Below the pieces are notes generated by a model that saw only the letters and a program-made list of their open reading frames with translations, did no database searches and was not told where the DNA came from. Below are positions 1 through 64,000 of a stretch of 64,000 nucleotides of DNA, in pieces. How positions within the stretch are numbered: position 1 is the first letter of the stretch; each line of letters begins with the position of its first letter. Source of the DNA: Rhodanobacter sp. FDAARGOS 1247 (GTDB lineage: Bacteria > Pseudomonadota > Gammaproteobacteria > Xanthomonadales > Rhodanobacteraceae). The stretch is taken from the NCBI RefSeq assembly GCF_016889805.1, contig NZ_CP069535.1, positions 1,302,001 to 1,366,000 of the forward strand, written 5' to 3'. The position numbers and the translations under genes are program-made.

Positions 1-1
1 G

Positions 2-58
2 GTGGGCGACCACGGTCACGAAAGCGAGACTGGCGGCGAAGCCGCACAGGCAGGCTGA
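2..58 (+). CDS. rsfS: 3' end of an upstream gene, probably ribosomal silencing factor
   Basis: An open frame enters from the left edge and ends at the TGA at 56-58, giving a short hydrophilic tail rich in Gly, Glu, His and Ala. It stops 12 bases before rlmH. In many proteobacteria rsfS (ybeB) lies directly upstream of rlmH and its C-terminus is variable and charged, so RsfS is the best guess. The identification rests on gene order only, because no conserved domain residue lies inside the window. Confidence 0.45.
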   Translation: MGDHGHESETGGEAAQAG

Positions 59-70
59 GCCGCCGCGTCG

Positions 71-541
71 ATGCGCGCGCGCCTGATCGCCGTCGGTGAA
101 CGCATGCCCGGCTGGGTGGCCGAGGGCTTTGCCGAGTACCGCAAGCGGCTTTCGCACGACCTGCCGCTGGATCTGGTTGAGCTGAAACCCGGCACCCGCG
201 GCAAGGGCCGCGATGATGCACGGGCGATCCAGGACGAAGGCGCGGCGATCCTCGCCGCCCTGCCGCACGACATCCATGTGGTCGCGCTGGACGGCCGCGG
301 CAAGACCTGGTCCAGCGAAGAGCTGGCTGCGCAACTGGAGAAGTGGCGCATGGCCGGGCGCGACCTGGCCTTCCTGATCGGCGGTCCCGATGGCCACGCG
401 CCCGAGGTATTGCAACGCGCCGACCAGCGCTGGTCGCTCGGGCCGCTCACCCTGCCGCACATGCTGGTGCGGCTGGTGCTGGCCGAGCAGTTGTATCGTG
501 CGACCACGATCATGAGCGGCCACCCCTATCATCGGGCTTGA
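71..541 (+). CDS. rlmH: 23S rRNA (pseudouridine1915-N3)-methyltransferase RlmH
   Basis: RlmH is a small SPOUT methyltransferase that methylates N3 of pseudouridine 1915 in helix 69 of 23S rRNA, acting on the assembled 70S ribosome. The 156-residue product has the family's length (about 155). It carries the SAM-binding knot loop FLIGGPDGH near residue 97 and ends with the conserved GHPYHRA tail that contributes to the active site. It follows the putative rsfS end by 12 bases, the usual ribosome-related pairing. ATG at 71 is the first start after the upstream stop and gives the canonical MRARLIAVG N-terminus. Confidence 0.95.
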   Translation: MRARLIAVGERMPGWVAEGFAEYRKRLSHDLPLDLVELKPGTRGKGRDDARAIQDEGAAILAALPHDIHVVALDGRGKTWSSEELAAQLEKWRMAGRDLAFLIGGPDGHAPEVLQRADQRWSLGPLTLPHMLVRLVLAEQLYRATTIMSGHPYHRA

Positions 542-561
542 TGCTTCCAAGGAGCGCGCGT

Positions 562-1011
562 ATGTCCTTCTCCGTCCGTCCCGCAACCCGTTCCGATCTC
601 GATGCGCTGGTGCCGCTGTTCGATGGCTACCGGCAGTTCTACGGCCAGCCGTCCGATCCGGCGCGCGCGCACGAGTTCCTGGCGGCGCGGCTTGCCCGGC
701 ATGAATCGCTGATCCTGCTGGCCTGCGACGAACACGGCGAAGGGCTTGGCTTTACCCAGTTGTATCCGCTGTTTTCCTCGGTGCGCACGGTGCGCACGTG
801 GCTGCTCAACGACCTGTTCGTCAACGCGTCGGCGCGCCGACGTGGCGTGGCGGCGGCCTTGCTGCGCGCGGCGGCGGACCAGGCGCGCGCGCTGGGGGCA
901 GCCAGTCTGTCGCTGTCCACCGCACTGGACAATGCGCCGGCGCAGGCGCTGTACGAATCGCTGGGCTGGCAACGTGACTCGCAGTTCTGCGAGTACGGGC
1001 TGACACTCTGA
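562..1011 (+). CDS. GNAT-family N-acetyltransferase
   Basis: This 149-residue protein has a GNAT fold. The N-terminal [18 protein letters not shown] is typical of the first strand and helix, and the acetyl-CoA pyrophosphate-binding motif [10 protein letters not shown] lies near residue 95. A conserved C-terminal segment (ALYESLGWQ) follows. ATG 562 is preferred over the in-frame ATG at 541 because AAGGAG at 549-554 sits seven bases upstream of 562. The gene begins just after rlmH and precedes maf by 26 bases, so the three may be co-transcribed. The substrate cannot be read from the sequence; amino-acid, amine or protein N-acetylation are all possible. Confidence 0.85.
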
Positions 1012-1037
1012 CTTTCCCCGCATCCGTCGGACTTCGC

Positions 1038-1613
1038 ATGCTGTATCTCGCCTCGCAATCGCCACGCCGCCGTCAGTTGCTGGAGCAGCTGGGCGTGGCC
1101 TTTGCGGTGATCGATGTCGAGGTGCCCGAACAGCGCGAACCGGGTGAATCACCGCAGGATTACGTGAGCCGCGTGGCCCGCGACAAGGCCCGTGCCGGCC
1201 TGGCGGCGCTGCCCGATGCGTCGGCGTCCCGGGTGCTGGGCGCGGACACCGAGGTGGTGCTGGACGACGAGGTGTTCGGCAAGCCGCGCGATGCCGCGGA
1301 TGCGGCCGCGATGCTGCAGCGGCTCTCCGGTCGCACGCATACGGTGATTTCGACGCTGTGGCTGGTCGACGGGCAGGGCGAGTACCGGGAGGAATGCGTT
1401 TCCCTGGTGCGGTTTGGCGCGCTGGATGACGGGGCGATCCAGGCTTACGTAGCCAGCGGCGAGCCGTTCGGCAAGGCCGGCGCGTACGCCATCCAGGGAC
1501 GCGCGGGGGCCATGATCGAGCATCTGGCCGGCAGCTATTCCGGGGTGATGGGGCTGCCGCTGTTCGAAACGGCGCGACTGCTGCGTCGTGGCGGAGTCAC
1601 CCCGTCGCCTTGA
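1038..1613 (+). CDS. maf: Maf-family nucleoside triphosphate pyrophosphatase (YhdE type)
   Basis: Maf proteins hydrolyse non-canonical or excess nucleotides (dTTP/UTP in the YhdE branch) to monophosphates, acting in housecleaning and possibly division control. The 191-residue product opens with the signature [18 protein letters not shown]. It carries the catalytic [16 protein letters not shown] segment near residue 70 and the GRTHTVIS motif near 105, and ends in the conserved [12 protein letters not shown]. The length matches the family. The last 17 bases overlap the convergently transcribed CPBP protease gene, so the two transcripts share 3' ends. Confidence 0.93.
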
Positions 1614-2415
1614 TGGCGATGAACCAGCCGGCGACGGCCAGCAGATTGTTCATGCCGTGCGCCAGCACGGCGGGCCAGATCGACTTCGAACCCAGGCGCA
1701 GGATCGCCAGCAGCACCGCCAGCAACAGCAGGCTCGGCACCGCATACCACTGGTAATCCAGCCCCGGCAGATGGATCAGCGCAAACGCCAGTGAACTGAA
1801 CGCCACCGCCAGGCCGGCACGGCAATGCCTCATCAGGGCCGACAGCAGCACGCCGCGAAACAGCAGTTCCTCCACGACCGGGCCCACGCCGACCACCACC
1901 AGCACCAGCAGGAGGCGCGATGCCAGCGGAGTCCGCGCGCCGATCTGCTGGATGTCCTGGGTCACCGGATGGCCCTGCGCAAGCCATTGCGTCAGCAGCG
2001 AACCGATCCACGGCAGCAACAGGCCGGTGGCGATGGCCAGTGCGAAGAACCAGGCCCGGCTGGGCGCGACGAAACCCAGCCCCGGCGGCTGACCCGTCGA
2101 CCACCACGCGCCCCATTGCCGATGCGCCAGCCACAGGGTCAGTGGTGCGGCTGCGCCCAGCGAGACGATCGCCAGCCAGGCCTGCATGCCTGGCCGGGCG
2201 AGGGTGGTGCCGACGGCAACTTCCAGGCCGGTCGCCGGGTGATCGAACATCTCGGCGAACATGGCTACCAGCGCAAACGCGAATCCGGCCAGCAATTGCA
2301 GCGCAAAGTAGCCCGCGATGATGCCTGCCGCGCCGCCCAGGCCCGGTGGCAGTCGATATTTCGTGCTGGAGGGCAGGGCGGGTGGCCGGGGTGTCTGGGT
2401 ACCACTGACTTCCAT
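1597..2415 (-). CDS. CPBP-family intramembrane glutamic endopeptidase
   Basis: A 272-residue polytopic membrane protein with about seven to eight hydrophobic segments. The CPBP (Abi/Rce1-like) motif [10 protein letters not shown] lies near residue 184, followed by FALIHLPG near 213 and a late HGMNN segment. These supply the Glu-Glu, Arg and His residues of the intramembrane active site. Rce1 cleaves prenylated CaaX proteins, whereas bacterial members mature or immunise against peptides. It overlaps the end of maf on the opposite strand. No peptide gene lies beside it, so its substrate is unknown. Confidence 0.88.
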
Positions 2416-2594
2416 GCGTTGATCATGCCTGCGGGATGCGGGTGAAGGCGCGGCGCGCGCTTCGAGGTGTCACCCGCCGGACAGGTCTTCACCCGTGCCG
2501 GGAGCGTGCGTGGGCCACGGCTTGCAGCGCGGGGTCATGCCGCTACTATGCCAAACAGCAGAAGCTTGCGTCACCAGTGGCTACAGGGGGTGTG

Positions 2595-3371
2595 ATGGCT
2601 ATCGACTTCGGCAGGACGGCCGCTGACTACGCGCGCCATCGGGCAGGGTTCCCCGAGATCTTCTTCGAGCGCCTGCTTGGCGACGGCAGCGTCCATCCCG
2701 GTGACGCGGCGCTGGATCTGGGCACCGGCACCGGCACGGTGGCCCGCGGGCTGGCCTTGCGCGGCTGCGAAGTCACCGGGCTGGATCACTCCGCCCCGTT
2801 GCTCGCGCAAGCCGCGGAGCTGGATCGCGCCGCAGGCGTGCAGGTGAAGCAGGTCAGGGCCCGGGTCGAGAACGCCGATTTCGCATCGGCTTCGTTTGAC
2901 GTGGTGACAGCCGGGCAATGCTGGCACTGGTTCGAGCGGGCCCGCAGCGCCGCGCTGGTGCGCAAGTGGCTGCGGCCCGGTGGCCGCTTCGTGATCGCGC
3001 ATTTCGACTGGGTGCCGCTCAACGGCAACATGGTGCAGGACACCGAGCGACTGATTCTTGCCTACAACGCGGGCTGGACCATGCACAGCGGCAGTGGCCT
3101 GTATCCGGCATGGCTCAAGGACCTGGCCGAAGCCGGCTTCAACGACCTGCGCACCTGGTCGCTGGATGTGGAGGTTCCCTACAGCCACGCCGACTGGCGG
3201 GGGCGCATCCGCGCCAGTGCCGGCATCGGTGCCAGCCTGGACGAGGCGAAGGTGCAACGCTTCGATGCCGAGCTGGCCGAGATGCTGGCCAAGCGCCACG
3301 CCGGCGAGCCGATGGCGGTGCCGCATCGCTTGTGGGTGTTGAGCGGCACCGCTCCGGGTTTGCTCGACTGA
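2595..3371 (+). CDS. Class I SAM-dependent methyltransferase
   Basis: A 258-residue protein of the methyltransferase-11 kind. The N-terminus MAIDFGRTAADYARHRAGFP resembles small-molecule methyltransferases. SAM-binding motif I is LDLGTGTGTVARGL near residue 41, motif II LDHSAPLL near 64, and FDVVTAGQCWHWF near 100 is followed by LRPGGRFVIAHFDW. ATG 2595 is chosen because AGGGGG lies just upstream (2585-2590) and this start matches the family N-terminus. The substrate is not identifiable. It converges on the MAPEG gene with a 2-base gap. Confidence 0.85.
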   Translation: MAIDFGRTAADYARHRAGFPEIFFERLLGDGSVHPGDAALDLGTGTGTVARGLALRGCEVTGLDHSAPLLAQAAELDRAAGVQVKQVRARVENADFASASFDVVTAGQCWHWFERARSAALVRKWLRPGGRFVIAHFDWVPLNGNMVQDTERLILAYNAGWTMHSGSGLYPAWLKDLAEAGFNDLRTWSLDVEVPYSHADWRGRIRASAGIGASLDEAKVQRFDAELAEMLAKRHAGEPMAVPHRLWVLSGTAPGLLD

Positions 3372-3373
3372 CT

Positions 3374-3766
3374 TCAGCCGACCATCATCGCGCGCGCCAC
3401 GCCGATGCAGGCCATCACGAGCGCCGCGGCCCAGCCGAGCATGCTCACCAGATAACCCGGTCCGCGCTTGCTGGCGTCGCGCAGATAGGCCAGGGCATAC
3501 CACACGCGGCCGACCAGCCAGACCAGGCCCGCGATGCCGGCCCATCCGGTGAAGCCGTAGTGAGCCGCCAGCCACAGCGTCGGCAGGAACATCACCGTGG
3601 CCTCCAGCGTGTTCATCTGCACCCGGTAGGCCCGCTCGAAGGCCGGGTCGCCGGTGGTCGCGGGCGCCTTGACGCCGTACTTGCCGCGGGCATGGCCAAC
3701 CGCCCACATGGTGCCGAACAGCAGCAGTACGGTGAGCAGGGTAACCAGGGCGGGCAGGTGGGTCAT
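3374..3766 (-). CDS. MAPEG-family membrane protein
   Basis: A 130-residue inner-membrane protein with four hydrophobic stretches. Features typical of bacterial MAPEG proteins are the segment ERAYRVQMNTLEATVMFLP (residues 45-63) and the GRVWYALAY segment. Eukaryotic relatives are glutathione S-transferases or peroxidases acting in the membrane, and the Arg and Asn in the RVQMNTLE stretch are the glutathione-binding residues of the family. The bacterial role is usually unknown. It is transcribed alone on the minus strand. Confidence 0.88.
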   Translation of the reverse strand: MTHLPALVTLLTVLLLFGTMWAVGHARGKYGVKAPATTGDPAFERAYRVQMNTLEATVMFLPTLWLAAHYGFTGWAGIAGLVWLVGRVWYALAYLRDASKRGPGYLVSMLGWAAALVMACIGVARAMMVG

Positions 3767-3888
3767 GCTGAAATCCTCACGAAGGGTGGCCTACTTTAGC
3801 CGTGATGTCCGACGTGGCGCGATGCGCGGCAGCGCGCTATCGTCGCCAGACAGCGCCGAGGCGCACGTACCAGCACTGCGGGGGATCT

Positions 3889-4752
3889 ATGGATTGGCGA
3901 AAGGGTGGCAGCAGCAACAATGTCGAGGTCGACAGTGGCGGCGGCGGTGGCGGCCGGCGCTTCGGCGGCGGTCGTGGCATGGGCCTGGGCACCATCGTGG
4001 TGCTGGCGCTGATCGGCTGGATCTTCTTCAAGAACCCGATGGCGTTGCTGGACCAGGGCAGCATCCAGCCCGGCGCCGGCAGCCAGACCGGCGTGCCGGC
4101 CCAGGTCGATCCCGAGCAGAAGGATTTCGTCAGCGCCGTGCTGCATTCCACCGAGCAGAGCTGGGGCGAGATCTTTCGCGAACACGGCGCCACCTACGTC
4201 GAGCCCAAGCTGCACCTGTTCAGCGGTGGCGTAAGCACGGCCTGCGGCAGCGCCAGCACGGCGGTGGGTCCGTTCTATTGCCCGGGCGACCAGAAGGTCT
4301 ACCTGGACGTGGCGTTCTTCCAGCAACTGCAGGACGAGCTGCATTCCTCCGGCGACTTCGCCCGCGCCTACGTGATTGCGCACGAGGTCGGCCATCACGT
4401 GCAGAAGCTGACCGGCGTGTTCGACAAGGTCGACCAGGCGCGGCGCCAGGGCGCCCCGATGGATGGTGCCGACGGCTTGTCGGTGCGACAGGAACTGCAG
4501 GCGGACTGCTATGCCGGCGTGTGGGCCAATCACAGTCAGCAGGAGTTGAACTGGCTGCAGCCGGGTGACATCGAATCGGCGCTCAACGCCGCCAGCCACA
4601 TCGGCGACGACACCCTGCAGCAGCAGGCGCAAGGCCGCGTGCGTCCGGACACCTTCACCCACGGCACCTCGGCCCAGCGCGTGAAGTGGTTCAAGACCGG
4701 CTTCGCCAGCGGCGACATGGCCCAATGCAACACCTTCGCCGGAGAGCCATAA
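3889..4752 (+). CDS. ypfJ: Neutral zinc metallopeptidase, YpfJ family
   Basis: A 287-residue protein with the family's layout. A glycine-rich hydrophilic N-terminus (DWRKGGSSNNVEV then poly-Gly) is followed by one membrane anchor at about 30-45 (MGLGTIVVLALIGWIFF) and a large exported domain. The zinc site HEVGHH lies near residue 165, and the downstream QELQADCYAGVWA supplies the Glu ligand. YpfJ is called a putative neutral zinc metallopeptidase; its substrate is unknown. ATG 3889 gives the family's MDWRKG start. The stop is followed after 8 bases by an 11-bp perfect hairpin (4761-4786) that may terminate the transcript. Confidence 0.9.
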   Translation: MDWRKGGSSNNVEVDSGGGGGGRRFGGGRGMGLGTIVVLALIGWIFFKNPMALLDQGSIQPGAGSQTGVPAQVDPEQKDFVSAVLHSTEQSWGEIFREHGATYVEPKLHLFSGGVSTACGSASTAVGPFYCPGDQKVYLDVAFFQQLQDELHSSGDFARAYVIAHEVGHHVQKLTGVFDKVDQARRQGAPMDGADGLSVRQELQADCYAGVWANHSQQELNWLQPGDIESALNAASHIGDDTLQQQAQGRVRPDTFTHGTSAQRVKWFKTGFASGDMAQCNTFAGEP

Positions 4753-4756
4753 AGCG

Positions 4757-4923
4757 AGCAAGCGCTCGACCTTGAGGTCGAGCGCTTTCCGTCTACCTCC
4801 CCTGCAAGCAGGGGAGGGCAAGGGTGGGGTCGCTCTTGCAAGCAAGCGCTCAACTTCCGGTCGAGCGCTTTCCGTCTACCTCCCCTGCAAGCAGGGGAGG
4901 GCAAGGGTGGGGTCGCTCTTGCC
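4757..4923. repeat. Tandem duplication of an 83-84 bp palindrome-rich intergenic repeat
   Basis: Two nearly identical units lie head to tail (4757-4840 and 4841-4923). Each has an AGCGCTC...GAGCGCT inverted repeat (11 bp, loop TTGA, at 4761-4786 in unit 1), then the palindrome CCTCCCCTGC-AA-GCAGGGGAGG (4796-4817 in unit 1), then GGGTGGGGTCGCTCTTG. They differ by a one-base indel and a few substitutions in the first stem. The second half recurs at 60765-60807 and, more diverged, at 19593-19626, so this is a dispersed family locally duplicated. From here to ykgJ at 5033 I see only this repeat and a TAGAAT -10-like box at 4988. Confidence 0.9.
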
Positions 4924-5032
4924 GCACTCCTGCAAAAGGGGGTCAAAGCGACGTCGCTCCCCACTCCCCAACCGCCTTCCCGCGCACTAGAATCCGCTCC
5001 CTGCGCGCCTCGGGGCGCGCCTGGTCGGTTCG

Positions 5033-5419
5033 ATGGATCATCCCTGTCTGCGTTGCGGTGCCTGCTGCGCGTTCTTTCGCGTGGCCTTCCATTGGTCGGA
5101 AGCGGAAGCGTTGCTCGGCGGCTGCGTTCCGCCCGAGCTGACCGAAAAACTTGATCCGCACCGGCTGGCCATGCGCGGTACCAACGCCGCGCAGATACGC
5201 TGCGTGGCGCTGCAGGGCGTGGTGGGCGAGGCCGCCCATTGCGGCATCTATCCGCAACGACCGTCGGTATGCCGCGAAGTGCAGCCGTCGTGGGAGTCCG
5301 GCGCGGTCAGCCCGCAATGCGACAAGGCGCGGCTGGCCCATGGCCTGCCCGTGCTGACGCCGGAAGACTGGCTCGACCCGTTCGACGCCGGCGAACCGCC
5401 GCTGCCGCAGAGCGCCTGA
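5033..5419 (+). CDS. YkgJ-family cysteine-cluster protein
   Basis: A 128-residue soluble protein of the YkgJ/UPF0153 family. The N-terminal CLRCGACCAFF places four Cys within eight residues, and the later CGIYPQRPSVCREV gives the conserved Cys, Tyr-Pro, Arg-Pro and Cys positions. Together these likely bind zinc or an iron-sulfur cluster. Function is unknown for the family. ATG 5033 places the Cys cluster immediately after the start, as in relatives. A TAGAAT box at 4988-4993 followed by a C-rich stretch could be its promoter -10. Confidence 0.85.
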   Translation: MDHPCLRCGACCAFFRVAFHWSEAEALLGGCVPPELTEKLDPHRLAMRGTNAAQIRCVALQGVVGEAAHCGIYPQRPSVCREVQPSWESGAVSPQCDKARLAHGLPVLTPEDWLDPFDAGEPPLPQSA

Positions 5420-5433
5420 GTGAAGGCTTGAAC

Positions 5434-5527
5434 CTCCTGTCGTCCCGACGAAAGCCGGGATCGAGTGTCCCGCTGGACCCATTGCCGCCGCGGTATTCCC
5501 CCTCCTCGCCGGAACGACGAAGCGGAT
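5434..5527. repeat. REP-like imperfect palindromic element
   Basis: The stretch begins TGTCGTCCCGACGAAAGCCGGG and ends, about 80 bases later, with CGCCGGAACGACGAAGCGG. The first part resembles the widespread proteobacterial REP core (GTCATTCCCGCGAAAGCGGGAATCC), with diverged second-arm sequence after a spacer containing GCTGGACCCATTGCCGCCGCGG. It sits between the stop of ykgJ and the stop of the anti-sigma gene, the usual position for such elements between convergent genes. Only one copy is visible in this window. Confidence 0.6.
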
Positions 5528-5531
5528 GTTC

Positions 5532-6329
5532 TCAGGGAGTCCCTGGCGCGTCGCTGCCGTTCGTGCGCTGGCGCAGCTCCTGCGCGAATTGGCGCAGGGT
5601 GGCCGGGTCGACGTCGGACACCGCGACGTAGTGCATGCCGTCCTCGATCCAGCGCAGCACGGTATAGCCTTGCTGCCGCGATTCGCGCAGGGCGGCGGAG
5701 GCGTCGGGCGTGGCGGCCGGCCACTGGTACACGCTGATCAGGTGCAGCTGCCGGCGGTACACCAGTGCCGCGACGCTGCGCCCGTTCAGCGCATCGAGGC
5801 GGCCGCCGGCCAGCGGGAAGCCGGCGCCGGCCAGGTCCACCACGCGTGGCGAGAAGTCCAGCTTGCCGTCAAACCACGGCTTCACCGTGTGCTGGTTGGT
5901 TGAGGCCACGTCCATCAGATGCTGCGGCTGCAGCGCGCGCAGATGGCTGGAGACGGCCTCGTCGACCAGGGCGGCGCCGGCCACGCGGCGCTGCTGTACG
6001 GTGTAGAACAGCGGCGTGGCCAGCACCAGCGCAGCGGCGAAGCCCGCTGCCGCGGCCCAGACGGTGGACGTGCGCCGCGGACGGAGTGCCGCTGGCGGCG
6101 CGGCGTGGTCGTGTCGCGGCGTCCAGCGTTCGCGCAGTGCTGCCGACGCGCGCCGGTACAGGTCCGGCTGCGCCAGCGCCAGCGCGCTGCGCAGCCGCTC
6201 GTGTTCGCGAGCGCGGGCGGCGCAGGCGGCGCAGCCTTGCAGGTGGTCGGCCATCGCCGCGCTCTGCGCGACGTCGAGTTCGTCGTCCAGCCAGGCGTGC
6301 AGCAGCAGTCCGGCGTCAGCGCAAATCAT
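5532..6329 (-). CDS. ZAS-type anti-sigma factor, membrane-anchored
   Basis: A 265-residue protein that should hold the neighbouring ECF sigma factor inactive at the inner membrane. The N-terminal zinc-binding anti-sigma motif HLQGCAAC (His-x3-Cys-x2-Cys, near residue 29) is preceded by an Asp/Glu-rich helix (LDDELDVAQS). One transmembrane segment follows at about residues 93-113 (TVWAAAAGFAAALVLATPLF), then a periplasmic domain of about 150 residues. Its start overlaps the sigma gene stop by 14 bases, so translation is coupled. The signal that releases sigma is not evident from the sequence. Confidence 0.88.
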   Translation of the reverse strand: MICADAGLLLHAWLDDELDVAQSAAMADHLQGCAACAARAREHERLRSALALAQPDLYRRASAALRERWTPRHDHAAPPAALRPRRTSTVWAAAAGFAAALVLATPLFYTVQQRRVAGAALVDEAVSSHLRALQPQHLMDVASTNQHTVKPWFDGKLDFSPRVVDLAGAGFPLAGGRLDALNGRSVAALVYRRQLHLISVYQWPAATPDASAALRESRQQGYTVLRWIEDGMHYVAVSDVDPATLRQFAQELRQRTNGSDAPGTP

Positions 6330-6888
6330 GATGGCTGGCCTCCCCGACGCAATGGGTCAATTCGAGTTTCAGCCGCTCGCGGGCGCGGGCGAGCCGTGAC
6401 ATCACCGTGCCGATCTTCTGGCCGGTGATGGCGGCGATCTCCTTGTAGGAGCACTCCTCCAGCTCGCGCAGCACGATGGCCTCGCGCCACGGTGGCGGCA
6501 GCCGTTCCAGTGCCTGCCGCAGCAAGCCGACGTCGACCGCAAGCAGGGTCAGCGCCTCCGGCGAGGCCTGCTCGTCGGAGAGTACGTGGACATCTTCGTC
6601 CAGCGGTTCGAGCAGATGTCCCGGCGGCGTCCTGGTGCGCATCGTGAAGTACGTGTTGCGCACGATGGCGAGCAGCCACACGCGTGCGTCGCCACCGCGG
6701 AAGCTGTCGAAGTAGCGCAGGGCGCGCAGCATCGCCTCCTGCACCACGTCCTGCGCATCGGCGTCGTCGCGGGCCAGCCAGCGCGCGAGGTTCCAGGCGG
6801 CGTCCAGCCACGGCAACACCACCGCTTCGAAGCGCGCGCCGATGGCGGGCTGCGGTGGCGGGGATGCGGCTGGCGCTTCGTTGGGCAT
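6316..6888 (-). CDS. ECF-family RNA polymerase sigma factor
   Basis: A 190-residue sigma-70 family factor with only regions 2 and 4. Region 2 includes LARDDADAQDVVQEAMLRAL (near residue 38) and ARVWLLAIVRNTYF. Region 4 includes LPPPWREAIVLRELEECSY then KEIAAITGQKIGTVMSRLAR, a helix-turn-helix for the -35 box. It is the first gene of a sigma/anti-sigma pair and is divergent from a metallophosphoesterase-cupredoxin pair. A candidate autoregulated promoter lies at 6897-6923. Its -10 box ends only eight bases before the ATG, so the message may be leaderless or nearly so. No Shine-Dalgarno is obvious, which fits. Confidence 0.92.
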   Translation of the reverse strand: MPNEAPAASPPPQPAIGARFEAVVLPWLDAAWNLARWLARDDADAQDVVQEAMLRALRYFDSFRGGDARVWLLAIVRNTYFTMRTRTPPGHLLEPLDEDVHVLSDEQASPEALTLLAVDVGLLRQALERLPPPWREAIVLRELEECSYKEIAAITGQKIGTVMSRLARARERLKLELTHCVGEASHHDLR

Positions 6889-6896
6889 GTAAGGAG

Positions 6897-6923
6897 TTAC
6901 CGCGCTGCCGGCGACTTTATTCC
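6897..6923 (-). promoter_or_regulatory. Candidate ECF promoter for the sigma/anti-sigma operon
   Basis: Read on the minus strand: GGAATA (6923-6918), 15 bases, CGGTAA (6902-6897). The same two boxes with the same 15-base spacing occur on the plus strand at 6939-6965, pointing at the divergent operon. GGAA-type -35 boxes are typical of ECF sigma factors. The start site would fall at or within a few bases of the sigma ATG at 6888. Confidence 0.65.
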
Positions 6924-6938
6924 CGGCCCCGAAAAAGC

Positions 6939-6965
6939 GGAATAGGCCGCCGAGGCGCGCGGTAA
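6939..6965 (+). promoter_or_regulatory. Candidate ECF promoter for the metallophosphoesterase-cupredoxin operon
   Basis: GGAATA (6939-6944), 15 bases, CGGTAA (6960-6965). This is the mirror copy of the promoter on the other strand; the two -35 boxes lie back to back 15 bases apart. The extended match GGAATA-N14-GCGGTAA is identical on both strands, although the intervening bases differ. The predicted transcript would have a leader of about 40 bases before ATG 7012. Confidence 0.65.
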
Positions 6966-7011
6966 TCCATGGCGAAGGGCGCCTTCCGTGCCCGCCTTGG
7001 AGCGAACGAAC

Positions 7012-7959
7012 ATGTCAGACCAGCAAGACAACGAGAACCCGGGTCGCCGCCGGTTCATGGAGTGCATGGCCTGGGCCGGCGCCGGCACGCTGCTGCTGAT
7101 GAAGGGGGGCGTGCTGCACGCGCGCAGCCTGGGGGACGATGCGGGTGGGGCGATGAAGGACGCCACCTTCAGCTTCGTCCAGGTCAGCGATTCGCATATC
7201 GGCTTCCGCTTTGCGCCGAACCCGGACCCGGTCTCGACGCTTCGCGCCGCGTTGGCCCAGGCCGACGCGCTGCCGGCCAGGCCGGACTTCCTGCTGCATA
7301 CCGGCGACATCACCCATCTGTCGCGGCCGGATCAGTTCGCCGTGGCGGCCGGGCTGATGCAGGAATCGCGCGTCGGCCGCGGCAAGGTGTGCTACGTGCC
7401 AGGCGAGCATGACGTGATCGGCGACAACGGCGCCGAGTTCTTCCGCCGCTTCGGCGAGCGGCAGCAGGCGGGCGGCTGGTACAGCTTCGATCATCGAGGC
7501 GTGCACTTCGTGGGCCTGATCAACGTGCTGAACCTGAAGGCCGGCGGGCTGGGTCATCTCGGCGCCGAGCAGCTCGCGTGGCTGAAGAAGGATCTGGCGC
7601 CGCTGTCCGCCGAGACACCGGTACTGGTGTTCGCGCACATGCCGATGTGGTCGTTGTACCCGGCGTGGGGCTGGGGCACCGAAGACAGCCTGGAGGCGAT
7701 GGGCTACCTGCGCCGCTTCGGCTCGGTCAGCGTGCTCAACGGTCACATCCACCAGATCCAGCAGAAGGTGGAAGGCAACATCACGTTCTATACCGCGCGC
7801 TCGACCGCCTATCCGCAGCCGGCACCGGGCGTGGGGCCGGCGCCGGGGCCGTTGAAGACGGTGGCGCCGGGCGCGCTGCACAGCTACCTCGGCATCCGCA
7901 GCGTGCGGCATGTGCAGGGCGGGCACGCCCTGGCCGTCACTGAGGAGGTGATGCCATGA
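7012..7959 (+). CDS. Tat-exported metallophosphoesterase
   Basis: A 315-residue calcineurin-like phosphoesterase. The N-terminus has a twin-arginine signal, GRRRF then a hydrophobic stretch (residues 11-33), so the folded enzyme is probably exported by Tat. Metal-binding motifs appear in order: VSDSHIGF (near 62), HTGDITH (near 100), PGEHDVIGD (Glu replaces the usual Asn of GNHD), FAHMPMW (near 208) and NGHIHQ (near 245). ATG 7012 has GGAG at 6999-7002, whereas the upstream GTG 6988 lacks one. The stop overlaps the cupredoxin ATG by four bases. The substrate is unknown; the shared ECF-type promoter implies a common stress or metal response. Confidence 0.88.
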   Translation: MSDQQDNENPGRRRFMECMAWAGAGTLLLMKGGVLHARSLGDDAGGAMKDATFSFVQVSDSHIGFRFAPNPDPVSTLRAALAQADALPARPDFLLHTGDITHLSRPDQFAVAAGLMQESRVGRGKVCYVPGEHDVIGDNGAEFFRRFGERQQAGGWYSFDHRGVHFVGLINVLNLKAGGLGHLGAEQLAWLKKDLAPLSAETPVLVFAHMPMWSLYPAWGWGTEDSLEAMGYLRRFGSVSVLNGHIHQIQQKVEGNITFYTARSTAYPQPAPGVGPAPGPLKTVAPGALHSYLGIRSVRHVQGGHALAVTEEVMP

Positions 7960-8294
7960 GCCGGCTTGCCTGCGCGATGTGCCTGCTGCTGGCCCTGGGC
8001 GGTGGCGCGGCGATCGCTGCCGAGGTCACGGCGAATCATGCGGCGACGAAGCAGATCGAGATCCGCAACTTCATGTTCGCGCCGAACACGCTCACTGTCC
8101 CGGCGGGTTCCAGGGTGACGTGGATCAACCGCGACGAGGAGCCGCACACCGTGGTCAGCGCAAACGGGCAGTTTGCGCCGTCGAAGGCGCTGGACAGCAA
8201 CGACCGTTACGTGACCACGTTCAGCAAGCCGGGCACCTACGTGTACTACTGCACGGTGCACCCGTTCATGACCGGCACGGTCGTCGTGAAGTGA
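7956..8294 (+). CDS. Periplasmic cupredoxin (blue copper protein)
   Basis: A 112-residue protein with a signal peptide (cleavage probably after AAIAA, near residue 22) and a single plastocyanin/amicyanin-like domain. Type 1 copper ligands are visible: His in EEPHTVVS (near residue 66), then Cys, His and Met in YYCTVHPFM (near 99-107). It should carry electrons or bind copper in the periplasm. It is translationally coupled (ATGA overlap) to the Tat metallophosphoesterase and is the last gene of that operon, downstream of the ECF-type promoter. Confidence 0.92.
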   Translation: MSRLACAMCLLLALGGGAAIAAEVTANHAATKQIEIRNFMFAPNTLTVPAGSRVTWINRDEEPHTVVSANGQFAPSKALDSNDRYVTTFSKPGTYVYYCTVHPFMTGTVVVK

Positions 8295-8340
8295 CCGCGG
8301 GCGGGCCGCTGCCGACGCGGCGGGTATCCCCTGTCCGCGC

Positions 8341-9954
8341 TCAGCCGAGCATCGGCAGGCCCAGGCCGAAGCGCAGCGGATCGAGCAGGGCGCCGTAATG
8401 CTCCGCGCGTGCCGTGTCGTGACGCAACGGCTGGCGTACCTGCGCCGCGCTGGCCGTGCGCACGTTGCGCGAGGCGCGATGGTAGTCGAGGCAGGCCGGG
8501 TCGAACGGCAGGTCGCAGAACGCCAGCAGCGCGCGGATCTCGTCTTCCGGTGTGGCCAGCAAGGCCTCGTAGCGCTGGATGCGGATGCGCTGCGGCTCCG
8601 CTGCCTGCCAGGCGCCCATGATCCGTTCGTAGTCGCGGACATAGGCGGCGATGTCGGTCAGCGTGCAGGCGAAGTGCGGCAACTTGTAGAACTGCTGCTT
8701 GTAGCAGGACCAGCCCGCTTCCAGCGCATCGCGGCGGGCATCGATGATCGGTGCGCCCGGCAGCATCGCGCCCAGCACGCCGGCCAGCAGCCAGTTCGAC
8801 GGCAGCTTGTCGGTATGCCGGGGCTTGTGTCGGCGCCAGCGGGCGGTGAGCTCCAGATAGCGGCGGCCAAGTCGTTGCCAGTCGTCCGCGCCGGCCTCGC
8901 CGAGCCATTGCAGCAGGGGTTTCCGCCGCCGCGCGGATTCCTCGCCGAGCACCTGTTCCAGTTCGGTGAGCTCGCTGGCGCCTTCCACCTCGGGATGGGC
9001 GGCAAGGATCTGCTCGAACAGGGTCGAGCCCGAGCGTGGCAAGCCCACGATGAAGATCACTTCGCGCCCGAGGCCCGCATCGATGGGCGGCGGTAGCCGC
9101 CGGGATGCCGCAAGCAGGGCTTCGGCGTGGCCGTGGAAGGCCGAGGCTTGCCACGGCCTGATCTCGCGCAGTGCGGCATTGGCGCGATTCAGCGCGTGGA
9201 AGGCTTCCTCGTAGCGTCCCTGATCCTCGCAGACCTTGCCCAGCGCGAAACCCATCGCGATGCGATCGGCCGGGGCGATGCCGGGCTGTCGCAAGGCGGT
9301 GCCCAACTGTTCGCGATCCGCGTCCGACAGCGGCCGCGTCTTCATGTTTGCCAGCCCGCGCCAGGCATCGCCGCAGGCCGGATGCAGGGCCAGTGCGGCA
9401 CGGTAGCGTGCGTCGGCTTCGTCGAAGCGGCCGGCGTGGACCAGGGCATCGCCGAGCAGGATCAGCGCCGGCAGGAAATCCGCCGCCAGCGCATGCGCCT
9501 GCTGCAGCGCCTCGATCGCGTCGTCGGTGTCGCCATGCAGCTGCAGGTTTCGGCCCAGGTTGAACCACGGCATCGGCGCAGCCGGCGCCAGCGCGCAGGC
9601 TTGCCTCCAGCTGGCGAACGCCGCCTCCATGTCTCCGCGTGCCTGCTGCACACCGCCCAGGTCCGACCAGGCCAGCGCATAGTCGGGCCATTGCGCCAGC
9701 ACCTGCTGCAGGCAGGCCTGCGCCTCGTCCTGGCGTTGCGCGCGGGTGTGCAGGATGGCGTACAGGCGCAAGGCCTCGGGATGTTCCGGGGCGAGTTCGA
9801 GGGTCGTGTCCAGCGCCTTGCGCGCCGGCGCTTCGGCGCCATCGCGAATGGCGCGTGCGGCCGCCTGCAACTGTTGCAAGGCCGCCGGCGGCAGGCCATC
9901 GATGCGCGGCTCGGAGCCGCTGGGCGGTTGCTGTTCGGCGTTGCGGCTGGGCAT
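8341..9954 (-). CDS. TPR-repeat sulfotransferase family protein
   Basis: A 537-residue two-domain protein. Residues about 25-290 hold tandem tetratricopeptide repeats (for example ALAWSDLGGVQQARGDMEAA and PWFNLGRNLQLHGDTDDA). Residues about 297-537 form a sulfotransferase domain with the 5'-phosphosulfate loop VGLPRSGST (303-311) and the following LFEQILAAHPEV typical of PAPS-dependent enzymes. No signal peptide is evident. Such TPR-sulfotransferases are common in Xanthomonadaceae, but the acceptor (peptide Tyr, glycan or small molecule) is unknown. It appears monocistronic. Confidence 0.85.
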   Translation of the reverse strand: MPSRNAEQQPPSGSEPRIDGLPPAALQQLQAAARAIRDGAEAPARKALDTTLELAPEHPEALRLYAILHTRAQRQDEAQACLQQVLAQWPDYALAWSDLGGVQQARGDMEAAFASWRQACALAPAAPMPWFNLGRNLQLHGDTDDAIEALQQAHALAADFLPALILLGDALVHAGRFDEADARYRAALALHPACGDAWRGLANMKTRPLSDADREQLGTALRQPGIAPADRIAMGFALGKVCEDQGRYEEAFHALNRANAALREIRPWQASAFHGHAEALLAASRRLPPPIDAGLGREVIFIVGLPRSGSTLFEQILAAHPEVEGASELTELEQVLGEESARRRKPLLQWLGEAGADDWQRLGRRYLELTARWRRHKPRHTDKLPSNWLLAGVLGAMLPGAPIIDARRDALEAGWSCYKQQFYKLPHFACTLTDIAAYVRDYERIMGAWQAAEPQRIRIQRYEALLATPEDEIRALLAFCDLPFDPACLDYHRASRNVRTASAAQVRQPLRHDTARAEHYGALLDPLRFGLGLPMLG

Positions 9955-10034
9955 GCGACGGGTTCGCGGTGGCGATGATCCGTCGATGTTACGTGGTCGC
10001 GCCGCCGCTTATCGAGCGGCGCGACCCGAAGCGC

Positions 10035-11951
<1,917 letters not shown>

Positions 11952-12037
11952 GGGAGTACCTCGGGGGGCGCGATGAACGTCGCGCGGGTTTTGAGGCCGC
12001 ATTGTATCACTGTGCCCGGCCGGCTCGCTGTCTTGCC

Positions 12038-12067
12038 TTGACGGGGAAGAGTTTCGGTCGGTAGAGT
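12038..12067 (+). promoter_or_regulatory. Candidate sigma-70 promoter for the M50 peptidase cluster
   Basis: TTGACG (12038-12043), 18 bases, TAGAGT (12062-12067), with transcription expected near 12074 and the ATG at 12095. The 143-base gap is shared with the divergent deaD gene. Confidence 0.45.
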
Positions 12068-12094
12068 CCGCCGCGCTGTCACAGGGAGTGTCAC

Positions 12095-13156
12095 GTGCAA
12101 ATGGATTATTGCTTCACGTTCTCCGAGCTTTCCGGGGAGCGCTGGCTGGCGACGGATGCCAGGGCCGGTGTGGCCTACAAACTTTCCCGTCACGCCATGC
12201 TTCTGCTTGTTTCGCTCCAGGCCAGTGAAACCCGGCGATCGGCGCACGCGCGCTATTGCGTCGAAGCGCGCAGCAGCATGGATTTTCCGGCATTCGAACT
12301 GGCGGCAGCGCAAGTCCTGGAACAGTTGCGACGTCAGGCGCGTCCGCCGCGCCGGCAGCTTGCGGCCAGTATGACCGTGGTGCCCCACTGGCTGGTGGAC
12401 ATGCTGGCCGAACCACTGCGGGCACTGGTGAGCCGTCCGGTCTGGATCTTCAACTTCGCGATCGGCGTCGCCCTGTTTGCCGCCCTGTTTGCCTGGCAGG
12501 GGATGCCCGCGTTACCCGATACGCCGGGGGCGGTCGGAACCTTTGTCGCCCTGCTCCTGCTGAGTGCGCTGTTTCACGAACTGGGCCATGCCAGCGCGAT
12601 AAAGCGGTTCGGCCACGTCGTGGGAAATTTCGGCGTTGGCATCTACTGGATATACCCGGTTTTCTATACCGAATTGCTGTGCCTCGATGCCCTGGCTGTC
12701 GGGGATCGGTTATGGGTCAATCTTGCCGGCATCCATTTCCAGCTGATGTTCTCGAGCGTGGTGGCGGTTCTTGCGTTGTCGCTGCAGCTGCCTGTACTCG
12801 GGTTGTGTTCCGAACTCATCACCCTGTTCACCGTGGTGCAGTTGCTTCCGCTGGGACGATCGGACGGCTACTGGATACTGCTTGATGTCAGCGGAAGCTG
12901 GGACGTGAGGCTGGCGAGTTTCTGCAGGATATTCAGTGGGGTCATGACGGTGGTGCTGATCGCCTTCATGGTCAGGGTGTCGATCGCACCCCTGATCGTC
13001 GCGATGACTCGCGCCGGAGGGCTGGCTCCCGTGGCAAACATCATCTTCAAACCGTCCAGCCTGCTGGTGCTGGCCCAGACGGTCTTGGCCATCATCGGTT
13101 GCCGGTCCCTGCTGGCGCGGTTGCCCTGGTTCAAAAGGCGAAGTCACGCCGCCTGA
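12095..13156 (+). CDS. M50-family (site-2-protease-like) membrane zinc peptidase with PqqD-like N-terminus
   Basis: A 353-residue polytopic membrane protein. The first 100 or so residues form a soluble domain whose YKLSRHAMLLLVSL stretch resembles PqqD/RRE leader-peptide-binding domains (my inference). Membrane segments begin near residue 110. The zinc motif is HELGH at 161-165, and a second metal ligand lies in LGRSDGYWILLD (Asp 257). This RSDGY pattern is seen in 'putative peptide zinc metalloproteases' encoded with ribosomal peptides. Directly downstream are a 49-residue peptide gene and two exported proteins, all same-strand. Likely role: processing or export of the small peptide, unproven. 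Confidence 0.82.
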   Translation: MQMDYCFTFSELSGERWLATDARAGVAYKLSRHAMLLLVSLQASETRRSAHARYCVEARSSMDFPAFELAAAQVLEQLRRQARPPRRQLAASMTVVPHWLVDMLAEPLRALVSRPVWIFNFAIGVALFAALFAWQGMPALPDTPGAVGTFVALLLLSALFHELGHASAIKRFGHVVGNFGVGIYWIYPVFYTELLCLDALAVGDRLWVNLAGIHFQLMFSSVVAVLALSLQLPVLGLCSELITLFTVVQLLPLGRSDGYWILLDVSGSWDVRLASFCRIFSGVMTVVLIAFMVRVSIAPLIVAMTRAGGLAPVANIIFKPSSLLVLAQTVLAIIGCRSLLARLPWFKRRSHAA

Positions 13157-13189
13157 AGAGCGTGACGTCAAAGCAAAGGAAGTTTTTCA

Positions 13190-13339
13190 ATGGAAAGCAG
13201 CAACGAAGTTTTCGAAGTGGAAGCAGCCAGCGGTCGTCTTGAGTTCTTCTGGCACGAGCTGTGGGGCTGGATCACCGGGCACTGCAGCCTCGGCGGACCG
13301 GACGGCAGCTATGGTGTCTCGTGCGATCAGGATTTCTGA
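13190..13339 (+). CDS. 49-residue Cys/Trp-containing peptide, candidate RiPP-type precursor
   Basis: A short ORF with a good ribosome-binding site (AAGGAAG, 13176-13182) and ATG at 13190. The N-terminal half is acidic (MESSNEVFEVEAASGRLEF); the middle is aromatic (FFWHELWGWITGHC); the C-terminus is small-residue rich with a Gly-Gly at 35-36 and a second Cys at 45 (PDGSYGVSCDQDF). It starts 33 bases after the M50 peptidase stop and is followed by a strong hairpin. Size, composition and place fit a precursor with leader and core, the two Cys (32 and 45) being possible modification or disulfide sites. Homologues cannot be checked here. Confidence 0.6.
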   Translation: MESSNEVFEVEAASGRLEFFWHELWGWITGHCSLGGPDGSYGVSCDQDF

Positions 13340-13356
13340 TCGCATTGCCGTAATTG

Positions 13357-13384
13357 AAGCGCCGGCTGTTGCTCGCCGGCGCTT
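13357..13384 (+). terminator. Perfect 10-bp hairpin after the small peptide gene
   Basis: AAGCGCCGGC (13357-13366), 8-base loop, GCCGGCGCTT (13375-13384). No U-run follows, so it may be an mRNA-stabilising or partial-termination hairpin that favours expression of the upstream peptide over the downstream genes. Confidence 0.6.
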
Positions 13385-13416
13385 TGACGAAGTGTTTCGT
13401 CGGAGGAATGCCGCAG

Positions 13417-14064
13417 ATGTCGACTTCAAGAAAATATGCCTGCCTGGTGATGCTTGTGCTTTTCGCATTCACCAGCGGACTGCAAGCCAAAGAACGCCAC
13501 TACGCACAGCTCTACAGTTGGGCGCAGGGTGTCCAGTGGGTCAATGCGCGACCCGATCGGCAGTATGTCGAGGCCTTCATCCAGGTACGCAGCCACGAGC
13601 GCAATATCCCGATCGAGAAGGTCCGCCTGGTCATCCATGCTTCCGGCGGCGATCGCATGGTGGCGTTGCCGGCCTCCGGCGTACTGACGTTGCCCATCGA
13701 CGGTGACCTGATCACCGGAGATCCGGTGGTCGAGTTCAGCAGCCGCGTGGGGGTCACCGTCGTCATCCGTGCGTCCGCGCCGCCGCGCCAGGATTTCGAC
13801 TACGGATTGATCGGTGCCATGGTCAGGGAATACACGGAAACGGTCTCCCGACAGAATTTTCTGCCGGATCAGTTCCAGTCCGTCCACGTGCGTGGGCTGG
13901 CCTTGCGCGGCGATGGCATCGCTGTTCATTCGTCCTGCGGGGTGGTTGCCAGGAAGCGTGGCGACGCCCTGGTCATCGACTACGACTCGCAGTTGCCGGC
14001 AGATTGCAAGGTTGAGCTTTCGCGAATGCCTGACTCGATGGAGTTGATGTTCAAGTGGTTCTAG
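13417..14064 (+). CDS. Exported protein of unknown function
   Basis: A 215-residue protein with a clear signal peptide (MSTSRKYACLVMLVLFAFTSGLQA) and a mature domain predicted to be mixed alpha/beta. Recognisable stretches are LYSWAQGVQWVNARPDRQYV, EKVRLVIHASGGDRMVALP and two late Cys (SSCGVV, PADCKVEL) that could form a disulfide. I do not recognise the family. ATG 13417 is chosen because GGAGG (13402-13406) has sensible spacing to it; ATG 13408 is too close. It follows the hairpin after the small peptide gene and precedes a second small exported protein, so these probably form one transcript with the M50 peptidase. Confidence 0.7.
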   Translation: MSTSRKYACLVMLVLFAFTSGLQAKERHYAQLYSWAQGVQWVNARPDRQYVEAFIQVRSHERNIPIEKVRLVIHASGGDRMVALPASGVLTLPIDGDLITGDPVVEFSSRVGVTVVIRASAPPRQDFDYGLIGAMVREYTETVSRQNFLPDQFQSVHVRGLALRGDGIAVHSSCGVVARKRGDALVIDYDSQLPADCKVELSRMPDSMELMFKWF

Positions 14065-14122
14065 TGCCGTCGCTGGTCGGGCGTGATCCTTGGCGCCAGG
14101 AAATTTGCAAGGAATCGAGCAC

Positions 14123-14458
14123 ATGAAGAAGCGGGTTTTTGCACTGGTCTGCGTCGCTGCGATGGTGGCGGGTACGGCCTCCCTCGGCGTCGCGCATGAT
14201 CGGCAGGAAGCTTCCCTGCCGGCCAGTTCAACGGCGGTCTTGCCGGACCAGGCGAAAGGCGTCGAGACCGGAACGACAGGCGAATCATCGCCCCGGAATT
14301 TTCAGCGCGCGAATCGGTTGGCGGACACGCTCTCGGGAGGTTTCGGCAGCGCGGCAGGCAAGCCGACGGTGCGGCGCCGGCAGGTGCCGGTCAGTCCGTA
14401 TCGGCAACCCCCACCCGTGCAGACCGGCCCGGTGTTCCGGGGAGGCGGCATTCGGTAA
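14123..14458 (+). CDS. Small exported basic, Pro-rich protein of unknown function
   Basis: A 111-residue protein with a typical signal peptide (MKKRVFALVCVAAMVAGTASLGVA) and a mature part of low complexity. The first half is rich in Ser/Thr/Ala, the second in Arg, Pro and Gly (RRRQVPVSPYRQPPPVQTGP). No Cys remains in the mature part. AAGGA at 14109-14113 supports ATG 14123. It is the last gene of the 12.1-14.5 kb cluster. The unordered composition suggests a surface, scaffold or partner protein; no family recognised. Confidence 0.65.
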   Translation: MKKRVFALVCVAAMVAGTASLGVAHDRQEASLPASSTAVLPDQAKGVETGTTGESSPRNFQRANRLADTLSGGFGSAAGKPTVRRRQVPVSPYRQPPPVQTGPVFRGGGIR

Positions 14459-14542
14459 GTCGGCCGCCACCAGCTGGCACGCATGCGGGCGTCCGCCATG
14501 CATGGTTATGATCACGGCCAATTGGTTGGCGAGTAGTTGAGC

Positions 14543-15391
14543 ATGAGCGGGATCGAAACCCTTTCCGAGCAGATCTGTTTCGACGGTGTGCAGGGCGTCT
14601 ATCGCCACGAATCGGAGGCCTGCGCCGGCCCCATGCGGTTTGCGCTGTACCAGCCACCGCAGGCAGCGACGGGCCCTTGCCCGGTCCTGTATTTCCTCGC
14701 CGGGCTCACCTGCACCGAGGAAACCGCCACCGTCAAGGCCGGTGCGCAGCGCCTGGCGGCGCAATTCGGCATGGTACTGGTGATGCCCGACACCAGCCCG
14801 CGCGAAACCGGCATCGCCGGCGCTACCGGCGACTGGGAATTTGGTGAGGGTGCGGGCTTCTACGTCGATGCCACGCAGCCGCCGTATGCCGCGCGTTTCA
14901 ACATGCATCGCTACGTGGTCGACGAGTTGCCGGCATTGATCGCCGGACAGTTCCCCGTCGACATCTCGCGCAGCAGCATCTGCGGACACTCGATGGGAGG
15001 ACACGGCGCGCTGACCATCGCCTTGCGTCATCCCGGCCGCTACCGCTCGGTGTCGGCTTTTGCGCCGATCGTGGCGCCCAGCCAGGTGCCGTGGGGGCAG
15101 AAGGCGTTGCCGCGCTACCTCGGCAACGATCCGGCGGCGTGGGCCGATTACGATGCCTGCGAACTGGTGCGCCGGCGGACCTTCGAGGGCACCATCCTGA
15201 TCGACCAGGGCGAAGCCGACGCCTTTCTGGAGCGCCAGCTGAAACCGGAGCTGTTCGATCAGGCTTGCGCGGAGGCGGGTCAGTCGCTGCTGCTGCGGCG
15301 GCATCGGGGTTATGACCACAGCTACTGGTTCATCAGCAGCTTCATCGACGACCATCTGCGCCATCACGCCAGGGCTTTGGGCCTGGTCTGA
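14543..15391 (+). CDS. fghA: S-formylglutathione hydrolase
   Basis: This 282-residue esterase-D-type enzyme hydrolyses S-formylglutathione to formate and glutathione in formaldehyde detoxification. The nucleophile elbow GHSMGGHGAL lies near residue 150, and the family marker FLAGLTCTEE near residue 53. The catalytic Asp (IDQGEADAFL) and His (HRGYDHSYWFI) lie near 223 and 255. Length matches E. coli FrmB/YeiG (about 278). The partner dehydrogenase frmA/adhC is not in the window. ATG 14543 is used; an in-frame TTG at 14537 is a weaker start. Confidence 0.93.
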   Translation: MSGIETLSEQICFDGVQGVYRHESEACAGPMRFALYQPPQAATGPCPVLYFLAGLTCTEETATVKAGAQRLAAQFGMVLVMPDTSPRETGIAGATGDWEFGEGAGFYVDATQPPYAARFNMHRYVVDELPALIAGQFPVDISRSSICGHSMGGHGALTIALRHPGRYRSVSAFAPIVAPSQVPWGQKALPRYLGNDPAAWADYDACELVRRRTFEGTILIDQGEADAFLERQLKPELFDQACAEAGQSLLLRRHRGYDHSYWFISSFIDDHLRHHARALGLV

Positions 15392-15412
15392 ATATCGATG
15401 GGCAGAAACGAA

Positions 15413-15436
15413 GATGGCGGCCCGGGGGCCGCCATC
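15413..15436. terminator. Hairpin between convergent fghA and rhlE
   Basis: A perfect 11-bp inverted repeat, GATGGCGGCCC (15413-15423) and GGGCCGCCATC (15426-15436), with a two-base gap, lies in the 65-base gap between the two stop codons. No strong U-run on either side. Probable bidirectional terminator. Confidence 0.6.
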
Positions 15437-15456
15437 TCGTATCGGCGTTCGAAAAT

Positions 15457-16788
15457 TCAGGCCTTGGCGGCCGGACGCGAGTTCGAACGGCGGCGCTGGT
15501 TGCCTGCAGCATGGTCACCGCGGCTACCCTGCGGCGCGTAGCCATTCGGTCGCGCCGCACCGGCGGGCTTGCCCTGACGCGGCGCGCGCTGCTGCTGACG
15601 CTGACCACCGCCACCCTGCTTGGGACGTGGCGCGCCGGCGTCCAGGCGCAGCGGTGCGGAGGGCTCGTAACCGGTCACTGCGGTGATTGCGATGTCCTGC
15701 TTGAGCAACTTGCGGATGTCGAACAGCAGGCCGGACTCGTCATGGCTGACCAGCGACAGCGCCAGGCCTTCCATGCCGGCGCGCCCGGTGCGGCCGATGC
15801 GATGCACGTAATCCTCGGCCACCGACGGCAGGTCGAAGTTGATCACGATCGGCAACTGCTCGATGTCGATGCCGCGGGCGGCGATGTCGGTGGCGACCAT
15901 CACCGTGACGCGGCCGCTCTTGAAGTCGCTGAGCGCACGGGTGCGGGCGTTCTGGCTCTTGTTGCCGTGGATCGCGGCGCTGCGCAGGCCGGAGGCGTTG
16001 AGGAAGGTCACCAGCTTGTCGGCGCCGTGCTTGGTGCGGCTGAACACCAGGGTCTGCCGACGGCTGTCCTGCGACAGCACGTGCAGCAGCAGGTCGCGCT
16101 TGCGCGAGGCGTCGACCGGATGCACCTGGTGGCTGACCAGGGTGGTGACGGTGTTCGGCGCGGAGACCGAGATCTCCTTCGGGTTGTGCATGAACTCCAT
16201 CGCCAGCGTCTTGATCGCCGGCGCGAAGGTGGCCGAGAACAACAGGGTCTGGCGGCGCTTCGGCACCGACTGCAGGATGCGCTTCAAGGCCGGCAGGAAG
16301 CCCATGTCGAGCATGCGGTCGGCTTCGTCGAGGATCAGCGTTTCCACCGCGGACAGATCCAGCGTGCGCTGCTGCATGTGGTCGATCAGGCGGCCGGGGG
16401 TGGCGATGACGATGTCGACGCCGCGGCGCAGCGCGTTGATCTGCGGGCCCATGCCGACGCCGCCGAAGATGGTGGTGGCGCTGATCTGGATGAACTTGCT
16501 GTAGTCACGGATGTTCTCGTGAATCTGCGCGGCCAGCTCGCGGGTCGGGGTGAGGATCAGCGCACGCGGGCGCCGGGTCATGGTCTGGCCGCTGGTGGAC
16601 AGCTTCTGCAGCAGGGGCAGCGCGAACGCCGCGGTCTTGCCGGTGCCGGTCTGGGCGGCAGCAAGCAGGTCGTGACCTTCCAGCACGGACGGGATCGCCG
16701 CGGCCTGGATCGGGGTGGGCTGGGTGTAGCCGTAATCGGCAAGCGCACGCAACAACGCGGGCGCAAGGCCCAGCGAATCGAAAGACAT
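15457..16788 (-). CDS. rhlE: DEAD-box RNA helicase RhlE
   Basis: A 443-residue helicase of the RhlE branch, implicated in ribosome maturation and RNA degradation. N-terminus [16 protein letters not shown] then Q motif [12 protein letters not shown], Walker A AQTGTGKT near residue 46, [28 protein letters not shown] near 155, SAT, and [10 protein letters not shown] near 330. The C-terminal 70 residues are basic, low-complexity and Arg/Gln/Gly-rich, the RNA-binding tail usual in RhlE, and lack the DbpA domain of DeaD. AGGAG six bases before ATG 16788 supports the start. Confidence 0.92.
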
Positions 16789-16950
16789 GTAACACTCCTG
16801 AGCAACCCGGAGTGTTCATACCGTGTTGCAGACTAAGGGGAAGGGGCGACGGTGTGTCGCAACGTTCGTGGGGGCGAACGCGGAGCGGAGTATAGCCGAT
16901 CCGACGAGGCCGTGCGCGCGGACCGTTCGTGAAACTGAACGGCCAGCCGA

Positions 16951-17610
16951 TCAGGCCTGCGGTCGGCGCGCCACGATCAGGTAGCTGTTGAACGGCGTGC
17001 GCCCGCGCAAGGGCTCGATGCGCACGTCCAGCCCGACGTCCTCCAGCGGCGCCCGCAGCTCGCTGGCGCTGGGATAGTGCTGCGGACCGCCGGGAATCCA
17101 GCCCGATGCATGCAGGAAGAACTCCTCGATGCGGGTGGCGTGAAACCGCCAGTTCCGTTCGCGCAGCACGTTGCGGATGATCAGTCGACCGGCCGGGGCA
17201 AGGTGGCGCGCGGCGGAACGCAGCAGGTCGGGCTGGCGGGAGGCGGGCAGGTAGTGCAGCACGTCCAGCACGGTGACGTCACCCTGCACCGACGGCAGCT
17301 CGGCCGCGTCGGCGTGTTGCAGTTCCATCAGGTCTTCGAGTCCGCCGCGCTGGGCGGCGAGCCGGCCGGAGGCGATCTTGCGCGGATCGTGGTCCAGCCC
17401 GAAGTAGCGCCGCTTCCGGCCCTGGGTGTTCAGATACTGTCCGAGCAGGCCGATGCCGCAACCGATGTCCAGCAGGGGCAGCGAACTTTCGTCCAGCAGC
17501 GCCGCGGTGGCGGCGTAGACCGGGTCGCCGGCCAGCTTGCCGCGGACATAGCCGCGCTGGATGACGTTGTCATAACGGCTTGCGATGCGCTGGCGGCTGC
17601 GATGATCCAT
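16951..17610 (-). CDS. Class I SAM-dependent methyltransferase
   Basis: A 219-residue protein starting MDHRSRQRIASRYDNVIQRG. SAM motif I is LLDIGCGIGLLGQYL near residue 47, followed by FGLDHDPRKIASG and DVTVLDVLHYLPA. A late HATRIEEFFLHASGWI may be involved in substrate binding. ATG 17610 is preferred because longer in-frame starts (to 17736) add a low-quality extension into the region upstream of the divergent MFS gene. Its substrate is unknown; the family includes lipid, quinone and small-molecule methylases. Confidence 0.78.
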   Translation of the reverse strand: MDHRSRQRIASRYDNVIQRGYVRGKLAGDPVYAATAALLDESSLPLLDIGCGIGLLGQYLNTQGRKRRYFGLDHDPRKIASGRLAAQRGGLEDLMELQHADAAELPSVQGDVTVLDVLHYLPASRQPDLLRSAARHLAPAGRLIIRNVLRERNWRFHATRIEEFFLHASGWIPGGPQHYPSASELRAPLEDVGLDVRIEPLRGRTPFNSYLIVARRPQA

Positions 17611-17748
17611 CCGGGTCCCGCGTCTGGAGAGGTCTCTGCAGCCTAAGGCATCCGCGGCATGCAGGCCATGCGGGCATGTCCCGCCCGTTTGTGCGGCGTC
17701 GGGCATACGATAGCGATCAGTCTTTGGGCCACTCAAGGAAAGGTCGCG

Positions 17749-18978
17749 ATGTCACTGCTTGCACCCCTGCGTGAACTCGATTCCACCCAGCGCCATACCG
17801 TGCTGGCAAGTTTCCTCGGCTGGACGCTGGATGCCTTCGACTACTTCCTGCTGACCTTCGTGATCGTCACGGTGGCGAAGGAGTTCGAGGTGGCCACGAC
17901 GCAGGTGATCTATGCGCTGTTCCTGACCCTGGCCGCGCGCCCGCTGGGCGCCCTGCTGTTCGGGCGACTGGCCGATCGCTTCGGGCGACGCCCGATCCTG
18001 ATGCTGGACGTGGTGCTGTTCTCGGTGTTCGAACTGGCCACCGCGTTCGCGACCTCGCTCACCATGTTGCTGGTGCTGCGCTTCCTGTTCGGGGTCGCGA
18101 TGGGCGGCGAATGGGGCATCGGCGCGTCGCTGGCGATGGAGTCGATCCCGGCGAAGGCGCGCGGAGCCGTGTCCGGCCTGCTGCAGAGCGGTTACCCGTG
18201 CGGGTTCTTCCTGGCGGCCCTGGCGAACTGGCTGCTGGTGGATCACATCGGCTGGCGCGGGCTGTTCGTGGTCGGCGCGATTCCGGCCTTGCTGGTGCTG
18301 TACATCCGGCGCAAGGTGCCGGAATCGACGGTATGGCAGGCCGGCCAGAGCACCGGTCGTCGCCCCGGCCTGCTCGAATCCATGAAGGGGCACTGGAAGC
18401 TGGCGATCTATCTGATGCTGCTGATGATGGCGTTCAACATGTTCAGCCACGGCTCGCAGGACCTCTATCACACCTTCGAGGAATCCAGCCTCCATCTGCC
18501 GACCGGTTCGACCGCGGCCTTCGTGCTGGTGGCCCTGCTCAACCTCGGCGCCCTGGTCGGCGGACTCTACTTCGGTGCGCTTTCGGAGCGGATCGGTCGG
18601 CGCAAGGCGATGATGATCGCGGCCCTGCTGGCGATCCCGGTGATCCCGCTGTGGATGCACGGCGGTTCGCTGATCCTGCTCGGCCTGGGTGCCTTCCTGA
18701 TCCAGGTGATGGTGCAGGGCGCCTGGGGCGTGGTGCCGAGCCACCTCAACGAGCTGTCGCCGGCACTGGTGCGGGGTACCTTGCCCGGTTTCGCCTACCA
18801 GATGGGCAACCTGCTGGCGGCGGTCACGGCAACCGCGCAGAACTGGCTGGCGCAGCGGCATGGCGGGGATTTCGCGTTCGCCATGTCGTGGTGGATGGTC
18901 GGGGTTGCCCTGCTGCTGGCGCTGCTGCTGTGGCTGGGGCCGGAGGCGCGCGGGGTGGGGCTTGCCGCGGAGCCCTGA
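17749..18978 (+). CDS. MFS transporter, SHS (sialate/lactate:H+ symporter)-like
   Basis: A 409-residue, 12-helix major facilitator. The N-terminal FLGWTLDAFDYFLLTFV resembles SHS-family lactate/carboxylate:H+ symporters. The inter-helix 2-3 motif GRLADRFGRRP near residue 75 and its counterpart GALSERIGRRKAM near 275 are the MFS signature. The FGVAMGGEWGIGASLAMESI stretch in helix 4-5 is common in organic-acid carriers. AAGGAAAGG at 17735-17743 supports ATG 17749. Substrate is inferred only; a monocarboxylate such as lactate is the family's typical cargo. Confidence 0.8.
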   Translation: MSLLAPLRELDSTQRHTVLASFLGWTLDAFDYFLLTFVIVTVAKEFEVATTQVIYALFLTLAARPLGALLFGRLADRFGRRPILMLDVVLFSVFELATAFATSLTMLLVLRFLFGVAMGGEWGIGASLAMESIPAKARGAVSGLLQSGYPCGFFLAALANWLLVDHIGWRGLFVVGAIPALLVLYIRRKVPESTVWQAGQSTGRRPGLLESMKGHWKLAIYLMLLMMAFNMFSHGSQDLYHTFEESSLHLPTGSTAAFVLVALLNLGALVGGLYFGALSERIGRRKAMMIAALLAIPVIPLWMHGGSLILLGLGAFLIQVMVQGAWGVVPSHLNELSPALVRGTLPGFAYQMGNLLAAVTATAQNWLAQRHGGDFAFAMSWWMVGVALLLALLLWLGPEARGVGLAAEP

Positions 18979-19047
18979 GGCCGGTTGCCATCCGTCCGCC
19001 GGCGGGCTGCTAGAATCCCCCGTTTGATCCCATCGACGAGACGCGCA

Positions 19048-19533
19048 ATGAAGGCTGGCAAGGACAAGGTCATCGCAATCCACTACACGCTGACCGTGGA
19101 TGGCGAAAAGGTGGAAAGCTCGCATGACCGCGACGAACAGTTGTGGATACTGCTGGGCCACGGCCAGCTGATTCCGGGCCTGGAAACCGCGCTTGAAGGC
19201 CACGAAGCGGGCGACACGCTGTCGGTGGACGTGGCTCCCGCCGATGCCTACGGCGAGCGTCAGGAAGGCCAGATCCAGCGCATGTCGAAGAAATACTTCC
19301 CGCAGGCAAACCGCCTCAAGCCGGGCATGACCACCGTGCTGAGCCTCAAGGAAGGCGGCCAGCGCGCGGTGACCGTACACAAGGTCGGCATGAGCGCGAT
19401 CGATGTGGACCTGAATCACCCGATGGCCGGCAAGACCCTGCATTTCGACGTCACGGTTGGCGAAGTGCGCGACGCCACCGAAGAAGAAATCCAGCACGGC
19501 CACGCCCACGCGCCGGGCGCCGAAGCGCACTGA
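19048..19533 (+). CDS. slyD: FKBP-type peptidyl-prolyl isomerase, SlyD
   Basis: SlyD is a cytoplasmic prolyl isomerase and chaperone. The 161-residue product has the split FKBP domain (VIAIHYTLTVDGEKVESSH; LLGHGQLIPGLETALEGHEAGD) interrupted by the IF chaperone insert (residues about 70-125), then closes with NHPMAGKTLHFDVTV. The C-terminal tail is short with three His (HGHAHAPGAEAH), far shorter than the metal-binding tail of E. coli SlyD, so nickel storage is probably reduced. A TAGAAT -10 box lies at 19011-19016, followed by a C-run. A strong terminator follows the gene. Confidence 0.92.
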   Translation: MKAGKDKVIAIHYTLTVDGEKVESSHDRDEQLWILLGHGQLIPGLETALEGHEAGDTLSVDVAPADAYGERQEGQIQRMSKKYFPQANRLKPGMTTVLSLKEGGQRAVTVHKVGMSAIDVDLNHPMAGKTLHFDVTVGEVRDATEEEIQHGHAHAPGAEAH

Positions 19534-19557
19534 AAGTGCGCTTCATCAAGTAGAAGT

Positions 19558-19584
19558 AAAACGGCGCCCTTGGGCGCCGTTTTT
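19558..19584 (+). terminator. Rho-independent terminator of slyD
   Basis: ACGGCGCCC (19561-19569) pairs with GGGCGCCGT (19572-19580), followed by TTTT. An A-run upstream makes it usable from either strand. Confidence 0.88.
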
Positions 19585-19592
19585 CGTTCGCC

Positions 19593-19626
19593 CTCTCCCC
19601 TCCCAGGGGAGAGTTGGAGTGGGGTC
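19593..19626. repeat. Diverged copy of the CTCCCCT/AGGGGAG palindromic repeat
   Basis: CTCTCCCCT (19593-19601), CCC, AGGGGAGAG (19605-19613), followed by GAGTGGGGTCG. This matches the layout of the repeats at 4796-4839 and 60765-60807 (palindrome, then GGGTGGGGTCG). Confidence 0.7.
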
Positions 19627-19660
19627 GTCACGGTCTACCCGAAACCCTGTTCCCCCACAC

Positions 19661-20233
19661 TCAATCCAGCACCCGCCTCCCATAAGCAAAGTGATCCCCC
19701 CAGTACGGCCCGTCGATGTCGTCCAGCCGCACCGTGCCGCCGCTGTTCGGTGCATGCACGAAGCGTCCCTTGCCCACGTACACGCCGACATGGCTGATCG
19801 CGCCGCCGATGTCGAAGAACACCAGGTCGCCGCTGGCCAGTTGGGTCATCTTGCGCACCTTCTTGCCATCCGCCGCCATCTCGTGGGAGGTGCGCGGCAG
19901 CTTGATGCCGGTGGCAGTGCGATAGATGTAGTCGACCAGGCCGCTGCAGTCGAAACCGCCCGCCGGGGTGTTGCCGCCCCAGCGATACGGCGTGCCGACC
20001 AGTCCGATCGCGCGGAACAGGATGTCGTTCGCCTCGCCGGCGCTGGCCGCCGAGGGCGCGCGCGGCGGCAGGTCGGCCAATGCGGAGTGCGAGGTCTTGT
20101 AGGCGGGTTGCGGCCGGCGTGGATTGCCGGAGCAGGCGGCCAGCGCGGCTATCGCCAACATCGGCAAGGCAAGATGCGCAGCTCGTGAGAGCGTGCGCGA
20201 GGCGACATGGCTGGCGGCGGGCTGCGGACTCAC
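19661..20233 (-). CDS. NlpC/P60-family lipoprotein, cell-wall peptidase (C40)
   Basis: A 190-residue protein like Spr/MepS, a D,L-endopeptidase cutting peptidoglycan cross-links. The signal peptide ends in the lipobox LAACSG (Cys near residue 35). The C40 catalytic triad is visible: Cys in GGFDCSGLVDYIY (near 95), His in GAISHVGVYVG (near 145) and His in GRFVHAPNSGG. GTG 20233 is chosen because GAGG lies eight bases upstream; a TTG at 20269 would place the 20239-20264 hairpin inside the coding region. That hairpin contains the Shine-Dalgarno in its 3' arm, suggesting translational control. Confidence 0.88.
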   Translation of the reverse strand: MSPQPAASHVASRTLSRAAHLALPMLAIAALAACSGNPRRPQPAYKTSHSALADLPPRAPSAASAGEANDILFRAIGLVGTPYRWGGNTPAGGFDCSGLVDYIYRTATGIKLPRTSHEMAADGKKVRKMTQLASGDLVFFDIGGAISHVGVYVGKGRFVHAPNSGGTVRLDDIDGPYWGDHFAYGRRVLD

Positions 20234-20238
20234 AAGAC

Positions 20239-20264
20239 AACCTCGGCAGGGATGTGCCGAGGTT
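20239..20264 (-). promoter_or_regulatory. Hairpin sequestering the ribosome-binding site of the NlpC/P60 gene
   Basis: On the minus strand: AACCTCGGCA, loop CATCCC, TGCCGAGGTT, then GTCTT and the GTG start. The 10-bp stem is perfect, and the only Shine-Dalgarno-like GAGG is inside the 3' arm. In the folded RNA the ribosome could not bind easily. Confidence 0.6.
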
Positions 20265-20301
20265 ATCAATTCAATAATTCACATGCAAATCAAAAGGATT
20301 T

Positions 20302-21552
20302 TCAGCTTTTTGAATTTTGTTTCTCAGCTTCACCCCTGCCCGGGCCGTCGGTGAGAGGGGCCAGCATGAATTTCACGGGTACGCGCGCGTAGCCTTCGAT
20401 CGGCTTGCCATCCTTCATCTGCGGGTTGAAACGCCATTGCCTGGCCGCGTTGGTCGCCGCCGCGATGAGGTCGCCGGATACCGTGCTGCTGTACTGCGGA
20501 TCGTAGGTGATGCTGCCCACCGTGCCGTCGGCATGAACCAGGACCTTGAGCACGACCGTGCCTTGTTCGTGGTTCTTGATCGATGCGGCCGGATACCGCG
20601 GTTGCATGTTCACGTTGTGGGCGATGTCCGAGGACGCACTCTGGTCGGATGCCGGAGTGGACTGGGCCTGCGCGACCAGCGTGCTGCCGGCCATCAGCGC
20701 CGCCAATCCGAAGTAGCCGATGCAACGGCGCAGTGCACCGGGACGATGACGCTGGATCATGATGAGTCGCTCCTTCAGTTGTGGCTCGGCGAGCCAGGGG
20801 ATCAAGGCCGGCACGGGCGAGCTGGCGGCACTGTGCATGAGGACATTGGCGTAGCCGGATTCGTCCTGCGGCGCCAGGCGCAGCACGCGTGCATCGCATG
20901 CCAGTTCCTGGTCGAGCCGAAACCGCGGCAAGGCAAGCCAGGCCAGCGGGTGGAACCACAGCAGGGCCGAGGCGATTTCGGCGAGCAGGTTCCACAGCAC
21001 ATCGCCGCGACGCAGGTGGGCCAGTTCATGGCGCAGGATCAGTTGCCGTTCGGCGGCGCTGAAGCGCTGCATGAAATCCGCCGGCAGCAGCAGCAACGTG
21101 CGCCGTGCCGATGGCAGCAGGGCCGGGCCCGCCGGGTGCAGTCGCAGGCGGGAGCCATCGAGCGCCTTCATATCCCGCCGCAACGCCGTCAGCATGGACT
21201 CGGGCAGGCGACGACTTTGTCGATGCAGGCGAATGAGATGCACGAGAAGTCGCAGCAGGCACACCGCGGTGCCGGCCAGCCATGCCGGGTACAGCCATGG
21301 AGCGATGGATCGCGGCTGGAACGGCGCAGCCAGACCGGTATCCGGGCCGGGAAGCACCTGCAAGGTCGGCAGCGTGATCCAGTGGATCGGTGCCGCGGGC
21401 AGCCAGGGAAGACTGGCCAGCAATGGTGGCAGCAGCCATAACAGGAACGCAGGGTCGGCACCGAATGCCCGGCGCAATGGGCGGCGCGCCAGCAATACGA
21501 GAACCATGCCGACGGTCGTCAGGAGCAGGGAGCGTAGTACGGTCGCTTCCAT
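20302..21552 (-). CDS. M56-family (BlaR1/MecR1-like) membrane peptidase with TonB-type C-terminus
   Basis: A 416-residue inner-membrane protein. Four hydrophobic segments surround the cytosolic zinc-peptidase motif HELAHLRRGD (near residue 155) with the later Glu ligand region WFHPLAWLALPRFRLDQELACD. The BlaR1 penicillin-sensor domain is absent. Instead, after a last membrane segment near 275, the periplasmic end carries a TonB C-terminal domain (QGTVVLKVLVHADGTVGSI ... AARQWRFNP). ATG 21552 lies one base after the blaI stop (TGACATG), so the pair is translationally coupled. Presumably it inactivates the BlaI-like repressor on an envelope signal. Confidence 0.87.
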   Translation of the reverse strand: MEATVLRSLLLTTVGMVLVLLARRPLRRAFGADPAFLLWLLPPLLASLPWLPAAPIHWITLPTLQVLPGPDTGLAAPFQPRSIAPWLYPAWLAGTAVCLLRLLVHLIRLHRQSRRLPESMLTALRRDMKALDGSRLRLHPAGPALLPSARRTLLLLPADFMQRFSAAERQLILRHELAHLRRGDVLWNLLAEIASALLWFHPLAWLALPRFRLDQELACDARVLRLAPQDESGYANVLMHSAASSPVPALIPWLAEPQLKERLIMIQRHRPGALRRCIGYFGLAALMAGSTLVAQAQSTPASDQSASSDIAHNVNMQPRYPAASIKNHEQGTVVLKVLVHADGTVGSITYDPQYSSTVSGDLIAAATNAARQWRFNPQMKDGKPIEGYARVPVKFMLAPLTDGPGRGEAEKQNSKS

Positions 21553-21553
21553 G

Positions 21554-21940
21554 TCAGTGCTCCTTCTTCTCGATCGCATCGAGCAGCTTGCGCAACTCGG
21601 CGATGTCCTTCGCGCCCAGTTTCTCGTGCGCGCTGAAATGCACGAGCAGCGGCGAAAGCCGGCCACCAAACACCCGGTCGAGCAGGCTGCGGCTTTCCTG
21701 CGATTGCCATTGCTCGCGCGTCAACGCGGGCGAATACAGATAGCGCCGGCCATCCTTTTGTGCCGTTGCCGCACCCTTGCCCAGCAAGCGGTTGAGCAGG
21801 GTGCGGATGGTCTTCTCGTGCCAGTCGCTGTCCAGCTGGAGTGCGGCCACGATGTCTTCGGAGCTTTGCGGCGCCTTGCGCCACAACACTTCCATCACCC
21901 GGCTTTCGGCTTCGCTGATCGGCGGAAATGGTCGGGTCAT
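21554..21940 (-). CDS. BlaI/MecI/CopY-family transcriptional repressor
   Basis: A 128-residue winged-helix repressor. N-terminus ISEAESRVMEVLWRKAPQSS, then recognition-helix region WHEKTIRTLLNRLLGKG, then the C-terminal dimerisation helix (LSPLLVHFSAHEKLG). In the Bla system the repressor is cleaved after the partner M56 peptidase senses a signal. It sits first in the pair, 12 bases downstream of a large dyad (21953-21993) matching the TACA/TGTA operators of this family, implying autorepression. AAAGGACG lies before the ATG. No beta-lactamase gene is nearby, so the regulated target is likely the pair itself plus unknown genes. Confidence 0.92.
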   Translation of the reverse strand: MTRPFPPISEAESRVMEVLWRKAPQSSEDIVAALQLDSDWHEKTIRTLLNRLLGKGAATAQKDGRRYLYSPALTREQWQSQESRSLLDRVFGGRLSPLLVHFSAHEKLGAKDIAELRKLLDAIEKKEH

Positions 21941-21952
21941 GGCGCGTCCTTT

Positions 21953-21993
21953 GGATTACATTTGTAGTTCACCAAAGACTACATGCGTAATCC
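21953..21993. promoter_or_regulatory. BlaI-type operator dyad upstream of the repressor gene
   Basis: GGATTACATTTGTAGT (21953-21968), nine bases, ACTACATGCGTAATCC (21978-21993). The arms are 13/16 complementary. Each arm holds TACA/TGTA half-sites typical of BlaI/MecI operators. It overlaps the likely promoter of the pair. Confidence 0.72.
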
Positions 21994-22046
21994 GGGCAGC
22001 GCAAGTGGTTCCCATGGGCCTCTTCGGATCGAAAACCCGCAATCTC

Positions 22047-23393
22047 TCAGTGCCTTTCAACGGTGATGGTCTGTGTGGTCAAGGTCTGTCCGTTGAGGCC
22101 CCAGGCGCGTAGCCGATAGCGACCCGGGCGCAGGTACAGCTTCGACACGACATCGCCTTGCATGAAGGCGTAGCGATCGGCGGCGACCGCCGTGTCCGGT
22201 TCGTCGAAGACGTGGGCGTCGATCACGCAGGGGAACGTCACCTTGCACAGCGACGAGCGAATGGGGTAGGGCGCCCGATCGCTTTCCTGGGCCAGCCAGT
22301 CGGGGCGCAGTCTGACGATCGGGTCCGGCAGCATGAGGTGGTCGCGATCGGAGCTGTGCACATTCGAGGTCGGCCGATAGAGGCCGCTTTCGCCAAAGCG
22401 GTGGGTGCCAGCGGGCAACAGCACGTTCATCTCGTATGCGTCCGGGTTGTCGCTCCAGGGCTTGCCGGTCGTGCGGCTGATCAGCACGATGGGCCCTGAA
22501 GAGGGAAAGGCCCTGACCAGTTGCCGATATGCATCATCCTCGGAAGGGATCTGCTCGCGGAACCGGGTCTGATCGATGGACAGTGGCTCGATGCCACTCA
22601 ATTGCTGCAGACGGGCCGCCATCGGTTGGGTATTGCCAAGACGGCCCCTTGCCTTGTCGATATGCGCATAGCCTGCATGAACCAGGACTTTTGCGTGCGG
22701 GTCCCGGGCGAACGTCCTTCGGTACAGGTTGTCGGCCTGCCTGGACTCCCGATCGGTCTGCGAGCTGGCATCCACGTCATAGGGGACCAGGGTGTAGCCC
22801 AGACGAATCGCCGTCCGGACGATTTCGCCGTAAGTCGGCTCATGCAGGTATTGCGTTCCGCTGTCCTCAATGGGGTAGCCGCGCTGCATCAGCTGCGTAT
22901 CCTTGTCCGACAGGGCCTCGATGGCCAGGTAGTCGAAGCCGAGCGCGCGCAGGCGCGGCAGCAGGGCCAGAGTCAGCAACCGGGTATGGGCGTCGTGATG
23001 TGCCTCGTTCACCATCACCAGGCGGCGATCCCTGGCCATGCCGGTGATGGCATCCACGGCATCTGTGGAAGTCCAGTCGGTCGGCGTCGGCAAGCTGGCA
23101 TCCGCCGGAATGTGGCTCTTCAACGGAAAGTCGAACAGGGCCTCGTTGTAAAGGCCCAGCTCGTTCTCGACCGACGCAAACATCTGCAGGGCCAGCTGTT
23201 GGTCCGCCTTCGGGAGCTTCGACGCTTCTTTCAGCAGGTACATGTAGCGCGCCAGGTCGTTGGGCTGTTGCTGGGCCTCGCGGAACATCGTGCTGGCAGC
23301 CGGGCTGAAATTCTGCGCGGAGGAAGGCGCAGCCAGTGATATGGCAGCGCAAAACGTCACCGACGCGATACGGGAAGACATCCGGTTCGGCAT
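22047..23393 (-). CDS. Exported protein with a ChaN/EreA (Tiki-like) type domain
   Basis: A 448-residue protein with a signal peptide (about residues 1-27, ...SLAAPSSAQ). After a 90-residue helical part it has a domain reminiscent of the ChaN/erythromycin-esterase/Tiki superfamily: LVMVNEAHHDAHTRLLTLAL (near residue 125), a NEAHH motif in place of the usual GExH, then FDYLAIEAL and late VLVHAGYAHIDK. The last 130 residues are predicted beta-rich (YRLRAWGLNGQTLTTQTITV). A hydrolase or haem-binding role is possible, but I cannot assign one. GAGGG precedes ATG 23393. Confidence 0.62.
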   Translation of the reverse strand: MPNRMSSRIASVTFCAAISLAAPSSAQNFSPAASTMFREAQQQPNDLARYMYLLKEASKLPKADQQLALQMFASVENELGLYNEALFDFPLKSHIPADASLPTPTDWTSTDAVDAITGMARDRRLVMVNEAHHDAHTRLLTLALLPRLRALGFDYLAIEALSDKDTQLMQRGYPIEDSGTQYLHEPTYGEIVRTAIRLGYTLVPYDVDASSQTDRESRQADNLYRRTFARDPHAKVLVHAGYAHIDKARGRLGNTQPMAARLQQLSGIEPLSIDQTRFREQIPSEDDAYRQLVRAFPSSGPIVLISRTTGKPWSDNPDAYEMNVLLPAGTHRFGESGLYRPTSNVHSSDRDHLMLPDPIVRLRPDWLAQESDRAPYPIRSSLCKVTFPCVIDAHVFDEPDTAVAADRYAFMQGDVVSKLYLRPGRYRLRAWGLNGQTLTTQTITVERH

Positions 23394-23549
23394 GGCGGAA
23401 CCCTCGGGGATGACCCGTTGCCAGCGTGCTCCCGAAGCCGTCGCCAGACAAGTACCCGACAGGCTCGAACGGCATCATGCCTCGATACGGTGCCGGTTTT
23501 TTCCGTCCCTGGATGAAGCCCTTCCGGAAGGCATGGGTACAATGCCCGG

Positions 23550-24329
23550 ATGACGACTTTCACCTTGCGGCGCGGCCGCATGCCGCTGTTGATCAGCCTG
23601 CCGCACGACGGCGCCTTCATTCCCGCCGGACTCGCGGCGCGCATGCATCCTGCCGCGCGGCGATCGCCGGATACGGACTGGCATGTGGGACGACTGTACG
23701 AACCGCTGGCGCAGGCGCTGGGCGCCAGCGTGCTGAAACCGCAGGCATCCCGTTACGTGGTTGACCTGAATCGTCCCGCCGATGGCCATGCCCTGTACCC
23801 GGGGCAGCGCGAGACGGGGCTGGTGTCGACCATCGGCTTCGATGGCGAGGCTCTCTATCGCGACGGGCTGGAACCGGATCAGGAAGAAGTCCGGCGCCGG
23901 ATCGACGAATACTGGCTCCCCTATCACGACGCCCTGGCACAGGAACTGGCCCGGTTGCGTACCGAGCATGGTCGGGTGGTGCTGTGGGAAGGGCATTCCA
24001 TCCGCAGCCAGGTACCCATGCTGTTCGAGGGGCGCTTGCCGGATTTCAACCTCGGCACGGCGAGCGGAGCCAGTTGCACGCCGGCCCTGCAGGAACGCCT
24101 GCAGTCCTGCCTGGCTTCGCAGTCACGCTTCAGCTTTGCGGTCAACGGACGCTTCAAGGGCGGCTACATCACCCGCCATTACGGCGCGCCGGAGACGGGC
24201 GTGCAGGCGGTGCAACTGGAACTGGCCCAGCTCAACTACATGGACGAAGAGAGCTTTGCCTACGACGAGGCCAGGGCATCGTCGGTGCAGGAACTGATCG
24301 GGCTGTTGCTGCAGGCCTGCCTGGCCTGA
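23550..24329 (+). CDS. hutG: N-formylglutamate amidohydrolase (deformylase)
   Basis: A 259-residue enzyme that releases formate and glutamate from N-formylglutamate, the last step of the five-step histidine degradation route. Family marks: LLISLPHDGAFIP (near residue 12, metal-binding His-Asp), DTDWHVGRLYEP (near 40), VVDLNRPADGHALYPGQ, LWEGHSIRSQVPMLFEG (near 145), and the C-terminal GGYITRHYG with VQLELAQLNYMDE. Length fits (about 260). No other hut gene is in the window, so it may act alone here or complement a hut operon elsewhere. Confidence 0.93.
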   Translation: MTTFTLRRGRMPLLISLPHDGAFIPAGLAARMHPAARRSPDTDWHVGRLYEPLAQALGASVLKPQASRYVVDLNRPADGHALYPGQRETGLVSTIGFDGEALYRDGLEPDQEEVRRRIDEYWLPYHDALAQELARLRTEHGRVVLWEGHSIRSQVPMLFEGRLPDFNLGTASGASCTPALQERLQSCLASQSRFSFAVNGRFKGGYITRHYGAPETGVQAVQLELAQLNYMDEESFAYDEARASSVQELIGLLLQACLA

Positions 24330-24362
24330 GGGAGCGCTTGCGCCCGGACACGCTGCCGCGGA

Positions 24363-24794
24363 TCAGTGCGGCTCGGCGGGAAGGGCGGCCACGCACTTCA
24401 GCTCGATCGCGATCGGCGTCGGCAGGGCCACGATGCCCACCGTGGTGCGACAGGCATCCACGCCGGCGAAGCACTCCGCATACAGCCGGTTGTAGGTCGC
24501 GAAATCGCGCTGCATGTCGGTGAGGAAGACCGTCACGTCGACCAGGTCGGTCCAGGCCGCGCCGCTGGCTTCCAGCACGGCTCGCACATTGGCGAATACC
24601 TGGCGGCATTGCGCCTCGATGTCGTAGTCGACCAGCCGGCCGTCGGCGTCGAGCACGTTGCCGGGAATCGCGTTGCTGCCGGGCTGGCGAGGGCCCACTC
24701 CGGACAGGAACAGCAGGTTGCCGACCCGCCGCGCGTGCGGATACGCGCCCACCGGCGCCGGCGCTGCGTCGGTGCGGATGGCCGCGCCGCTCAT
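24363..24794 (-). CDS. RidA/YjgF-family protein, probable 2-aminomuconate deaminase
   Basis: A 143-residue RidA-fold protein with the aminomuconate-deaminase signature: VGAYPHARRVGNLLFLSGVGPR (pieces near 15-35), IPGNVLDADGRLVDYDI, and the late ALPTPIAIELKCVA. Aminomuconate deaminase turns 2-aminomuconate into 4-oxalocrotonate in the 3-hydroxyanthranilate branch of tryptophan/kynurenine degradation. Its ATG overlaps the carbonic anhydrase stop by four bases (ATGA), and the aminomuconate-semialdehyde-type dehydrogenase is two genes upstream, supporting this pathway. A generic imine deaminase is the alternative. Confidence 0.78.
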   Translation of the reverse strand: MSGAAIRTDAAPAPVGAYPHARRVGNLLFLSGVGPRQPGSNAIPGNVLDADGRLVDYDIEAQCRQVFANVRAVLEASGAAWTDLVDVTVFLTDMQRDFATYNRLYAECFAGVDACRTTVGIVALPTPIAIELKCVAALPAEPH

Positions 24795-25456
24795 GCCGCG
24801 CCTTCCCAGCGGCGGGTCAGTTCGGTGACCGCCTCGTGATAGGCGTCGGGCAGTTGCTCGCGGCCACGCACGTCGAGACCGAGATCGTGGATATGGCCGT
24901 TGTCCAAGCCGTAGATCCACGCATGCACGGCCAGCTGCTGGCCGCGCTCCCAAGCTTCGCGGACCACCGTGGTATGGCATACGTTGAGTGCCTGCTCCAG
25001 CGCGTTCAGCTCGCACAGGTGGGCATGGCGCATCGCGAACGACTGCGCCGGGTCGAGCTTGTCGGCGTGCTTCATGGCGATGTCGGTGATGTGCCGCAAC
25101 CAGTTGTCGATCAGGCCCAGCCGGCTTTCCTTCAGCACCGCGCCCACGCCGCCGCAACCGTAGTGGCCCACCACCAGGATGTGTTTCACCTGCAGGACAT
25201 CGACCGCGAACTGGATGGTGCTGAGCGCGTTGAGGTCGGTGTGCACCACCACGTTGGCGACATTGCGATGCACGAAGATCTCGCCCGGAGGCAAGTCGAC
25301 GATCTGGGTCGCTGGCACGCGCGAATCCGAGCAACCGATCCACAGGTAGCGCGGCGCCTGCTGCTGCGACAGCTGTTCGAAAAAGGTCGGGTCCTGCGCG
25401 GTGACCTGATCGGCCCAGCGTCGGTTCTTGGCAAGCAGGTCTTTCAATGAATTCAT
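24791..25456 (-). CDS. can: Beta-class carbonic anhydrase
   Basis: A 221-residue beta-carbonic anhydrase, interconverting CO2 and bicarbonate. Zinc site residues are Cys and Asp-Arg in WIGCSDSRVPATQI (near 40-52), and His and Cys in VVGHYGCGGVGAV (near 98-108). The length matches E. coli Can. It is sandwiched, with ATGA overlaps on both sides, between an aldehyde dehydrogenase and a 2-aminomuconate-deaminase-like protein. That is unusual for a housekeeping enzyme and suggests co-regulation with a decarboxylating pathway. Confidence 0.94.
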   Translation of the reverse strand: MNSLKDLLAKNRRWADQVTAQDPTFFEQLSQQQAPRYLWIGCSDSRVPATQIVDLPPGEIFVHRNVANVVVHTDLNALSTIQFAVDVLQVKHILVVGHYGCGGVGAVLKESRLGLIDNWLRHITDIAMKHADKLDPAQSFAMRHAHLCELNALEQALNVCHTTVVREAWERGQQLAVHAWIYGLDNGHIHDLGLDVRGREQLPDAYHEAVTELTRRWEGAA

Positions 25457-26973
25457 CGGGACTCCATGGATTGGGCTGAAGCGTCCTGGCGAGGTGCGGG
25501 AAGCGCGCCATAGGCGATGCAGATGTTTTTCGGCTCGGTGAAGAAGTGCAGCGCCTCGCTGCCCCCCTCGCGACCGACCCCGGATTGCTTGACGCCGCCG
25601 AACGGCGTGCGCAGGTCGCGCAACAGCCAGCAGTTGATCCAGACGATGCCGAATTCGAGCTGGCCGGCCATGCGATGCGCGCGCGACAGGTCCTGCGTCC
25701 ACAGCGAGGCGGCCAGGCCGTAGCGGCTGTCGTTGGCGATCGCCAGCGCCTCGGCTTCATCCTCGAAGGGAATCAGGCACACCACCGGGCCGAAGATTTC
25801 CTGCTGGTTGGTCTGCGCCGCCGAAGGCAGGCCTTCGATCACCGTCGGGGCGATGAACCAGCCATCGGCGCAGCGCCCGGGCAGGGTGAGCGCGCCGCCG
25901 CCGCAAAGGACCTGGCCGCCTTCGTGGCGGGCCTGTTCGATGCAGCCCAGCACCTTGTCGTAGTGCGCTTGCGAAACCATCGCGCCGAGGTCGCTGTCGG
26001 CCGCATCCGGATCGCCCACGCGCAACGCCTGCACCCTGGCCAGGTAGCGCTGGCGAAAAACGTCGTAGATCGATTTCTGCACCAGCAGGCGTGAGCCGCA
26101 CAGGCAGATCTCGCCCTGGTTGGCGAAACCCGAGCGCACGATGGTGTCGAGGTTCGCGTCGGAAAGGTCAGCGTCGGCGAACACGATCGCCGGGTTCTTG
26201 CCGCCCATTTCCAGCGAAAGCTTCTTGAAGTGGGCAGCGGCGACGCCGGCGATCCGTGCGCCGGTGACCGTGCTGCCGGTGAAGGAGACGGCCTTGACCG
26301 CGGGATGTTCGACGATCGCCTGGCCCACGCCCGGGCCGCTGCCATGCACGATGTTCAGCACGCCTGCCGGAAAACCGGCTTCGATGCTCAGTTCACCCAG
26401 CAGGGCGGCGGTGCACGGCGTGACTTCCGACGGCTTGGCCACCACCGTGTTGCCCGCGGCCAGCGCCGGTGCGATCTTCCAGGTGAACAGGTACAGCGGC
26501 AGGTTCCACGGGCTGATGCAGCCGACCACGCCCAGCGGCTGGCGCAAGGTGTAGTTGATCGCGCCGCTGCCGGGCGCGCCGGTTTCCATCGCGTGCGATT
26601 CGCTGCCCCAGCTGATGATCGCCGCGGCAAAGTAGCGGAGGTTGCTGACCGCCCGGGGAATGTCGAGTCGACGCGCCAGACTCAGCGGCTTGCCGCTGTC
26701 GCGCGATTCCAGCGCGGCGAATTCTTCCAGGCGCGCCTCGATCAGGTCGGCCAGCCGCTGCAGGTGATGCGCGCGCTGATCGATCGGCGTGTTCGCCCAT
26801 GCGGGCGCCGCGCGGCCGGCCGCTTCCACCGCGGCGGCGACGTCGCTGGCGTCCGAATCGGGACATTGCATGAAGACCGCGCCGGTGGCGGGTTCGTGCA
26901 CGTCGAGCCAGGTATCGCGGAGTGGCGCCCGCAGGCGACCGTCGATCAGATTGGCTAGGCGCGGTATGGACAT
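25453..26973 (-). CDS. Aldehyde dehydrogenase, probable 2-aminomuconic 6-semialdehyde dehydrogenase
   Basis: A 506-residue NAD(P)-dependent dehydrogenase. GCISPWNLPLYLFTWKIAP near residue 150 includes the catalytic Asn. The NAD loop FTGSTVTG, general-base Glu in LEMGGKNP near 258 and nucleophile Cys in NQGEICLCGSR near 292 are all present. The late GGVKQSGVGREGG is typical of the hydroxymuconic/aminomuconic semialdehyde dehydrogenases. The neighbours (RidA-type deaminase, SDR) favour the aminomuconate substrate. The stop overlaps the carbonic anhydrase ATG. Start at 26973 gives MSIPRLANLIDG, the usual N-terminus. Confidence 0.85.
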   Translation of the reverse strand: MSIPRLANLIDGRLRAPLRDTWLDVHEPATGAVFMQCPDSDASDVAAAVEAAGRAAPAWANTPIDQRAHHLQRLADLIEARLEEFAALESRDSGKPLSLARRLDIPRAVSNLRYFAAAIISWGSESHAMETGAPGSGAINYTLRQPLGVVGCISPWNLPLYLFTWKIAPALAAGNTVVAKPSEVTPCTAALLGELSIEAGFPAGVLNIVHGSGPGVGQAIVEHPAVKAVSFTGSTVTGARIAGVAAAHFKKLSLEMGGKNPAIVFADADLSDANLDTIVRSGFANQGEICLCGSRLLVQKSIYDVFRQRYLARVQALRVGDPDAADSDLGAMVSQAHYDKVLGCIEQARHEGGQVLCGGGALTLPGRCADGWFIAPTVIEGLPSAAQTNQQEIFGPVVCLIPFEDEAEALAIANDSRYGLAASLWTQDLSRAHRMAGQLEFGIVWINCWLLRDLRTPFGGVKQSGVGREGGSEALHFFTEPKNICIAYGALPAPRQDASAQSMESR

Positions 26974-27052
26974 CCGCGCAAGTCTAGAACCAGCCGGCGG
27001 TGATTGCACCGGACGCTGGCGTATGCACGGCGTCCCCGGGCGACCTGGCGGA

Positions 27053-27844
27053 TCAGCTCAATGCGCGGGTGCGACCGCCGTCCACGGCAATGCTGACGCC
27101 GTTGACGTAGGCGGCAGCAGGGGTGCACAGGAAGGCGATCACCGCCGCCACCTCGCTGGCCTCGCCGAAGCGCCTGGCCGGAATGGTGGCGATCAGGCCT
27201 TGGGCAATTTCGTCTTCGCTCTGGCCACTGGCCGCGGCTTTGGCGCCCAGCAGGCTGTCCAGGCGATCGGTGCGGGTGTAGCCAGGCAGCACGTTGTTGA
27301 CGGTGATGCCATCGGCCGCCAGTTCGCCGGACAGGGTCTTGGCCCAGCCCGCCACCGCGGCACGCACGGTGTTGGATACGCCCAGTCCCGCGATCGGTTC
27401 CTTCACCGAGGTGGAGATCACGTTGACGATGCGGCCGTAGCCGCTGCTGCGCATGCCGGGCAGCACCGCCTGCAGCAAGGTCTGGCCGGCCAGCAGGTGC
27501 TGGCGGAACGCGGTCTCGAAAGCCGCGGTGGTTGCGCTGCTGGCCGCTCCGCCCGGGGGGCCGCCGCTGTTGTTGATCAGGATGTGCACGGCTGACGTGG
27601 TGGCAACTTCCGCGGCGGTGGCCTGCAACGCGGCGGTATCCAGCATGTCCACGCTGCGCCATTGATGCCGCTGCCCGGCGTGGTTGCACGGCAGTTGTCC
27701 GGCGAGCTGTTCCAGCCTGTCCGCCGAGCGCGCCAGCAAGGTGACGCTGGCGCCCAGGCCAGCCAGCTCGATGGCGCTGGCGCGGCCGATGCCTTGCGAG
27801 GCGCCGCAGACCAGCGCGTGGCGTCCACCCAGATCCAGTTGCAT
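27053..27844 (-). CDS. SDR-family oxidoreductase
   Basis: A 263-residue short-chain dehydrogenase. Cofactor loop GASQGIGRASA (near residue 14), NNSGGPPGG (replacing the common NNAG), catalytic Ser in VNVISTSVKEP. The usual YxxxK Tyr is replaced: the segment reads VSNTVRAAVAGWAKTL, so the catalytic Tyr is not in its normal place, as in the 'FabG-like/BKR' branch that accompanies aminomuconate genes. ATG 27844 has GGAG seven bases upstream; the nearby ATG 27850 is too close to it. Its reaction is unknown. Confidence 0.8.
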   Translation of the reverse strand: MQLDLGGRHALVCGASQGIGRASAIELAGLGASVTLLARSADRLEQLAGQLPCNHAGQRHQWRSVDMLDTAALQATAAEVATTSAVHILINNSGGPPGGAASSATTAAFETAFRQHLLAGQTLLQAVLPGMRSSGYGRIVNVISTSVKEPIAGLGVSNTVRAAVAGWAKTLSGELAADGITVNNVLPGYTRTDRLDSLLGAKAAASGQSEDEIAQGLIATIPARRFGEASEVAAVIAFLCTPAAAYVNGVSIAVDGGRTRALS

Positions 27845-27860
27845 GGTCATTCTCCGCGAG

Positions 27861-28175
27861 TCAGTGCAGCCACAGACGCATCGCCAGCGCGCCGAGCCAG
27901 CAGGCCCAACCCAGCCACTGGCTGTAGCGCCAGATCGCCTGCCAGCGGTTGATCGCCACATCGCCAAGCGCCGGCAGCGCCGGCGAGCGCAGTACCTGCT
28001 GCATGCTGGCCCAGGTACGAAAGCCCGAGAGGCGGCCGCCGGCGGCATCGGTGATGACCTGCCAATGCTGCGGGTAGCGCTGGCGCAGGAGCGCGGCGAC
28101 GCGAAACGGGGCCACGTACGACAGCACGAACAGGCCGACGCCGCAGGCCAGCAGGCCAAGATAGAGGATGATCAT
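27861..28175 (-). CDS. Small membrane protein of unknown function
   Basis: A 104-residue protein with two hydrophobic segments, at the N-terminus (MIILYLGLLACGVGLFVLSY) and near the C-terminus (WLGWACWLGALAMRLWL). Between them is a polar stretch with several Arg, Gln and Trp. No family recognised. Its start overlaps the upstream lipoprotein stop by four bases (ATGA), and its stop is 16 bases before the SDR gene, so it belongs to the operon running down from the lipoprotein. Confidence 0.72.
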   Translation of the reverse strand: MIILYLGLLACGVGLFVLSYVAPFRVAALLRQRYPQHWQVITDAAGGRLSGFRTWASMQQVLRSPALPALGDVAINRWQAIWRYSQWLGWACWLGALAMRLWLH

Positions 28176-28996
28176 GGCGGGCTGCTGTGGCGGCTGGTGT
28201 TGTTGCTACTGGCCCAGGGCAGGGGCAGTGCGGTACGCAAGGTGTTCAACACGCCATCGCCCTTCGCGGCCTTCTTGCACACCGCATTGTCGAGCGCCTT
28301 CTCATACGTCTTGTTCATCAGGCCGACCCACAAGGTGCCATCCGGGCCGTGCGGAATGCTGAAGCTGCCGGTGGAGTTCATCTGCAGCGAGGCGGCGGTC
28401 GAGGTCGAGATCGAGGCGGGCGACTGCTCCCAGTAGGTCTTGCCGGATTGCTGCTCGGCCGAGCTGTAGACCAGCAGGTAGCGCGCCTTCGCGTTGTCGA
28501 TCTTCAGGCTGCCGAACGCGCCGGTGGTTTCGTCGCTCCAGCCCATGTGCTCGCACAGGCCGATGTCTTCCGAACGCAGTGGCTGGAACGCTTCGTCCAG
28601 CAGCACCGCGGTGGGCGCGAACAGGTAGCTGGCGTGCAGCCAGCGGCCGTTCAACTCAGACTTCAGCGCGACCTGGTAGGGCAGCTTCACGCCGATCGGC
28701 AGCCGGAAGGCGAGGAAGTAGCTCTGCGTGCCGTTGAGGTTGGCGACCATGCTGCCGCTGCCCAGCACGAATTTCTGCGGTTCCCACGGCAGCGTGCTGC
28801 GGTAGGAGAAATCGGCGAAGCTGCTGCAGCAGGGGCTGGCCTGCATCAGCTGCGCCTGCGCCAGCTTCAGCGCGTCGCCGGTGTTCTCCGACGGCGGGCG
28901 CAGGTTGGGCGGCAGCAGGGACTTGGCCGTGTGGCAGCCGCCCAGCAGGACGCTGAAAAACAGTGTGGCGATGAGGGCGGGGAGTCGAAGCTGCAT
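28172..28996 (-). CDS. MalM-like lipoprotein of unknown function
   Basis: A 274-residue protein with a lipoprotein signal (SVLLGGCHT, Cys near residue 21). The mature part begins with a linker, then PCCSSFADFSYRSTLP with a Cys-Cys pair, followed by QSYFLAFRLPIGVKLPYQ. This resembles MalM-type maltose-operon periplasmic proteins, which often start with a CCxSF segment. No maltose gene is nearby, so the resemblance does not fix a role. It lies 14 bases after the asnS stop on the same strand and overlaps the next gene. Confidence 0.65.
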   Translation of the reverse strand: MQLRLPALIATLFFSVLLGGCHTAKSLLPPNLRPPSENTGDALKLAQAQLMQASPCCSSFADFSYRSTLPWEPQKFVLGSGSMVANLNGTQSYFLAFRLPIGVKLPYQVALKSELNGRWLHASYLFAPTAVLLDEAFQPLRSEDIGLCEHMGWSDETTGAFGSLKIDNAKARYLLVYSSAEQQSGKTYWEQSPASISTSTAASLQMNSTGSFSIPHGPDGTLWVGLMNKTYEKALDNAVCKKAAKGDGVLNTLRTALPLPWASSNNTSRHSSPP

Positions 28997-29010
28997 GGCG
29001 ACGGGTTTGC

Positions 29011-30411
<1,401 letters not shown>

Positions 30412-30561
30412 CGGTTGAAACTCCTGCTGCCACGCCGCATCTGGACGTGTAATGGATGAGTGTTCCCTGCGCGCCAGCGCATGGGAGCAAACCGCCATGA
30501 TAATGTAGCTGCCGCCCGTGCTGCGACTTTCCGGGTCAACTCCGAGGTTCGATCTGCCGTC

Positions 30562-30888
30562 ATGAGCATCACCATCACTTCCGCCGCCAACGAGCGCATG
30601 CGCCACTTCCTGGCGGCCACCCCGGCCGCTGCCGGCGTGCGTTTCGGCGTCAAGCGTACCGGCTGCTCCGGCTTCGCCTATGTGGTGGACCTGGCCGAGT
30701 CGATGGGCGAGGGGGATCGGGTGGTCGAGGTGGACGGCCTGCCGCTGATCGTCGACGACAAGAGTCTGGCGCTGGTCGATGGCACCGTGATCGACTTCCA
30801 GCGGCAGGGCCTGAATGCCAGCTTCGTGTTCCACAACCCGAACGCCACCGGCGCCTGCGGCTGTGGCGAGAGCTTCACGGTCAGCTGA
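30562..30888 (+). CDS. A-type iron-sulfur carrier protein (IscA/ErpA family)
   Basis: A 108-residue HesB/IscA-family protein that delivers Fe-S clusters to apoproteins. The three Cys are in place: [10 protein letters not shown] (near residue 34) and the C-terminal CGCGESF motif (near 98-104). The segment [14 protein letters not shown] is family-typical. ATG 30562 gives MSITITSAA; upstream in-frame codons extend without similarity. Whether it is IscA or ErpA cannot be settled from this sequence alone; no isc or suf genes flank it (a sufE-like gene lies at 52 kb). Confidence 0.88.
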
Positions 30889-30961
30889 GCCAGGCCAGGG
30901 GCTGCGTCTGACTGGCCGGTTCCCGCTCTGCACCCGGCGCCAGCCCTGTTTCATCAATGAC

Positions 30962-30991
30962 TTGCGCCGGCCTCCGCCGGCACCGTACAAT
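30962..30991 (+). promoter_or_regulatory. Candidate promoter of the rpsF-rpsR-rplI operon
   Basis: TTGCGC (30962-30967), 18 bases, TACAAT (30986-30991), in the 209-base gap after the IscA-type gene. The implied leader to ATG 31098 is about 100 bases and contains the S6:S18-type hairpin. Confidence 0.55.
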
Positions 30992-31015
30992 TCCGCTTCT
31001 GTCCGCACCCCAACA

Positions 31016-31041
31016 GGTGCCGGCAGGACACTTGCCTCACC
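31016..31041 (+). promoter_or_regulatory. S6:S18-type ribosomal-protein leader hairpin
   Basis: GGTG (31016-31019), unpaired CCG (31020-31022), GCAGG (31023-31027), loop ACA, CTTGC (31031-31035), CT, CACC (31038-31041). A hairpin with an unpaired CCG in the rpsF leader is the known binding motif by which the S6:S18 complex represses its own mRNA. The arms pair completely apart from the expected asymmetric internal loop. Confidence 0.65.
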
Positions 31042-31097
31042 GCAACGGCGGGAGGCTGCGAGGCCGCAAGGCCGCATCCACAAGGAGTCAACCCACA

Positions 31098-31526
31098 ATG
31101 ACCCTGCGTCATTACGAAGTTGTGTTCATGGTCCATCCGGACCAGAGCGAGCAGGTCCCCGCGATGCTCGAGCGCTACAAGGCGCTGATCGAGACCGACG
31201 GCGGCAAGATCCACCGTCTGGAAGACTGGGGCCGTCGTCAGCTGGCCTACCCGATCGTGAACCTGGCCAAGGCACATTACGTGCTGCTCAACATCGAAGT
31301 CAGCCAGAACGCGCTGAACGAGCTGGAGTCGGGTTTCCGCTTCAACGACGCCGTGCTGCGCCATCTGGTGGTCCGTCGTGACGAGGCTGACATCGAGCCG
31401 TCCTTCATCCTGAAGTCGAAGGAAAAGGATGACGCCAAGTCCACCCGTCGTCGCGACGACGAGGGTGATGGCGAAGGCCGCGGCGGTCGTGACGACCGCG
31501 ACAACGATCGCGACAGCGACGACTGA
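31098..31526 (+). CDS. rpsF: 30S ribosomal protein S6
   Basis: S6 binds the central domain of 16S rRNA together with S18. The 142-residue product has [36 protein letters not shown] (near 45) and [12 protein letters not shown] near 95. The C-terminal tail is long and highly charged with alternating Arg and Asp/Glu (residues about 108-142), a region that is variable and often modified by RimK in gammaproteobacteria. AAGGAG at 31082-31087 supports ATG 31098. First gene of rpsF-rpsR-rplI, with a candidate S6:S18 leader upstream. Confidence 0.97.
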
Positions 31527-31540
31527 TCAGGAGCACAGCC

Positions 31541-31771
31541 ATGTCCAAGTTTTTCCGCCGCCGCAAGTTCTGCCGCTTCACTGCCGAAGACGTGAAGGAG
31601 ATCGACTACAAGGATCTCAACACCCTGCGTCAGTACGTCACCGAGAACGGCAAGATCGTGCCGAGCCGCATCACCGGCACCAAGGCGCGCTACCAGCGCC
31701 AGCTGGCCACCGCGATCAAGCGCGCCCGCTTCCTGTCGCTGCTGCCGTACACCGACAACCACGACGTCTAA
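31541..31771 (+). CDS. rpsR: 30S ribosomal protein S18
   Basis: A 76-residue protein, full family length. [17 protein letters not shown], then [21 protein letters not shown], then [22 protein letters not shown], which is the conserved rRNA-binding core. It lies 14 bases after rpsF. S18 dimerises with S6 during small-subunit assembly. Confidence 0.98.
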
Positions 31772-31785
31772 GACACGTCAGGGGC

Positions 31786-31857
31786 GGGGAGCAGGAAACG
31801 GGGAACGTTGGCATCGCGCCAGCCTTCCCGTTCCCCGATCCCCGATCCCCGCTCTTC
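31786..31857. repeat. Inverted repeat with simple-sequence arms (GGGAACG type)
   Basis: The left arm carries GGGGAGCAGGAAACGGGGAACG and the right arm TTCCCGTTCCCCGATCCCCGATCCCCGCTC, with GTTGGCATCGCGCC between. It sits in the 144-base gap between rpsR and rplI. Related layouts occur at 32418-32498, 51968-52056 and 61853-61978. Confidence 0.75.
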
Positions 31858-31915
31858 GGACACCCGTCCTCTGGCTGCGCCGGGCCACACCGGCGCTAAC
31901 GAAAAGAGAAGCATC

Positions 31916-32365
31916 ATGGAACTCATTCTTCTGCAGAAAGTCCGCAACCTCGGCACGCTCGGTGACAAGGTCACCGTGAAGCCGGGCTACGGTCGCAACT
32001 TCCTCCTGCCGCAGGGCAAGGCCGTTCGCGTCAACGCCGCCAACCTGGCTGCGTTCGAACAGCGTCGCGCCGAATACGAAGCCAAGGCCAACACCGCCCT
32101 GGCCGAGGCCGAGGCACGCAAGGCCAAGCTGGCCGACGCGTCGGTGACGATCACCGCGCATGCCAGCGCCGAAGGCAAGCTGTTCGGTTCGGTTGGCCCG
32201 CGTGACATCGCCGAGGCCCTGACCACCGCAGGTCACGAAGTTCACAAGAACGAAGTGATCCTGGGCGAAGGTCCGCTGCGCAACACCGGCGAATTCGACG
32301 TCGTGATCAGCCTGCATGCCGACGTCCAGACCACCGCCAAGGTGATCGTGGTCGGCGACAAGTAA
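31916..32365 (+). CDS. rplI: 50S ribosomal protein L9
   Basis: A 149-residue protein matching L9 length. N-terminal rRNA-binding domain [21 protein letters not shown] and [17 protein letters not shown], a long charged helix ([20 protein letters not shown]), and a C-terminal domain with [14 protein letters not shown] and [17 protein letters not shown] 31916 gives the standard start. It is separated from rpsR by an intergenic repeat, and a terminator follows the stop. Confidence 0.97.
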
Positions 32366-32389
32366 GTTCCGGATCATCGGAAAGCAGCC

Positions 32390-32417
32390 GGGCGCCGCGA
32401 GGCGCCCGTTTGTTTTT
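32390..32417 (+). terminator. Rho-independent terminator after rplI
   Basis: GGGCGCC (32390-32396), loop GCGA, GGCGCCC (32401-32407), followed by GTTTGTTTTT. Confidence 0.9.
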
Positions 32418-32498
32418 GAGGGGCAGGGAGTGGGGAGTGGGGAATGGCGGTAGCCAGGCTGCCGTGGCTTCTTGCTCTTTCCGAATCCCCATTCCCGC
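32418..32498. repeat. Inverted repeat with simple-sequence arms (GGGGAGTGGGGAATGG type)
   Basis: Left arm GGGAGTGGGGAGTGGGGAATGG (up to 32450), right arm CCGAATCCCCATTCCCGC (32481-32498), with AGCCAGGCTGCCGTGGCTTCTTGCTCTTT between. It lies directly after the rplI terminator and before the dnaB upstream region. Confidence 0.75.
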
Positions 32499-32507
32499 GC
32501 TCAAGCC

Positions 32508-32537
32508 TTATCCCCATCCATCCCCAGCTTATCCACA
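32508..32537 (+). promoter_or_regulatory. DnaA-box pair upstream of dnaB
   Basis: TTATCCCCA (32508-32516) and TTATCCACA (32529-32537), 21 bases apart in the same orientation. The second is a perfect DnaA box, the first a one-mismatch relative. They lie 115-145 bases before the dnaB start, in an otherwise featureless 287-base intergenic region that also holds the rplI terminator and a repeat. Confidence 0.5.
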
Positions 32538-32652
32538 GACTTGTTGTCTCGACGGGCGAGACGCCGCCGCGCATGATGGTGTCGGTATGAGCAGCCACGA
32601 AGCGTCGGCGCATTGCATGCCGCCCGTGGGGCAATTCTCCTGAGGTCAGTCC

Positions 32653-34047
32653 ATGTCTTTCGTGCCCGAACGCAAACCTTCCTCTCCGGCCATCGAGGCG
32701 TTGCGGGTGCCGCCGCATTCCATCGATGCCGAGCAGGCGGTGCTGGGTGGCCTGATGCTGGCGCCGGACGCGCTGGACAAGGTGGCCGACCGGCTGGCCG
32801 AGGATGATTTCTATCGCAAGGATCACCGGCTGATCTGGCGTGCGATCAACGAGCTGGCGAACAAGGGCATGCCGTGCGACGCGGTGACCCTGGGCGACTG
32901 GTTCGAGAGCAACGGCCTGGCCGAGATGGTCGGTGGCGCGGCCTACCTGATCGAACTGGCCAACAGCACGCCGAGCGCAGCCAACATCGCCGCCTACGCC
33001 GAGATCGTGCGCGAGAAGTCGGTGATGCGTCAGCTGATCGACGCCGGCACCTCGATCACCGAGGACGGCTACCGGCCCGAAGGCAAGAGCGTGCAGGAGG
33101 TGCTGGAAAGCGCCGAGCAGCGGGTGTTCCACATCGCCGAATCCGGCGCACGGGGCAAGAAGGATTCCGTCTCGATGCGCGAAGCGGTGAAGGACGCCTT
33201 CCGCCTGCTTACCGAGCGCTACGAGAACCGCGGCCAGCTCACCGGCATTTCCACCGGCTTCATCGATCTGGACAACCTCACTTCCGGACTGCAACCGTCG
33301 GACCTGATCATCGTGGCGGCGCGCCCGTCAATGGGCAAGACCGCATTTTCCGTGAATATCGCCGAGGCCGCCGCGATGCGCGGCAAGAAGGCGGTGGTGA
33401 TCTTCTCGATGGAAATGTCCTCGTCGCAGCTGGCGTTCCGCCTGATTTCGTCGGTCGGGCGCATCCACCAGCAGCATCTGCGCAACGGCACGCTGGAGGA
33501 GGAGGACTGGCCGCGCGTCTCCAACGCGATCGCCCTGTTGTCCGAGGCCAAGATCTTCATCGACGACACGCCCGGCCTGTCACCGGTGGAACTGCGTTCG
33601 CGCGCGCGTCGCCTGCACCGCGAGCACGGCGGGCTGGGCCTGATCGTGATCGATTACCTGCAGCTGATGCAGGTGCCCGGCAACAAGGAGAATCGCGCCA
33701 CCGAAATTTCAGAAATTTCGCGTTCACTGAAGGGACTTGCCAAGGAGCTGAACGTGCCGGTGATCGCCCTGTCGCAGTTGAACCGCTCGCTGGAACAGCG
33801 CGCGGACAAGCGCCCGATGATGTCCGATTTGCGCGAATCGGGCGCCATCGAGCAGGACGCCGACGTGATCATGTTCATCTACCGCGACGAGTACTACAAC
33901 AAGGAATCGCCGGACAAGGGCATGGCCGAGATCATCATCGGCAAGCAGCGCAACGGCCCCACCGATACCTGCAAGCTGACCTTCCTCGGCCATTACACCA
34001 AGTTCGAGAACTACGCACCGGACTCGTTCGTCGGTTCATTCGATTGA
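32653..34047 (+). CDS. dnaB: Replicative DNA helicase DnaB
   Basis: A 464-residue hexameric helicase of the replication fork. The N-terminal primase-interacting domain has PPHSIDAEQAVLGGLML. The RecA-type domain has Walker A VAARPSMGKTAF near residue 222, Walker B LGLIVIDYLQLMQ near 330 and MSDLRESGAIEQDADVI with the arginine finger region. The length matches E. coli DnaB (471). alr and radA follow on the same strand, a neighbourhood also seen in related gammaproteobacteria. No intein or insertion. Confidence 0.97.
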   Translation: MSFVPERKPSSPAIEALRVPPHSIDAEQAVLGGLMLAPDALDKVADRLAEDDFYRKDHRLIWRAINELANKGMPCDAVTLGDWFESNGLAEMVGGAAYLIELANSTPSAANIAAYAEIVREKSVMRQLIDAGTSITEDGYRPEGKSVQEVLESAEQRVFHIAESGARGKKDSVSMREAVKDAFRLLTERYENRGQLTGISTGFIDLDNLTSGLQPSDLIIVAARPSMGKTAFSVNIAEAAAMRGKKAVVIFSMEMSSSQLAFRLISSVGRIHQQHLRNGTLEEEDWPRVSNAIALLSEAKIFIDDTPGLSPVELRSRARRLHREHGGLGLIVIDYLQLMQVPGNKENRATEISEISRSLKGLAKELNVPVIALSQLNRSLEQRADKRPMMSDLRESGAIEQDADVIMFIYRDEYYNKESPDKGMAEIIIGKQRNGPTDTCKLTFLGHYTKFENYAPDSFVGSFD

Positions 34048-34066
34048 TGCTGCGCTCCCGTCCACG

Positions 34067-35155
34067 ATGAGCCGCGCCACCGTCGCCACCATCCATCTCG
34101 GCGCCCTGCGCCACAACCTGGCGCGGCTGAAGGTGCTGGCTGCGCCGGCGCAGGTGATGGCCGTGGTCAAGGCCGATGCTTACGGGCATGGGCTGGAACG
34201 GGTCGCACGTGCGCTGGACAGCGAGGCCGATGCCTTCGCCGTGGCGGCGCTCGGTGATGGCCTGCGCCTGCGCGCTGCCGGGCACCGCCAGCGCATCGTG
34301 GTGCTGTCCGGTCCGGACAGCGCCAGTGACATCGCCGAGATGCAGCGGCTCCAGCTGGATGCCGCGATCCATCATGACGCCCAGTTGCAGTGGCTGGCCG
34401 GGGCCGACGCCGCGCGCGGACGCCTGCGCGTCTGGTTGAAGGTCGACAGTGGCATGCACCGGCTCGGCTTCGCGCCCGCACGGGTGGCTGAGGTGCACGC
34501 GCAACTCGCCTCGATGACGGGTGTCGATCCGGAAATCGGCCTGCTGACCCACTTCTCCGACTCCGAAGTGTTCGGCGGCGTGCAGACGGCAGCGCAGGTC
34601 GCCTGCTTCAACCAGGCCACGCAGATGTTCGCCGGCCCACGTTCGCTGTCCAATTCCGCCGCCGTGCTCGGCTGGCCCGAGGCGCGGGGTGACTGGGTGC
34701 GCACGGGCGGCCTGCTTTATGGCTTGTCCGTCGTGGAAGGCAGCAGCGGCGAAGACTTCGGCTTCCGTCCCGCGATGACGCTGTCGACGCGATTGATCGC
34801 GATCAACGCGGTCGGCAAGGGCGAGCGCATCGGCTACAACGGCACCTGGACCTGTCCCGAAGACATGCCGATCGGCGTCGCCGCCGTCGGCTACGGCGAT
34901 GGCTACCCGCGCAGTGCCGCCGCGGGCACGCCGGTCCTGGTCGGTGATCGACGGGTGCCGCTGATCGGCCGCGTCTCGATGGATCTGATCACCCTGGACC
35001 TGCGCACCGCGCCGGAGGCGAAGATCGGTGATCGCGTGGTGCTGTGGGGGCCGGAGCTGCCGGTGGAAATCATCGCCGCGCAATCGGCCACGATTTCCTA
35101 TGACCTCACCTGCGGCATGACGCGCCGGGTGCTGTTCGTCGAAGACGAGCATTGA
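34067..35155 (+). CDS. alr: Alanine racemase
   Basis: A 362-residue PLP enzyme making D-alanine for peptidoglycan. PLP-binding VVKADAYGHG (Lys near residue 35), the catalytic Tyr region ERIGYNGTW near 255, and RVSMDLITLDL near 305 are present. The length is typical of gammaproteobacterial Alr/DadX. It starts 19 bases after dnaB, so it is probably co-transcribed. Alr and the catabolic DadX cannot be separated by sequence alone, but the dnaB link is typical of Alr. Confidence 0.96.
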   Translation: MSRATVATIHLGALRHNLARLKVLAAPAQVMAVVKADAYGHGLERVARALDSEADAFAVAALGDGLRLRAAGHRQRIVVLSGPDSASDIAEMQRLQLDAAIHHDAQLQWLAGADAARGRLRVWLKVDSGMHRLGFAPARVAEVHAQLASMTGVDPEIGLLTHFSDSEVFGGVQTAAQVACFNQATQMFAGPRSLSNSAAVLGWPEARGDWVRTGGLLYGLSVVEGSSGEDFGFRPAMTLSTRLIAINAVGKGERIGYNGTWTCPEDMPIGVAAVGYGDGYPRSAAAGTPVLVGDRRVPLIGRVSMDLITLDLRTAPEAKIGDRVVLWGPELPVEIIAAQSATISYDLTCGMTRRVLFVEDEH

Positions 35156-35269
35156 TCGGTCGGTCCGCATTCGAAGACGAAAGCTGACGGCGTCATGCGC
35201 GTTGGCGTCTCGCGGTTTGCGATGGCCGCAGGCTAAGCTTCCCGCATCGTATCCCGCTGGAAAACTTTC

Positions 35270-36655
35270 ATGGCCAAGGCCAAGACCGCCTATGTCTGCA
35301 CCGAATGCGGCGCCGAGCACAGCAAGTGGCAGGGCCAATGCATCGAGTGCGGGGTGTGGAACACGCTCAGTGCGATCGTGCTGGAGCCGGCCACGGCGGG
35401 CAAGTCGTCGGTGGGCGCGCAGCGTTCCAGCTATGCCGGCGCCGCCGCGGGTTCGCCGAAGATCACGCCACTGACTGAAGTGATGTCGACCACCGAGGCG
35501 CGCACGCTGACCGGCATCGGCGAACTCGACCGCGTATTGGGCGGCGGACTGGTGCAGGGTTCGGTGGTGCTGATCGGCGGCGATCCCGGCATCGGCAAAT
35601 CGACCCTGCTGCTGCAGGTGCTGGGCACCCTGGGCCTGCAGTTGCCCAGCGTCTACGTCACCGGCGAAGAATCGCTGGCGCAGGTCGCCTCGCGCGCGCA
35701 ACGCCTGGGCCTTTCGCTGGACCCCTTGCGGGCGCTGGCCGAAACCTGCATCGAACGCATCCTCGAACAGGCGATGACGACCCGGCCGAAGGTGCTGGTG
35801 ATCGATTCGATCCAGACCATCTGGACCGAACTGCTCACCGCCGCGCCCGGCTCGGTGTCGCAGGTGCGCGAATCCGCGGCCAAGCTCACGCGCTTCGCCA
35901 AGGAGACCGGCACCTCGGTGTTCCTGGTCGGTCACGTCACCAAGGAGGGTGGCATCGCCGGCCCGCGCGTGCTCGAGCACATGGTCGACGCGGTGCTGTA
36001 CTTCGAGGGCGAATCGGGCAGCCGCTTCCGCGTGCTGCGCGCGTTCAAGAACCGCTTCGGCGCGGTCAACGAACTGGGCGTGTTCGCGATGTCGGACAAG
36101 GGCCTGCGCGAGGTGCCGAATCCGTCGGCGATCTTCCTGTCCTCGCATACGGGACCGACCTCGGGCAGCGCGGTGATGGTCACTCGCGAAGGCACCCGGC
36201 CGCTGCTGGTCGAAGTGCAGGCGCTGGTCGACCAGTCCTCGCTGGGCAATCCGCGCCGGGTCACCCTGGGACTGGAGCAGAACCGCCTGGCGATGCTGCT
36301 GGCGGTGCTGCATCGGCACGGCGGCGTGGCTGCGTACGACCAGGACGTGTTCGTCAACGTGGTGGGCGGCATCCGCGTGCAGGAAACCGCAGCCGATCTG
36401 CCGGTGTTGCTGGCGGTGCTGTCCAGCTTGCGCGATCGGCCGTTGCCCGAGCACATGATCACCTTCGGCGAGGTGGGATTGTCTGGCGAGATCCGGCCGG
36501 TGCCGAACGGCGAGGAGCGCCTGAAGGAAGCGGCGCATCACGGCTTCAGGCGTGCGATCGTGCCGAAGGCCAACACACCGAAGAACGGCAGGGTCGGCGA
36601 GATGGAGGTGGTCGGCGTGGAGCGGCTGAGCGAGGCGATCGACGCCTGCCGTTGA
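35270..36655 (+). CDS. radA: DNA repair protein RadA
   Basis: A 461-residue RecA-like branch-migration helicase. N-terminal zinc finger YVCTECGAEHSKWQGQC then IECG (four Cys within residues 6-32), Walker A GGDPGIGKST near 105, the RadA-specific KNRFG motif near 262, and a C-terminal Lon-protease-like domain (from about 300) with EVGLSGEIRPVPNGEERLKEA. The length matches E. coli Sms/RadA (460). The 114-base gap from alr shows no recognisable element. Confidence 0.97.
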   Translation: MAKAKTAYVCTECGAEHSKWQGQCIECGVWNTLSAIVLEPATAGKSSVGAQRSSYAGAAAGSPKITPLTEVMSTTEARTLTGIGELDRVLGGGLVQGSVVLIGGDPGIGKSTLLLQVLGTLGLQLPSVYVTGEESLAQVASRAQRLGLSLDPLRALAETCIERILEQAMTTRPKVLVIDSIQTIWTELLTAAPGSVSQVRESAAKLTRFAKETGTSVFLVGHVTKEGGIAGPRVLEHMVDAVLYFEGESGSRFRVLRAFKNRFGAVNELGVFAMSDKGLREVPNPSAIFLSSHTGPTSGSAVMVTREGTRPLLVEVQALVDQSSLGNPRRVTLGLEQNRLAMLLAVLHRHGGVAAYDQDVFVNVVGGIRVQETAADLPVLLAVLSSLRDRPLPEHMITFGEVGLSGEIRPVPNGEERLKEAAHHGFRRAIVPKANTPKNGRVGEMEVVGVERLSEAIDACR

Positions 36656-36662
36656 GCGCGGC

Positions 36663-37460
36663 CTATACCGGGCGGTGCAACACCAGCTCCAGCACCGCCT
36701 TGCTGCCGAAGAACGCCAATACCAGCACGGCCATGCCGATCAGGGTCAGGTTCACCGCGCGCGAGCCGCGCCAGCCATGCCGCCAGCGTCCGTAAAGCAG
36801 CACGCCGAAGACCAGCCACGCGACGATGGACAGCACGGTCTTGTGCACCAGGTGCTGACCGAACAGGTTGTCGACGAACAGCACGCCGGTCAGCAGGGTC
36901 AGCGAAAGCAGCACGAAGCCGGCGCTGATCAGGCGGAACAGCAGGGTTTCGGTCAGCGTCAGCGGCGGCAATGCGCGCAACCAGCGGCCGAACTGGCGAT
37001 GCCGCAATGCCCGTTCCTGGATCGCCAGCAGGATCGCCAGCACGGCGGCGATCGACAGCACGCCGAAAGCGACCAGCGCCACCGTGACATGCAGCTTGAT
37101 CTGCCAGTCCATCGACTGCGGCAGGGTGGGCGGGGCCAGGAAGCTGTCCACCGCCACCAGCGCCGCGGTCAGCGGAAACACGATGACGCCCAGCGCGGCC
37201 ACCGGGCGCGAGGCATTCACCAGCAAGGTCAGCGCCGACACGACGAAGGCGACCAGGGACAGTGCGGCGAAGAAATGCAGGTCCAGCGCGCCCCGGTGAA
37301 TGCCGAGCAGGATGCTGGCATGCAGCAGCACGGCCCCCCCGGCCAGGCCAAGTGCCAACCGGTTCAGCGGCTGGCCGCTGCCCAGCAGCGGACGGGCGAG
37401 CACCGCCGCCGCGGCGAGGTAGAGCACGATGGCGATCAGCGCAAGCAGGTGTGTGGTCAT
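36663..37460 (-). CDS. CcsA/HemX-like inner-membrane protein (YpjD)
   Basis: A 265-residue protein with eight hydrophobic segments, of the cytochrome c assembly (CcsA/YpjD) family. The conserved TM core includes LHVTVALVAFGVLSIAAVLA (His near residue 122) and QHLVHKTVLSIVAWLVFG (His near 207-210), which are possible haem-coordinating His. The family is often found beside ffh, as here, on the opposite strand. It lacks the WWD haem-handling motif of full CcsA, so its exact role is unclear. ATG 37460 gives MTTHLLALI. Confidence 0.82.
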   Translation of the reverse strand: MTTHLLALIAIVLYLAAAAVLARPLLGSGQPLNRLALGLAGGAVLLHASILLGIHRGALDLHFFAALSLVAFVVSALTLLVNASRPVAALGVIVFPLTAALVAVDSFLAPPTLPQSMDWQIKLHVTVALVAFGVLSIAAVLAILLAIQERALRHRQFGRWLRALPPLTLTETLLFRLISAGFVLLSLTLLTGVLFVDNLFGQHLVHKTVLSIVAWLVFGVLLYGRWRHGWRGSRAVNLTLIGMAVLVLAFFGSKAVLELVLHRPV

Positions 37461-37555
37461 AGCCCGGCAGTGTCGCACAGGCCCTTGCCGGCTTGCATGC
37501 CAAGGCGGTCGCCGCGTCCGTTATAATCGCCCCTTTCCCGTTTGCCGGTTCCGCC

Positions 37556-38938
37556 ATGTTCGAGTCGCTCAGCCAACGTCTTTCCACCACCGTCAACCGC
37601 CTGCGTGGCCGCGGCCGGCTGACCGAGGAAAACATCCGCGAGGCGCTGCGCGAGGTGCGCATCGCGCTGCTCGAGGCGGATGTGGCACTGCCGGTGGTGC
37701 AGGCGCTGATCCAGCGGATCAAGGTGCGCGCGGTCGGTCAGGACGTGGTCAAGAGCCTGTCGCCGGGCCAGGCGCTGATCAAGGTGGTCAGCGACGAGCT
37801 GACGGTGGTGATGGGGGCGGCCAACAGTGAGCTGAATCTGGCCCAGCAGCCTCCGGCGGTGGTCCTGATGGCTGGCCTGCAGGGCGCCGGCAAGACCACC
37901 ACGGTGGCGAAGCTGGCGCGGCTGCTGACCGAGCGCAAGAAGAAAAAGGTGATGGTGGTCAGCTGCGACGTCTACCGTCCGGCGGCGATCGAGCAGTTGC
38001 GGACGCTGGCCGAGCAGGTCGGGGTGAAGTTCTTCCCGTCCGAGGCGGGTCAGGACCCGGTGGCCATCGCGAAGGCCGCCGTGGCCGCGGCGCGCCGCGA
38101 AGTGGTCGACGTGCTGATCGTCGACACCGCCGGTCGCCTGCACGTGGACGAGGCGATGATGGCCGAGATCAAGGCCTTGCATGCCGCGATCACCCCGATC
38201 GAGACCCTGTTCGTGGTCGACTCGATGACCGGCCAGGATGCTGCCAACACGGCCAAGGCGTTCAACGAGGCACTGCCGCTGACCGGCGTGGTGCTGACCA
38301 AGACCGATGGTGATGCCCGCGGTGGCGCGGCGCTGTCGGTGCGCTATGTCACCGGCAAGCCGATCAAGTTCCTGGGCGCGGGCGAAAAGAGCGACGCGCT
38401 GGAGCCGTTTCATCCCGATCGCCTGGCCCAGCGCATCCTCGGCATGGGCGACGTGCTGTCGCTGGTCGAGGAGGTCGAGCGCAAGGTCGACCAGGACAAG
38501 GCGCAGAAGCTCGCCCAGAAGGTGATGAAGGGCAAGCGCTTCGACCTGAACGACATGAAGGACCAGTTGGAGCAGATGGGCAACATGGGCGGACTGGCCG
38601 GCCTGATGGACAAGCTGCCCGGCGTGTCCGGCCTGCCGGACAGCGTCAAGTCCAAGGTCAACGACGGCGAGATGAACAAGATGATCGCGATCATCAATTC
38701 GATGACCAAGAAAGAACGCCGTCACCCCGATCTGCTGAACGGCTCGCGCCGCGCCCGCGTGGCGCGCGGCTCCGGCACCCAGCCGGCCGACGTCAATCGG
38801 GTGTTGAAGCAGTACATGCAGATGGAAAAAATGATGTCCAAGCTGTCCAAGGGCGGCACCAAGGGCCTGATGCGGCAGATGCGTGGCGCCATGAAGGGCA
38901 TGGGCGGCATGGGCGGCGGTTTGCCGCCGATGCGCTGA
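37556..38938 (+). CDS. ffh: Signal recognition particle protein Ffh
   Basis: A 460-residue GTPase that with 4.5S RNA targets membrane proteins co-translationally. N domain MFESLSQRLSTTVNRLRG; G domain with GLQGAGKTTT (near 105), SCDVYRPAA, DTAGRLHVDE and TKTDGDARGG; Met-rich M domain from about 325 (QMGNMGGLAGLMDKLPGVSG; end MKGMGGMGGGLPPMR). The length is close to E. coli Ffh (453). A TATAAT -10 box is at 37522-37527 and a C-rich stretch follows. Confidence 0.97.
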   Translation: MFESLSQRLSTTVNRLRGRGRLTEENIREALREVRIALLEADVALPVVQALIQRIKVRAVGQDVVKSLSPGQALIKVVSDELTVVMGAANSELNLAQQPPAVVLMAGLQGAGKTTTVAKLARLLTERKKKKVMVVSCDVYRPAAIEQLRTLAEQVGVKFFPSEAGQDPVAIAKAAVAAARREVVDVLIVDTAGRLHVDEAMMAEIKALHAAITPIETLFVVDSMTGQDAANTAKAFNEALPLTGVVLTKTDGDARGGAALSVRYVTGKPIKFLGAGEKSDALEPFHPDRLAQRILGMGDVLSLVEEVERKVDQDKAQKLAQKVMKGKRFDLNDMKDQLEQMGNMGGLAGLMDKLPGVSGLPDSVKSKVNDGEMNKMIAIINSMTKKERRHPDLLNGSRRARVARGSGTQPADVNRVLKQYMQMEKMMSKLSKGGTKGLMRQMRGAMKGMGGMGGGLPPMR

Positions 38939-39101
38939 GGGTCGCCGGACGCTCTACCGAAACCGCCTCGCGGGAATGGCGGCGTAGTGATGGGGTACTC
39001 GCGAAGCCCTTCCCTTTTCCCGAAAAACCGCTAAAATGCCCCGTTTACCGCGCACGGCTCTCGTGTGCCTGCCGCCGGTTCGGCAATTCTGGAGTTTTAC
39101 C

Positions 39102-39356
39102 ATGGTCAAGATTCGTCTTTCGCGCGGTGGCGCCAAGGGCCGTCCGTTCTACCACGTTGTCGTGACCGATCAGCGCAGCAAGCGCGACGGCCGCAACATC
39201 GAGAGCGTCGGTTATTACAACCCGGTTGCGTCGGGCAAGGACAAGCGCCTTGAGCTGAACGTCGAGCGCGTGAAGGAATGGGTTGGCAAGGGCGCCCAGC
39301 TGACCGACAAGGTCGCTGCCCTGGTCAAGGAAGCCGGCAAGCAGCAGGCTGCCTGA
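39102..39356 (+). CDS. rpsP: 30S ribosomal protein S16
   Basis: An 84-residue S16, complete. [20 protein letters not shown] then [21 protein letters not shown] and [20 protein letters not shown]. First gene of the rpsP-rimM-trmD-rplS operon. A TAAAAT -10 box (39032-39037) followed by GCCCCG may drive it. ATG 39102 gives the universal MVKIRL start, with GGAG 39091-39094 upstream. Confidence 0.98.
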
Positions 39357-39358
39357 AC

Positions 39359-39874
39359 GTGACAACGGCCGGTCGACGCGTCCTGATCGGGCGCATCGTC
39401 GGGCTGTATGGCGTGCAGGGCTGGCTCAAGATCGAATCCTGGGCCGAGCCGCGCATGCGGATCTTCGACTACCAGCCGTGGCTGCTCGGTGCAGCGCCCG
39501 GTGCGGAGCTGGAGATCACCGGAGCGAAGGGTCGCCTCCAGGGCAAGGGCATGGTTGCCCAGTTGCCCGGGATCGACGATCGGGAAAAGGCGGCGGCGTT
39601 GATCGGTACCGACATCCATGTCGCCCGTGAGCAGCTGCCTCCTCCGGCGAAGGACGAGTATTACTGGGTCGATCTCGAGGGACTCGAGGTCGTCACCACG
39701 CAGGATGTGCAGCTGGGGCGGGTCAGTCATCTGTTCGCCACGGGTGCCAATGATGTCGTGGTGGTCCGGGACGGTGCGCGCGAGCGCCTGATCCCCTTCA
39801 TCCAGGGTTCGTATGTGCGTTCGGTGGACTTGTCCGCAGGGCGCATGGTGGTGGACTGGGATCCCGAATTCTGA
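39359..39874 (+). CDS. rimM: Ribosome maturation factor RimM
   Basis: A 171-residue 16S rRNA processing factor that binds S19 in the 30S head. N-terminal RimM domain RVLIGRIVGLYGVQGWLKIES and C-terminal PRC-barrel with DEYYWVDLEGLEVVTTQDVQLG and NDVVVVRDGARERLIPFI. A GTG start at 39359, two bases after the rpsP stop, is the first usable codon that gives the family N-terminus. Confidence 0.95.
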   Translation: MTTAGRRVLIGRIVGLYGVQGWLKIESWAEPRMRIFDYQPWLLGAAPGAELEITGAKGRLQGKGMVAQLPGIDDREKAAALIGTDIHVAREQLPPPAKDEYYWVDLEGLEVVTTQDVQLGRVSHLFATGANDVVVVRDGARERLIPFIQGSYVRSVDLSAGRMVVDWDPEF

Positions 39875-39910
39875 CGTCGCCGTTTTTTGCGGACTAAAGG
39901 GTCAAGGATC

Positions 39911-40684
39911 ATGCGCATCGACGTCGTCAGCCTGTTTCCCGACTTCGTGCGCCAGTGTGCCGAGGTCGGTGTGGTGGGACGCGCGCAGCAGCGCAAGCTG
40001 CTTCAGGTGGAAACCTGGAACCCGCGCGACCATGCCACCGACAGGCATCGCAGCGTGGACAGCAGCTCGTATGGCGGCGGTCCGGGCATGGTGATGATGA
40101 TCGAGCCCTTGCGCACGACCTTGAAGGCCATGCGTGAGGCGGCACCGGAGCCGGTGCATCTGGTTTATCTCAGTCCGCAGGGAGCGCGGCTGACGCAGGG
40201 CAGGGTGGAGGCGCTGGCGAAACTGCCGCGCATCGGCCTGCTCTGTGGGCGTTACGAAGGTGTGGACGAGCGTCTGCTGGCGCACGAGGTCGACGAGGAG
40301 CTCTCCATCGGCGATTATGTGCTGTCCGGCGGCGAGCTTGCCGCGGCGGTGATCATCGACGCGGTGGGGCGTTTGCAGGATGGCGCGTTGAATGACGCGG
40401 CATCGGCCGAGCAGGATTCATTCTCGAATGGATTGCTCGATTGCCCGCACTATGCAAAACCGGTGCAGGATGCACTGGGTTCGGTACCGGAGGTGTTGCT
40501 GTCCGGTGACCATGCGGCGATTGCCCGCTGGCGCCTCAAGCAATCGCTGGGACGGACCTGGTTGCGCCGCCCGGACTTGTTGTCACGGCATGGACTGGAT
40601 GCAGCTTCCCGGGCCTTGCTGGATGAATTCCGTCGTGAACATCCCCTGCGGGGACAATCACGGCAAGACGATGCGGTCGAGTGA
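39911..40684 (+). CDS. trmD: tRNA (guanine37-N1)-methyltransferase TrmD
   Basis: A 257-residue SPOUT enzyme methylating G37 next to the anticodon to prevent frameshifting. [29 protein letters not shown] (near 55), [13 protein letters not shown], the SAM-knot [15 protein letters not shown] (near 110) and [13 protein letters not shown]. The length matches E. coli TrmD (255). ATG 39911 gives the family start. Third gene of the rpsP operon. Confidence 0.97.
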
Positions 40685-40726
40685 CCGCAACATTGCTTTC
40701 GATTTAAGTGAACCGACAGGTGCGCC

Positions 40727-41134
40727 ATGAACAAGATCATTGAACAGTTTGAGTCCGAGCAGATCACCCGCCAGCTGCCGGAATTCGGCCCCGGCGACAC
40801 CGTTGTCGTGAACGTCAAGGTGAAGGAAGGCAATCGCGAGCGCGTGCAGGCTTTCGAAGGCATCGTCATCGCCCGGCGCAGCCGCGGCCTGCATTCGGCC
40901 TTCACCGTGCGCAAGATCTCGCACGGCACCGGCGTGGAGCGCGTGTTCCAGGCGCATAGCCCGGCCATCGACTCGGTGTCGGTCAAGCGCAAGGGCAAGG
41001 TCCGCGGCGCCAAGCTGTATTACCTGCGTGGTCTGGAAGGCAAGGCTGCGCGCATCAAGGAAGACGTGGCCGCCGCCGCTGCCGCCAAGGCGAGCGCCAA
41101 GGCTGCCGCCGCTGCTGCTGCCGCCGCCGAGTAA
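40727..41134 (+). CDS. rplS: 50S ribosomal protein L19
   Basis: A 135-residue L19. [41 protein letters not shown] and [23 protein letters not shown] (shown in pieces) are the conserved body. The C-terminus extends about 20 residues beyond E. coli L19 with a low-complexity Ala/Lys tail ([22 protein letters not shown]), probably lineage-specific. It ends the rpsP operon and is followed by a strong terminator. Confidence 0.97.
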
Positions 41135-41160
41135 TTCCGGCACTGCGCGGTTGCGCATGA

Positions 41161-41190
41161 AAAACCCGCGGATCGCTCCGCGGGTTTTTT
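41161..41190 (+). terminator. Rho-independent terminator of the rpsP-rplS operon
   Basis: AACCCGCGGA (41163-41172), loop TCGC, TCCGCGGGTT (41177-41186), followed by TTTT. The leading A-run makes it also usable by the convergent fimX-like gene. Confidence 0.93.
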
Positions 41191-41242
41191 GTTGCCTGCC
41201 GCCTGCCCAGAGCCCGCCGGGATGCCCCGGCGAGCAGCCGCT

Positions 41243-43285
41243 TCAGTCCAGCCGCTGCGGGATCTGCAGGAAGTTGCCCTGCACGAAGTCCACGCCACAG
41301 GCGAACAGCAGCGAGGTGCTGGTCGCGTCCTCGACCCATTCGGCGATCGTCTGACGCTTCAGTTCGTGGGCCTGCTGGCAGATCTCGGTGATCTTCTTCT
41401 GGCTTTCCGGATGCTGCGGCAGGTCGGCCATGTAGCTGCGGTCGATCTTCAGATAGTCCGCATCGATGTGGTTGAGCAACTGGAACGAGTTGAGGCCTGA
41501 ACCGAACTGCTCCAGTGCAAAGCGTCCGCCGATCTTCTTCCAGCCCTTGAGGAATTCCTGCGCCGGACGCAGCAGGGTCATGATCTTGCTTTCCGTCATC
41601 TCCAGCACCAGCTGGCCGCGCTTCAGCCCCGCCTGGCCCAGCCGCTGGCCCAGCCACGGCAGCAGGCTTTCATCCTGCAGCGAGGCGGCCGTGAGCTTGA
41701 CGAAGAAGGTGGTCTGCTGGCCCTGCTTTTCGCGTTGCTGCAGGGCCGTGATGGCCTGGTCGAGCACCCAGCGGTCGATGGCCGCGGTGAGGTTGTGCTT
41801 CTCGGCGATCGGCATGAAGAAGCCCGGCAGAACCTCGCCCTGCGGGCCGTTCATGCGCAGCAGGATTTCCGAATACTCGCCCTCGACGTCCTGCAGGCTG
41901 ATCGTCTGCTGGTGATACAGCACCAGCCCCTCTCCGGTCAGTGCCTTCTGCAGCAGTTCCAGCCAGTGACGGTCCTTTTCCGCATCCGCCTTTTCGCGCG
42001 CCGCCGGGTCGTGCAGTTCCACCTGGCTGCCGCCCAGGCTCTGCGCCGTGCGCAACGCATGGCTGGCCTGGTTGAGCAGCGATTCCGCGTTGGCGTTCTT
42101 CTCGCCGAGCAGGCTGCCACCGACGCTGGCGGTGACCGTGATCGAACGGCTGCCGGCGTCGAAGATCTCGCTACTGATGCTGTGTTGCAGCTTGGCGATC
42201 CATTCGCGGACGTCTTCGTCGGTGCGTGAATCGAGCAGCACACCCAGGGTGTGTTCGGCCAGCATGCCGGCCACGTCGTCCGCTCCCAGCAGCATGCGGA
42301 TGCGGTCGGCGAAGCCGGACAGCAGCTCGTCGGCCTTGCCCAGGCCGATGCCGCTGACCAGCGAGGCCCAGTTGTCCGGCTCGATCAGCAGCAGCGACTG
42401 CCCCTTCTTGCCCTTGGCCGCGGCGGTGACCGCATCGTCCACCTGCGCCAGCATGTGCGAGCGGTTGTACAGCCCGGTGACCGGGTCGCGCTGGAGCTGC
42501 TCCATCACGGCGGGGTCGACCATCTGGCGGCGGAACACGATCTGCAGGCAGCGCTCGCCCTCGAACGTGGCTGGGGTGAATTCCACCGTGGCGTCGAAGC
42601 GGGTCTCGTCGGCGCGACGCGCGCGCAAGGTGAGCTGCGCGGGGAACTTGCCCTGGTGTGCCTGTCCCTTGAGCAAGGCCTTCATCTCGTCGGCGTTCGC
42701 CGCGTCGACCATGTCCAGCAGCGGCAGGCCGAGCAGGTCGTCGAAGCTGTCGTAGCCGAAGGTGTCCAGATAGGACTGGTTGGCACGCACATGCATGCCT
42801 TCGTGGACGTAGGCAATGGCGTCGGTGGAGGAGTCGAGCAGGGCGTCGCAGCGGCGCTCGGTCTCGCGCAGCGCGGTGTGCAGCCAGCGCACCTGGCGGC
42901 GCGTCTGCAGCGCGTCGAATTCGCGCTTGAGCACGGCGATCAGCTGCTTCGGATGGTTCCGCGAGGCGACGCCGCGGGCGCCATGCACGAACAGGTTGGC
43001 GACCAGTTCGCTTTCCATCTCGTTGACCAGGGCCAGCAGTGCAAAGTCACGCCCGTAAGCGTCCAGCACCTTCATCGCCTCGTCCAGGCTGATCGTGGTG
43101 ACGGCCGGGTCGAACATCACCAGGTCCGGCTCCAGCTCGTTCACCGCCGCCTGCATCTGCTCGACATTGGTGGCGCGTGCGGGCCGCACGGCGATGCCGC
43201 TGTTGCGCAACAGGCTGATGATCTGTTCGGCCTCTTCGAGCGAGCTTTCGACGAAGAGGATCTTGATGACATATTCTTTTTTCAT
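41243..43285 (-). CDS. FimX-like protein (REC-PAS-degenerate GGDEF-degenerate EAL)
   Basis: A 680-residue cytoplasmic regulator matching the FimX layout. Receiver-like domain at about 1-120 without a clear phospho-Asp pocket; PAS at about 150-260 (TDAIAYVHEGMHVRANQSYL); GGDEF domain at about 275-430 whose signature is degraded (AEHTLGVLLD); EAL domain at about 440-680 where the EAL motif reads EILLRM and later VLEMTESKI. Both active sites therefore look non-catalytic, with the EAL domain likely a c-di-GMP receptor, as in Xanthomonas and Pseudomonas FimX, which controls type IV pilus assembly and twitching. ATG 43285 gives MKKEYVIKILFVE; ATG 43336 is an alternative. Confidence 0.82.
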   Translation of the reverse strand: MKKEYVIKILFVESSLEEAEQIISLLRNSGIAVRPARATNVEQMQAAVNELEPDLVMFDPAVTTISLDEAMKVLDAYGRDFALLALVNEMESELVANLFVHGARGVASRNHPKQLIAVLKREFDALQTRRQVRWLHTALRETERRCDALLDSSTDAIAYVHEGMHVRANQSYLDTFGYDSFDDLLGLPLLDMVDAANADEMKALLKGQAHQGKFPAQLTLRARRADETRFDATVEFTPATFEGERCLQIVFRRQMVDPAVMEQLQRDPVTGLYNRSHMLAQVDDAVTAAAKGKKGQSLLLIEPDNWASLVSGIGLGKADELLSGFADRIRMLLGADDVAGMLAEHTLGVLLDSRTDEDVREWIAKLQHSISSEIFDAGSRSITVTASVGGSLLGEKNANAESLLNQASHALRTAQSLGGSQVELHDPAAREKADAEKDRHWLELLQKALTGEGLVLYHQQTISLQDVEGEYSEILLRMNGPQGEVLPGFFMPIAEKHNLTAAIDRWVLDQAITALQQREKQGQQTTFFVKLTAASLQDESLLPWLGQRLGQAGLKRGQLVLEMTESKIMTLLRPAQEFLKGWKKIGGRFALEQFGSGLNSFQLLNHIDADYLKIDRSYMADLPQHPESQKKITEICQQAHELKRQTIAEWVEDATSTSLLFACGVDFVQGNFLQIPQRLD

Positions 43286-43417
43286 GGGGCGTGCTGCAGT
43301 CCGGTGATCATCGCGGGCGGTTCGGGGTTCGGACATGGCCTTGGGCCATTCGTGTTTGTAACGGATTCCGCCAGCAGCCGCCAGCAGCAAGCCGCCTAAA
43401 GGTGACGGCGGGAGGTC

Positions 43418-44428
43418 TCACAGGGGGCGTTTGGACGTATCGCCGCCCACTTCGCGGACCAGCCGCGGCACCAAGTAGCCGGGAAGCCTGGCGCGCAGGG
43501 CCTCCATCAACGCGAGGGCGCGGGAATCGTTGACCTCGAAATGGGCGGCTCCCTGCACGCGGTCGAGCTGGTGCAGGTAGTACGGCAGCACGCCGGCGGC
43601 AAACATCCGCTCGGACAGGGCGGCCAGCGCGTCCGCGTCGTCGTTGACCCCGCGCAGCAACACCGACTGGTTGAGCAGGGTGGCGCCGGCCGCCTTCAGC
43701 CGGTCACAGGCCGCATCGACGTCGGCATCGAATTCGTTGGCGTGGTTGGCATGCAGCACCACCACCTTCTGCAGCGGCAGGGCGCCGAGCCAGCTCACGA
43801 ATTCCTCGTCGATCCGCTCGGGCAGCACCACCGGCAGGCGGGTATGGATGCGCAGGCGGATCACCTGGGGCAAGACAGCCAGACCGCAGCCCAGTTCGTC
43901 CAGCTTGTGGGTGGCCAGCGCCAGCGGGTCCCCGCCGGACAGGATCAGTTCGCGAATCGACGGGTCGGCCCGGAGCCGGGCCAAGGCGTCGCGCCACTGC
44001 GAGGCGGCGGCGATCTCCTCGCCATAGGGAAAGTGGCGGCGGAAGCAGTAACGACAATTCACCGCACAGCTGCCGCTGGCGATCAGCAGGGCGCGGCCGT
44101 CGTACTTGTGCAGGAAGCCCTGTCCGGCCCTGGACGCCATGTCGCCCACCGCGTCGGCCGTGAAACCCTCGACCTGGTCGTGTTCGGCCCGTTGTGGCAG
44201 CACCTGCAGCAGCAGGGGGTCGGTCGGGTCGTTGCGGCGCATCCGCGCCACGAAGCCACGCGGAACCCGCAGGGCGAAACCGGCGTCATCCGGCGGCAGC
44301 AGATCGGTGCGGTGGCCCAGGCCGACCGCCTGCAACAGCTCGCCGGGGTCGGTGATGGCGTCCCGCCACAGTTCGCGCCAGCCGGTTGCGGCGGACGATA
44401 GGCGGGAATGGGGGCTTGCGGTTATCAT
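43418..44428 (-). CDS. epmB: EF-P beta-lysylation protein EpmB
   Basis: A 336-residue radical-SAM lysine 2,3-aminomutase-type enzyme that makes (R)-beta-lysine for attachment to EF-P Lys34 by EpmA. The CxxxCxxC cluster is CAVNCRYC near residue 119, followed by FRRHFPYGEE and LSGGDPLAL. PLP-lysine region near VNDDADAL. The length matches E. coli EpmB (342). It is divergent from efp, its substrate gene, across an 88-base gap. EpmA is not in the window. Confidence 0.95.
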   Translation of the reverse strand: MITASPHSRLSSAATGWRELWRDAITDPGELLQAVGLGHRTDLLPPDDAGFALRVPRGFVARMRRNDPTDPLLLQVLPQRAEHDQVEGFTADAVGDMASRAGQGFLHKYDGRALLIASGSCAVNCRYCFRRHFPYGEEIAAASQWRDALARLRADPSIRELILSGGDPLALATHKLDELGCGLAVLPQVIRLRIHTRLPVVLPERIDEEFVSWLGALPLQKVVVLHANHANEFDADVDAACDRLKAAGATLLNQSVLLRGVNDDADALAALSERMFAAGVLPYYLHQLDRVQGAAHFEVNDSRALALMEALRARLPGYLVPRLVREVGGDTSKRPL

Positions 44429-44516
44429 GTCGGGCCTTGGATCGGGCGGTGACGCCCGTGACAGACACCCATTTTAGCCGCCCCTCGGGCGAAAACGACT
44501 CCGGAGCAGATAGCGC

Positions 44517-45095
44517 ATGGCGACCCTTGGCCTCAACGACGTCAAAACGGGCAAGAAGATCCTTCACAACGGCGATCCCTGGATCATCACCGAAGCGGAC
44601 TTCATCAAGCCCGGCAAGGGTCAGGCGTTCACCCGCATCCGCATCCGCAACCTGAAGGACGGCCGCACCACCGAGCAGACGCTGAAGTCCAGCGACTCGT
44701 TCGAGGAAGCGGACGCCACCGACACCGACATGCAGCTGTCCTTCATCGACGGCATCGGCAAGGACAAGGTGTGGCACTTCATGAACATGGAAACCTTCGA
44801 GATGGTGCCGGCCTCGCTGGCTGCCATGGGCGATGCGTGGAAGTGGCTGAAGGGCGAGGAGGAGTGCGTGGTCACCCTGTTCAACGGCGGCATCGTCGCG
44901 GTGCAGGCGCCGAAGTTCGTCGAGCTGAAGATCGTCGAGACCGATCCGGGCGTGCGCGGCGACACCTCGGGCGGCGGCGGCAAGCCGGCCACGCTGGAGA
45001 CGGGAGCCGTGGTGCGCGTGCCGCTGTTCGTCAACCAGGATGAAGTCATCAAGGTCGATACCCGCACCGGCGAATACGACAGCCGCGTCAAGTGA
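44517..45095 (+). CDS. efp: Elongation factor P
   Basis: A 192-residue EF-P that rescues ribosomes stalled at polyproline. Domain I has [18 protein letters not shown] with Lys34 (in KPGKGQA), the target of beta-lysylation by EpmA/EpmB. Domains II/III include [16 protein letters not shown] and [13 protein letters not shown] at the end. GGAG (44503-44506) precedes ATG 44517. The K34 with the adjacent epmB supports the lysyl-type modification rather than rhamnosylation (which uses Arg32). Confidence 0.97.
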
Positions 45096-45100
45096 GTGAT

Positions 45101-45197
45101 GGGAGCCTCGTGCTCCCGTCGCTGGTCAAGGCGGACATGCCCACCGGCATGACCGACAAAGCGAATGGGGCGGGCGCCGCAAGGTGTGCCGCCCCAT
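45101..45197. other. Two hairpins between efp and the deaminase gene
   Basis: GGGAGC-CTCGT-GCTCCC (45101-45117) just after the efp stop, and ATGGGGCGG (45165-45173) with CCGCCCCAT (45189-45197). Neither has a U-run. The first may be the efp terminator or a 3' stabiliser; the second ends 37 bases before the ATG of the next gene. Confidence 0.45.
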
Positions 45198-45234
45198 GTC
45201 GTATTCAACAGCAGCCGCTGCATGGAGCAGAACT

Positions 45235-46566
45235 ATGAGCCAGTCCCATCCGCAACCCGTCGACCTGATCATCGAGGCACGCTGGGTGGTGCCGGTGGAG
45301 CCGCATGCGGTGGTGCTGGAGGATCACGCGGTGGCGGTCGACGGCGACCGCATCGTGGCCTTGCTGCCGATCGCCGACGCTCGCGCGGCCTATGCGCCGC
45401 GCGAGCGGGTCGAGCTGGGCGAGCACGCATTGATCCCCGGCCTGGTCAACAGCCACACGCACAATCCGATGACCCTGCTGCGTGGCCTGGCCGACGACCT
45501 GCCGCTGATGGTGTGGCTGCAGCAGCACATCTGGCCGGCCGAGGCCAAGGTGATCGGTCCGGAGTTCGTGCGTGACGGCGTCGAGCTGGCGGTGGCCGAG
45601 ATGCTGCGCGGCGGCACCACCTGCGCCAACGAAAATTATTTCTTCCCCGACGTGATCGGCGCCACCTACCGCAAGCTGGGTTTTCGCGCGGTGGTCGGCC
45701 TGCCGGTGATCGAGTTTCCCACCGCCTGGGCGAAAACCCAGGACGAGTACTTCGAGCGCGCCGGCGAAGTGCATGACAGCTTCCTCGGCGACAGCCTGCT
45801 GACCACCGCGTTCGTGCCGCATGCGCCTTACACGGTGTCGGACGAAAGCTTCGAGCGCATCCGCGTGCTGGCCGACCAGCTCGACATCCCGGTCCACCTG
45901 CACACCCACGAAACCGCGCAGGAGGTGGAGGACGAAAAGGCCAAGAGCGGGCTGCGACCGTTCCAGCGCCTGCAGAAGCTGGGCCTGGTCAACGACCGGC
46001 TGGTCGCGGTGCACATGACCCAGCTGACCGAGGGCGAGATCGCCGCGTGTGCGGCCGCCGGCGTGTCGGTGGTGCACTGCCCGGAGTCGAACCTCAAGCT
46101 GGCTTCCGGCTTCTGCCCCGCCGAGAAGCTGCGCGCCGCCGGCGTCAACGTGGCGATCGGCACCGATGGCTGCGCTTCCAACAACGACCTGGACATGTTC
46201 GGCGAAATGCGTACCGCGGCCCTGCTGGCCAAGGCAGTCGCCGGCGATGCCGCCGCGTTCGATGCGGCCTTCGCGTTGCGCGCGGCCACGCTCAACGGCG
46301 CCAGGGCGATCGGACTGGAAGCGAAGATCGGCTCGATCGAGGTGGGCAAGCAGGCGGACTTCGCCGCCGTGCGGCTGAGTGACCTGGAGACCCAGCCGAT
46401 GTTCCACGTGATCTCGCAGCTGGTCTATGCGACGGGTCGGCACCAGGTCAGCGACGTGTGGATTGCCGGCGTGCGCAAGCTCGCCGCGCGCGAGCTGGTG
46501 GACATGGACACCGGCGCGATCCTGGCCCGCACGCGCGCCTGGCGCGAGCGCATTGCCTCGGCTTGA
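45235..46566 (+). CDS. mtaD: TRZ/ATZ-family amidohydrolase, probable 5-methylthioadenosine/S-adenosylhomocysteine deaminase
   Basis: A 443-residue metal-dependent hydrolase. Zinc ligands: GLVNSHTHNPMTLLRG (HxH near 71-73), HLHTHETAQE near 222, and GTDGCASNNDLDMFGEMR near 307 with the metal Asp. This pattern with SNNDLDM matches MTA/SAH (or 8-oxoguanine/N-ethylammeline-type) deaminases. The order mtaD-(yciI)-ubiG-HAD phosphatase resembles the Pseudomonas PA3170-PA3171-PA3172 run. GGAG at 45224-45227 supports ATG 45235. Confidence 0.82.
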   Translation: MSQSHPQPVDLIIEARWVVPVEPHAVVLEDHAVAVDGDRIVALLPIADARAAYAPRERVELGEHALIPGLVNSHTHNPMTLLRGLADDLPLMVWLQQHIWPAEAKVIGPEFVRDGVELAVAEMLRGGTTCANENYFFPDVIGATYRKLGFRAVVGLPVIEFPTAWAKTQDEYFERAGEVHDSFLGDSLLTTAFVPHAPYTVSDESFERIRVLADQLDIPVHLHTHETAQEVEDEKAKSGLRPFQRLQKLGLVNDRLVAVHMTQLTEGEIAACAAAGVSVVHCPESNLKLASGFCPAEKLRAAGVNVAIGTDGCASNNDLDMFGEMRTAALLAKAVAGDAAAFDAAFALRAATLNGARAIGLEAKIGSIEVGKQADFAAVRLSDLETQPMFHVISQLVYATGRHQVSDVWIAGVRKLAARELVDMDTGAILARTRAWRERIASA

Positions 46567-46578
46567 GGGAGACCTTCC

Positions 46579-46830
46579 ATGAACCGCTACCTGATCCTGT
46601 TGATGCGCCGCCCCCATCTCGACCCTGCCGTACTACCGCTGCATCGGGCGTATCTGGAGGGCCTGCGCGAACAGGGGCAGGTCGAGCTTTACGGCGGCTT
46701 CGGCGACAAGTCCGGCGGTGCCTACGTGTTGCGTGCCAGCGACATGGCGCAGGCGACGGCCATCGCGCACAACGACCCGGCGCACATCAGCGGCGGATGG
46801 GACATCACCGTGCATGAATGGCTGACCTGA
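46579..46830 (+). CDS. YciI-family protein
   Basis: An 83-residue ferredoxin-like-fold protein of the YciI/YCII family. It has HRAYLEGLREQGQVELYGGF and HNDPAHISGGWDITVHEW, the usual His and Asp positions of the small putative enzyme or sensor family. Function unknown in general. It lies 12 bases after the deaminase and 77-89 bases before ubiG, so it is probably in the same operon. Confidence 0.85.
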   Translation: MNRYLILLMRRPHLDPAVLPLHRAYLEGLREQGQVELYGGFGDKSGGAYVLRASDMAQATAIAHNDPAHISGGWDITVHEWLT

Positions 46831-46919
46831 ATCCTTGCACTCGTCCGTGAGCACAGGAATCCGGCCGGCCACGCCGGGCCACACTCTTCAACAAACTCAT
46901 TGCCATCGTGGATTCGAAC

Positions 46920-47624
46920 ATGACCACCACCAACGTGAGCCCCGAGGAAATCGCCCGTTTCGACAGCCTGGCGGCGCGCTGGTGGGACCCTGACGGCGAG
47001 TCGCGTCCGCTGCATGACCTCAACCCGGTACGCGCGGCGTACATTGCCGCGCGCGCCGACCTGCGCGATGCGAAGGTGGCCGACGTCGGCTGCGGCGGCG
47101 GCCTGCTCAGCGAAGCGCTGGCGCGCGCCGGTGCCCGGGTCACCGGCATCGACCTGGGCAGCAAGGTCATCGACGTGGCGCGGCTGCACCTGTACGAATC
47201 GAAGCTGAGCGTGGATTATCGCGTGCAGTCCTCGGCCGAACTGGCGGCAGTCGAAGCAGGGAGTTTCGACGCGGTGTGCTGCATGGAGCTGATCGAGCAC
47301 GTGCCGGACCCCGAAGCCCTGGTGAACGACCTCGCCACGATGCTGAAACCGGGAGCGCGCCTGTTCATGTCCACCATCAACCGCACCCCGGCCGCGTTCG
47401 GCGCGGCCATCATCGGGGCGGAGTACGTGATGCGCATGCTGCCGCGGGGCACCCACCATTACGCCCAGTTCCTGAAGCCGTCCGAACTGGGCCGGCTGCT
47501 GCGTCATGCCGGGCTGGAGCTGGAGGATGTTTCCGGGCTGGGCTACAACCCGCTCACGCGCAAGGCGTGGCTGGGCAGGATCACGGCGGTCAACTACGTG
47601 CTGTGCGCACGCAAGCCGGCATGA
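46920..47624 (+). CDS. ubiG: Ubiquinone biosynthesis O-methyltransferase UbiG
   Basis: A 234-residue SAM-dependent enzyme that does both O-methylations in ubiquinone synthesis. EEIARFDSLAARWWDPDGE (near residue 8) is UbiG-specific; SAM motif VADVGCGGGLLSEAL near 53; FMSTINRTPAAFGAAI near 145; HHYAQFLKPSEL and LGRITAVNYVLCA at the end. ATG 46920 is chosen; a GTG four codons upstream is possible. The stop overlaps the phosphatase ATG by four bases. Confidence 0.96.
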   Translation: MTTTNVSPEEIARFDSLAARWWDPDGESRPLHDLNPVRAAYIAARADLRDAKVADVGCGGGLLSEALARAGARVTGIDLGSKVIDVARLHLYESKLSVDYRVQSSAELAAVEAGSFDAVCCMELIEHVPDPEALVNDLATMLKPGARLFMSTINRTPAAFGAAIIGAEYVMRMLPRGTHHYAQFLKPSELGRLLRHAGLELEDVSGLGYNPLTRKAWLGRITAVNYVLCARKPA

Positions 47625-48304
47625 GCCGTCCGCTCCCGGAAAACGTTCAAGGCGTGCTGTTCGATCTGGACGGCACCCTGCTCGACAGTGCTCCGGACCT
47701 GTACGCGGCCCTGCTCGCCCAGTGCGCGGAGGAGGGCGCGGTCCCGCCGCCTTACGCACCGGTGCGCGAGGTGGTGTCGCGCGGCGCGCGCGCCGTGCTG
47801 CGCTGCGCGTTCGCCGGGCGCGGCGAGGACGGCGTGCTGGCCCTGGTGCCCCGTTACCTGGAGCTCTACCGGCAGGTCATGGCCCGGCAGACCCGCGCCT
47901 TCGAGGGCGTGGACGACTTGCTGGCGCGGATCGAGGCGCGAGGCTTGCGCTGGGGCATCGTCACCAACAAGGCGGCCTTCCTCACCGATGAACTGGTGCG
48001 ACGCATCGGCTGGAGCGAGCGGGCCAGCGCCGTGGTTTCCGGCGATACCCTGCCGGTGAAGAAACCCGATCCGGCGCCGGTGCTGCTGGCCTGCGAACGC
48101 GCAGGGCTGACGCCGGCGCGTTGCCTGTTCGTCGGCGACGATCGGCGCGACATCGAGGCCGGCGCCGCGGCCGGCCTGTACACGGTGGCGGTGAGCTGGG
48201 GGTATCTCGACGGCGGCGACCCGCATGGCTGGGGCGCCGACGTGGTGCTGAACCATCCGGCCGAACTGGCAGCATTGCTGCAACTGGAATCGAGCGTCGC
48301 ATGA
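47621..48304 (+). CDS. gph: HAD-family phosphatase, Gph/MupP type
   Basis: A 227-residue HAD hydrolase with motif I VLFDLDGTLLDSAPDL (near 14), motif II VTNKAAF near 110, motif III VKKPDPAP near 147 and motif IV FVGDDRRDIEAG near 168. It is annotated as phosphoglycolate phosphatase in many genomes. However, its place directly after ubiG (ATGA overlap) and after an mtaD-like gene matches Pseudomonas mupP, a MurNAc-6-phosphate phosphatase of cell-wall recycling. The sequence alone does not separate the two. Confidence 0.85.
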   Translation: MSRPLPENVQGVLFDLDGTLLDSAPDLYAALLAQCAEEGAVPPPYAPVREVVSRGARAVLRCAFAGRGEDGVLALVPRYLELYRQVMARQTRAFEGVDDLLARIEARGLRWGIVTNKAAFLTDELVRRIGWSERASAVVSGDTLPVKKPDPAPVLLACERAGLTPARCLFVGDDRRDIEAGAAAGLYTVAVSWGYLDGGDPHGWGADVVLNHPAELAALLQLESSVA

Positions 48305-49155
48305 TCGAGCTGGTCGAACAGAGTGCGGTACTGCAGGGCTTCATCGACAAATGGCTGGCGGTGCAGCCGCAGCAGCGGATCGCCCTGGCGTTTGTCGACG
48401 GCCGCCGTTACCCGGGCCATGTCGCGCTGGCCGCGCTCGAACAGGAGCTGCTGGGCGCCGCCTACGGCATCCGCGAACCGCAGGTGGCCGCGGCCAAGCT
48501 CAACTGGTGGGCCGAGGAGCTGGCCGGTGCCGCGGCCAGCGGCGGCCGTCATCCGCTGAGCCAGGTGCTGTTCGACGACGAGCGGGCGCACGCCATCGCC
48601 AGCGAACTGTGGCTGGCGCCGGTCATCGCGGCCATGGCACAGCTGGAGCAGGGCACGGCGGCGGATTTCACGGCGCAGATCGCCGCGGCGATGCCCCTGC
48701 ATGGCGCGCTGGCTGCGCTGGAGACGGCCTGGTGGTATGGCGCGGCGGCGTCGGCCGAGCGGGCCGCGCAGGTCGCCGTGCTGAATCACCTGTTGTACGC
48801 GCTGCTGCGGCTGGATACCGATGCCGAGCGCGACCGCCTGCCGCTGCCGATGGCGCGGCTGGCGCGACATGGCCTAGATCGCACCCAACTGCGCAGCGCC
48901 AGCGCGGCGCGGCAGCAGGCGATCCAGGCGCAACTGGAAGACCTGCTGGGCAGCTGGCGCGCGTCGACGGCCGTGAGTGGTCCGCTCAGCGTGTTTCGCT
49001 CACTGGAGTCCCGCCACGCCAGCAAGCTGGCACGGCGCGCCGCGCGTTCCGGCGATGCGCTGGCCACGCTGCAGGCCGGTCAGCCGCGTACCGGACTGTC
49101 GACCACCTTGCAGGCGTGGCAGGCAGCACGCGCGTGGCAGCGTCAGCGGCCGTAA
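48301..49155 (+). CDS. Squalene/phytoene synthase-like protein
   Basis: A 284-residue all-helical protein of the squalene/phytoene-synthase superfamily. The clearest mark is AAKLNWWAEELAGA near residue 65, equivalent to the KLxWWxxEL stretch of the NDUFAF6/phytoene-synthase-like branch. The Asp-rich DxxxD substrate motifs of true phytoene synthases are not obvious. It overlaps the phosphatase stop by four bases. No carotenoid or hopanoid genes flank it, so a role in isoprenoid condensation is doubtful. Confidence 0.7.
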   Translation: MIELVEQSAVLQGFIDKWLAVQPQQRIALAFVDGRRYPGHVALAALEQELLGAAYGIREPQVAAAKLNWWAEELAGAAASGGRHPLSQVLFDDERAHAIASELWLAPVIAAMAQLEQGTAADFTAQIAAAMPLHGALAALETAWWYGAAASAERAAQVAVLNHLLYALLRLDTDAERDRLPLPMARLARHGLDRTQLRSASAARQQAIQAQLEDLLGSWRASTAVSGPLSVFRSLESRHASKLARRAARSGDALATLQAGQPRTGLSTTLQAWQAARAWQRQRP

Positions 49156-49263
49156 TTCGTTCAAGACGCAGCGTTTCCCCCGCGCCACTATTGCGCCGTG
49201 GGCTGCGTGCCCCAAGATTGCTTGCTTCACCGGCGAGTTGCTTCGCCGAGATCAGGACCCGCC

Positions 49264-50211
49264 ATGCCGAACCAGGAAAATACCGCCCGTCTGCTGCCCG
49301 ACGTTGCCGTCCATGCGCAGCCCCATCTTGCCGGCGCGCTGGACTGGGTCGGCATGGCCGACATCCAGGTGCCGGTGCTGTTCGATGCCGGCGATGGCCA
49401 GCCGCAACGTGCCAGTGCGCGGGTGGGCGCCTTCGTCAACCTGAAGCGGCCCGACAAGCGGGGCATCCACATGTCGCGGCTGTACCTGCAGGTCGAGCAG
49501 GCACTGAGCACGCAGACGCTGGGTGCCGACATGCTGCATGCGCTGCTGCGCGGCTTCCTCGATTCGCATGGCGACCTGTCCGACCGCGCCTGCCTCAGCA
49601 TCCGTTTCGAACACCTGGTGCGCCGCCCTGCGCTGAAGAGCGCCAACAGCGGCTGGCGCGCCTATCCGGTCTGCATCGAAGCCAGCCTCACCGGCGACGA
49701 GTTCCTGCTCGAATTCGGCACCGAGGTGATCTACTCCTCGACCTGTCCGGCATCCGCCGCCTTGTCGCGCCAGTTGATCCAGGACCAGTTCGCCAGCGAC
49801 TTCGGCGCGGATCAGCCGCTCGACCATGCCGCCGTGCTGGCCTGGCTGGGCAGCGAGAAGGGCATCGTGGCCACGCCACACGCCCAGCGCAGCGTGGCGC
49901 GTCTGCGCGTGCGTCCCGTGCCGGGTGCCGGCTTCCACCTGGTCGGCCTGATCGATGGCGTCGAGCACGCGCTGGGCACGCCGGTGCAGACGGCCGTGAA
50001 GCGCGAGGACGAGCAGGCTTTCGCGCTGGCCAACGGTGGCAACCTGATGTTTTGCGAAGACGCCGCCCGGCGCATCCAGAAGTCCCTCGATGCGGACGCC
50101 ACCCTCAGCGACTTCCATATCCGCGTGGAGCACCAGGAAAGCCTGCACCCGCATGATGCGGTGGCCTACGCCAGCAAGGGCGTGGAAGGCGGCTACGGCT
50201 CCGCGCCGTAG
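49264..50211 (+). CDS. folE2: GTP cyclohydrolase I type IB (FolE2)
   Basis: A 315-residue FolE2 (GCYH-IB) enzyme making 7,8-dihydroneopterin triphosphate for folate from GTP, without the strict zinc need of FolE. MPNQENTARLLPDVAVHAQP, the NLKRPDKRGIHMSRLY segment near 60, and the catalytic-Cys region YSSTCPASAALSRQ near 165 are all present; the HHP-type stretch ATPHAQRSVARLRV follows near 205. In many bacteria FolE2 is induced by zinc starvation under Zur. I see no convincing Zur box in the 108 bases upstream. Confidence 0.92.
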   Translation: MPNQENTARLLPDVAVHAQPHLAGALDWVGMADIQVPVLFDAGDGQPQRASARVGAFVNLKRPDKRGIHMSRLYLQVEQALSTQTLGADMLHALLRGFLDSHGDLSDRACLSIRFEHLVRRPALKSANSGWRAYPVCIEASLTGDEFLLEFGTEVIYSSTCPASAALSRQLIQDQFASDFGADQPLDHAAVLAWLGSEKGIVATPHAQRSVARLRVRPVPGAGFHLVGLIDGVEHALGTPVQTAVKREDEQAFALANGGNLMFCEDAARRIQKSLDADATLSDFHIRVEHQESLHPHDAVAYASKGVEGGYGSAP

Positions 50212-50248
50212 CCAACGGCTGCGGCAGGCGTCGCGCACCGTCGCCTGC

Positions 50249-50521
50249 TCACTGCGTGTCGACGGAATCCCCCTGATGCCGGCAGCGGGAAAAATGAAAG
50301 TGCTCGGGCACCGGATCATCGCCGCCGTCGCACAGCGGCTGGCAGCGCAGCAGCCGCCAGCCGGTCAGCAGGCTGCCGCGCCAGGGGCCGAAGCGCGTGA
50401 CGGCAATCCGTGCATAATCGGAGCAACTGGGCTGGAAGCGGCAGCGCGGGCCGAGCAGGGGACTGAGCCAGCGCTTGTACAAATGCAGCAACCACAGTAT
50501 GAATCGGGTCGGGATATTCAC
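50249..50521 (-). CDS. yidD: Membrane protein insertion efficiency factor YidD
   Basis: A 90-residue small membrane-associated protein. An N-terminal amphipathic helix (ILWLLHLYKRWLSPLLG) is followed by the conserved Cys-containing RCRFQPSCSDYARIAV and FGPWRGSLLTGWRLLRC. YidD normally sits between rnpA and yidC; here it is alone between folE2 and the dksA-like gene, away from that cluster. The C-terminus is acidic and variable. Confidence 0.92.
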   Translation of the reverse strand: MNIPTRFILWLLHLYKRWLSPLLGPRCRFQPSCSDYARIAVTRFGPWRGSLLTGWRLLRCQPLCDGGDDPVPEHFHFSRCRHQGDSVDTQ

Positions 50522-50573
50522 GGTGCCGGAACAGCCTGCATCGGGTAATGGTACAAGTATTCCAGAAGCAGGC

Positions 50574-50602
50574 TTGCTGGTGCAGCATACATGGGCTATA
50601 AC
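50574..50602 (+). promoter_or_regulatory. Candidate promoter of the dksA-like gene
   Basis: TTGCTG (50574-50579), 17 bases, TATAAC (50597-50602). The expected start near 50608 leaves a short leader before ATG 50637. Confidence 0.6.
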
Positions 50603-50636
50603 ACCCGGCCGCCACGGCCACTAACGGTGAAGGGAT

Positions 50637-51869
50637 ATGGCGAAAACGACGCGTAGTTCGACCGCCGCCAAGGCGCAGAAAGCCAAGGCTTCGTCTGGAA
50701 GCAAGGCCGGCAAGTCGACAGTTGCAGGCAAGGGAGCGACCGTGAAGAACGCGAGCAGGACACCGGCCAAGGCGGCGTCGAAGGCCGTTGCCAAGACCAG
50801 GCCGAAGGCCGCAGCCAAACCCGCAAGCAAGCCGGCGGCGAAGAAAGCCGCGTCGAAAAAGCCGGTCAGCAAGCCCGTCGCCAAGTCACCAGCCAGCAAG
50901 TCACCAGCGAAGAAATCACCGGCGAAGAAGTCCGCCCCGGTCAAGGCTCCCGTGTCGAAGAAAGTCGCCACGAAGGGCGCCGCGAAGAAGGCTGCCGTGA
51001 AGAAGGCGCCACCCGCCAGGGTCGTCGCGAAGAAGCCTGTCGCCGGCAAGGCTGTCGCGAAGAGCGGCAAGCCTGCCGCGGGCAAGGCCCGCAGCGCCGC
51101 CAAGCCAGCCAAGGTCGTCGCCAAGCCGGCCGTCGCGGCAAAGCCCGCGGCCAAGCCGGCGCCGAAGCCGGTGGCCAAGCCGGCCCCGAAAGCGATCAAG
51201 TCCGCCGAAAAGACGGTGGCGAAACCGGCACCGGTAGCTGCCGCAAAACACGTATCCCCGGCACCCGCCAGCACCCTGTTCAAGGGCAAGGTGGCGAGTG
51301 CAACCGCCATGGTGACACCGCGCGCAGAAACCGCCGCGCACCATGCCTCTTCCTCCAAGAAACAGAAAACGTCGTCTTCAATGAATAAACTTGCTGCAAA
51401 AAAACTCGATAACGGTATCACCCAGGAAGACGGGCGATACGCACTGTCCTCCACCACCAACATCAGCTTGCCCAAGGGTTACCGTCCCTCGCCCGACGAG
51501 GAGTACATGAACCCGATGCATCTGGCGTACTTCCGCAACAAACTGCGCGACTGGCGCGACCAGCTCGTCGAGGAGTCGCGTCAGACCATGGACAACCTGC
51601 GCGAGGAAGTTCGCGATGTGGGTGACGAGGCCGAGCGCGCCACCCGCGAAACCGAGAACTCGCTGGAACTGCGCACGCGCGATCGTTACCGCAAGCTGAT
51701 CTCCAAGATCGACAAGGCGCTGCGCCGGATCGAGGAAGGCAGCTACGGTTTCTGCGAAGAGACCGACGAGGAGATCGGCGTCGATCGTCTCGATGCGCGA
51801 CCGATCGCCACCTTGTCGCTGGATGCGCAGGAACGCCGCGAGCACCTGCAGAAGCAGATGGGCGACTGA
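50637..51869 (+). CDS. dksA: DksA-family RNA polymerase-binding factor with long histone-H1-like N-terminus
   Basis: A 410-residue protein in two parts. Residues about 1-240 are low-complexity Lys/Ala/Pro/Ser (repeats like AKKSPAKK and KPAAKPAPKPVAKP), as in histone H1-like DNA-binding tails. Residues about 275-410 are a DksA domain: YMNPMHLAYFRNKLRDWRDQ, a coiled coil with DEAERATRETENSLELRTRD, then YGFCEETDEEIGVDRLDARP. Only one of the four zinc-finger Cys remains (the others read Thr/Asp and Ser/Asp), as in alphaproteobacterial-type DksA. It binds the RNA polymerase secondary channel with ppGpp. GAAGGG precedes ATG 50637. Confidence 0.9.
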   Translation: MAKTTRSSTAAKAQKAKASSGSKAGKSTVAGKGATVKNASRTPAKAASKAVAKTRPKAAAKPASKPAAKKAASKKPVSKPVAKSPASKSPAKKSPAKKSAPVKAPVSKKVATKGAAKKAAVKKAPPARVVAKKPVAGKAVAKSGKPAAGKARSAAKPAKVVAKPAVAAKPAAKPAPKPVAKPAPKAIKSAEKTVAKPAPVAAAKHVSPAPASTLFKGKVASATAMVTPRAETAAHHASSSKKQKTSSSMNKLAAKKLDNGITQEDGRYALSSTTNISLPKGYRPSPDEEYMNPMHLAYFRNKLRDWRDQLVEESRQTMDNLREEVRDVGDEAERATRETENSLELRTRDRYRKLISKIDKALRRIEEGSYGFCEETDEEIGVDRLDARPIATLSLDAQERREHLQKQMGD

Positions 51870-51879
51870 GGGCTGTGCT

Positions 51880-51926
51880 TTTGCGCTCATCCATGAGCGC
51901 AAAGATCAAACCGGCATCCATGCCGG
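51880..51926 (+). other. Two hairpins with CATCCATG cores after dksA
   Basis: TTTGCGCTCAT-CC-ATGAGCGCAAA (51880-51903) and CCGGCAT-CC-ATGCCGG (51911-51926), both perfect and both centred on CATCCATG. They lie between the dksA stop and the terminator at 51941. Confidence 0.8.
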
Positions 51927-51937
51927 ACTCTTCAAAA

Positions 51938-51965
51938 AAACGCCCCGCTTCGAGCGGGGCGTTTT
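51938..51965 (+). terminator. Rho-independent terminator of dksA
   Basis: CGCCCCGCT (51941-51949), loop TCG, AGCGGGGCG (51953-51961), followed by TTTT. An A-run precedes it, so it can act in both directions. Confidence 0.93.
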
Positions 51966-51967
51966 GC

Positions 51968-52056
51968 GAGAAGTGAGTGGAGATGAGTGAGAGAAGGCAA
52001 CGGCGTCTCGCGCTCCGGCTTTTCTCTCACTTCTCACTCCTCTTTACTCACTCCTG
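51968..52056. repeat. Inverted repeat with simple-sequence arms (GAGTGAG type)
   Basis: Left arm GAAGTGAGTGGAGATGAG then TGAGAGAA; right arm TTCTCTCACTTCTCACTCC then TCTTTACTCACTCC, with GGCAACGGCGTCTCGCGCTCCGGC between. Same layout as the element at 61853-61978. Its right end includes the last codons of the convergent sufE-like gene. Confidence 0.75.
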
Positions 52057-52485
52057 GCTCGCCATCACCTTGGCGTACTCCTTCAGTTTCGTCAGCGTGG
52101 CGGCCAGGCCGTTCGAGCGCGTGGGCGACAGGTGCTTGGCCAGGCCGATGGTGCCGATGAAGTTGGGTTCGGTGGCGAGGATCTCGGCCGCCGGGCGGTC
52201 GGAATAGACGCGCAGCAGCAGGGCGAGCAGGCCGGACACGATCGCCGAATCACTGAAGGCCTCGAAGTGCATGTTCGAGGCATCGCCGGAGGGCACCAGC
52301 CACACCATCGACTGGCAGCCGTGCACGCGGTAGAGGTCGTTCTTGTGCGCCTCGGGAAAGTCCGGCAACTGCTTGCCGAGGTCGATCAGATACTGGTAGC
52401 GCTCGGTCCAGTCACCGAAGAAGGCGAATTCCTCGGCAATCTGCTGCTGCGCCTGTTCGGCGCCGGTGCTGGCAATGGCATTCAT
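52048..52485 (-). CDS. sufE: SufE-family sulfur-acceptor protein
   Basis: A 145-residue protein activating cysteine desulfurase SufS in Fe-S assembly (or a CsdE paralogue). It has FFGDWTERYQYLIDLGKQLP, the acceptor Cys in YRVHGCQSMVWLVP near 55, and the C-terminal LSPTRSNGLAATLTKLKEYA. Length matches SufE/CsdE. ATG 52485 is used; MRDN upstream adds six residues. No sufBCDS genes are in the window. It precedes, on the same strand, the region after cysS. Confidence 0.93.
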   Translation of the reverse strand: MNAIASTGAEQAQQQIAEEFAFFGDWTERYQYLIDLGKQLPDFPEAHKNDLYRVHGCQSMVWLVPSGDASNMHFEAFSDSAIVSGLLALLLRVYSDRPAAEILATEPNFIGTIGLAKHLSPTRSNGLAATLTKLKEYAKVMASQE

Positions 52486-52558
52486 CCGGGCATTATCGCG
52501 CATTAGGGCAAAGCCAAGAGGTTGTCGCTACACAAAAATGCCGTTGTCACTCTCTAGG

Positions 52559-53989
52559 CTATTTTCTAACCCTATGCCAAGACACCTTGCCTCCGGGCAG
52601 ATCTTCAAGCGCGATACCACTATCGCTAAGGGCATTACGTATGAGATCCGCTCGCTTCCAGTCTTTTTGTGCCCGAGCTTCGTTGCGCTCCCGGATACGT
52701 TCGTCGATTTGTTCATCTGTAAAATCTCCGTCCCGGAGCCGAACGTTGGGTGTAGGGGACTTCAATCTCATTGTTGCGGTGATAGTGGGCTGCCAACGGA
52801 ACCATGCTTCCGGTGATTGTTGCAGCAGGCCGAGTAGGGCAGCGCCGCCAAGCAATGCGGCCTTGGCTTCGGCACTGCCGGACTGACGCGCGGCATCGGC
52901 CAGCACGGACAGCTCGGCCAGCGCCTGGGGCGTGTTGAGGTCGTCGCACAGCGCCGCTTCGATCCGCGGCGGCACCGGCAGCTCACCTGTCGGCAGGGCC
53001 ACGTCGGTCAGGTCGCGCAGTACGCGATACCAGCCATCGAGCGTGCTGGTGGCTTGCTGGATGGCGGCTTCGGACCAGTCCAGCGGCTGCCGGTAATGGC
53101 CGCTGAGCAAGCGCAGGCGCAAGGCTTCAGCCGGATGCAGCTTGAGCAGTTCGTGCACCAGCAGCACGTTGCCCAGCGACTTGGACATCTTGCGGCCATC
53201 GAACGTCAGCATGCCGTTGTGCATCCACCAGCGTGCGAACACCTTGCCGCCGTGGGCGCAGGTGGACTGCGCCACCTCGTTCTCGTGGTGGGGGAACAGC
53301 AGGTCGACGCCACCGGCGTGGATGTCGATGGTCTCGCCCAGGTGCGCAGCGCTCATCGCCGAGCATTCGATATGCCAGCCGGGGCGACCGCGACCCCACG
53401 GGCTGTCCCAGCCCGGCAGTTCGAGGGTGGAAGGCTTCCACAGCACGAAATCGCCGGCGTTGCGCTTGTACGGCGCCACTTCCACCCGCGCGCCGGCGAT
53501 CAGTTCATCGGGATCGCGGCCGGACAGCTTGCCGTAGTCGGCGAACGAACCGACGTCGAACAGCACGTGACCCTCGGCGGCATAGGCATGGCCACCGTCG
53601 ATCAGCGCTTCGATCATCGTGACGATCTGCGCGATATGGGTGGTGGCATGCGGCTCGATGTCGGGCGGCGCCACGCCGAGCCCGGCCATGTCGTCGCGGT
53701 AGGCCTGGGCGAAGCGGTTCGTGATCGCGTCGATCTGCACACCCTGCTGCTGCGCGGCGGCGTTGATCTTGTCATCCACGTCGGTGATGTTGCGGGCATA
53801 CACGACGTGGGGGTAATGCCGTCGCAGCAGGCGCACCAGCACGTCGAACACCACCGGCCCACGCGCATTGCCGATGTGCACGTAGTTGTAGACGGTGGGG
53901 CCGCACAGGTACATCGTCACGCGCTCCGGGTCGAGCGGGGCAAACGGTTCGGTGCGACGGGTCAGGCTGTTGTAGAGCGATATCGGCAT
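52559..53989 (-). CDS. cysS: Cysteinyl-tRNA synthetase
   Basis: A 476-residue class I synthetase. The HIGH-type motif lies in [16 protein letters not shown] near residue 29 (zinc Cys first), zinc site [11 protein letters not shown] and HHENEVAQS near 230, and KMSKSLGN near 270. C-terminal anticodon-binding part with [19 protein letters not shown]. Slightly longer than E. coli CysS (461). The last 200 bases are less GC-rich than the rest of the gene, perhaps because the anticodon-recognition domain is diverged. Confidence 0.96.
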
Positions 53990-54179
53990 GGTGGAATCCG
54001 CGGCATGGGCCGTCCGGACAGGGGGTTCGGCCAGCCCGGCATCTTAACAAGGTGTAAGTGGCCGAGTCGCGCCGGCTTCCCGTTGACTGATTCTAAGGGT
54101 GTATTCAGCGTGAATTTGCTGCAATGGCTGCCAGTACGCGCGCCTGCGCGAGTGGTGTTTCAGTAATTGGGAGGTCGTG

Positions 54180-54719
54180 ATGACCAAGCTGTGGATTTCC
54201 GCGCTCGCACTTGCCCTGCTGGCGGGCGGCGTTTGTGCACAGGATGTGCGTTACGCCAACCCCAACAATGGCAACAATGACGACAACGCCCACTACGGCT
54301 GGGCCGACGTGTTGCGCGCCGACCCGGTGCTGGGCGTGACCCGCACCGAGGTGCCGCGCCAGGAATGCTACGACCAGCCGGTGGTGCGCCACGAAGGCGG
54401 CAACAGCACCGCGGGAACCGTGCTCGGCGCCGTGATCGGCGGCGTGCTGGGCAACACCGTGGGCAAGGGCGACGGACGCAAGGCCGCCACCGTGGCCGGC
54501 GCCGTGGCCGGCGGCGCGATCGGCAACCGGACCAACCGTGGCCGCGACTACGAAACCACCCAGACCCAGTGCCGCGAGGTCAGCTCGGTCAGCGAACAGC
54601 GCCGGATCATCGGCTACGACGTGGAATACCGCTATCGCGGCGAGGTCTACACCTCGCGCCTGAGCTACGACCCCGGCGAGCGCCTGCGCGTCCGGGTACG
54701 GGTCGACCCGGCCGACTGA
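54180..54719 (+). CDS. Glycine-zipper 2TM-domain surface protein
   Basis: A 179-residue exported protein: signal peptide MTKLWISALALALLAGGVCAQ, then a glycine-zipper segment GTVLGAVIGGVLGNTVGKGD near residue 80 and AGAVAGGAIGNRTNRG near 105, followed by an acidic/aromatic C-terminal domain (YDVEYRYRGEVYTSRLSYDP). Such 17-kDa-surface-antigen-like proteins are outer-membrane associated. ATG 54180 has GGGAGG (54169-54174) in proper spacing; GTG 54177 is less likely. A terminator follows. Confidence 0.82.
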   Translation: MTKLWISALALALLAGGVCAQDVRYANPNNGNNDDNAHYGWADVLRADPVLGVTRTEVPRQECYDQPVVRHEGGNSTAGTVLGAVIGGVLGNTVGKGDGRKAATVAGAVAGGAIGNRTNRGRDYETTQTQCREVSSVSEQRRIIGYDVEYRYRGEVYTSRLSYDPGERLRVRVRVDPAD

Positions 54720-54731
54720 CCTCCACCAGCA

Positions 54732-54760
54732 ACGCCGCCAGCCTTGGCGGCGTGGCTTTT
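54732..54760 (+). terminator. Terminator after the glycine-zipper gene
   Basis: ACGCCGCCA (54732-54740), loop GCCT, TGGCGGCGT (54745-54753), then GGCTTTT. Confidence 0.75.
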
Positions 54761-54833
54761 CGGGACACCCGAATTTTTTGTTGCACGGCAGCGAAATTGT
54801 CGGCATGATGCCCGACAGTCACCCGGAATCCCC

Positions 54834-54938
54834 ATGTCCACAGCCGTCTATACCGCCACCGTACTGACCAGCGCCCGCGCGGCCGCTGGCATGACGTCGC
54901 GTGCGCGCCGACCGTTGTATGGATACTCGGCCGGGTAG
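54834..54938 (+). CDS. Arg-codon leader peptide upstream of the arginine cluster
   Basis: A 34-codon ORF (ATG 54834, TAG 54936) with clustered Arg codons at residues 23, 25 and 26 (SRARR, bases 54900-54911) shortly before its stop. Its last codons contain an RNA segment able to form an antiterminator. A shorter version from the internal ATG 54891 (15 codons, MTSRARRPLYGYSAG) is possible; neither start has a strong ribosome-binding site. A candidate promoter is TTGCAC (54781-54786)-N17-CATGAT (54804-54809). By analogy with trp/his leaders it would sense charged tRNA-Arg. Confidence 0.6.
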   Translation: MSTAVYTATVLTSARAAAGMTSRARRPLYGYSAG

Positions 54939-55000
54939 GCAGTCGCACGCGTTTGACGGTGCATCGACGACGAAACCCGGCCTCTGCGCCGGGTTTTTTG
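54929..55000 (+). promoter_or_regulatory. Arginine attenuator: antiterminator and terminator hairpins
   Basis: Segment A GGCCGGGT (54929-54936) overlaps the end of the leader ORF. Segment B ACCCGGCC (54975-54982) is its exact complement. Segment C GCCGGGTT (54988-54995) pairs with AACCCGGC (54974-54981) and is followed by a T-run. A:B and B:C are mutually exclusive, so ribosome position on the leader would decide read-through into argF'. The gap from 54720 to 55021 otherwise holds only the upstream terminator and leader promoter. Confidence 0.72.
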
Positions 55001-55021
55001 TGTTTTGGATTGGAGTAAATC

Positions 55022-56029
55022 ATGGCTCTACGGCATTTCATCACCACCCAGGATTACAGCCGCACCGAGATCGACGCGCTGCTGGAACAGGCGGCATCGT
55101 TCAAGCGTTCCCCGCGTGGCCAGCAACTGGCCGGCAAGTCGATCGCCTTGCTGTTCTTCAATCCGTCGATGCGTACCCGCACCAGCTTCGAGCTGGGTGC
55201 ATTCCAGCTGGGTGGGCACGCCATCGTGCTGGCGCCGGGCAAGGATGCGTGGCCGATCGAGTTCGAGGTGGGCAGCGTGATGGATGGCGACACCGAGGAG
55301 CACATCGCCGAGGTGGCGCGCGTGCTGAGCCGCTACGTCGACCTGATCGCGGTGCGCGCCTTCCCGAAATTCCAGGACTGGGCGGTGGACCGGCAGGACA
55401 AGGTGGTCAAGGCCTTCGCCCAGTACGCCACCGTGCCGGTGATCAATATGGAAACCATCACCCATCCCTGCCAGGAGCTGGCCCACGCGCTGGCGATGAA
55501 GGAGCACCTGGGCGACCTCACCAGGAAGAAGTACGTGCTGACCTGGACCTACCACCCGAAACCGTTGAACACCGCGGTAGCGAACTCGGCGCTGCTGATC
55601 GCGACGAAGATGGGCATGGACGTGACCTTGCTGTGCCCCACGCCCGACTACGTGCTCGACGAGCGCTACATGGCGTTTGGCCGTCTGAACGCCGAGCAGA
55701 ACGGCGGTTCGCTGAAGGTCAGCCACGACATCGAGGAAGCCTATGCCGGCGCCGACGTGGTCTACGCCAAGAGCTGGGGCGCGTTGCCGTTCTTCGGCCA
55801 GTGGGACAAGGAGAAGCCGATCCGCGAGGCGAACAGGCACTTCATGGTGGACGAGGCAAAGATGGCGCTGACCAACCACGGCTTGTTCAGCCACTGCCTG
55901 CCGCTGCGCCGGAACATCAAGGCCACCGACGCGGTGATGGATGCGCCGTACTGCATCGCCATCGACGAGGCCGAGAACCGCCTGCACGTGCAGAAGGCGG
56001 TGATGGCGTCGCTGATCGGGCAGGGCTGA
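55022..56029 (+). CDS. argF': N-acetylornithine carbamoyltransferase
   Basis: A 335-residue transcarbamylase using N-acetyl-L-ornithine, the Xanthomonas-type route in which citrulline is made acetylated. FNPSMRTRTSFELGAFQLGG (carbamoyl-phosphate site, near 48), PIEFEVGSVMDGDTEEHIAE, HPCQELAHALAMKEH near 148 and HCLPLRRNIKATDAV near 293 match known AOTCases. The last motif includes the Lys (302 in Xanthomonas) that is carboxylated. The length matches (339 in X. campestris). First structural gene after the arginine attenuator; the leader TAG is 84 bases upstream. Confidence 0.96.
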   Translation: MALRHFITTQDYSRTEIDALLEQAASFKRSPRGQQLAGKSIALLFFNPSMRTRTSFELGAFQLGGHAIVLAPGKDAWPIEFEVGSVMDGDTEEHIAEVARVLSRYVDLIAVRAFPKFQDWAVDRQDKVVKAFAQYATVPVINMETITHPCQELAHALAMKEHLGDLTRKKYVLTWTYHPKPLNTAVANSALLIATKMGMDVTLLCPTPDYVLDERYMAFGRLNAEQNGGSLKVSHDIEEAYAGADVVYAKSWGALPFFGQWDKEKPIREANRHFMVDEAKMALTNHGLFSHCLPLRRNIKATDAVMDAPYCIAIDEAENRLHVQKAVMASLIGQG

Positions 56030-56035
56030 GCCGGC

Positions 56036-56656
56036 ATGTACACGCCGAAGCATTTCCAGGAAACGCGGAGCGAGGCCTTGCACGGGCTGATCCGGGCGTA
56101 TCCGTTCGCCACCGTGGTGACCCACGGGGCCGGCGGGCTGGCGGCCAATCACTTGCCATTCGAACTGGTCGATGGCGTGCTGCATGGCCATGTCGCGCGC
56201 GGCAACGAGCTGGCGCAGCAGGACGGCGCCGAGGTGCTGCTGGTGTTCCAGGGTCCGGACGGCTACATCAGTCCGAACTGGTATCCGAGCAAGCACGAGA
56301 CCGGGCGCGAGGTGCCGACGTGGAACTACGCGGTGGTGCACGTGCATGGTCGCTTGAAAGTGATCGATGACGCGGCCTGGCTGCGCCGGCTGCTGGAGAC
56401 GCTGACCGACCACCATGAGGCGGGCCAACCACAGCCATGGAAGATCACGGATGCGCCGGAAGACCACATCGAGAAGTCGCTGCGCGCCATCGTCGGTCTC
56501 GAAATCAGCATCGACCGCATCGAAGGCAAGTTCAAGTTGAGCCAGAACCATCCCGCGCGCAATCGCGCCGGCGTGATCGCCGGGCTGCGCGAGCGCGACG
56601 GCGATGGCGACGTGGAGCTGGCCGCACTGATGACCCAACAGGAGCCAACGCCGTGA
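56036..56656 (+). CDS. FMN-binding negative transcriptional regulator, PaiB family
   Basis: A 206-residue PaiB-like protein. MYTPKHFQETRSEALHGLI, HLPFELVDGVLHGHVARGN, PDGYISPNWYPSKHE and VPTWNYAVVHVHG are the family's conserved blocks, making a flavin-reductase-like FMN-binding split barrel. PaiB in Bacillus represses sporulation and degradative genes; function in proteobacteria is unclear. It sits between argF' and the OsmC-like gene inside the arginine run (6 bases after argF'). Confidence 0.88.
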   Translation: MYTPKHFQETRSEALHGLIRAYPFATVVTHGAGGLAANHLPFELVDGVLHGHVARGNELAQQDGAEVLLVFQGPDGYISPNWYPSKHETGREVPTWNYAVVHVHGRLKVIDDAAWLRRLLETLTDHHEAGQPQPWKITDAPEDHIEKSLRAIVGLEISIDRIEGKFKLSQNHPARNRAGVIAGLRERDGDGDVELAALMTQQEPTP

Positions 56657-57126
56657 CTCATCAACATCACTATCGCGTCGACGTGGAGTGGACCGGAAAC
56701 CTCGGGACAGGCACCGACGGCTACCGCAACTATAGCCGCGAGCACGTGATCCGCATCGCGGGGAAACCCGAGCTGGCCGGCTCGTCCGATCCGACCTTCC
56801 GCGGCGACGCCACCCGGCACAATCCCGAAGACATGCTGGTCACCGCATTGTCCACCTGCCACATGCTGTCCTACCTGCACATGGCCACCGTGGCCGGCGT
56901 GGTGGTGACCGCTTACACCGATGCCGCCGAAGGCACGATGGCCACCGAAGGCGACGGCGGTCGCTTCGTGGAGGTAGTGCTGCGTCCCGTGGTGACGATC
57001 AGCGCCGCCAGCGATCCGGCCAAGGCCGAGGCCGCTCACGATGCCGCGCACCATGCCTGCTTCATCGCCAACTCCGTGAATTTCCCGGTGCGCTGCGAGC
57101 CGCGCATCGTCGTCGCATCCGACTGA
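56653..57126 (+). CDS. OsmC/Ohr-family peroxidase-like protein
   Basis: A 157-residue OsmC-family protein with the two Cys of the peroxidatic/resolving pair: first in [16 protein letters not shown] near 75, second in [14 protein letters not shown] near 137. Start is GTG 56653 overlapping the PaiB stop. Ohr/OsmC proteins reduce organic hydroperoxides. Like PaiB, it is an insertion in an otherwise purely arginine-biosynthetic operon. Confidence 0.87.
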
Positions 57127-57148
57127 ATCAATCCAGGATCTGCAAGCC

Positions 57149-58342
57149 ATGAGCAAAGACATCGTCCTCGCCTTCTCCGGCGGCCTCGACACCAGCTTCT
57201 GCGTGCCCTACCTGCAGGCGCAGGGCTGGGCCGTGCACACCGTGTTCGCCGATACCGGCGGCGTGGATGCCGAGGAGCGGGCCTTCATCGAGGCCCGCGC
57301 GCAAGAACTGGGCGTGGCCAGCCACGTCACCGTCGATGGCGGTCCGGCGATCTGGTCCGGCTTCGTCAAGCCGTTCGTGTGGGCGGGCGAGGGCTACCAG
57401 GGCCAGTACCCGCTGCTGGTCTCCGATCGCTACCTGATCGTCGAGGCCGCGCTGAAGCGCGCCGCCGAGCTGGGCACCAAGGCGATCGCGCATGGCTGCA
57501 CCGGCATGGGCAACGACCAGGTGCGTTTCGACTTGGCGGTGAAGGCGCTGGGCGACTACCAGATCGTGGCGCCGATCCGCGAGATCCAGAAGGAGCACAC
57601 GCAGACGCGCGCCTATGAGCAGAAATACCTGGAAGAGCGCGGCTTCGGCGTGCGCGCCAAGCAGCAGGCCTACACCATCAACGAGAACCTGCTGGGCCTG
57701 ACCATGTCCGGCGGCGAGATCGACCAGTGGCAGGCGCCCGGCGCTGGCGCGGTGGGCTGGTGCAAGCCGCGTGCCGAATGGCCGTCCGACCCGCTGCGGG
57801 TGAAGATCGGTTTCGTGGGCGGTGAAGCGGTGACGCTGGACGGCGAGAAGATCGCCGGGCATGCGATGCTGGCGAAATTGAACCATCTGTTCGCCCAGTA
57901 CGGCGTGGGCCGCGGCCTTTACACCGGCGACACCACGATCGGCCTGAAGGGCCGCATCATCTTCGAGGCGCCGGGCCTGACCGCGCTGCTCACCGCGCAC
58001 CGCGCCCTGGAAGAAGCGGTGCTCAGCAAGCAGCAGAACCGCTTCAAGCCCGAGGTGGCGCGCAAGTGGGTGGAGCTGGTCTACGAAGGCTTCTTCCACG
58101 ACCCGCTGAAGACCGATCTGGAGGCGTTCCTGGCCTCCAGCCAATCCACCGTCAACGGCACGGTGACGCTGGAAACGAACGGCGGCAGCGTCGGCGCGGT
58201 GGCCGTCGAGTCGAAGCACATCCTCAACGCCAAGGGTGCCACCTACGCCCAGTCGGCCGACTGGGGTGTGGAAGAGGCCGAGGGCTTCATCAAGCTGTTC
58301 GGCATGAGCAGCACGCTGTGGGCCGAGGTCAATCGCGGATGA
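57149..58342 (+). CDS. argG: Argininosuccinate synthase
   Basis: A 397-residue enzyme that joins citrulline and aspartate using ATP. The P-loop-like [11 protein letters not shown] near residue 7 binds ATP; later [17 protein letters not shown] near 111 and [13 protein letters not shown]. The length matches the shorter ArgG class. ATG 57149 gives [12 protein letters not shown]. The stop overlaps argE by four bases (ATGA). Part of argF'-paiB-osmC-argG-argE-argAB-argC-argH. Confidence 0.96.
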
Positions 58343-59439
58343 GCGCGCTGCTGGACGCCACCCTGGAGCACCTGCGGGCGCTGGTCGGTTTCGACACGCG
58401 CAATCCGCCGCGCGCGATCGACACCGGCGGCATCTTCGACTACCTGCGTGCGCAGCTGCCCGGCTTCGTGGTCACGGTGACCGACTTCGGCGCCGGTGCG
58501 GTGGCGCTGCATGCGGTGCGCGGCGAGCCGAAATACCTGTTCAACGTGCATCTGGACACGGTGCCGGATTCGCCGGCGTGGACGGCCGATCCGCATGCGT
58601 TGCGGGTGACCGCGGATCGCGCGATCGGCCTCGGTGCCTGCGACATCAAGGGTGCGGCGGCCGCGTTGCTGGCGGTGGCCAATGCCAGCGACGGCCCGCT
58701 GGCGCTGCTGTTTTCCACCGACGAGGAAGCGAACGACCCGCGCTGCATCGCCGGCTTCCTGCGCGATGCGCATGCCTACGAGGCGGTGATCGTGGCCGAG
58801 CCGACCAGGGGCGAGGCGGTGCTGGCGCATCGTGGTATCCAGTCGGTGCTGATGCGCTTCGCGGGCCACGCCGGCCATGCTTCGGGCGAGCAGCAGCCCA
58901 GCGACAGCGCGCTGCACCAGGCGATGCGCTGGGGCAATGCGGCACTGGATTTCGTGGCGGCGCAGTCGCACGAGCGCTTCGGCGGACTCACCGGCCTGCG
59001 CTTCAACATCGGCCGGGTCGAGGGCGGCATCAAGGCGAACATGATCGCGCCCGCGGCGGAAGTGCGCTTCGGTTTCCGTGCGCTGCCGACGATGGACCCG
59101 GACCAGTTGCTCGCGCGCTTCCGCACGTTGGTCGAGCCGCAGCCGGTGGAGTTCACCGAAACCTTCCGCGGCGCCTCGCTGCCCGCCGGCGACACGGCGA
59201 ACGCAGAGGCGAACCGGCTGGTCGCCCGCGATCTCGCCGACGAGCTGGGCATTCCGGTGGGCAACGCGGTGGACTTCTGGACCGAGGCGGCGCTGTTCTC
59301 CGCCGCCGGCTACACCGCCTTCGTCTACGGCCCCGGCGACATCGCCCAGGCCCACAGCGCCGACGAATGGGTCGCGCTGGATCAGTTGCAGCATTACGCA
59401 GAGGTCATTCACCGGATCGTGGAAAGCAAAATCGCATGA
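58339..59439 (+). CDS. argE': N-acetyl-L-citrulline deacetylase (ArgE-like)
   Basis: A 366-residue M20-family zinc deacetylase. Metal ligands: [12 protein letters not shown] (His/Asp near 68-74), [14 protein letters not shown] (Asp near 102), STDEEANDP (Glu near 133) and [15 protein letters not shown] (Glu near 156), with [12 protein letters not shown] near the end. With AOTCase upstream, the substrate is probably N-acetylcitrulline rather than N-acetylornithine, as shown for Xanthomonas. ATGA overlap with argG and argAB on either side. Confidence 0.92.
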
Positions 59440-60752
59440 GCACAGGCAACCACACCCGCAAGACCATCGTGCGCCTGCTTTCGAGCATGGGCAGCGCGAA
59501 GGAAATCCAGCAATACCTCAAGCGCTTCTCCGAGGTCGACGCCAAGCGCTTCGCCGTGGTCAAGGTCGGCGGTGCAGTGCTGCGCGACGAGCTGGCCGAC
59601 CTCGCCTCGTCGCTGACCTTCCTGCAGCAGGTGGGGCTGACCCCGATCGTGCTGCATGGCGCCGGCCCGCAACTGGATGAGGAGCTGGCCGCTGCCGGCA
59701 TCGAGAAGCAGACGATCAACGGCCTGCGCGTGACCTCGCCGAAGGCGCTGGGCATCGTGCGCCGCGTGTTCATGCAGCAGAACCTGAAGCTGGTGGAAGC
59801 GCTGCAGTCGATGGACACCCGCGCCACCGCGGTGCCGTCGGGGGTGTTCCTGGCCAGCTACCTGGATCGCGACACCTACGGCATGGTCGGCAAGGTCGAC
59901 AGCATCAACCTGGCGCCGATCGAGGCCAGCCTGCGCGCGAATTCGATCCCGGTGATCGCCAGCCTCGGCGAGACCGACGAGGGACAGATCCTCAACGTCA
60001 ACGCCGACGTCGCCGCGAACGAACTGGTACGCATGCTGCAGCCGTACAAGATCGTGTTCCTCACCGGCACCGGCGGCCTGCTCGACGAGCACGGCAAGCT
60101 GATCGACTCGATCAACTTGTCGACCGAGTTCGACCACCTGATGGCGCAGCCGTGGATCAACGGCGGCATGCGTCTGAAGATCGAGCAGATCGCCGACCTG
60201 CTGGCCGATTTGCCGTTGACGTCATCGGTGTCGATCACCCGGCCGGCGGAACTGGCCAAGGAGCTGTTCACCCACAAGGGTTCCGGCACCCTGGTCCGGC
60301 GCGGCGAGAAGGTGCTGACGTTCGACTCGTGGGACGGCATTGACCTGGCGCGCATGCGCACGCTGATCGAATCGAGCTTCGGCCGAGCCCTGGTGCCGGA
60401 TTACTTCGAACGCACCAAGCCGCTTCGCATCTACGTCAGCGAGAACTACCGCGCCGCGATGATCCTCACCGAAGAGGACGGCTTGCCGTACCTGGACAAG
60501 TTCGCCGTGCTCGATGACGCCCAGGGCGAAGGCCTGGGCCGGGCGGTGTGGCAGGTGATGCGCGAGGAAAATCCGCGCTTGTTCTGGCGTTCGCGCCACG
60601 GCAACCAGGTCAACATCTTCTACTACGCCGAGTCGGACGGCTGCATCAAGCAGCCGCGCTGGAAGGTGTTCTGGTACGGCATCGAGGACCTCGACACGAT
60701 TTTCCGCTGCGTGGCGCATTGCGCGCAGCGCCAGCCGACACTGGTGGACTGA
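59436..60752 (+). CDS. argB: Bifunctional N-acetylglutamate kinase/synthase (ArgAB fusion)
   Basis: A 438-residue fusion. The N-terminal kinase domain (about 20-285) has [38 protein letters not shown] and [18 protein letters not shown]. The C-terminal GNAT domain (about 290-438) has [18 protein letters not shown] and [17 protein letters not shown] and does acetyl-CoA-dependent acetylation of glutamate. The fusion is a Xanthomonadales hallmark (argA plus argB). ATGA overlap with argE'. A repeat-filled gap separates it from argC. Confidence 0.93.
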
Positions 60753-60764
60753 GCAAGACCAACT

Positions 60765-60871
60765 CCCTCCCCTGCATGCAGGGGAGGGCTGGGGTGGGGT
60801 CGCTCTTGATCTTGCTGTGAAGATCAAAAGCCTCACCCCCTCCCGACCTCCCCCTGCCATGCAGGGGGAGG
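60765..60871. repeat. Composite palindromic repeat between argAB and argC
   Basis: CCCTCCCCTGCA/TGCAGGGGAGGG (60765-60788, perfect), then TGGGGTGGGGTCGCTCTTG, a small hairpin TTGATCTT...AAGATCAA (60806-60827), and a second palindrome CCTCCCCCTGC-CAT-GCAGGGGGAGG (60847-60871) in a CCTCACCCCCTCCC context. Same family as 4757-4923. It fills most of the 146-base gap. Confidence 0.9.
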
Positions 60872-60898
60872 AGAAAGAAGCATCGCAGGAGTGGATCG

Positions 60899-61882
60899 GT
60901 GACACACGACAAGAAAACCATTGGCATCGTCGGCGCGCGGGGCCACACCGGCACCGAGCTGATCCGCCTGATCGCGGCGCACCCGGCGCTGGAGCTGAGC
61001 TTTGTCTCCTCGCGCGAGCTGGACGGCCAGCGCGTCGACGCCCACGTGCCCGAGTATCGCGGCGAACTGCGTTACAGCGCGCCGGCACACGAGGACCTGC
61101 CGAAGCTCGGTGCCGACGTGGTGATCCTGGCCCTGCCCAACGGCAAGGCGGCGGCCTGCGTGGAGGCGTTCGACCAGGCTGGTGTCGATCCGATCATCCT
61201 CGACCTCTCCGCCGACTATCGCTTCGACAAGCGCTGGTATTACGGCCTGCCCGAACTCGCCCGCGACCAGTGGCGGGGCGAGCGGCGCATCAGCAACCCC
61301 GGTTGCTACGCCACCGCGATGCAGCTTTCCATCGCGCCACTGAAGGATCTGCTGGCAGCCCCGCCGGTATGCTTCGGCGTGTCCGGCTACTCCGGCGCGG
61401 GCACCACGCCGTCGGACAAGAACGATCCGGAAAAGCTGCGCGACAACCTGATGCCGTATGCACTTACCGGCCACATGCACGAGAAGGAGGCTTCCTTTCA
61501 GCTCGGCGTGCCGGTCGAATTCATGCCGCACGTGGCGCCGCACTTCCGCGGCCTCACCGTCACCAGCAATCTGTACCTCAGCCGTCAGCTGAAGCGCGAG
61601 GAAGTGCTGCAGCGCTTTCATGCTGCCTACGCGGGCGAGAGGCTGGTCACCGTCCTGGACGATGCGCCGTGGGTCAGCCGCATCGCCCACCAGCACCACG
61701 CCGAGATCGGCGGCTTCGCGATGTCGACCGACGGCAAGCGGGTAGTCGTGGTGGCCACGCTGGACAACCTGCTGAAAGGCGCCGCCACGCAAGCCATGCA
61801 GAACATCAACCGCGCGATCGGTGTGGACGAATACACCGCGATACCGGTGGGGAGGAGTGAGTGGAGAGGAGCCAAGAAGTGA
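60899..61882 (+). CDS. argC: N-acetyl-gamma-glutamyl-phosphate reductase
   Basis: A 327-residue NADPH enzyme for the third arginine step. NADP loop [19 protein letters not shown] near residue 7, the catalytic Cys in [16 protein letters not shown] near 138 (shown as [10 protein letters not shown]), and the C-terminal [16 protein letters not shown] 60899 has AGGAG (60887-60891) upstream. The C-terminus (about the last 8-10 residues, [11 protein letters not shown]) is encoded by the left arm of the repeat at 61853, an unusual case of a repeat forming coding sequence. Confidence 0.93.
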
Positions 61883-61978
61883 GGAGTGAGAAATAGCTCG
61901 CATCTCCCCCCGCCTCGCTCCCATCCTGCTCTTGCTCTTCTCTCACTTCTCACTCCTCTCAACTCACTCCTCTCAACT
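61853..61978. repeat. Long inverted repeat with GAGTGAG-type arms between argC and argH
   Basis: Left arm GGAGTGAGTGGAGAGGAGCCAAGAAGTGAGGAGTGAG (61854-61890); right arm CTCTCACTTCTCACTCCTCTCAACTCACTCCTCTCAACTC, with AAATAGCTCGCATCTCCCC... and CTTGCTCTT between. It starts inside the argC coding sequence and ends just before argH ATG 61994. Same layout as the element at 51968. Confidence 0.85.
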
Positions 61979-61993
61979 CGCTACTGCCTCCCC

Positions 61994-63298
61994 ATGACCC
62001 AGCCCCTCTGGCAAAAATCCAATATCCGCATCGACGCGAAGATCATGAAGTTCCTCGCTGGCGACGACGTGATCCTCGACCGCGAGTTCTTCCTGCACGA
62101 CATCACCGCCAGCAAGGCGCACGTCGAAGGCCTGGCCAACATCGGCGTGGTCAGCGCCGACGAGGCCGCGGCGCTGAAGTGCGAGCTGGATGCGCTGGCT
62201 GCGGATTTCAGCGGCGGCGCCTTCGTGCTGGACGAGCGTTACGAAGACGGCCATTCGGCGATCGAGGCACGCCTCACCGAGCGCCTGGGCGACGCCGGTC
62301 GCCGCGTGCACACCGGCCGCAGCCGCAACGACCAGATCCTGGTCGCCACGCGGCTGTGGCTGAAGGACAAGCTGGTCGCGCTGGAAAACCATTGCCGCGC
62401 CATCGCTGAGGTCTGCCTCGATCGCGCCGCGCAACCGGCCGTGCCGTTGCCGGGTTACACCCACCTGCAGCGCGCGGTGGTGTCGTCCACCGCGATGTGG
62501 TTTGCCGGCTTCGCCGAAGGCTTCATCGACAATGCCCTGCGCGCCCGGCAGACACTGGCGCTGATCGATGCCAACCCGCTGGGTACCGCCGCGGGTTACG
62601 GCGTGAACCTGAAGCTCGACCGTGAACACACCACGCAGGCGCTGGGCTTCGCCCGCATGCAGGTCAGCCCGATCTACACCCAGTTGTCGCGCGGCAAGTT
62701 CGAGATGGCGGTGCTGGAGGCGATCGGCGGCGCGCTGCTCGATCTGCGCCGGCTGGCCTGGGACCTGTCGCTGTTCACCACCGCCGAATTCAACTTCGTG
62801 CAGCTGCCGTCCGAGTACACCACCGGCAGCTCGATCATGCCGAACAAGCGCAACCCCGACGTGATCGAGCTGCTGCGCGCCAGCTACGCCAGCGTGGCTG
62901 CCGCGCGCACCGAGATCGAGCAGCTGCTGTCGCTGCCCTCCGGCTACCAGCGCGACCTGCAGTTCTCCAAGGGTTCGATTTTCCACGGCGTGCGCCACGG
63001 CCTGATGGCGCTGGAACTGGTGCCTGACTTGCTGGCGCGATTCGCCTGGAACGAAGCGGCCATGCGCGCGGCGATCGAACCGGCGATGTACGCCACCGAC
63101 GTGGCGATCGAGCAGGCCGCCGCCGGCGTGCCGTTCCGCGACGCGTATCGCGCCGCGGCGGAGTCGGCTGTATCAGCCGGCGAAGGACGTACACCGGAAA
63201 GCAGCCTGGCGCAGCGCGTGTCACCTGGTGCGGCCGCCGATCTTCGGCTGGACGAACTGGCCGCGCGACTCGCCGCGATTGCGCGCGTGGCAGACTGA
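61994..63298 (+). CDS. argH: Argininosuccinate lyase
   Basis: A 434-residue fumarase/aspartase-superfamily lyase releasing arginine and fumarate. [20 protein letters not shown] near 85, [18 protein letters not shown] near 105, [19 protein letters not shown] near 148, and the signature [19 protein letters not shown] near 280 (catalytic loop). Length close to family norms (about 450). ATG 61994 gives MTQPLWQKS; a longer frame starting at 61886 runs through the repeat and is unlikely. Last gene of the arginine run. Confidence 0.96.
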
Positions 63299-63313
63299 GG
63301 CGACACTCGATCC

Positions 63314-64000
63314 ATGTCACGTCAGCACCCATCCAACAACTTCGACGCGGTGCGGTTGGTGGCTGCATCCACGGTGCTCTGTGCGCATCAGGCCGCATTG
63401 AGCGGGCGTCCGGAACCTCAGCCGTTTGGACTGCTGACGCTGGGCACCATGGGCGTCCTCGTGTTTTTCGCGGTCAGTGGCTACCTGGTGGCGCAAAGCT
63501 GGGACCGGGACCCGCATGTCCTGCGTTTCGCCGCCAAGCGTTTCCTGAGGGTATGGCCGGGGTTGGCCGTGGTCACGGTCGTCGCGGCACTGGTGCTGGG
63601 ACCTTTGGTCACGCAGACCCCTCTGGGTGACTACTTTCGCTCACCGGTCACCTGGGACTATTTTTCCCAGCTGTATTTTGGCATTCGCCTGTTCTTGCCT
63701 GGAGTATTCGAGCACGTATCGTTTCCGGGGGTGAATGGCTCGCTGTGGACCATTCCGATCGAAGTGCGCTGGTACGGCATTCTCATGCTGGCCGGACTGT
63801 GCGGTCTGCTGCGTCCCCGTTTTCGCTACCTGCTGCTGTTGCTGATCATCGGATATGCGGCTTACATCTTCTTGGTCTTCGACGTCCAGCACAATCCCCA
63901 GGCACGGTTCCTTCGGCCGGATTTTGGCTGCGAGTACGGCAGTTACTTCTGCTACGGCGTGCTGCTCTACCACTTCCGCGACATTTGGCGCAAACGCGGC
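63314..64000 (+). CDS. Acyltransferase-3 family membrane protein (partial)
   Basis: The frame from ATG 63314 stays open to the window edge (229 codons shown). It starts MSRQHPSNNFDAVRLVAAST, then VFFAVSGYLVAQSW near residue 50 and a VNGSLWTIPIEVRWYG segment near 140. These match the acyltransferase-3 (OafA/YrhL) family, which acetylates sugars of lipopolysaccharide or other glycans. The catalytic His in TVLCAHQAALSG (near residue 25) is present. Several membrane segments follow. The base composition is somewhat less GC-rich than the arginine genes. The C-terminus is outside the window. Confidence 0.85.
   Translation, partial: MSRQHPSNNFDAVRLVAASTVLCAHQAALSGRPEPQPFGLLTLGTMGVLVFFAVSGYLVAQSWDRDPHVLRFAAKRFLRVWPGLAVVTVVAALVLGPLVTQTPLGDYFRSPVTWDYFSQLYFGIRLFLPGVFEHVSFPGVNGSLWTIPIEVRWYGILMLAGLCGLLRPRFRYLLLLLIIGYAAYIFLVFDVQHNPQARFLRPDFGCEYGSYFCYGVLLYHFRDIWRKRG

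Follow-up and report, generated by a model that had tools for sequence, protein, structure and literature searches.

Leader-peptide attenuators are known for the trp, his, leu, ilv, thr and phe operons in Proteobacteria, and to our knowledge arginine is not among the amino acids served by transcription attenuators. TnaC and SecM are ribosome arrest peptides, and SpeFL is an arrest peptide that senses ornithine. Leader peptides of amino-acid operons are treated in parts of PMC2965389. For ORF34, the leader before speF in Salmonella, passages of PMC6386406 describe a conserved core in which two Arg codons sense arginine, and an increase in speF expression by ornithine. According to these passages, ribosomes pause at low arginine, which promotes an alternative RNA fold; expression falls with arginine, and the leader carries no rho-independent terminator.

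Also close to the present locus is Xoo5, a small RNA of Xanthomonas oryzae that lies between PXO_00354 and PXO_00353, the latter named as N-acetylornithine carbamoyltransferase (PMC3039613, in part). Its 5' end was obtained by RACE and its 3' end by cloning, giving 124 nt, and Northern blots showed forms of ~130 and ~100 nt, with the short form only in later growth. In the same passages of PMC3039613, deletion of Xoo5 had no phenotype, its amount was independent of Hfq, and the authors state that the sRNA deletions left flanking genes unaffected; Xoo5 is not called an attenuator there. In the titles, abstract openings and some passages of the literature that were covered, with subscription papers outside reach, we found no published arginine attenuator before argF'.

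Leader anatomy before the arginine gene cluster

The window analysed here is a stretch of 64,000 nucleotides from Rhodanobacter sp. FDAARGOS 1247. The features that concern the leader and the genes behind it are listed below.

54781-54809, + strand: likely promoter, picked by eye; -35 TTGCAC (54781-54786), 17 nt, -10 CATGAT (54804-54809)
54834-54938, + strand: leader peptide ORF, 34 codons plus TAG, read directly; translation MSTAVYTATVLTSARAAAGMTSRARRPLYGYSAG, then stop
54873-54911, + strand: conserved peptide core, codons 14-26, window residues A-R-A-A-A-G-M-T-S-R-A-R-R, from pN/pS and the codon table
54900-54914, + strand: proposed stall site, Arg 23, 25 and 26 plus Pro 27 (CGT GCG CGC CGA CCG)
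54930-54936, + strand: segment 2 (GCCGGGT), overlapping the leader stop codon, from the comparison of 209 leaders
54975-54981, + strand: segment 3 (ACCCGGC), shared by the antiterminator (with segment 2) and the terminator (as its 5' arm)
54988-54994, + strand: segment 4 (GCCGGGT), 3' arm of the terminator
54972-55000, + strand: intrinsic terminator with T-run, from a pattern scan (scan match itself 54972-54997)
55022-56029, + strand: argF', N-acetylornithine carbamoyltransferase, first gene past the leader (NCBIfam NF003384, 601.6 bits, cut-off 288)
56036-63298, + strand: remaining arginine cluster, from NCBIfam matches
56036-56656 and 56653-57126, + strand: two non-arginine genes behind argF', from NCBIfam comparison
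57149-58342, + strand: argG (NCBIfam)
58339-59439, + strand: argE (NCBIfam)
59436-60752, + strand: acetylglutamate kinase (NCBIfam)
60899-61882, + strand: argC (NCBIfam)
61985-63298, + strand: argH (NCBIfam, 277.6 bits, slightly below the cut-off of 279.5)

The original prediction described an ORF with Arg codons at 23, 25 and 26 and three complementary segments, and direct reading confirmed this description to the base. The Arg codons lie at 54900-54902 (CGT), 54906-54908 (CGC) and 54909-54911 (CGA), with an extra Arg read directly at codon 15. GGCCGGGT (54929-54936) and ACCCGGCC (54975-54982) are complementary at every base. The rival pairing was likewise borne out, by direct reading and the pattern scan: AACCCGGC (54974-54981) pairs with GCCGGGTT (54988-54995), and T's follow, forming a terminator with its T-run before argF'.

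The pattern scan found two terminator-like sites in 54300-55300, against a shuffle mean of 0.6. The second, at 54759-54773, falls between the preceding gene, which ends at 54719, and the promoter-like site. A consensus scan of 54300-55300 did not recover the promoter at 54781-54809. The pattern TTGnnn-16..18-nAnnnT occurs upstream of 82 of 98 leaders from Rhodanobacteraceae, 79 of them with 23-25 nt to the start codon, and upstream of merely 39 of 101 from Xanthomonadaceae (a family assigned from the description of the Xoo5 family, as the Rhodanobacteraceae, f1, were via named argF' records; Xanthomonadaceae are f2). The ATG is the leader start in 79 of 84 distinct Rhodanobacteraceae rows.

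The nearest named relatives of argF', at 96% identity, belong to Rhodanobacter spathiphylli and R. lindaniclasticus. Judged by cluster order and NCBIfam names, the leader would control genes of arginine synthesis by its position, and the cluster from argF' to argH would share one transcript. As for the gene pair at 56036-57126, one member has no NCBIfam match and the other is weakly OsmC/peroxiredoxin-like, below cut-offs. The genome itself held no clear second copy of the leader (next best E 0.057), and blastn with the leader region gave no match on the plasmids searched. Rfam had no match in the window at the gathering threshold; weak same-strand matches (rnk_pseudo at 26 bits, rimP, rsmX and Leu_leader) were far under gathering scores and were taken as chance.

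Segment pairing and predicted folding

Pairing was compared in 209 distinct leaders with G-U allowed, L168 and L256 having been dropped from a set of 211 that was selected by MTSRARR, so that the invariance of codons 20-26 in this set is partly built in. Segments 2:3 and 3:4 were both free of mismatches in 193 of the 209 leaders. Taken singly, 2:3 was mismatch-free in 194, with one or two mismatches in the remaining 15, and 3:4 in 208, with a mismatch in one. The commonest triplet of segments 2/3/4 was GCCGGGT/ACCCGGC/GCCGGGT (n=95), followed by GCTGGGT/ACCCAGC/GCTGGGT (n=44) and GCTGGGT/GCCCAGC/GCTGGGC (n=31). Joint changes run through all three segments across the leaders of relatives, although most of them appear to track the split between the two families and few evolutionary events may therefore have been counted many times. 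The attenuation reading had been staked on the Arg codons and the three segments being conserved in relatives, and it survives: the codons are kept, and the segments are conserved and change together.

The mean 2:3 mismatch was 0.086, compared with 0.295 when segment 2 was dealt among the leaders, and 0 of 2000 shuffles were as low, a result that is no probability because the leaders are related. Segment 2 was taken as the best complement within at most 56 positions, which biases the comparison toward pairing. This selection is an unlikely cause of the 2:3 pairing, since segment 2 keeps a constant place, 18 nt past the first base of codon 27, in 188 of 209 leaders. Among the 56 upstream positions, a complement as good or better occurred in just 6 of 209.

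An automatic search was made for a short ORF in which Arg codons cluster ahead of segment 2, a 2:3 complement and a terminator, under criteria that were set after the leaders had been seen. It recovered the anatomy in 75 of 79 regions of the Rhodanobacteraceae (input L031-L110), 22 of 30 of the Xanthomonadaceae (L169-L198) and 13 of 28 of family f8, where more were found by eye. The strict criteria gave 0 of 28 in family f10 and 0 of 6 in f4. The peptide is present in all 12 of the regions missed in the first two families (4 of 79 and 8 of 30). No Markov-1 sequence among 3420 carried the anatomy. On this comparison of sequences, the leader anatomy is not chance, because 193 of 209 leaders are mismatch-free, the segments change together and 0 of 3420 Markov sequences match. 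Taken alone, whole-leader folding energy is unremarkable (z -0.89), and RNAalifold on unrefined alignments was uninformative.

For the predicted folds, the stalled state was defined by codon 26 in the A site, with the leading edge of the ribosome assumed 12 nt downstream. With the ribosome there and segment 4 yet to be made, 2:3 was predicted in 101 of 101 leaders from Rhodanobacteraceae and 100 of 102 from Xanthomonadaceae, and in just 2 of 6 from other families. A ribosome at the stop codon gave predicted 3:4 pairing throughout (101/101, 102/102 and 6/6, respectively), and without a ribosome 3:4 was predicted in 96/101, 93/102 and 6/6. At equilibrium, with segment 4 present and the ribosome stalled, 3:4 outcompeted 2:3 in 91/101, 91/102 and 6/6 leaders. 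Since the terminator is the stronger fold despite the stall, antitermination would depend on kinetics.

We consider, with a probability of about 0.8, that the arginine cluster is controlled by a ribosome-mediated transcription attenuator, which the nascent peptide tunes. RNA polymerase would start near 54816, and a ribosome would translate the leader ORF behind it. A shortage of arginyl-tRNA would stall this ribosome at codons 23-26 (CGT GCG CGC CGA) with its leading edge just before segment 2, which could then pair with segment 3 once this is made. With segment 3 held by segment 2, no terminator would form, and argF' and the genes downstream would be transcribed. With ample arginine, a ribosome that has reached the stop codon would cover segment 2 and 3:4 would terminate transcription; in the absence of translation, the terminator would form by default. 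It is important to consider that three clustered Arg codons are few, which counts against an attenuator.

Distribution of the leader and selection on its peptide

MTSRARR was present in 109 of 110 Rhodanobacteraceae loci fetched by argF' (some of them duplicates), the sole exception, L059, being truncated at 66 nt before argF', and likewise in all 90 Xanthomonadaceae loci fetched in the same way. Consequently, the invariance of codons 20-26 holds without selection by MTSRARR in 199 of 200 fetched loci. A profile of 11 peptides matched 277 of 398 genomes from the order at E 0.01; chance probably accounts for some of the weakest matches. Class-wide, 6 of 370 genomes matched at E 1e-4, five of them within the order; the sixth, L446, lies outside the order and has no SRARR-like leader. 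The clade with the peptide core comprises Rhodanobacteraceae, Xanthomonadaceae and two smaller families (f3 and f4), and the motif occurs in 7 of 8 f4 loci. At one Xanthomonadaceae locus (L215), at least ~180 nt of unrelated sequence, a repeat-like stretch included, separates the leader terminator from argF'.

In more distant families, MTSRARR occurs in none of the 30 f8 and 30 f10 loci. Many f8 ORFs retain segment 2 together with runs resembling R-x-R-R-P/T (RRLRRP, RRVRRT, RRPRRT, RRERRA), and RRRR, RRRSRRP, RRRPRPR and similar runs occur in one or two members each of f5, f7, f10 and f11. Thus, Arg runs (GRRARRTRR among them) stand before segment 2 in distant families, and the remaining peptide differs. 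Many f10 argF' loci, including L274, and one f6 locus (L265) have no recognisable leader. By eye, seven f8 loci (L364, L368, L372-L374, L376 and L378) share an alternative argF' leader peptide, GF-x-[HY]-LRR...PGWV, with two or three Arg codons.

This distribution, which is one among families and not a tree, suggests that the conserved core was acquired after the Arg-codon attenuator. Because distant families keep Arg runs without the peptide, classical arginine attenuation appears to be the best, and probably the ancestral, reading. Of the 150 genomes searched from the order, 5, all from family f12, gave an ArgR domain, which went undetected in the other 145; the same search was positive in 9 of 14 control genomes, E. 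coli included. Two f12 regions (G046 and G055) have no leader before the argF-like gene. The carbamoyltransferase of these regions is only 40-41% identical to argF', with the ArgR match ~1.2 kb away.

Between Rhodanobacteraceae and Xanthomonadaceae, 13 residues that end at the Arg codons are conserved (A-x-[MA]-A-[AS]-G-M-T-S-R-A-R-R), and their synonymous sites vary. A codon table of 205 leaders (102 and 103, respectively) has A14, A17, G19, M20, T21, S22, R23, A24, R25 and R26 fixed or nearly so. At codon 16 most leaders have Met, but 37 of 102 Rhodanobacteraceae leaders, the window among them, have Ala. The third positions of codons 17, 18, 19, 21 and 24 vary under a residue that is fixed or nearly so (A/S at 18).

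Between the two families, pN/pS was 0.24 for codons 14-19 and 0 for codons 20-26, of which the latter belong to the selection pattern and the former do not, when 40 of 102 leaders were set against 40 of 103 and aligned by place from codon 20. Outside the core it was 1.18 for codons 4-11, where N-terminal length changes inflate pN, and 1.01 for codons 28-32. Within the Xanthomonadaceae the values were 0.33 (codons 14-19) and 1.17 (codons 4-11). Within the Rhodanobacteraceae they were 0.36 and 0.13; in this family the N-terminal part is therefore conserved too. As a control, ilv leaders gave 1.21 over the 10 codons before the Leu/Val/Ile run, from six Xanthomonadaceae leaders of which three are nearly alike. 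These leaders were found in 6 of 8 Xanthomonadaceae and 0 of 8 Rhodanobacteraceae loci, which limits the control to the former. The six (L326, L328, L330, L332, L334 and L336) carry probable ilv leader peptides in which the Leu/Val/Ile run is followed by T-x-P-x-GAGR and a terminator. A His-rich leader, sought as a further control, was absent in 18 hisG loci.

These sequence comparisons indicate that the residues of the core are conserved for the sake of the peptide and not for the Arg codons alone, and a role of the nascent chain, as known from arrest peptides, is probable. The Arg codons are conserved, but not alone, as the 13-residue core is selected as well. A classical attenuator requires no conserved residues beyond its control codons, which counts against the attenuator reading. 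In the mechanism that we favour, the core would sit in the upper exit tunnel with codon 26 or 27 in the A site and would lengthen or sensitise the stall, a boost that could compensate for there being so few Arg codons.

At codon 26, 203 of 205 leaders (102/102 and 101/103) use CGA, which is rare in the argF' genes counted (22 of 1419 and 3 of 552 Arg codons). A slow codon ending the Arg cluster would sharpen the stall. CCG at codon 27 is fixed in the Rhodanobacteraceae and present in 89 of 103 Xanthomonadaceae leaders, where residue 27 is P in 89, R in 7, L in 5, M in 1 and V in 1. TCG at codon 22 hardly varies. An arrest of the TnaC kind at the stop codon was also considered and is disfavoured: with a pN/pS of about 1, the five codons before the AG-stop are free, and in L149, L210 and L230 the stop codon has shifted but segment 2 has not.

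The same conservation could come from an arrest-peptide sensor, in which arrest at codon 26/27 is triggered by ornithine or N-acetylornithine, or relieved by arginine, and uncharged tRNA-Arg plays no such part. Arrest would free segment 2 and turn argF' on; the trigger would be the substrate or a signal of shortage. SpeFL/ORF34 offers a precedent, and the 13 residues are conserved as amino acids up to the proposed stall site, with four-fold sites varying. We nevertheless hold this reading to be somewhat unlikely. Distant families keep Arg runs without the core, which fits tRNA sensing, residue 27 varies in the Xanthomonadaceae, and an arrest that means "on" excludes simple end-product arrest by arginine at codon 26/27.

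Less probable still is a plain classical attenuator whose core is conserved through overlapping RNA structure, with 54900-54914 possibly doubling as the first strand of a putative 1:2 hairpin. In folds predicted for the RNA without segment 3, segment 2 pairs with codons 20-29 in 77 of 101 Rhodanobacteraceae and 83 of 102 Xanthomonadaceae leaders. The near invariance of TCG 22 and CGA 26, and the state of CCG 27, would fit it. However, pairing constrains third positions like first and second ones, so the varying third positions of codons 17, 18, 19, 21 and 24 speak against this view, as does the pN/pS of 0 to 0.24 between families.

The Xoo5 RNA and comparison with known systems

The leader RNA of some Xanthomonadaceae genomes is that of Rfam RF02242, the Xanthomonadaceae sRNA Xoo5 (14 of 20 chosen loci at the gathering score, up to 148.2 bits), and among 150 genomes of the order RF02242 was over the cut-off in 21. 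The match in the window reaches 24.8 bits, short of the 50-bit gathering score. The original prediction knew of no standard annotation here, which stands for the window but not for some of its relatives, annotated as Rfam Xoo5 without a function. The RF02242 model, of 124 positions, begins 2 nt before the leader AUG (Xanthomonadaceae loci L172, L173, L182, L194 and L216); the leader peptide would therefore be translated from a nearly leaderless RNA. Furthermore, the RACE-mapped 5' end of an expressed short RNA in X. oryzae fits the leader.

In five relatives the T-run starts 150-154 nt past the Xoo5 5' end, and the cloned 3' end falls 26-30 nt short of it, so the 124-nt RNA is not a simple termination product. 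Premature 3' ends had been expected at the T-run, and the sole data found, those on Xoo5, place the end elsewhere; one guess is that it arises by trimming back toward a ribosome at the stop codon. The unaffected flanking genes reported for the sRNA deletions count against an attenuator, as its loss should raise argF'. The altered amounts of ArgF' and ArgG in a table of PMC3039613 belong to sRNA-Xoo1 and hence are no evidence on the leader.

A role in trans, either as a small RNA (the way Xoo5 has been filed) or through the leader peptide, would agree with the cloning of Xoo5, its Northern signals and its place in Rfam as an sRNA, and a trans-acting trp leader peptide is reported for Sinorhizobium. 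As the explanation of the locus it is very unlikely, given that a conserved, synonymously varying ORF lies within the RNA, that the RNA stands before argF' in 90 of 90 Xanthomonadaceae loci fetched there, and that Xoo5 is independent of Hfq and its deletion lacks a phenotype. A trans role may exist besides cis attenuation. Hardly credible is an unregulated terminator that merely ends an unrelated small gene or a read-through transcript, for although the preceding gene ends at 54719, chance short ORFs occur in GC-rich DNA and L215 has its terminator well apart from argF', the preceding gene has a terminator-like site of its own (54759-54773) and the conservation and joint change of segment 2 would be left without a reason.

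Going beyond the attenuator itself, we propose tentatively, at somewhat less than even odds, that the leader encodes a new arrest peptide, a nascent-chain sensor of arginine metabolism that the common ancestor of Xanthomonadaceae and Rhodanobacteraceae added to an Arg-codon attenuator it already had. Antitermination would be driven jointly by tRNA charging and by a tunnel signal (ornithine or N-acetylornithine are possible), and Xoo5 would be the argF' leader. As an attenuator, the leader would supply a regulator of arginine synthesis to an order with ArgR detected in just 5 of 150 genomes, arginine would join the amino acids of transcription attenuators, and the orphan sRNA family Xoo5 would gain a function. 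An attenuator could also be traced from a plain Arg-codon run in distant families to a conserved peptide, and the origin of arrest peptides would become a testable question.

As in TnaC and SecM, the leader has a short core conserved as amino acids, which here ends at the proposed stall site; unlike in them, arrest is putative, and no known arrest motif was noticed by eye in the core. The leader resembles rbfL of Staphylococcus aureus in its Arg codons, which in rbfL sense arginine limitation, but pausing in rbfL blocks the translation start of a regulator gene, with no transcription termination seen in the passages of PMC13009471 available. With SpeFL/ORF34 it shares a conserved short peptide with Arg codons; that system differs in working through Rho, access to the RBS and RNase G and in controlling ornithine decarboxylase, not arginine synthesis (passages of PMC6386406). 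The place before argF', the peptide core and segment 2 are all common to the leader and Xoo5 (RF02242), which differs in being filed as an sRNA of unknown function and in a model that ends before segments 3 and 4. In contrast to the six ilv leaders of the same order, the argF' leader peptide is conserved between families before its control codons. Like the attenuators of the trp, his, leu, ilv, thr and phe operons, it combines a short ORF with codons for the end product, exclusive 2:3 and 3:4 pairings, a terminator with a U-run and biosynthetic genes behind it.
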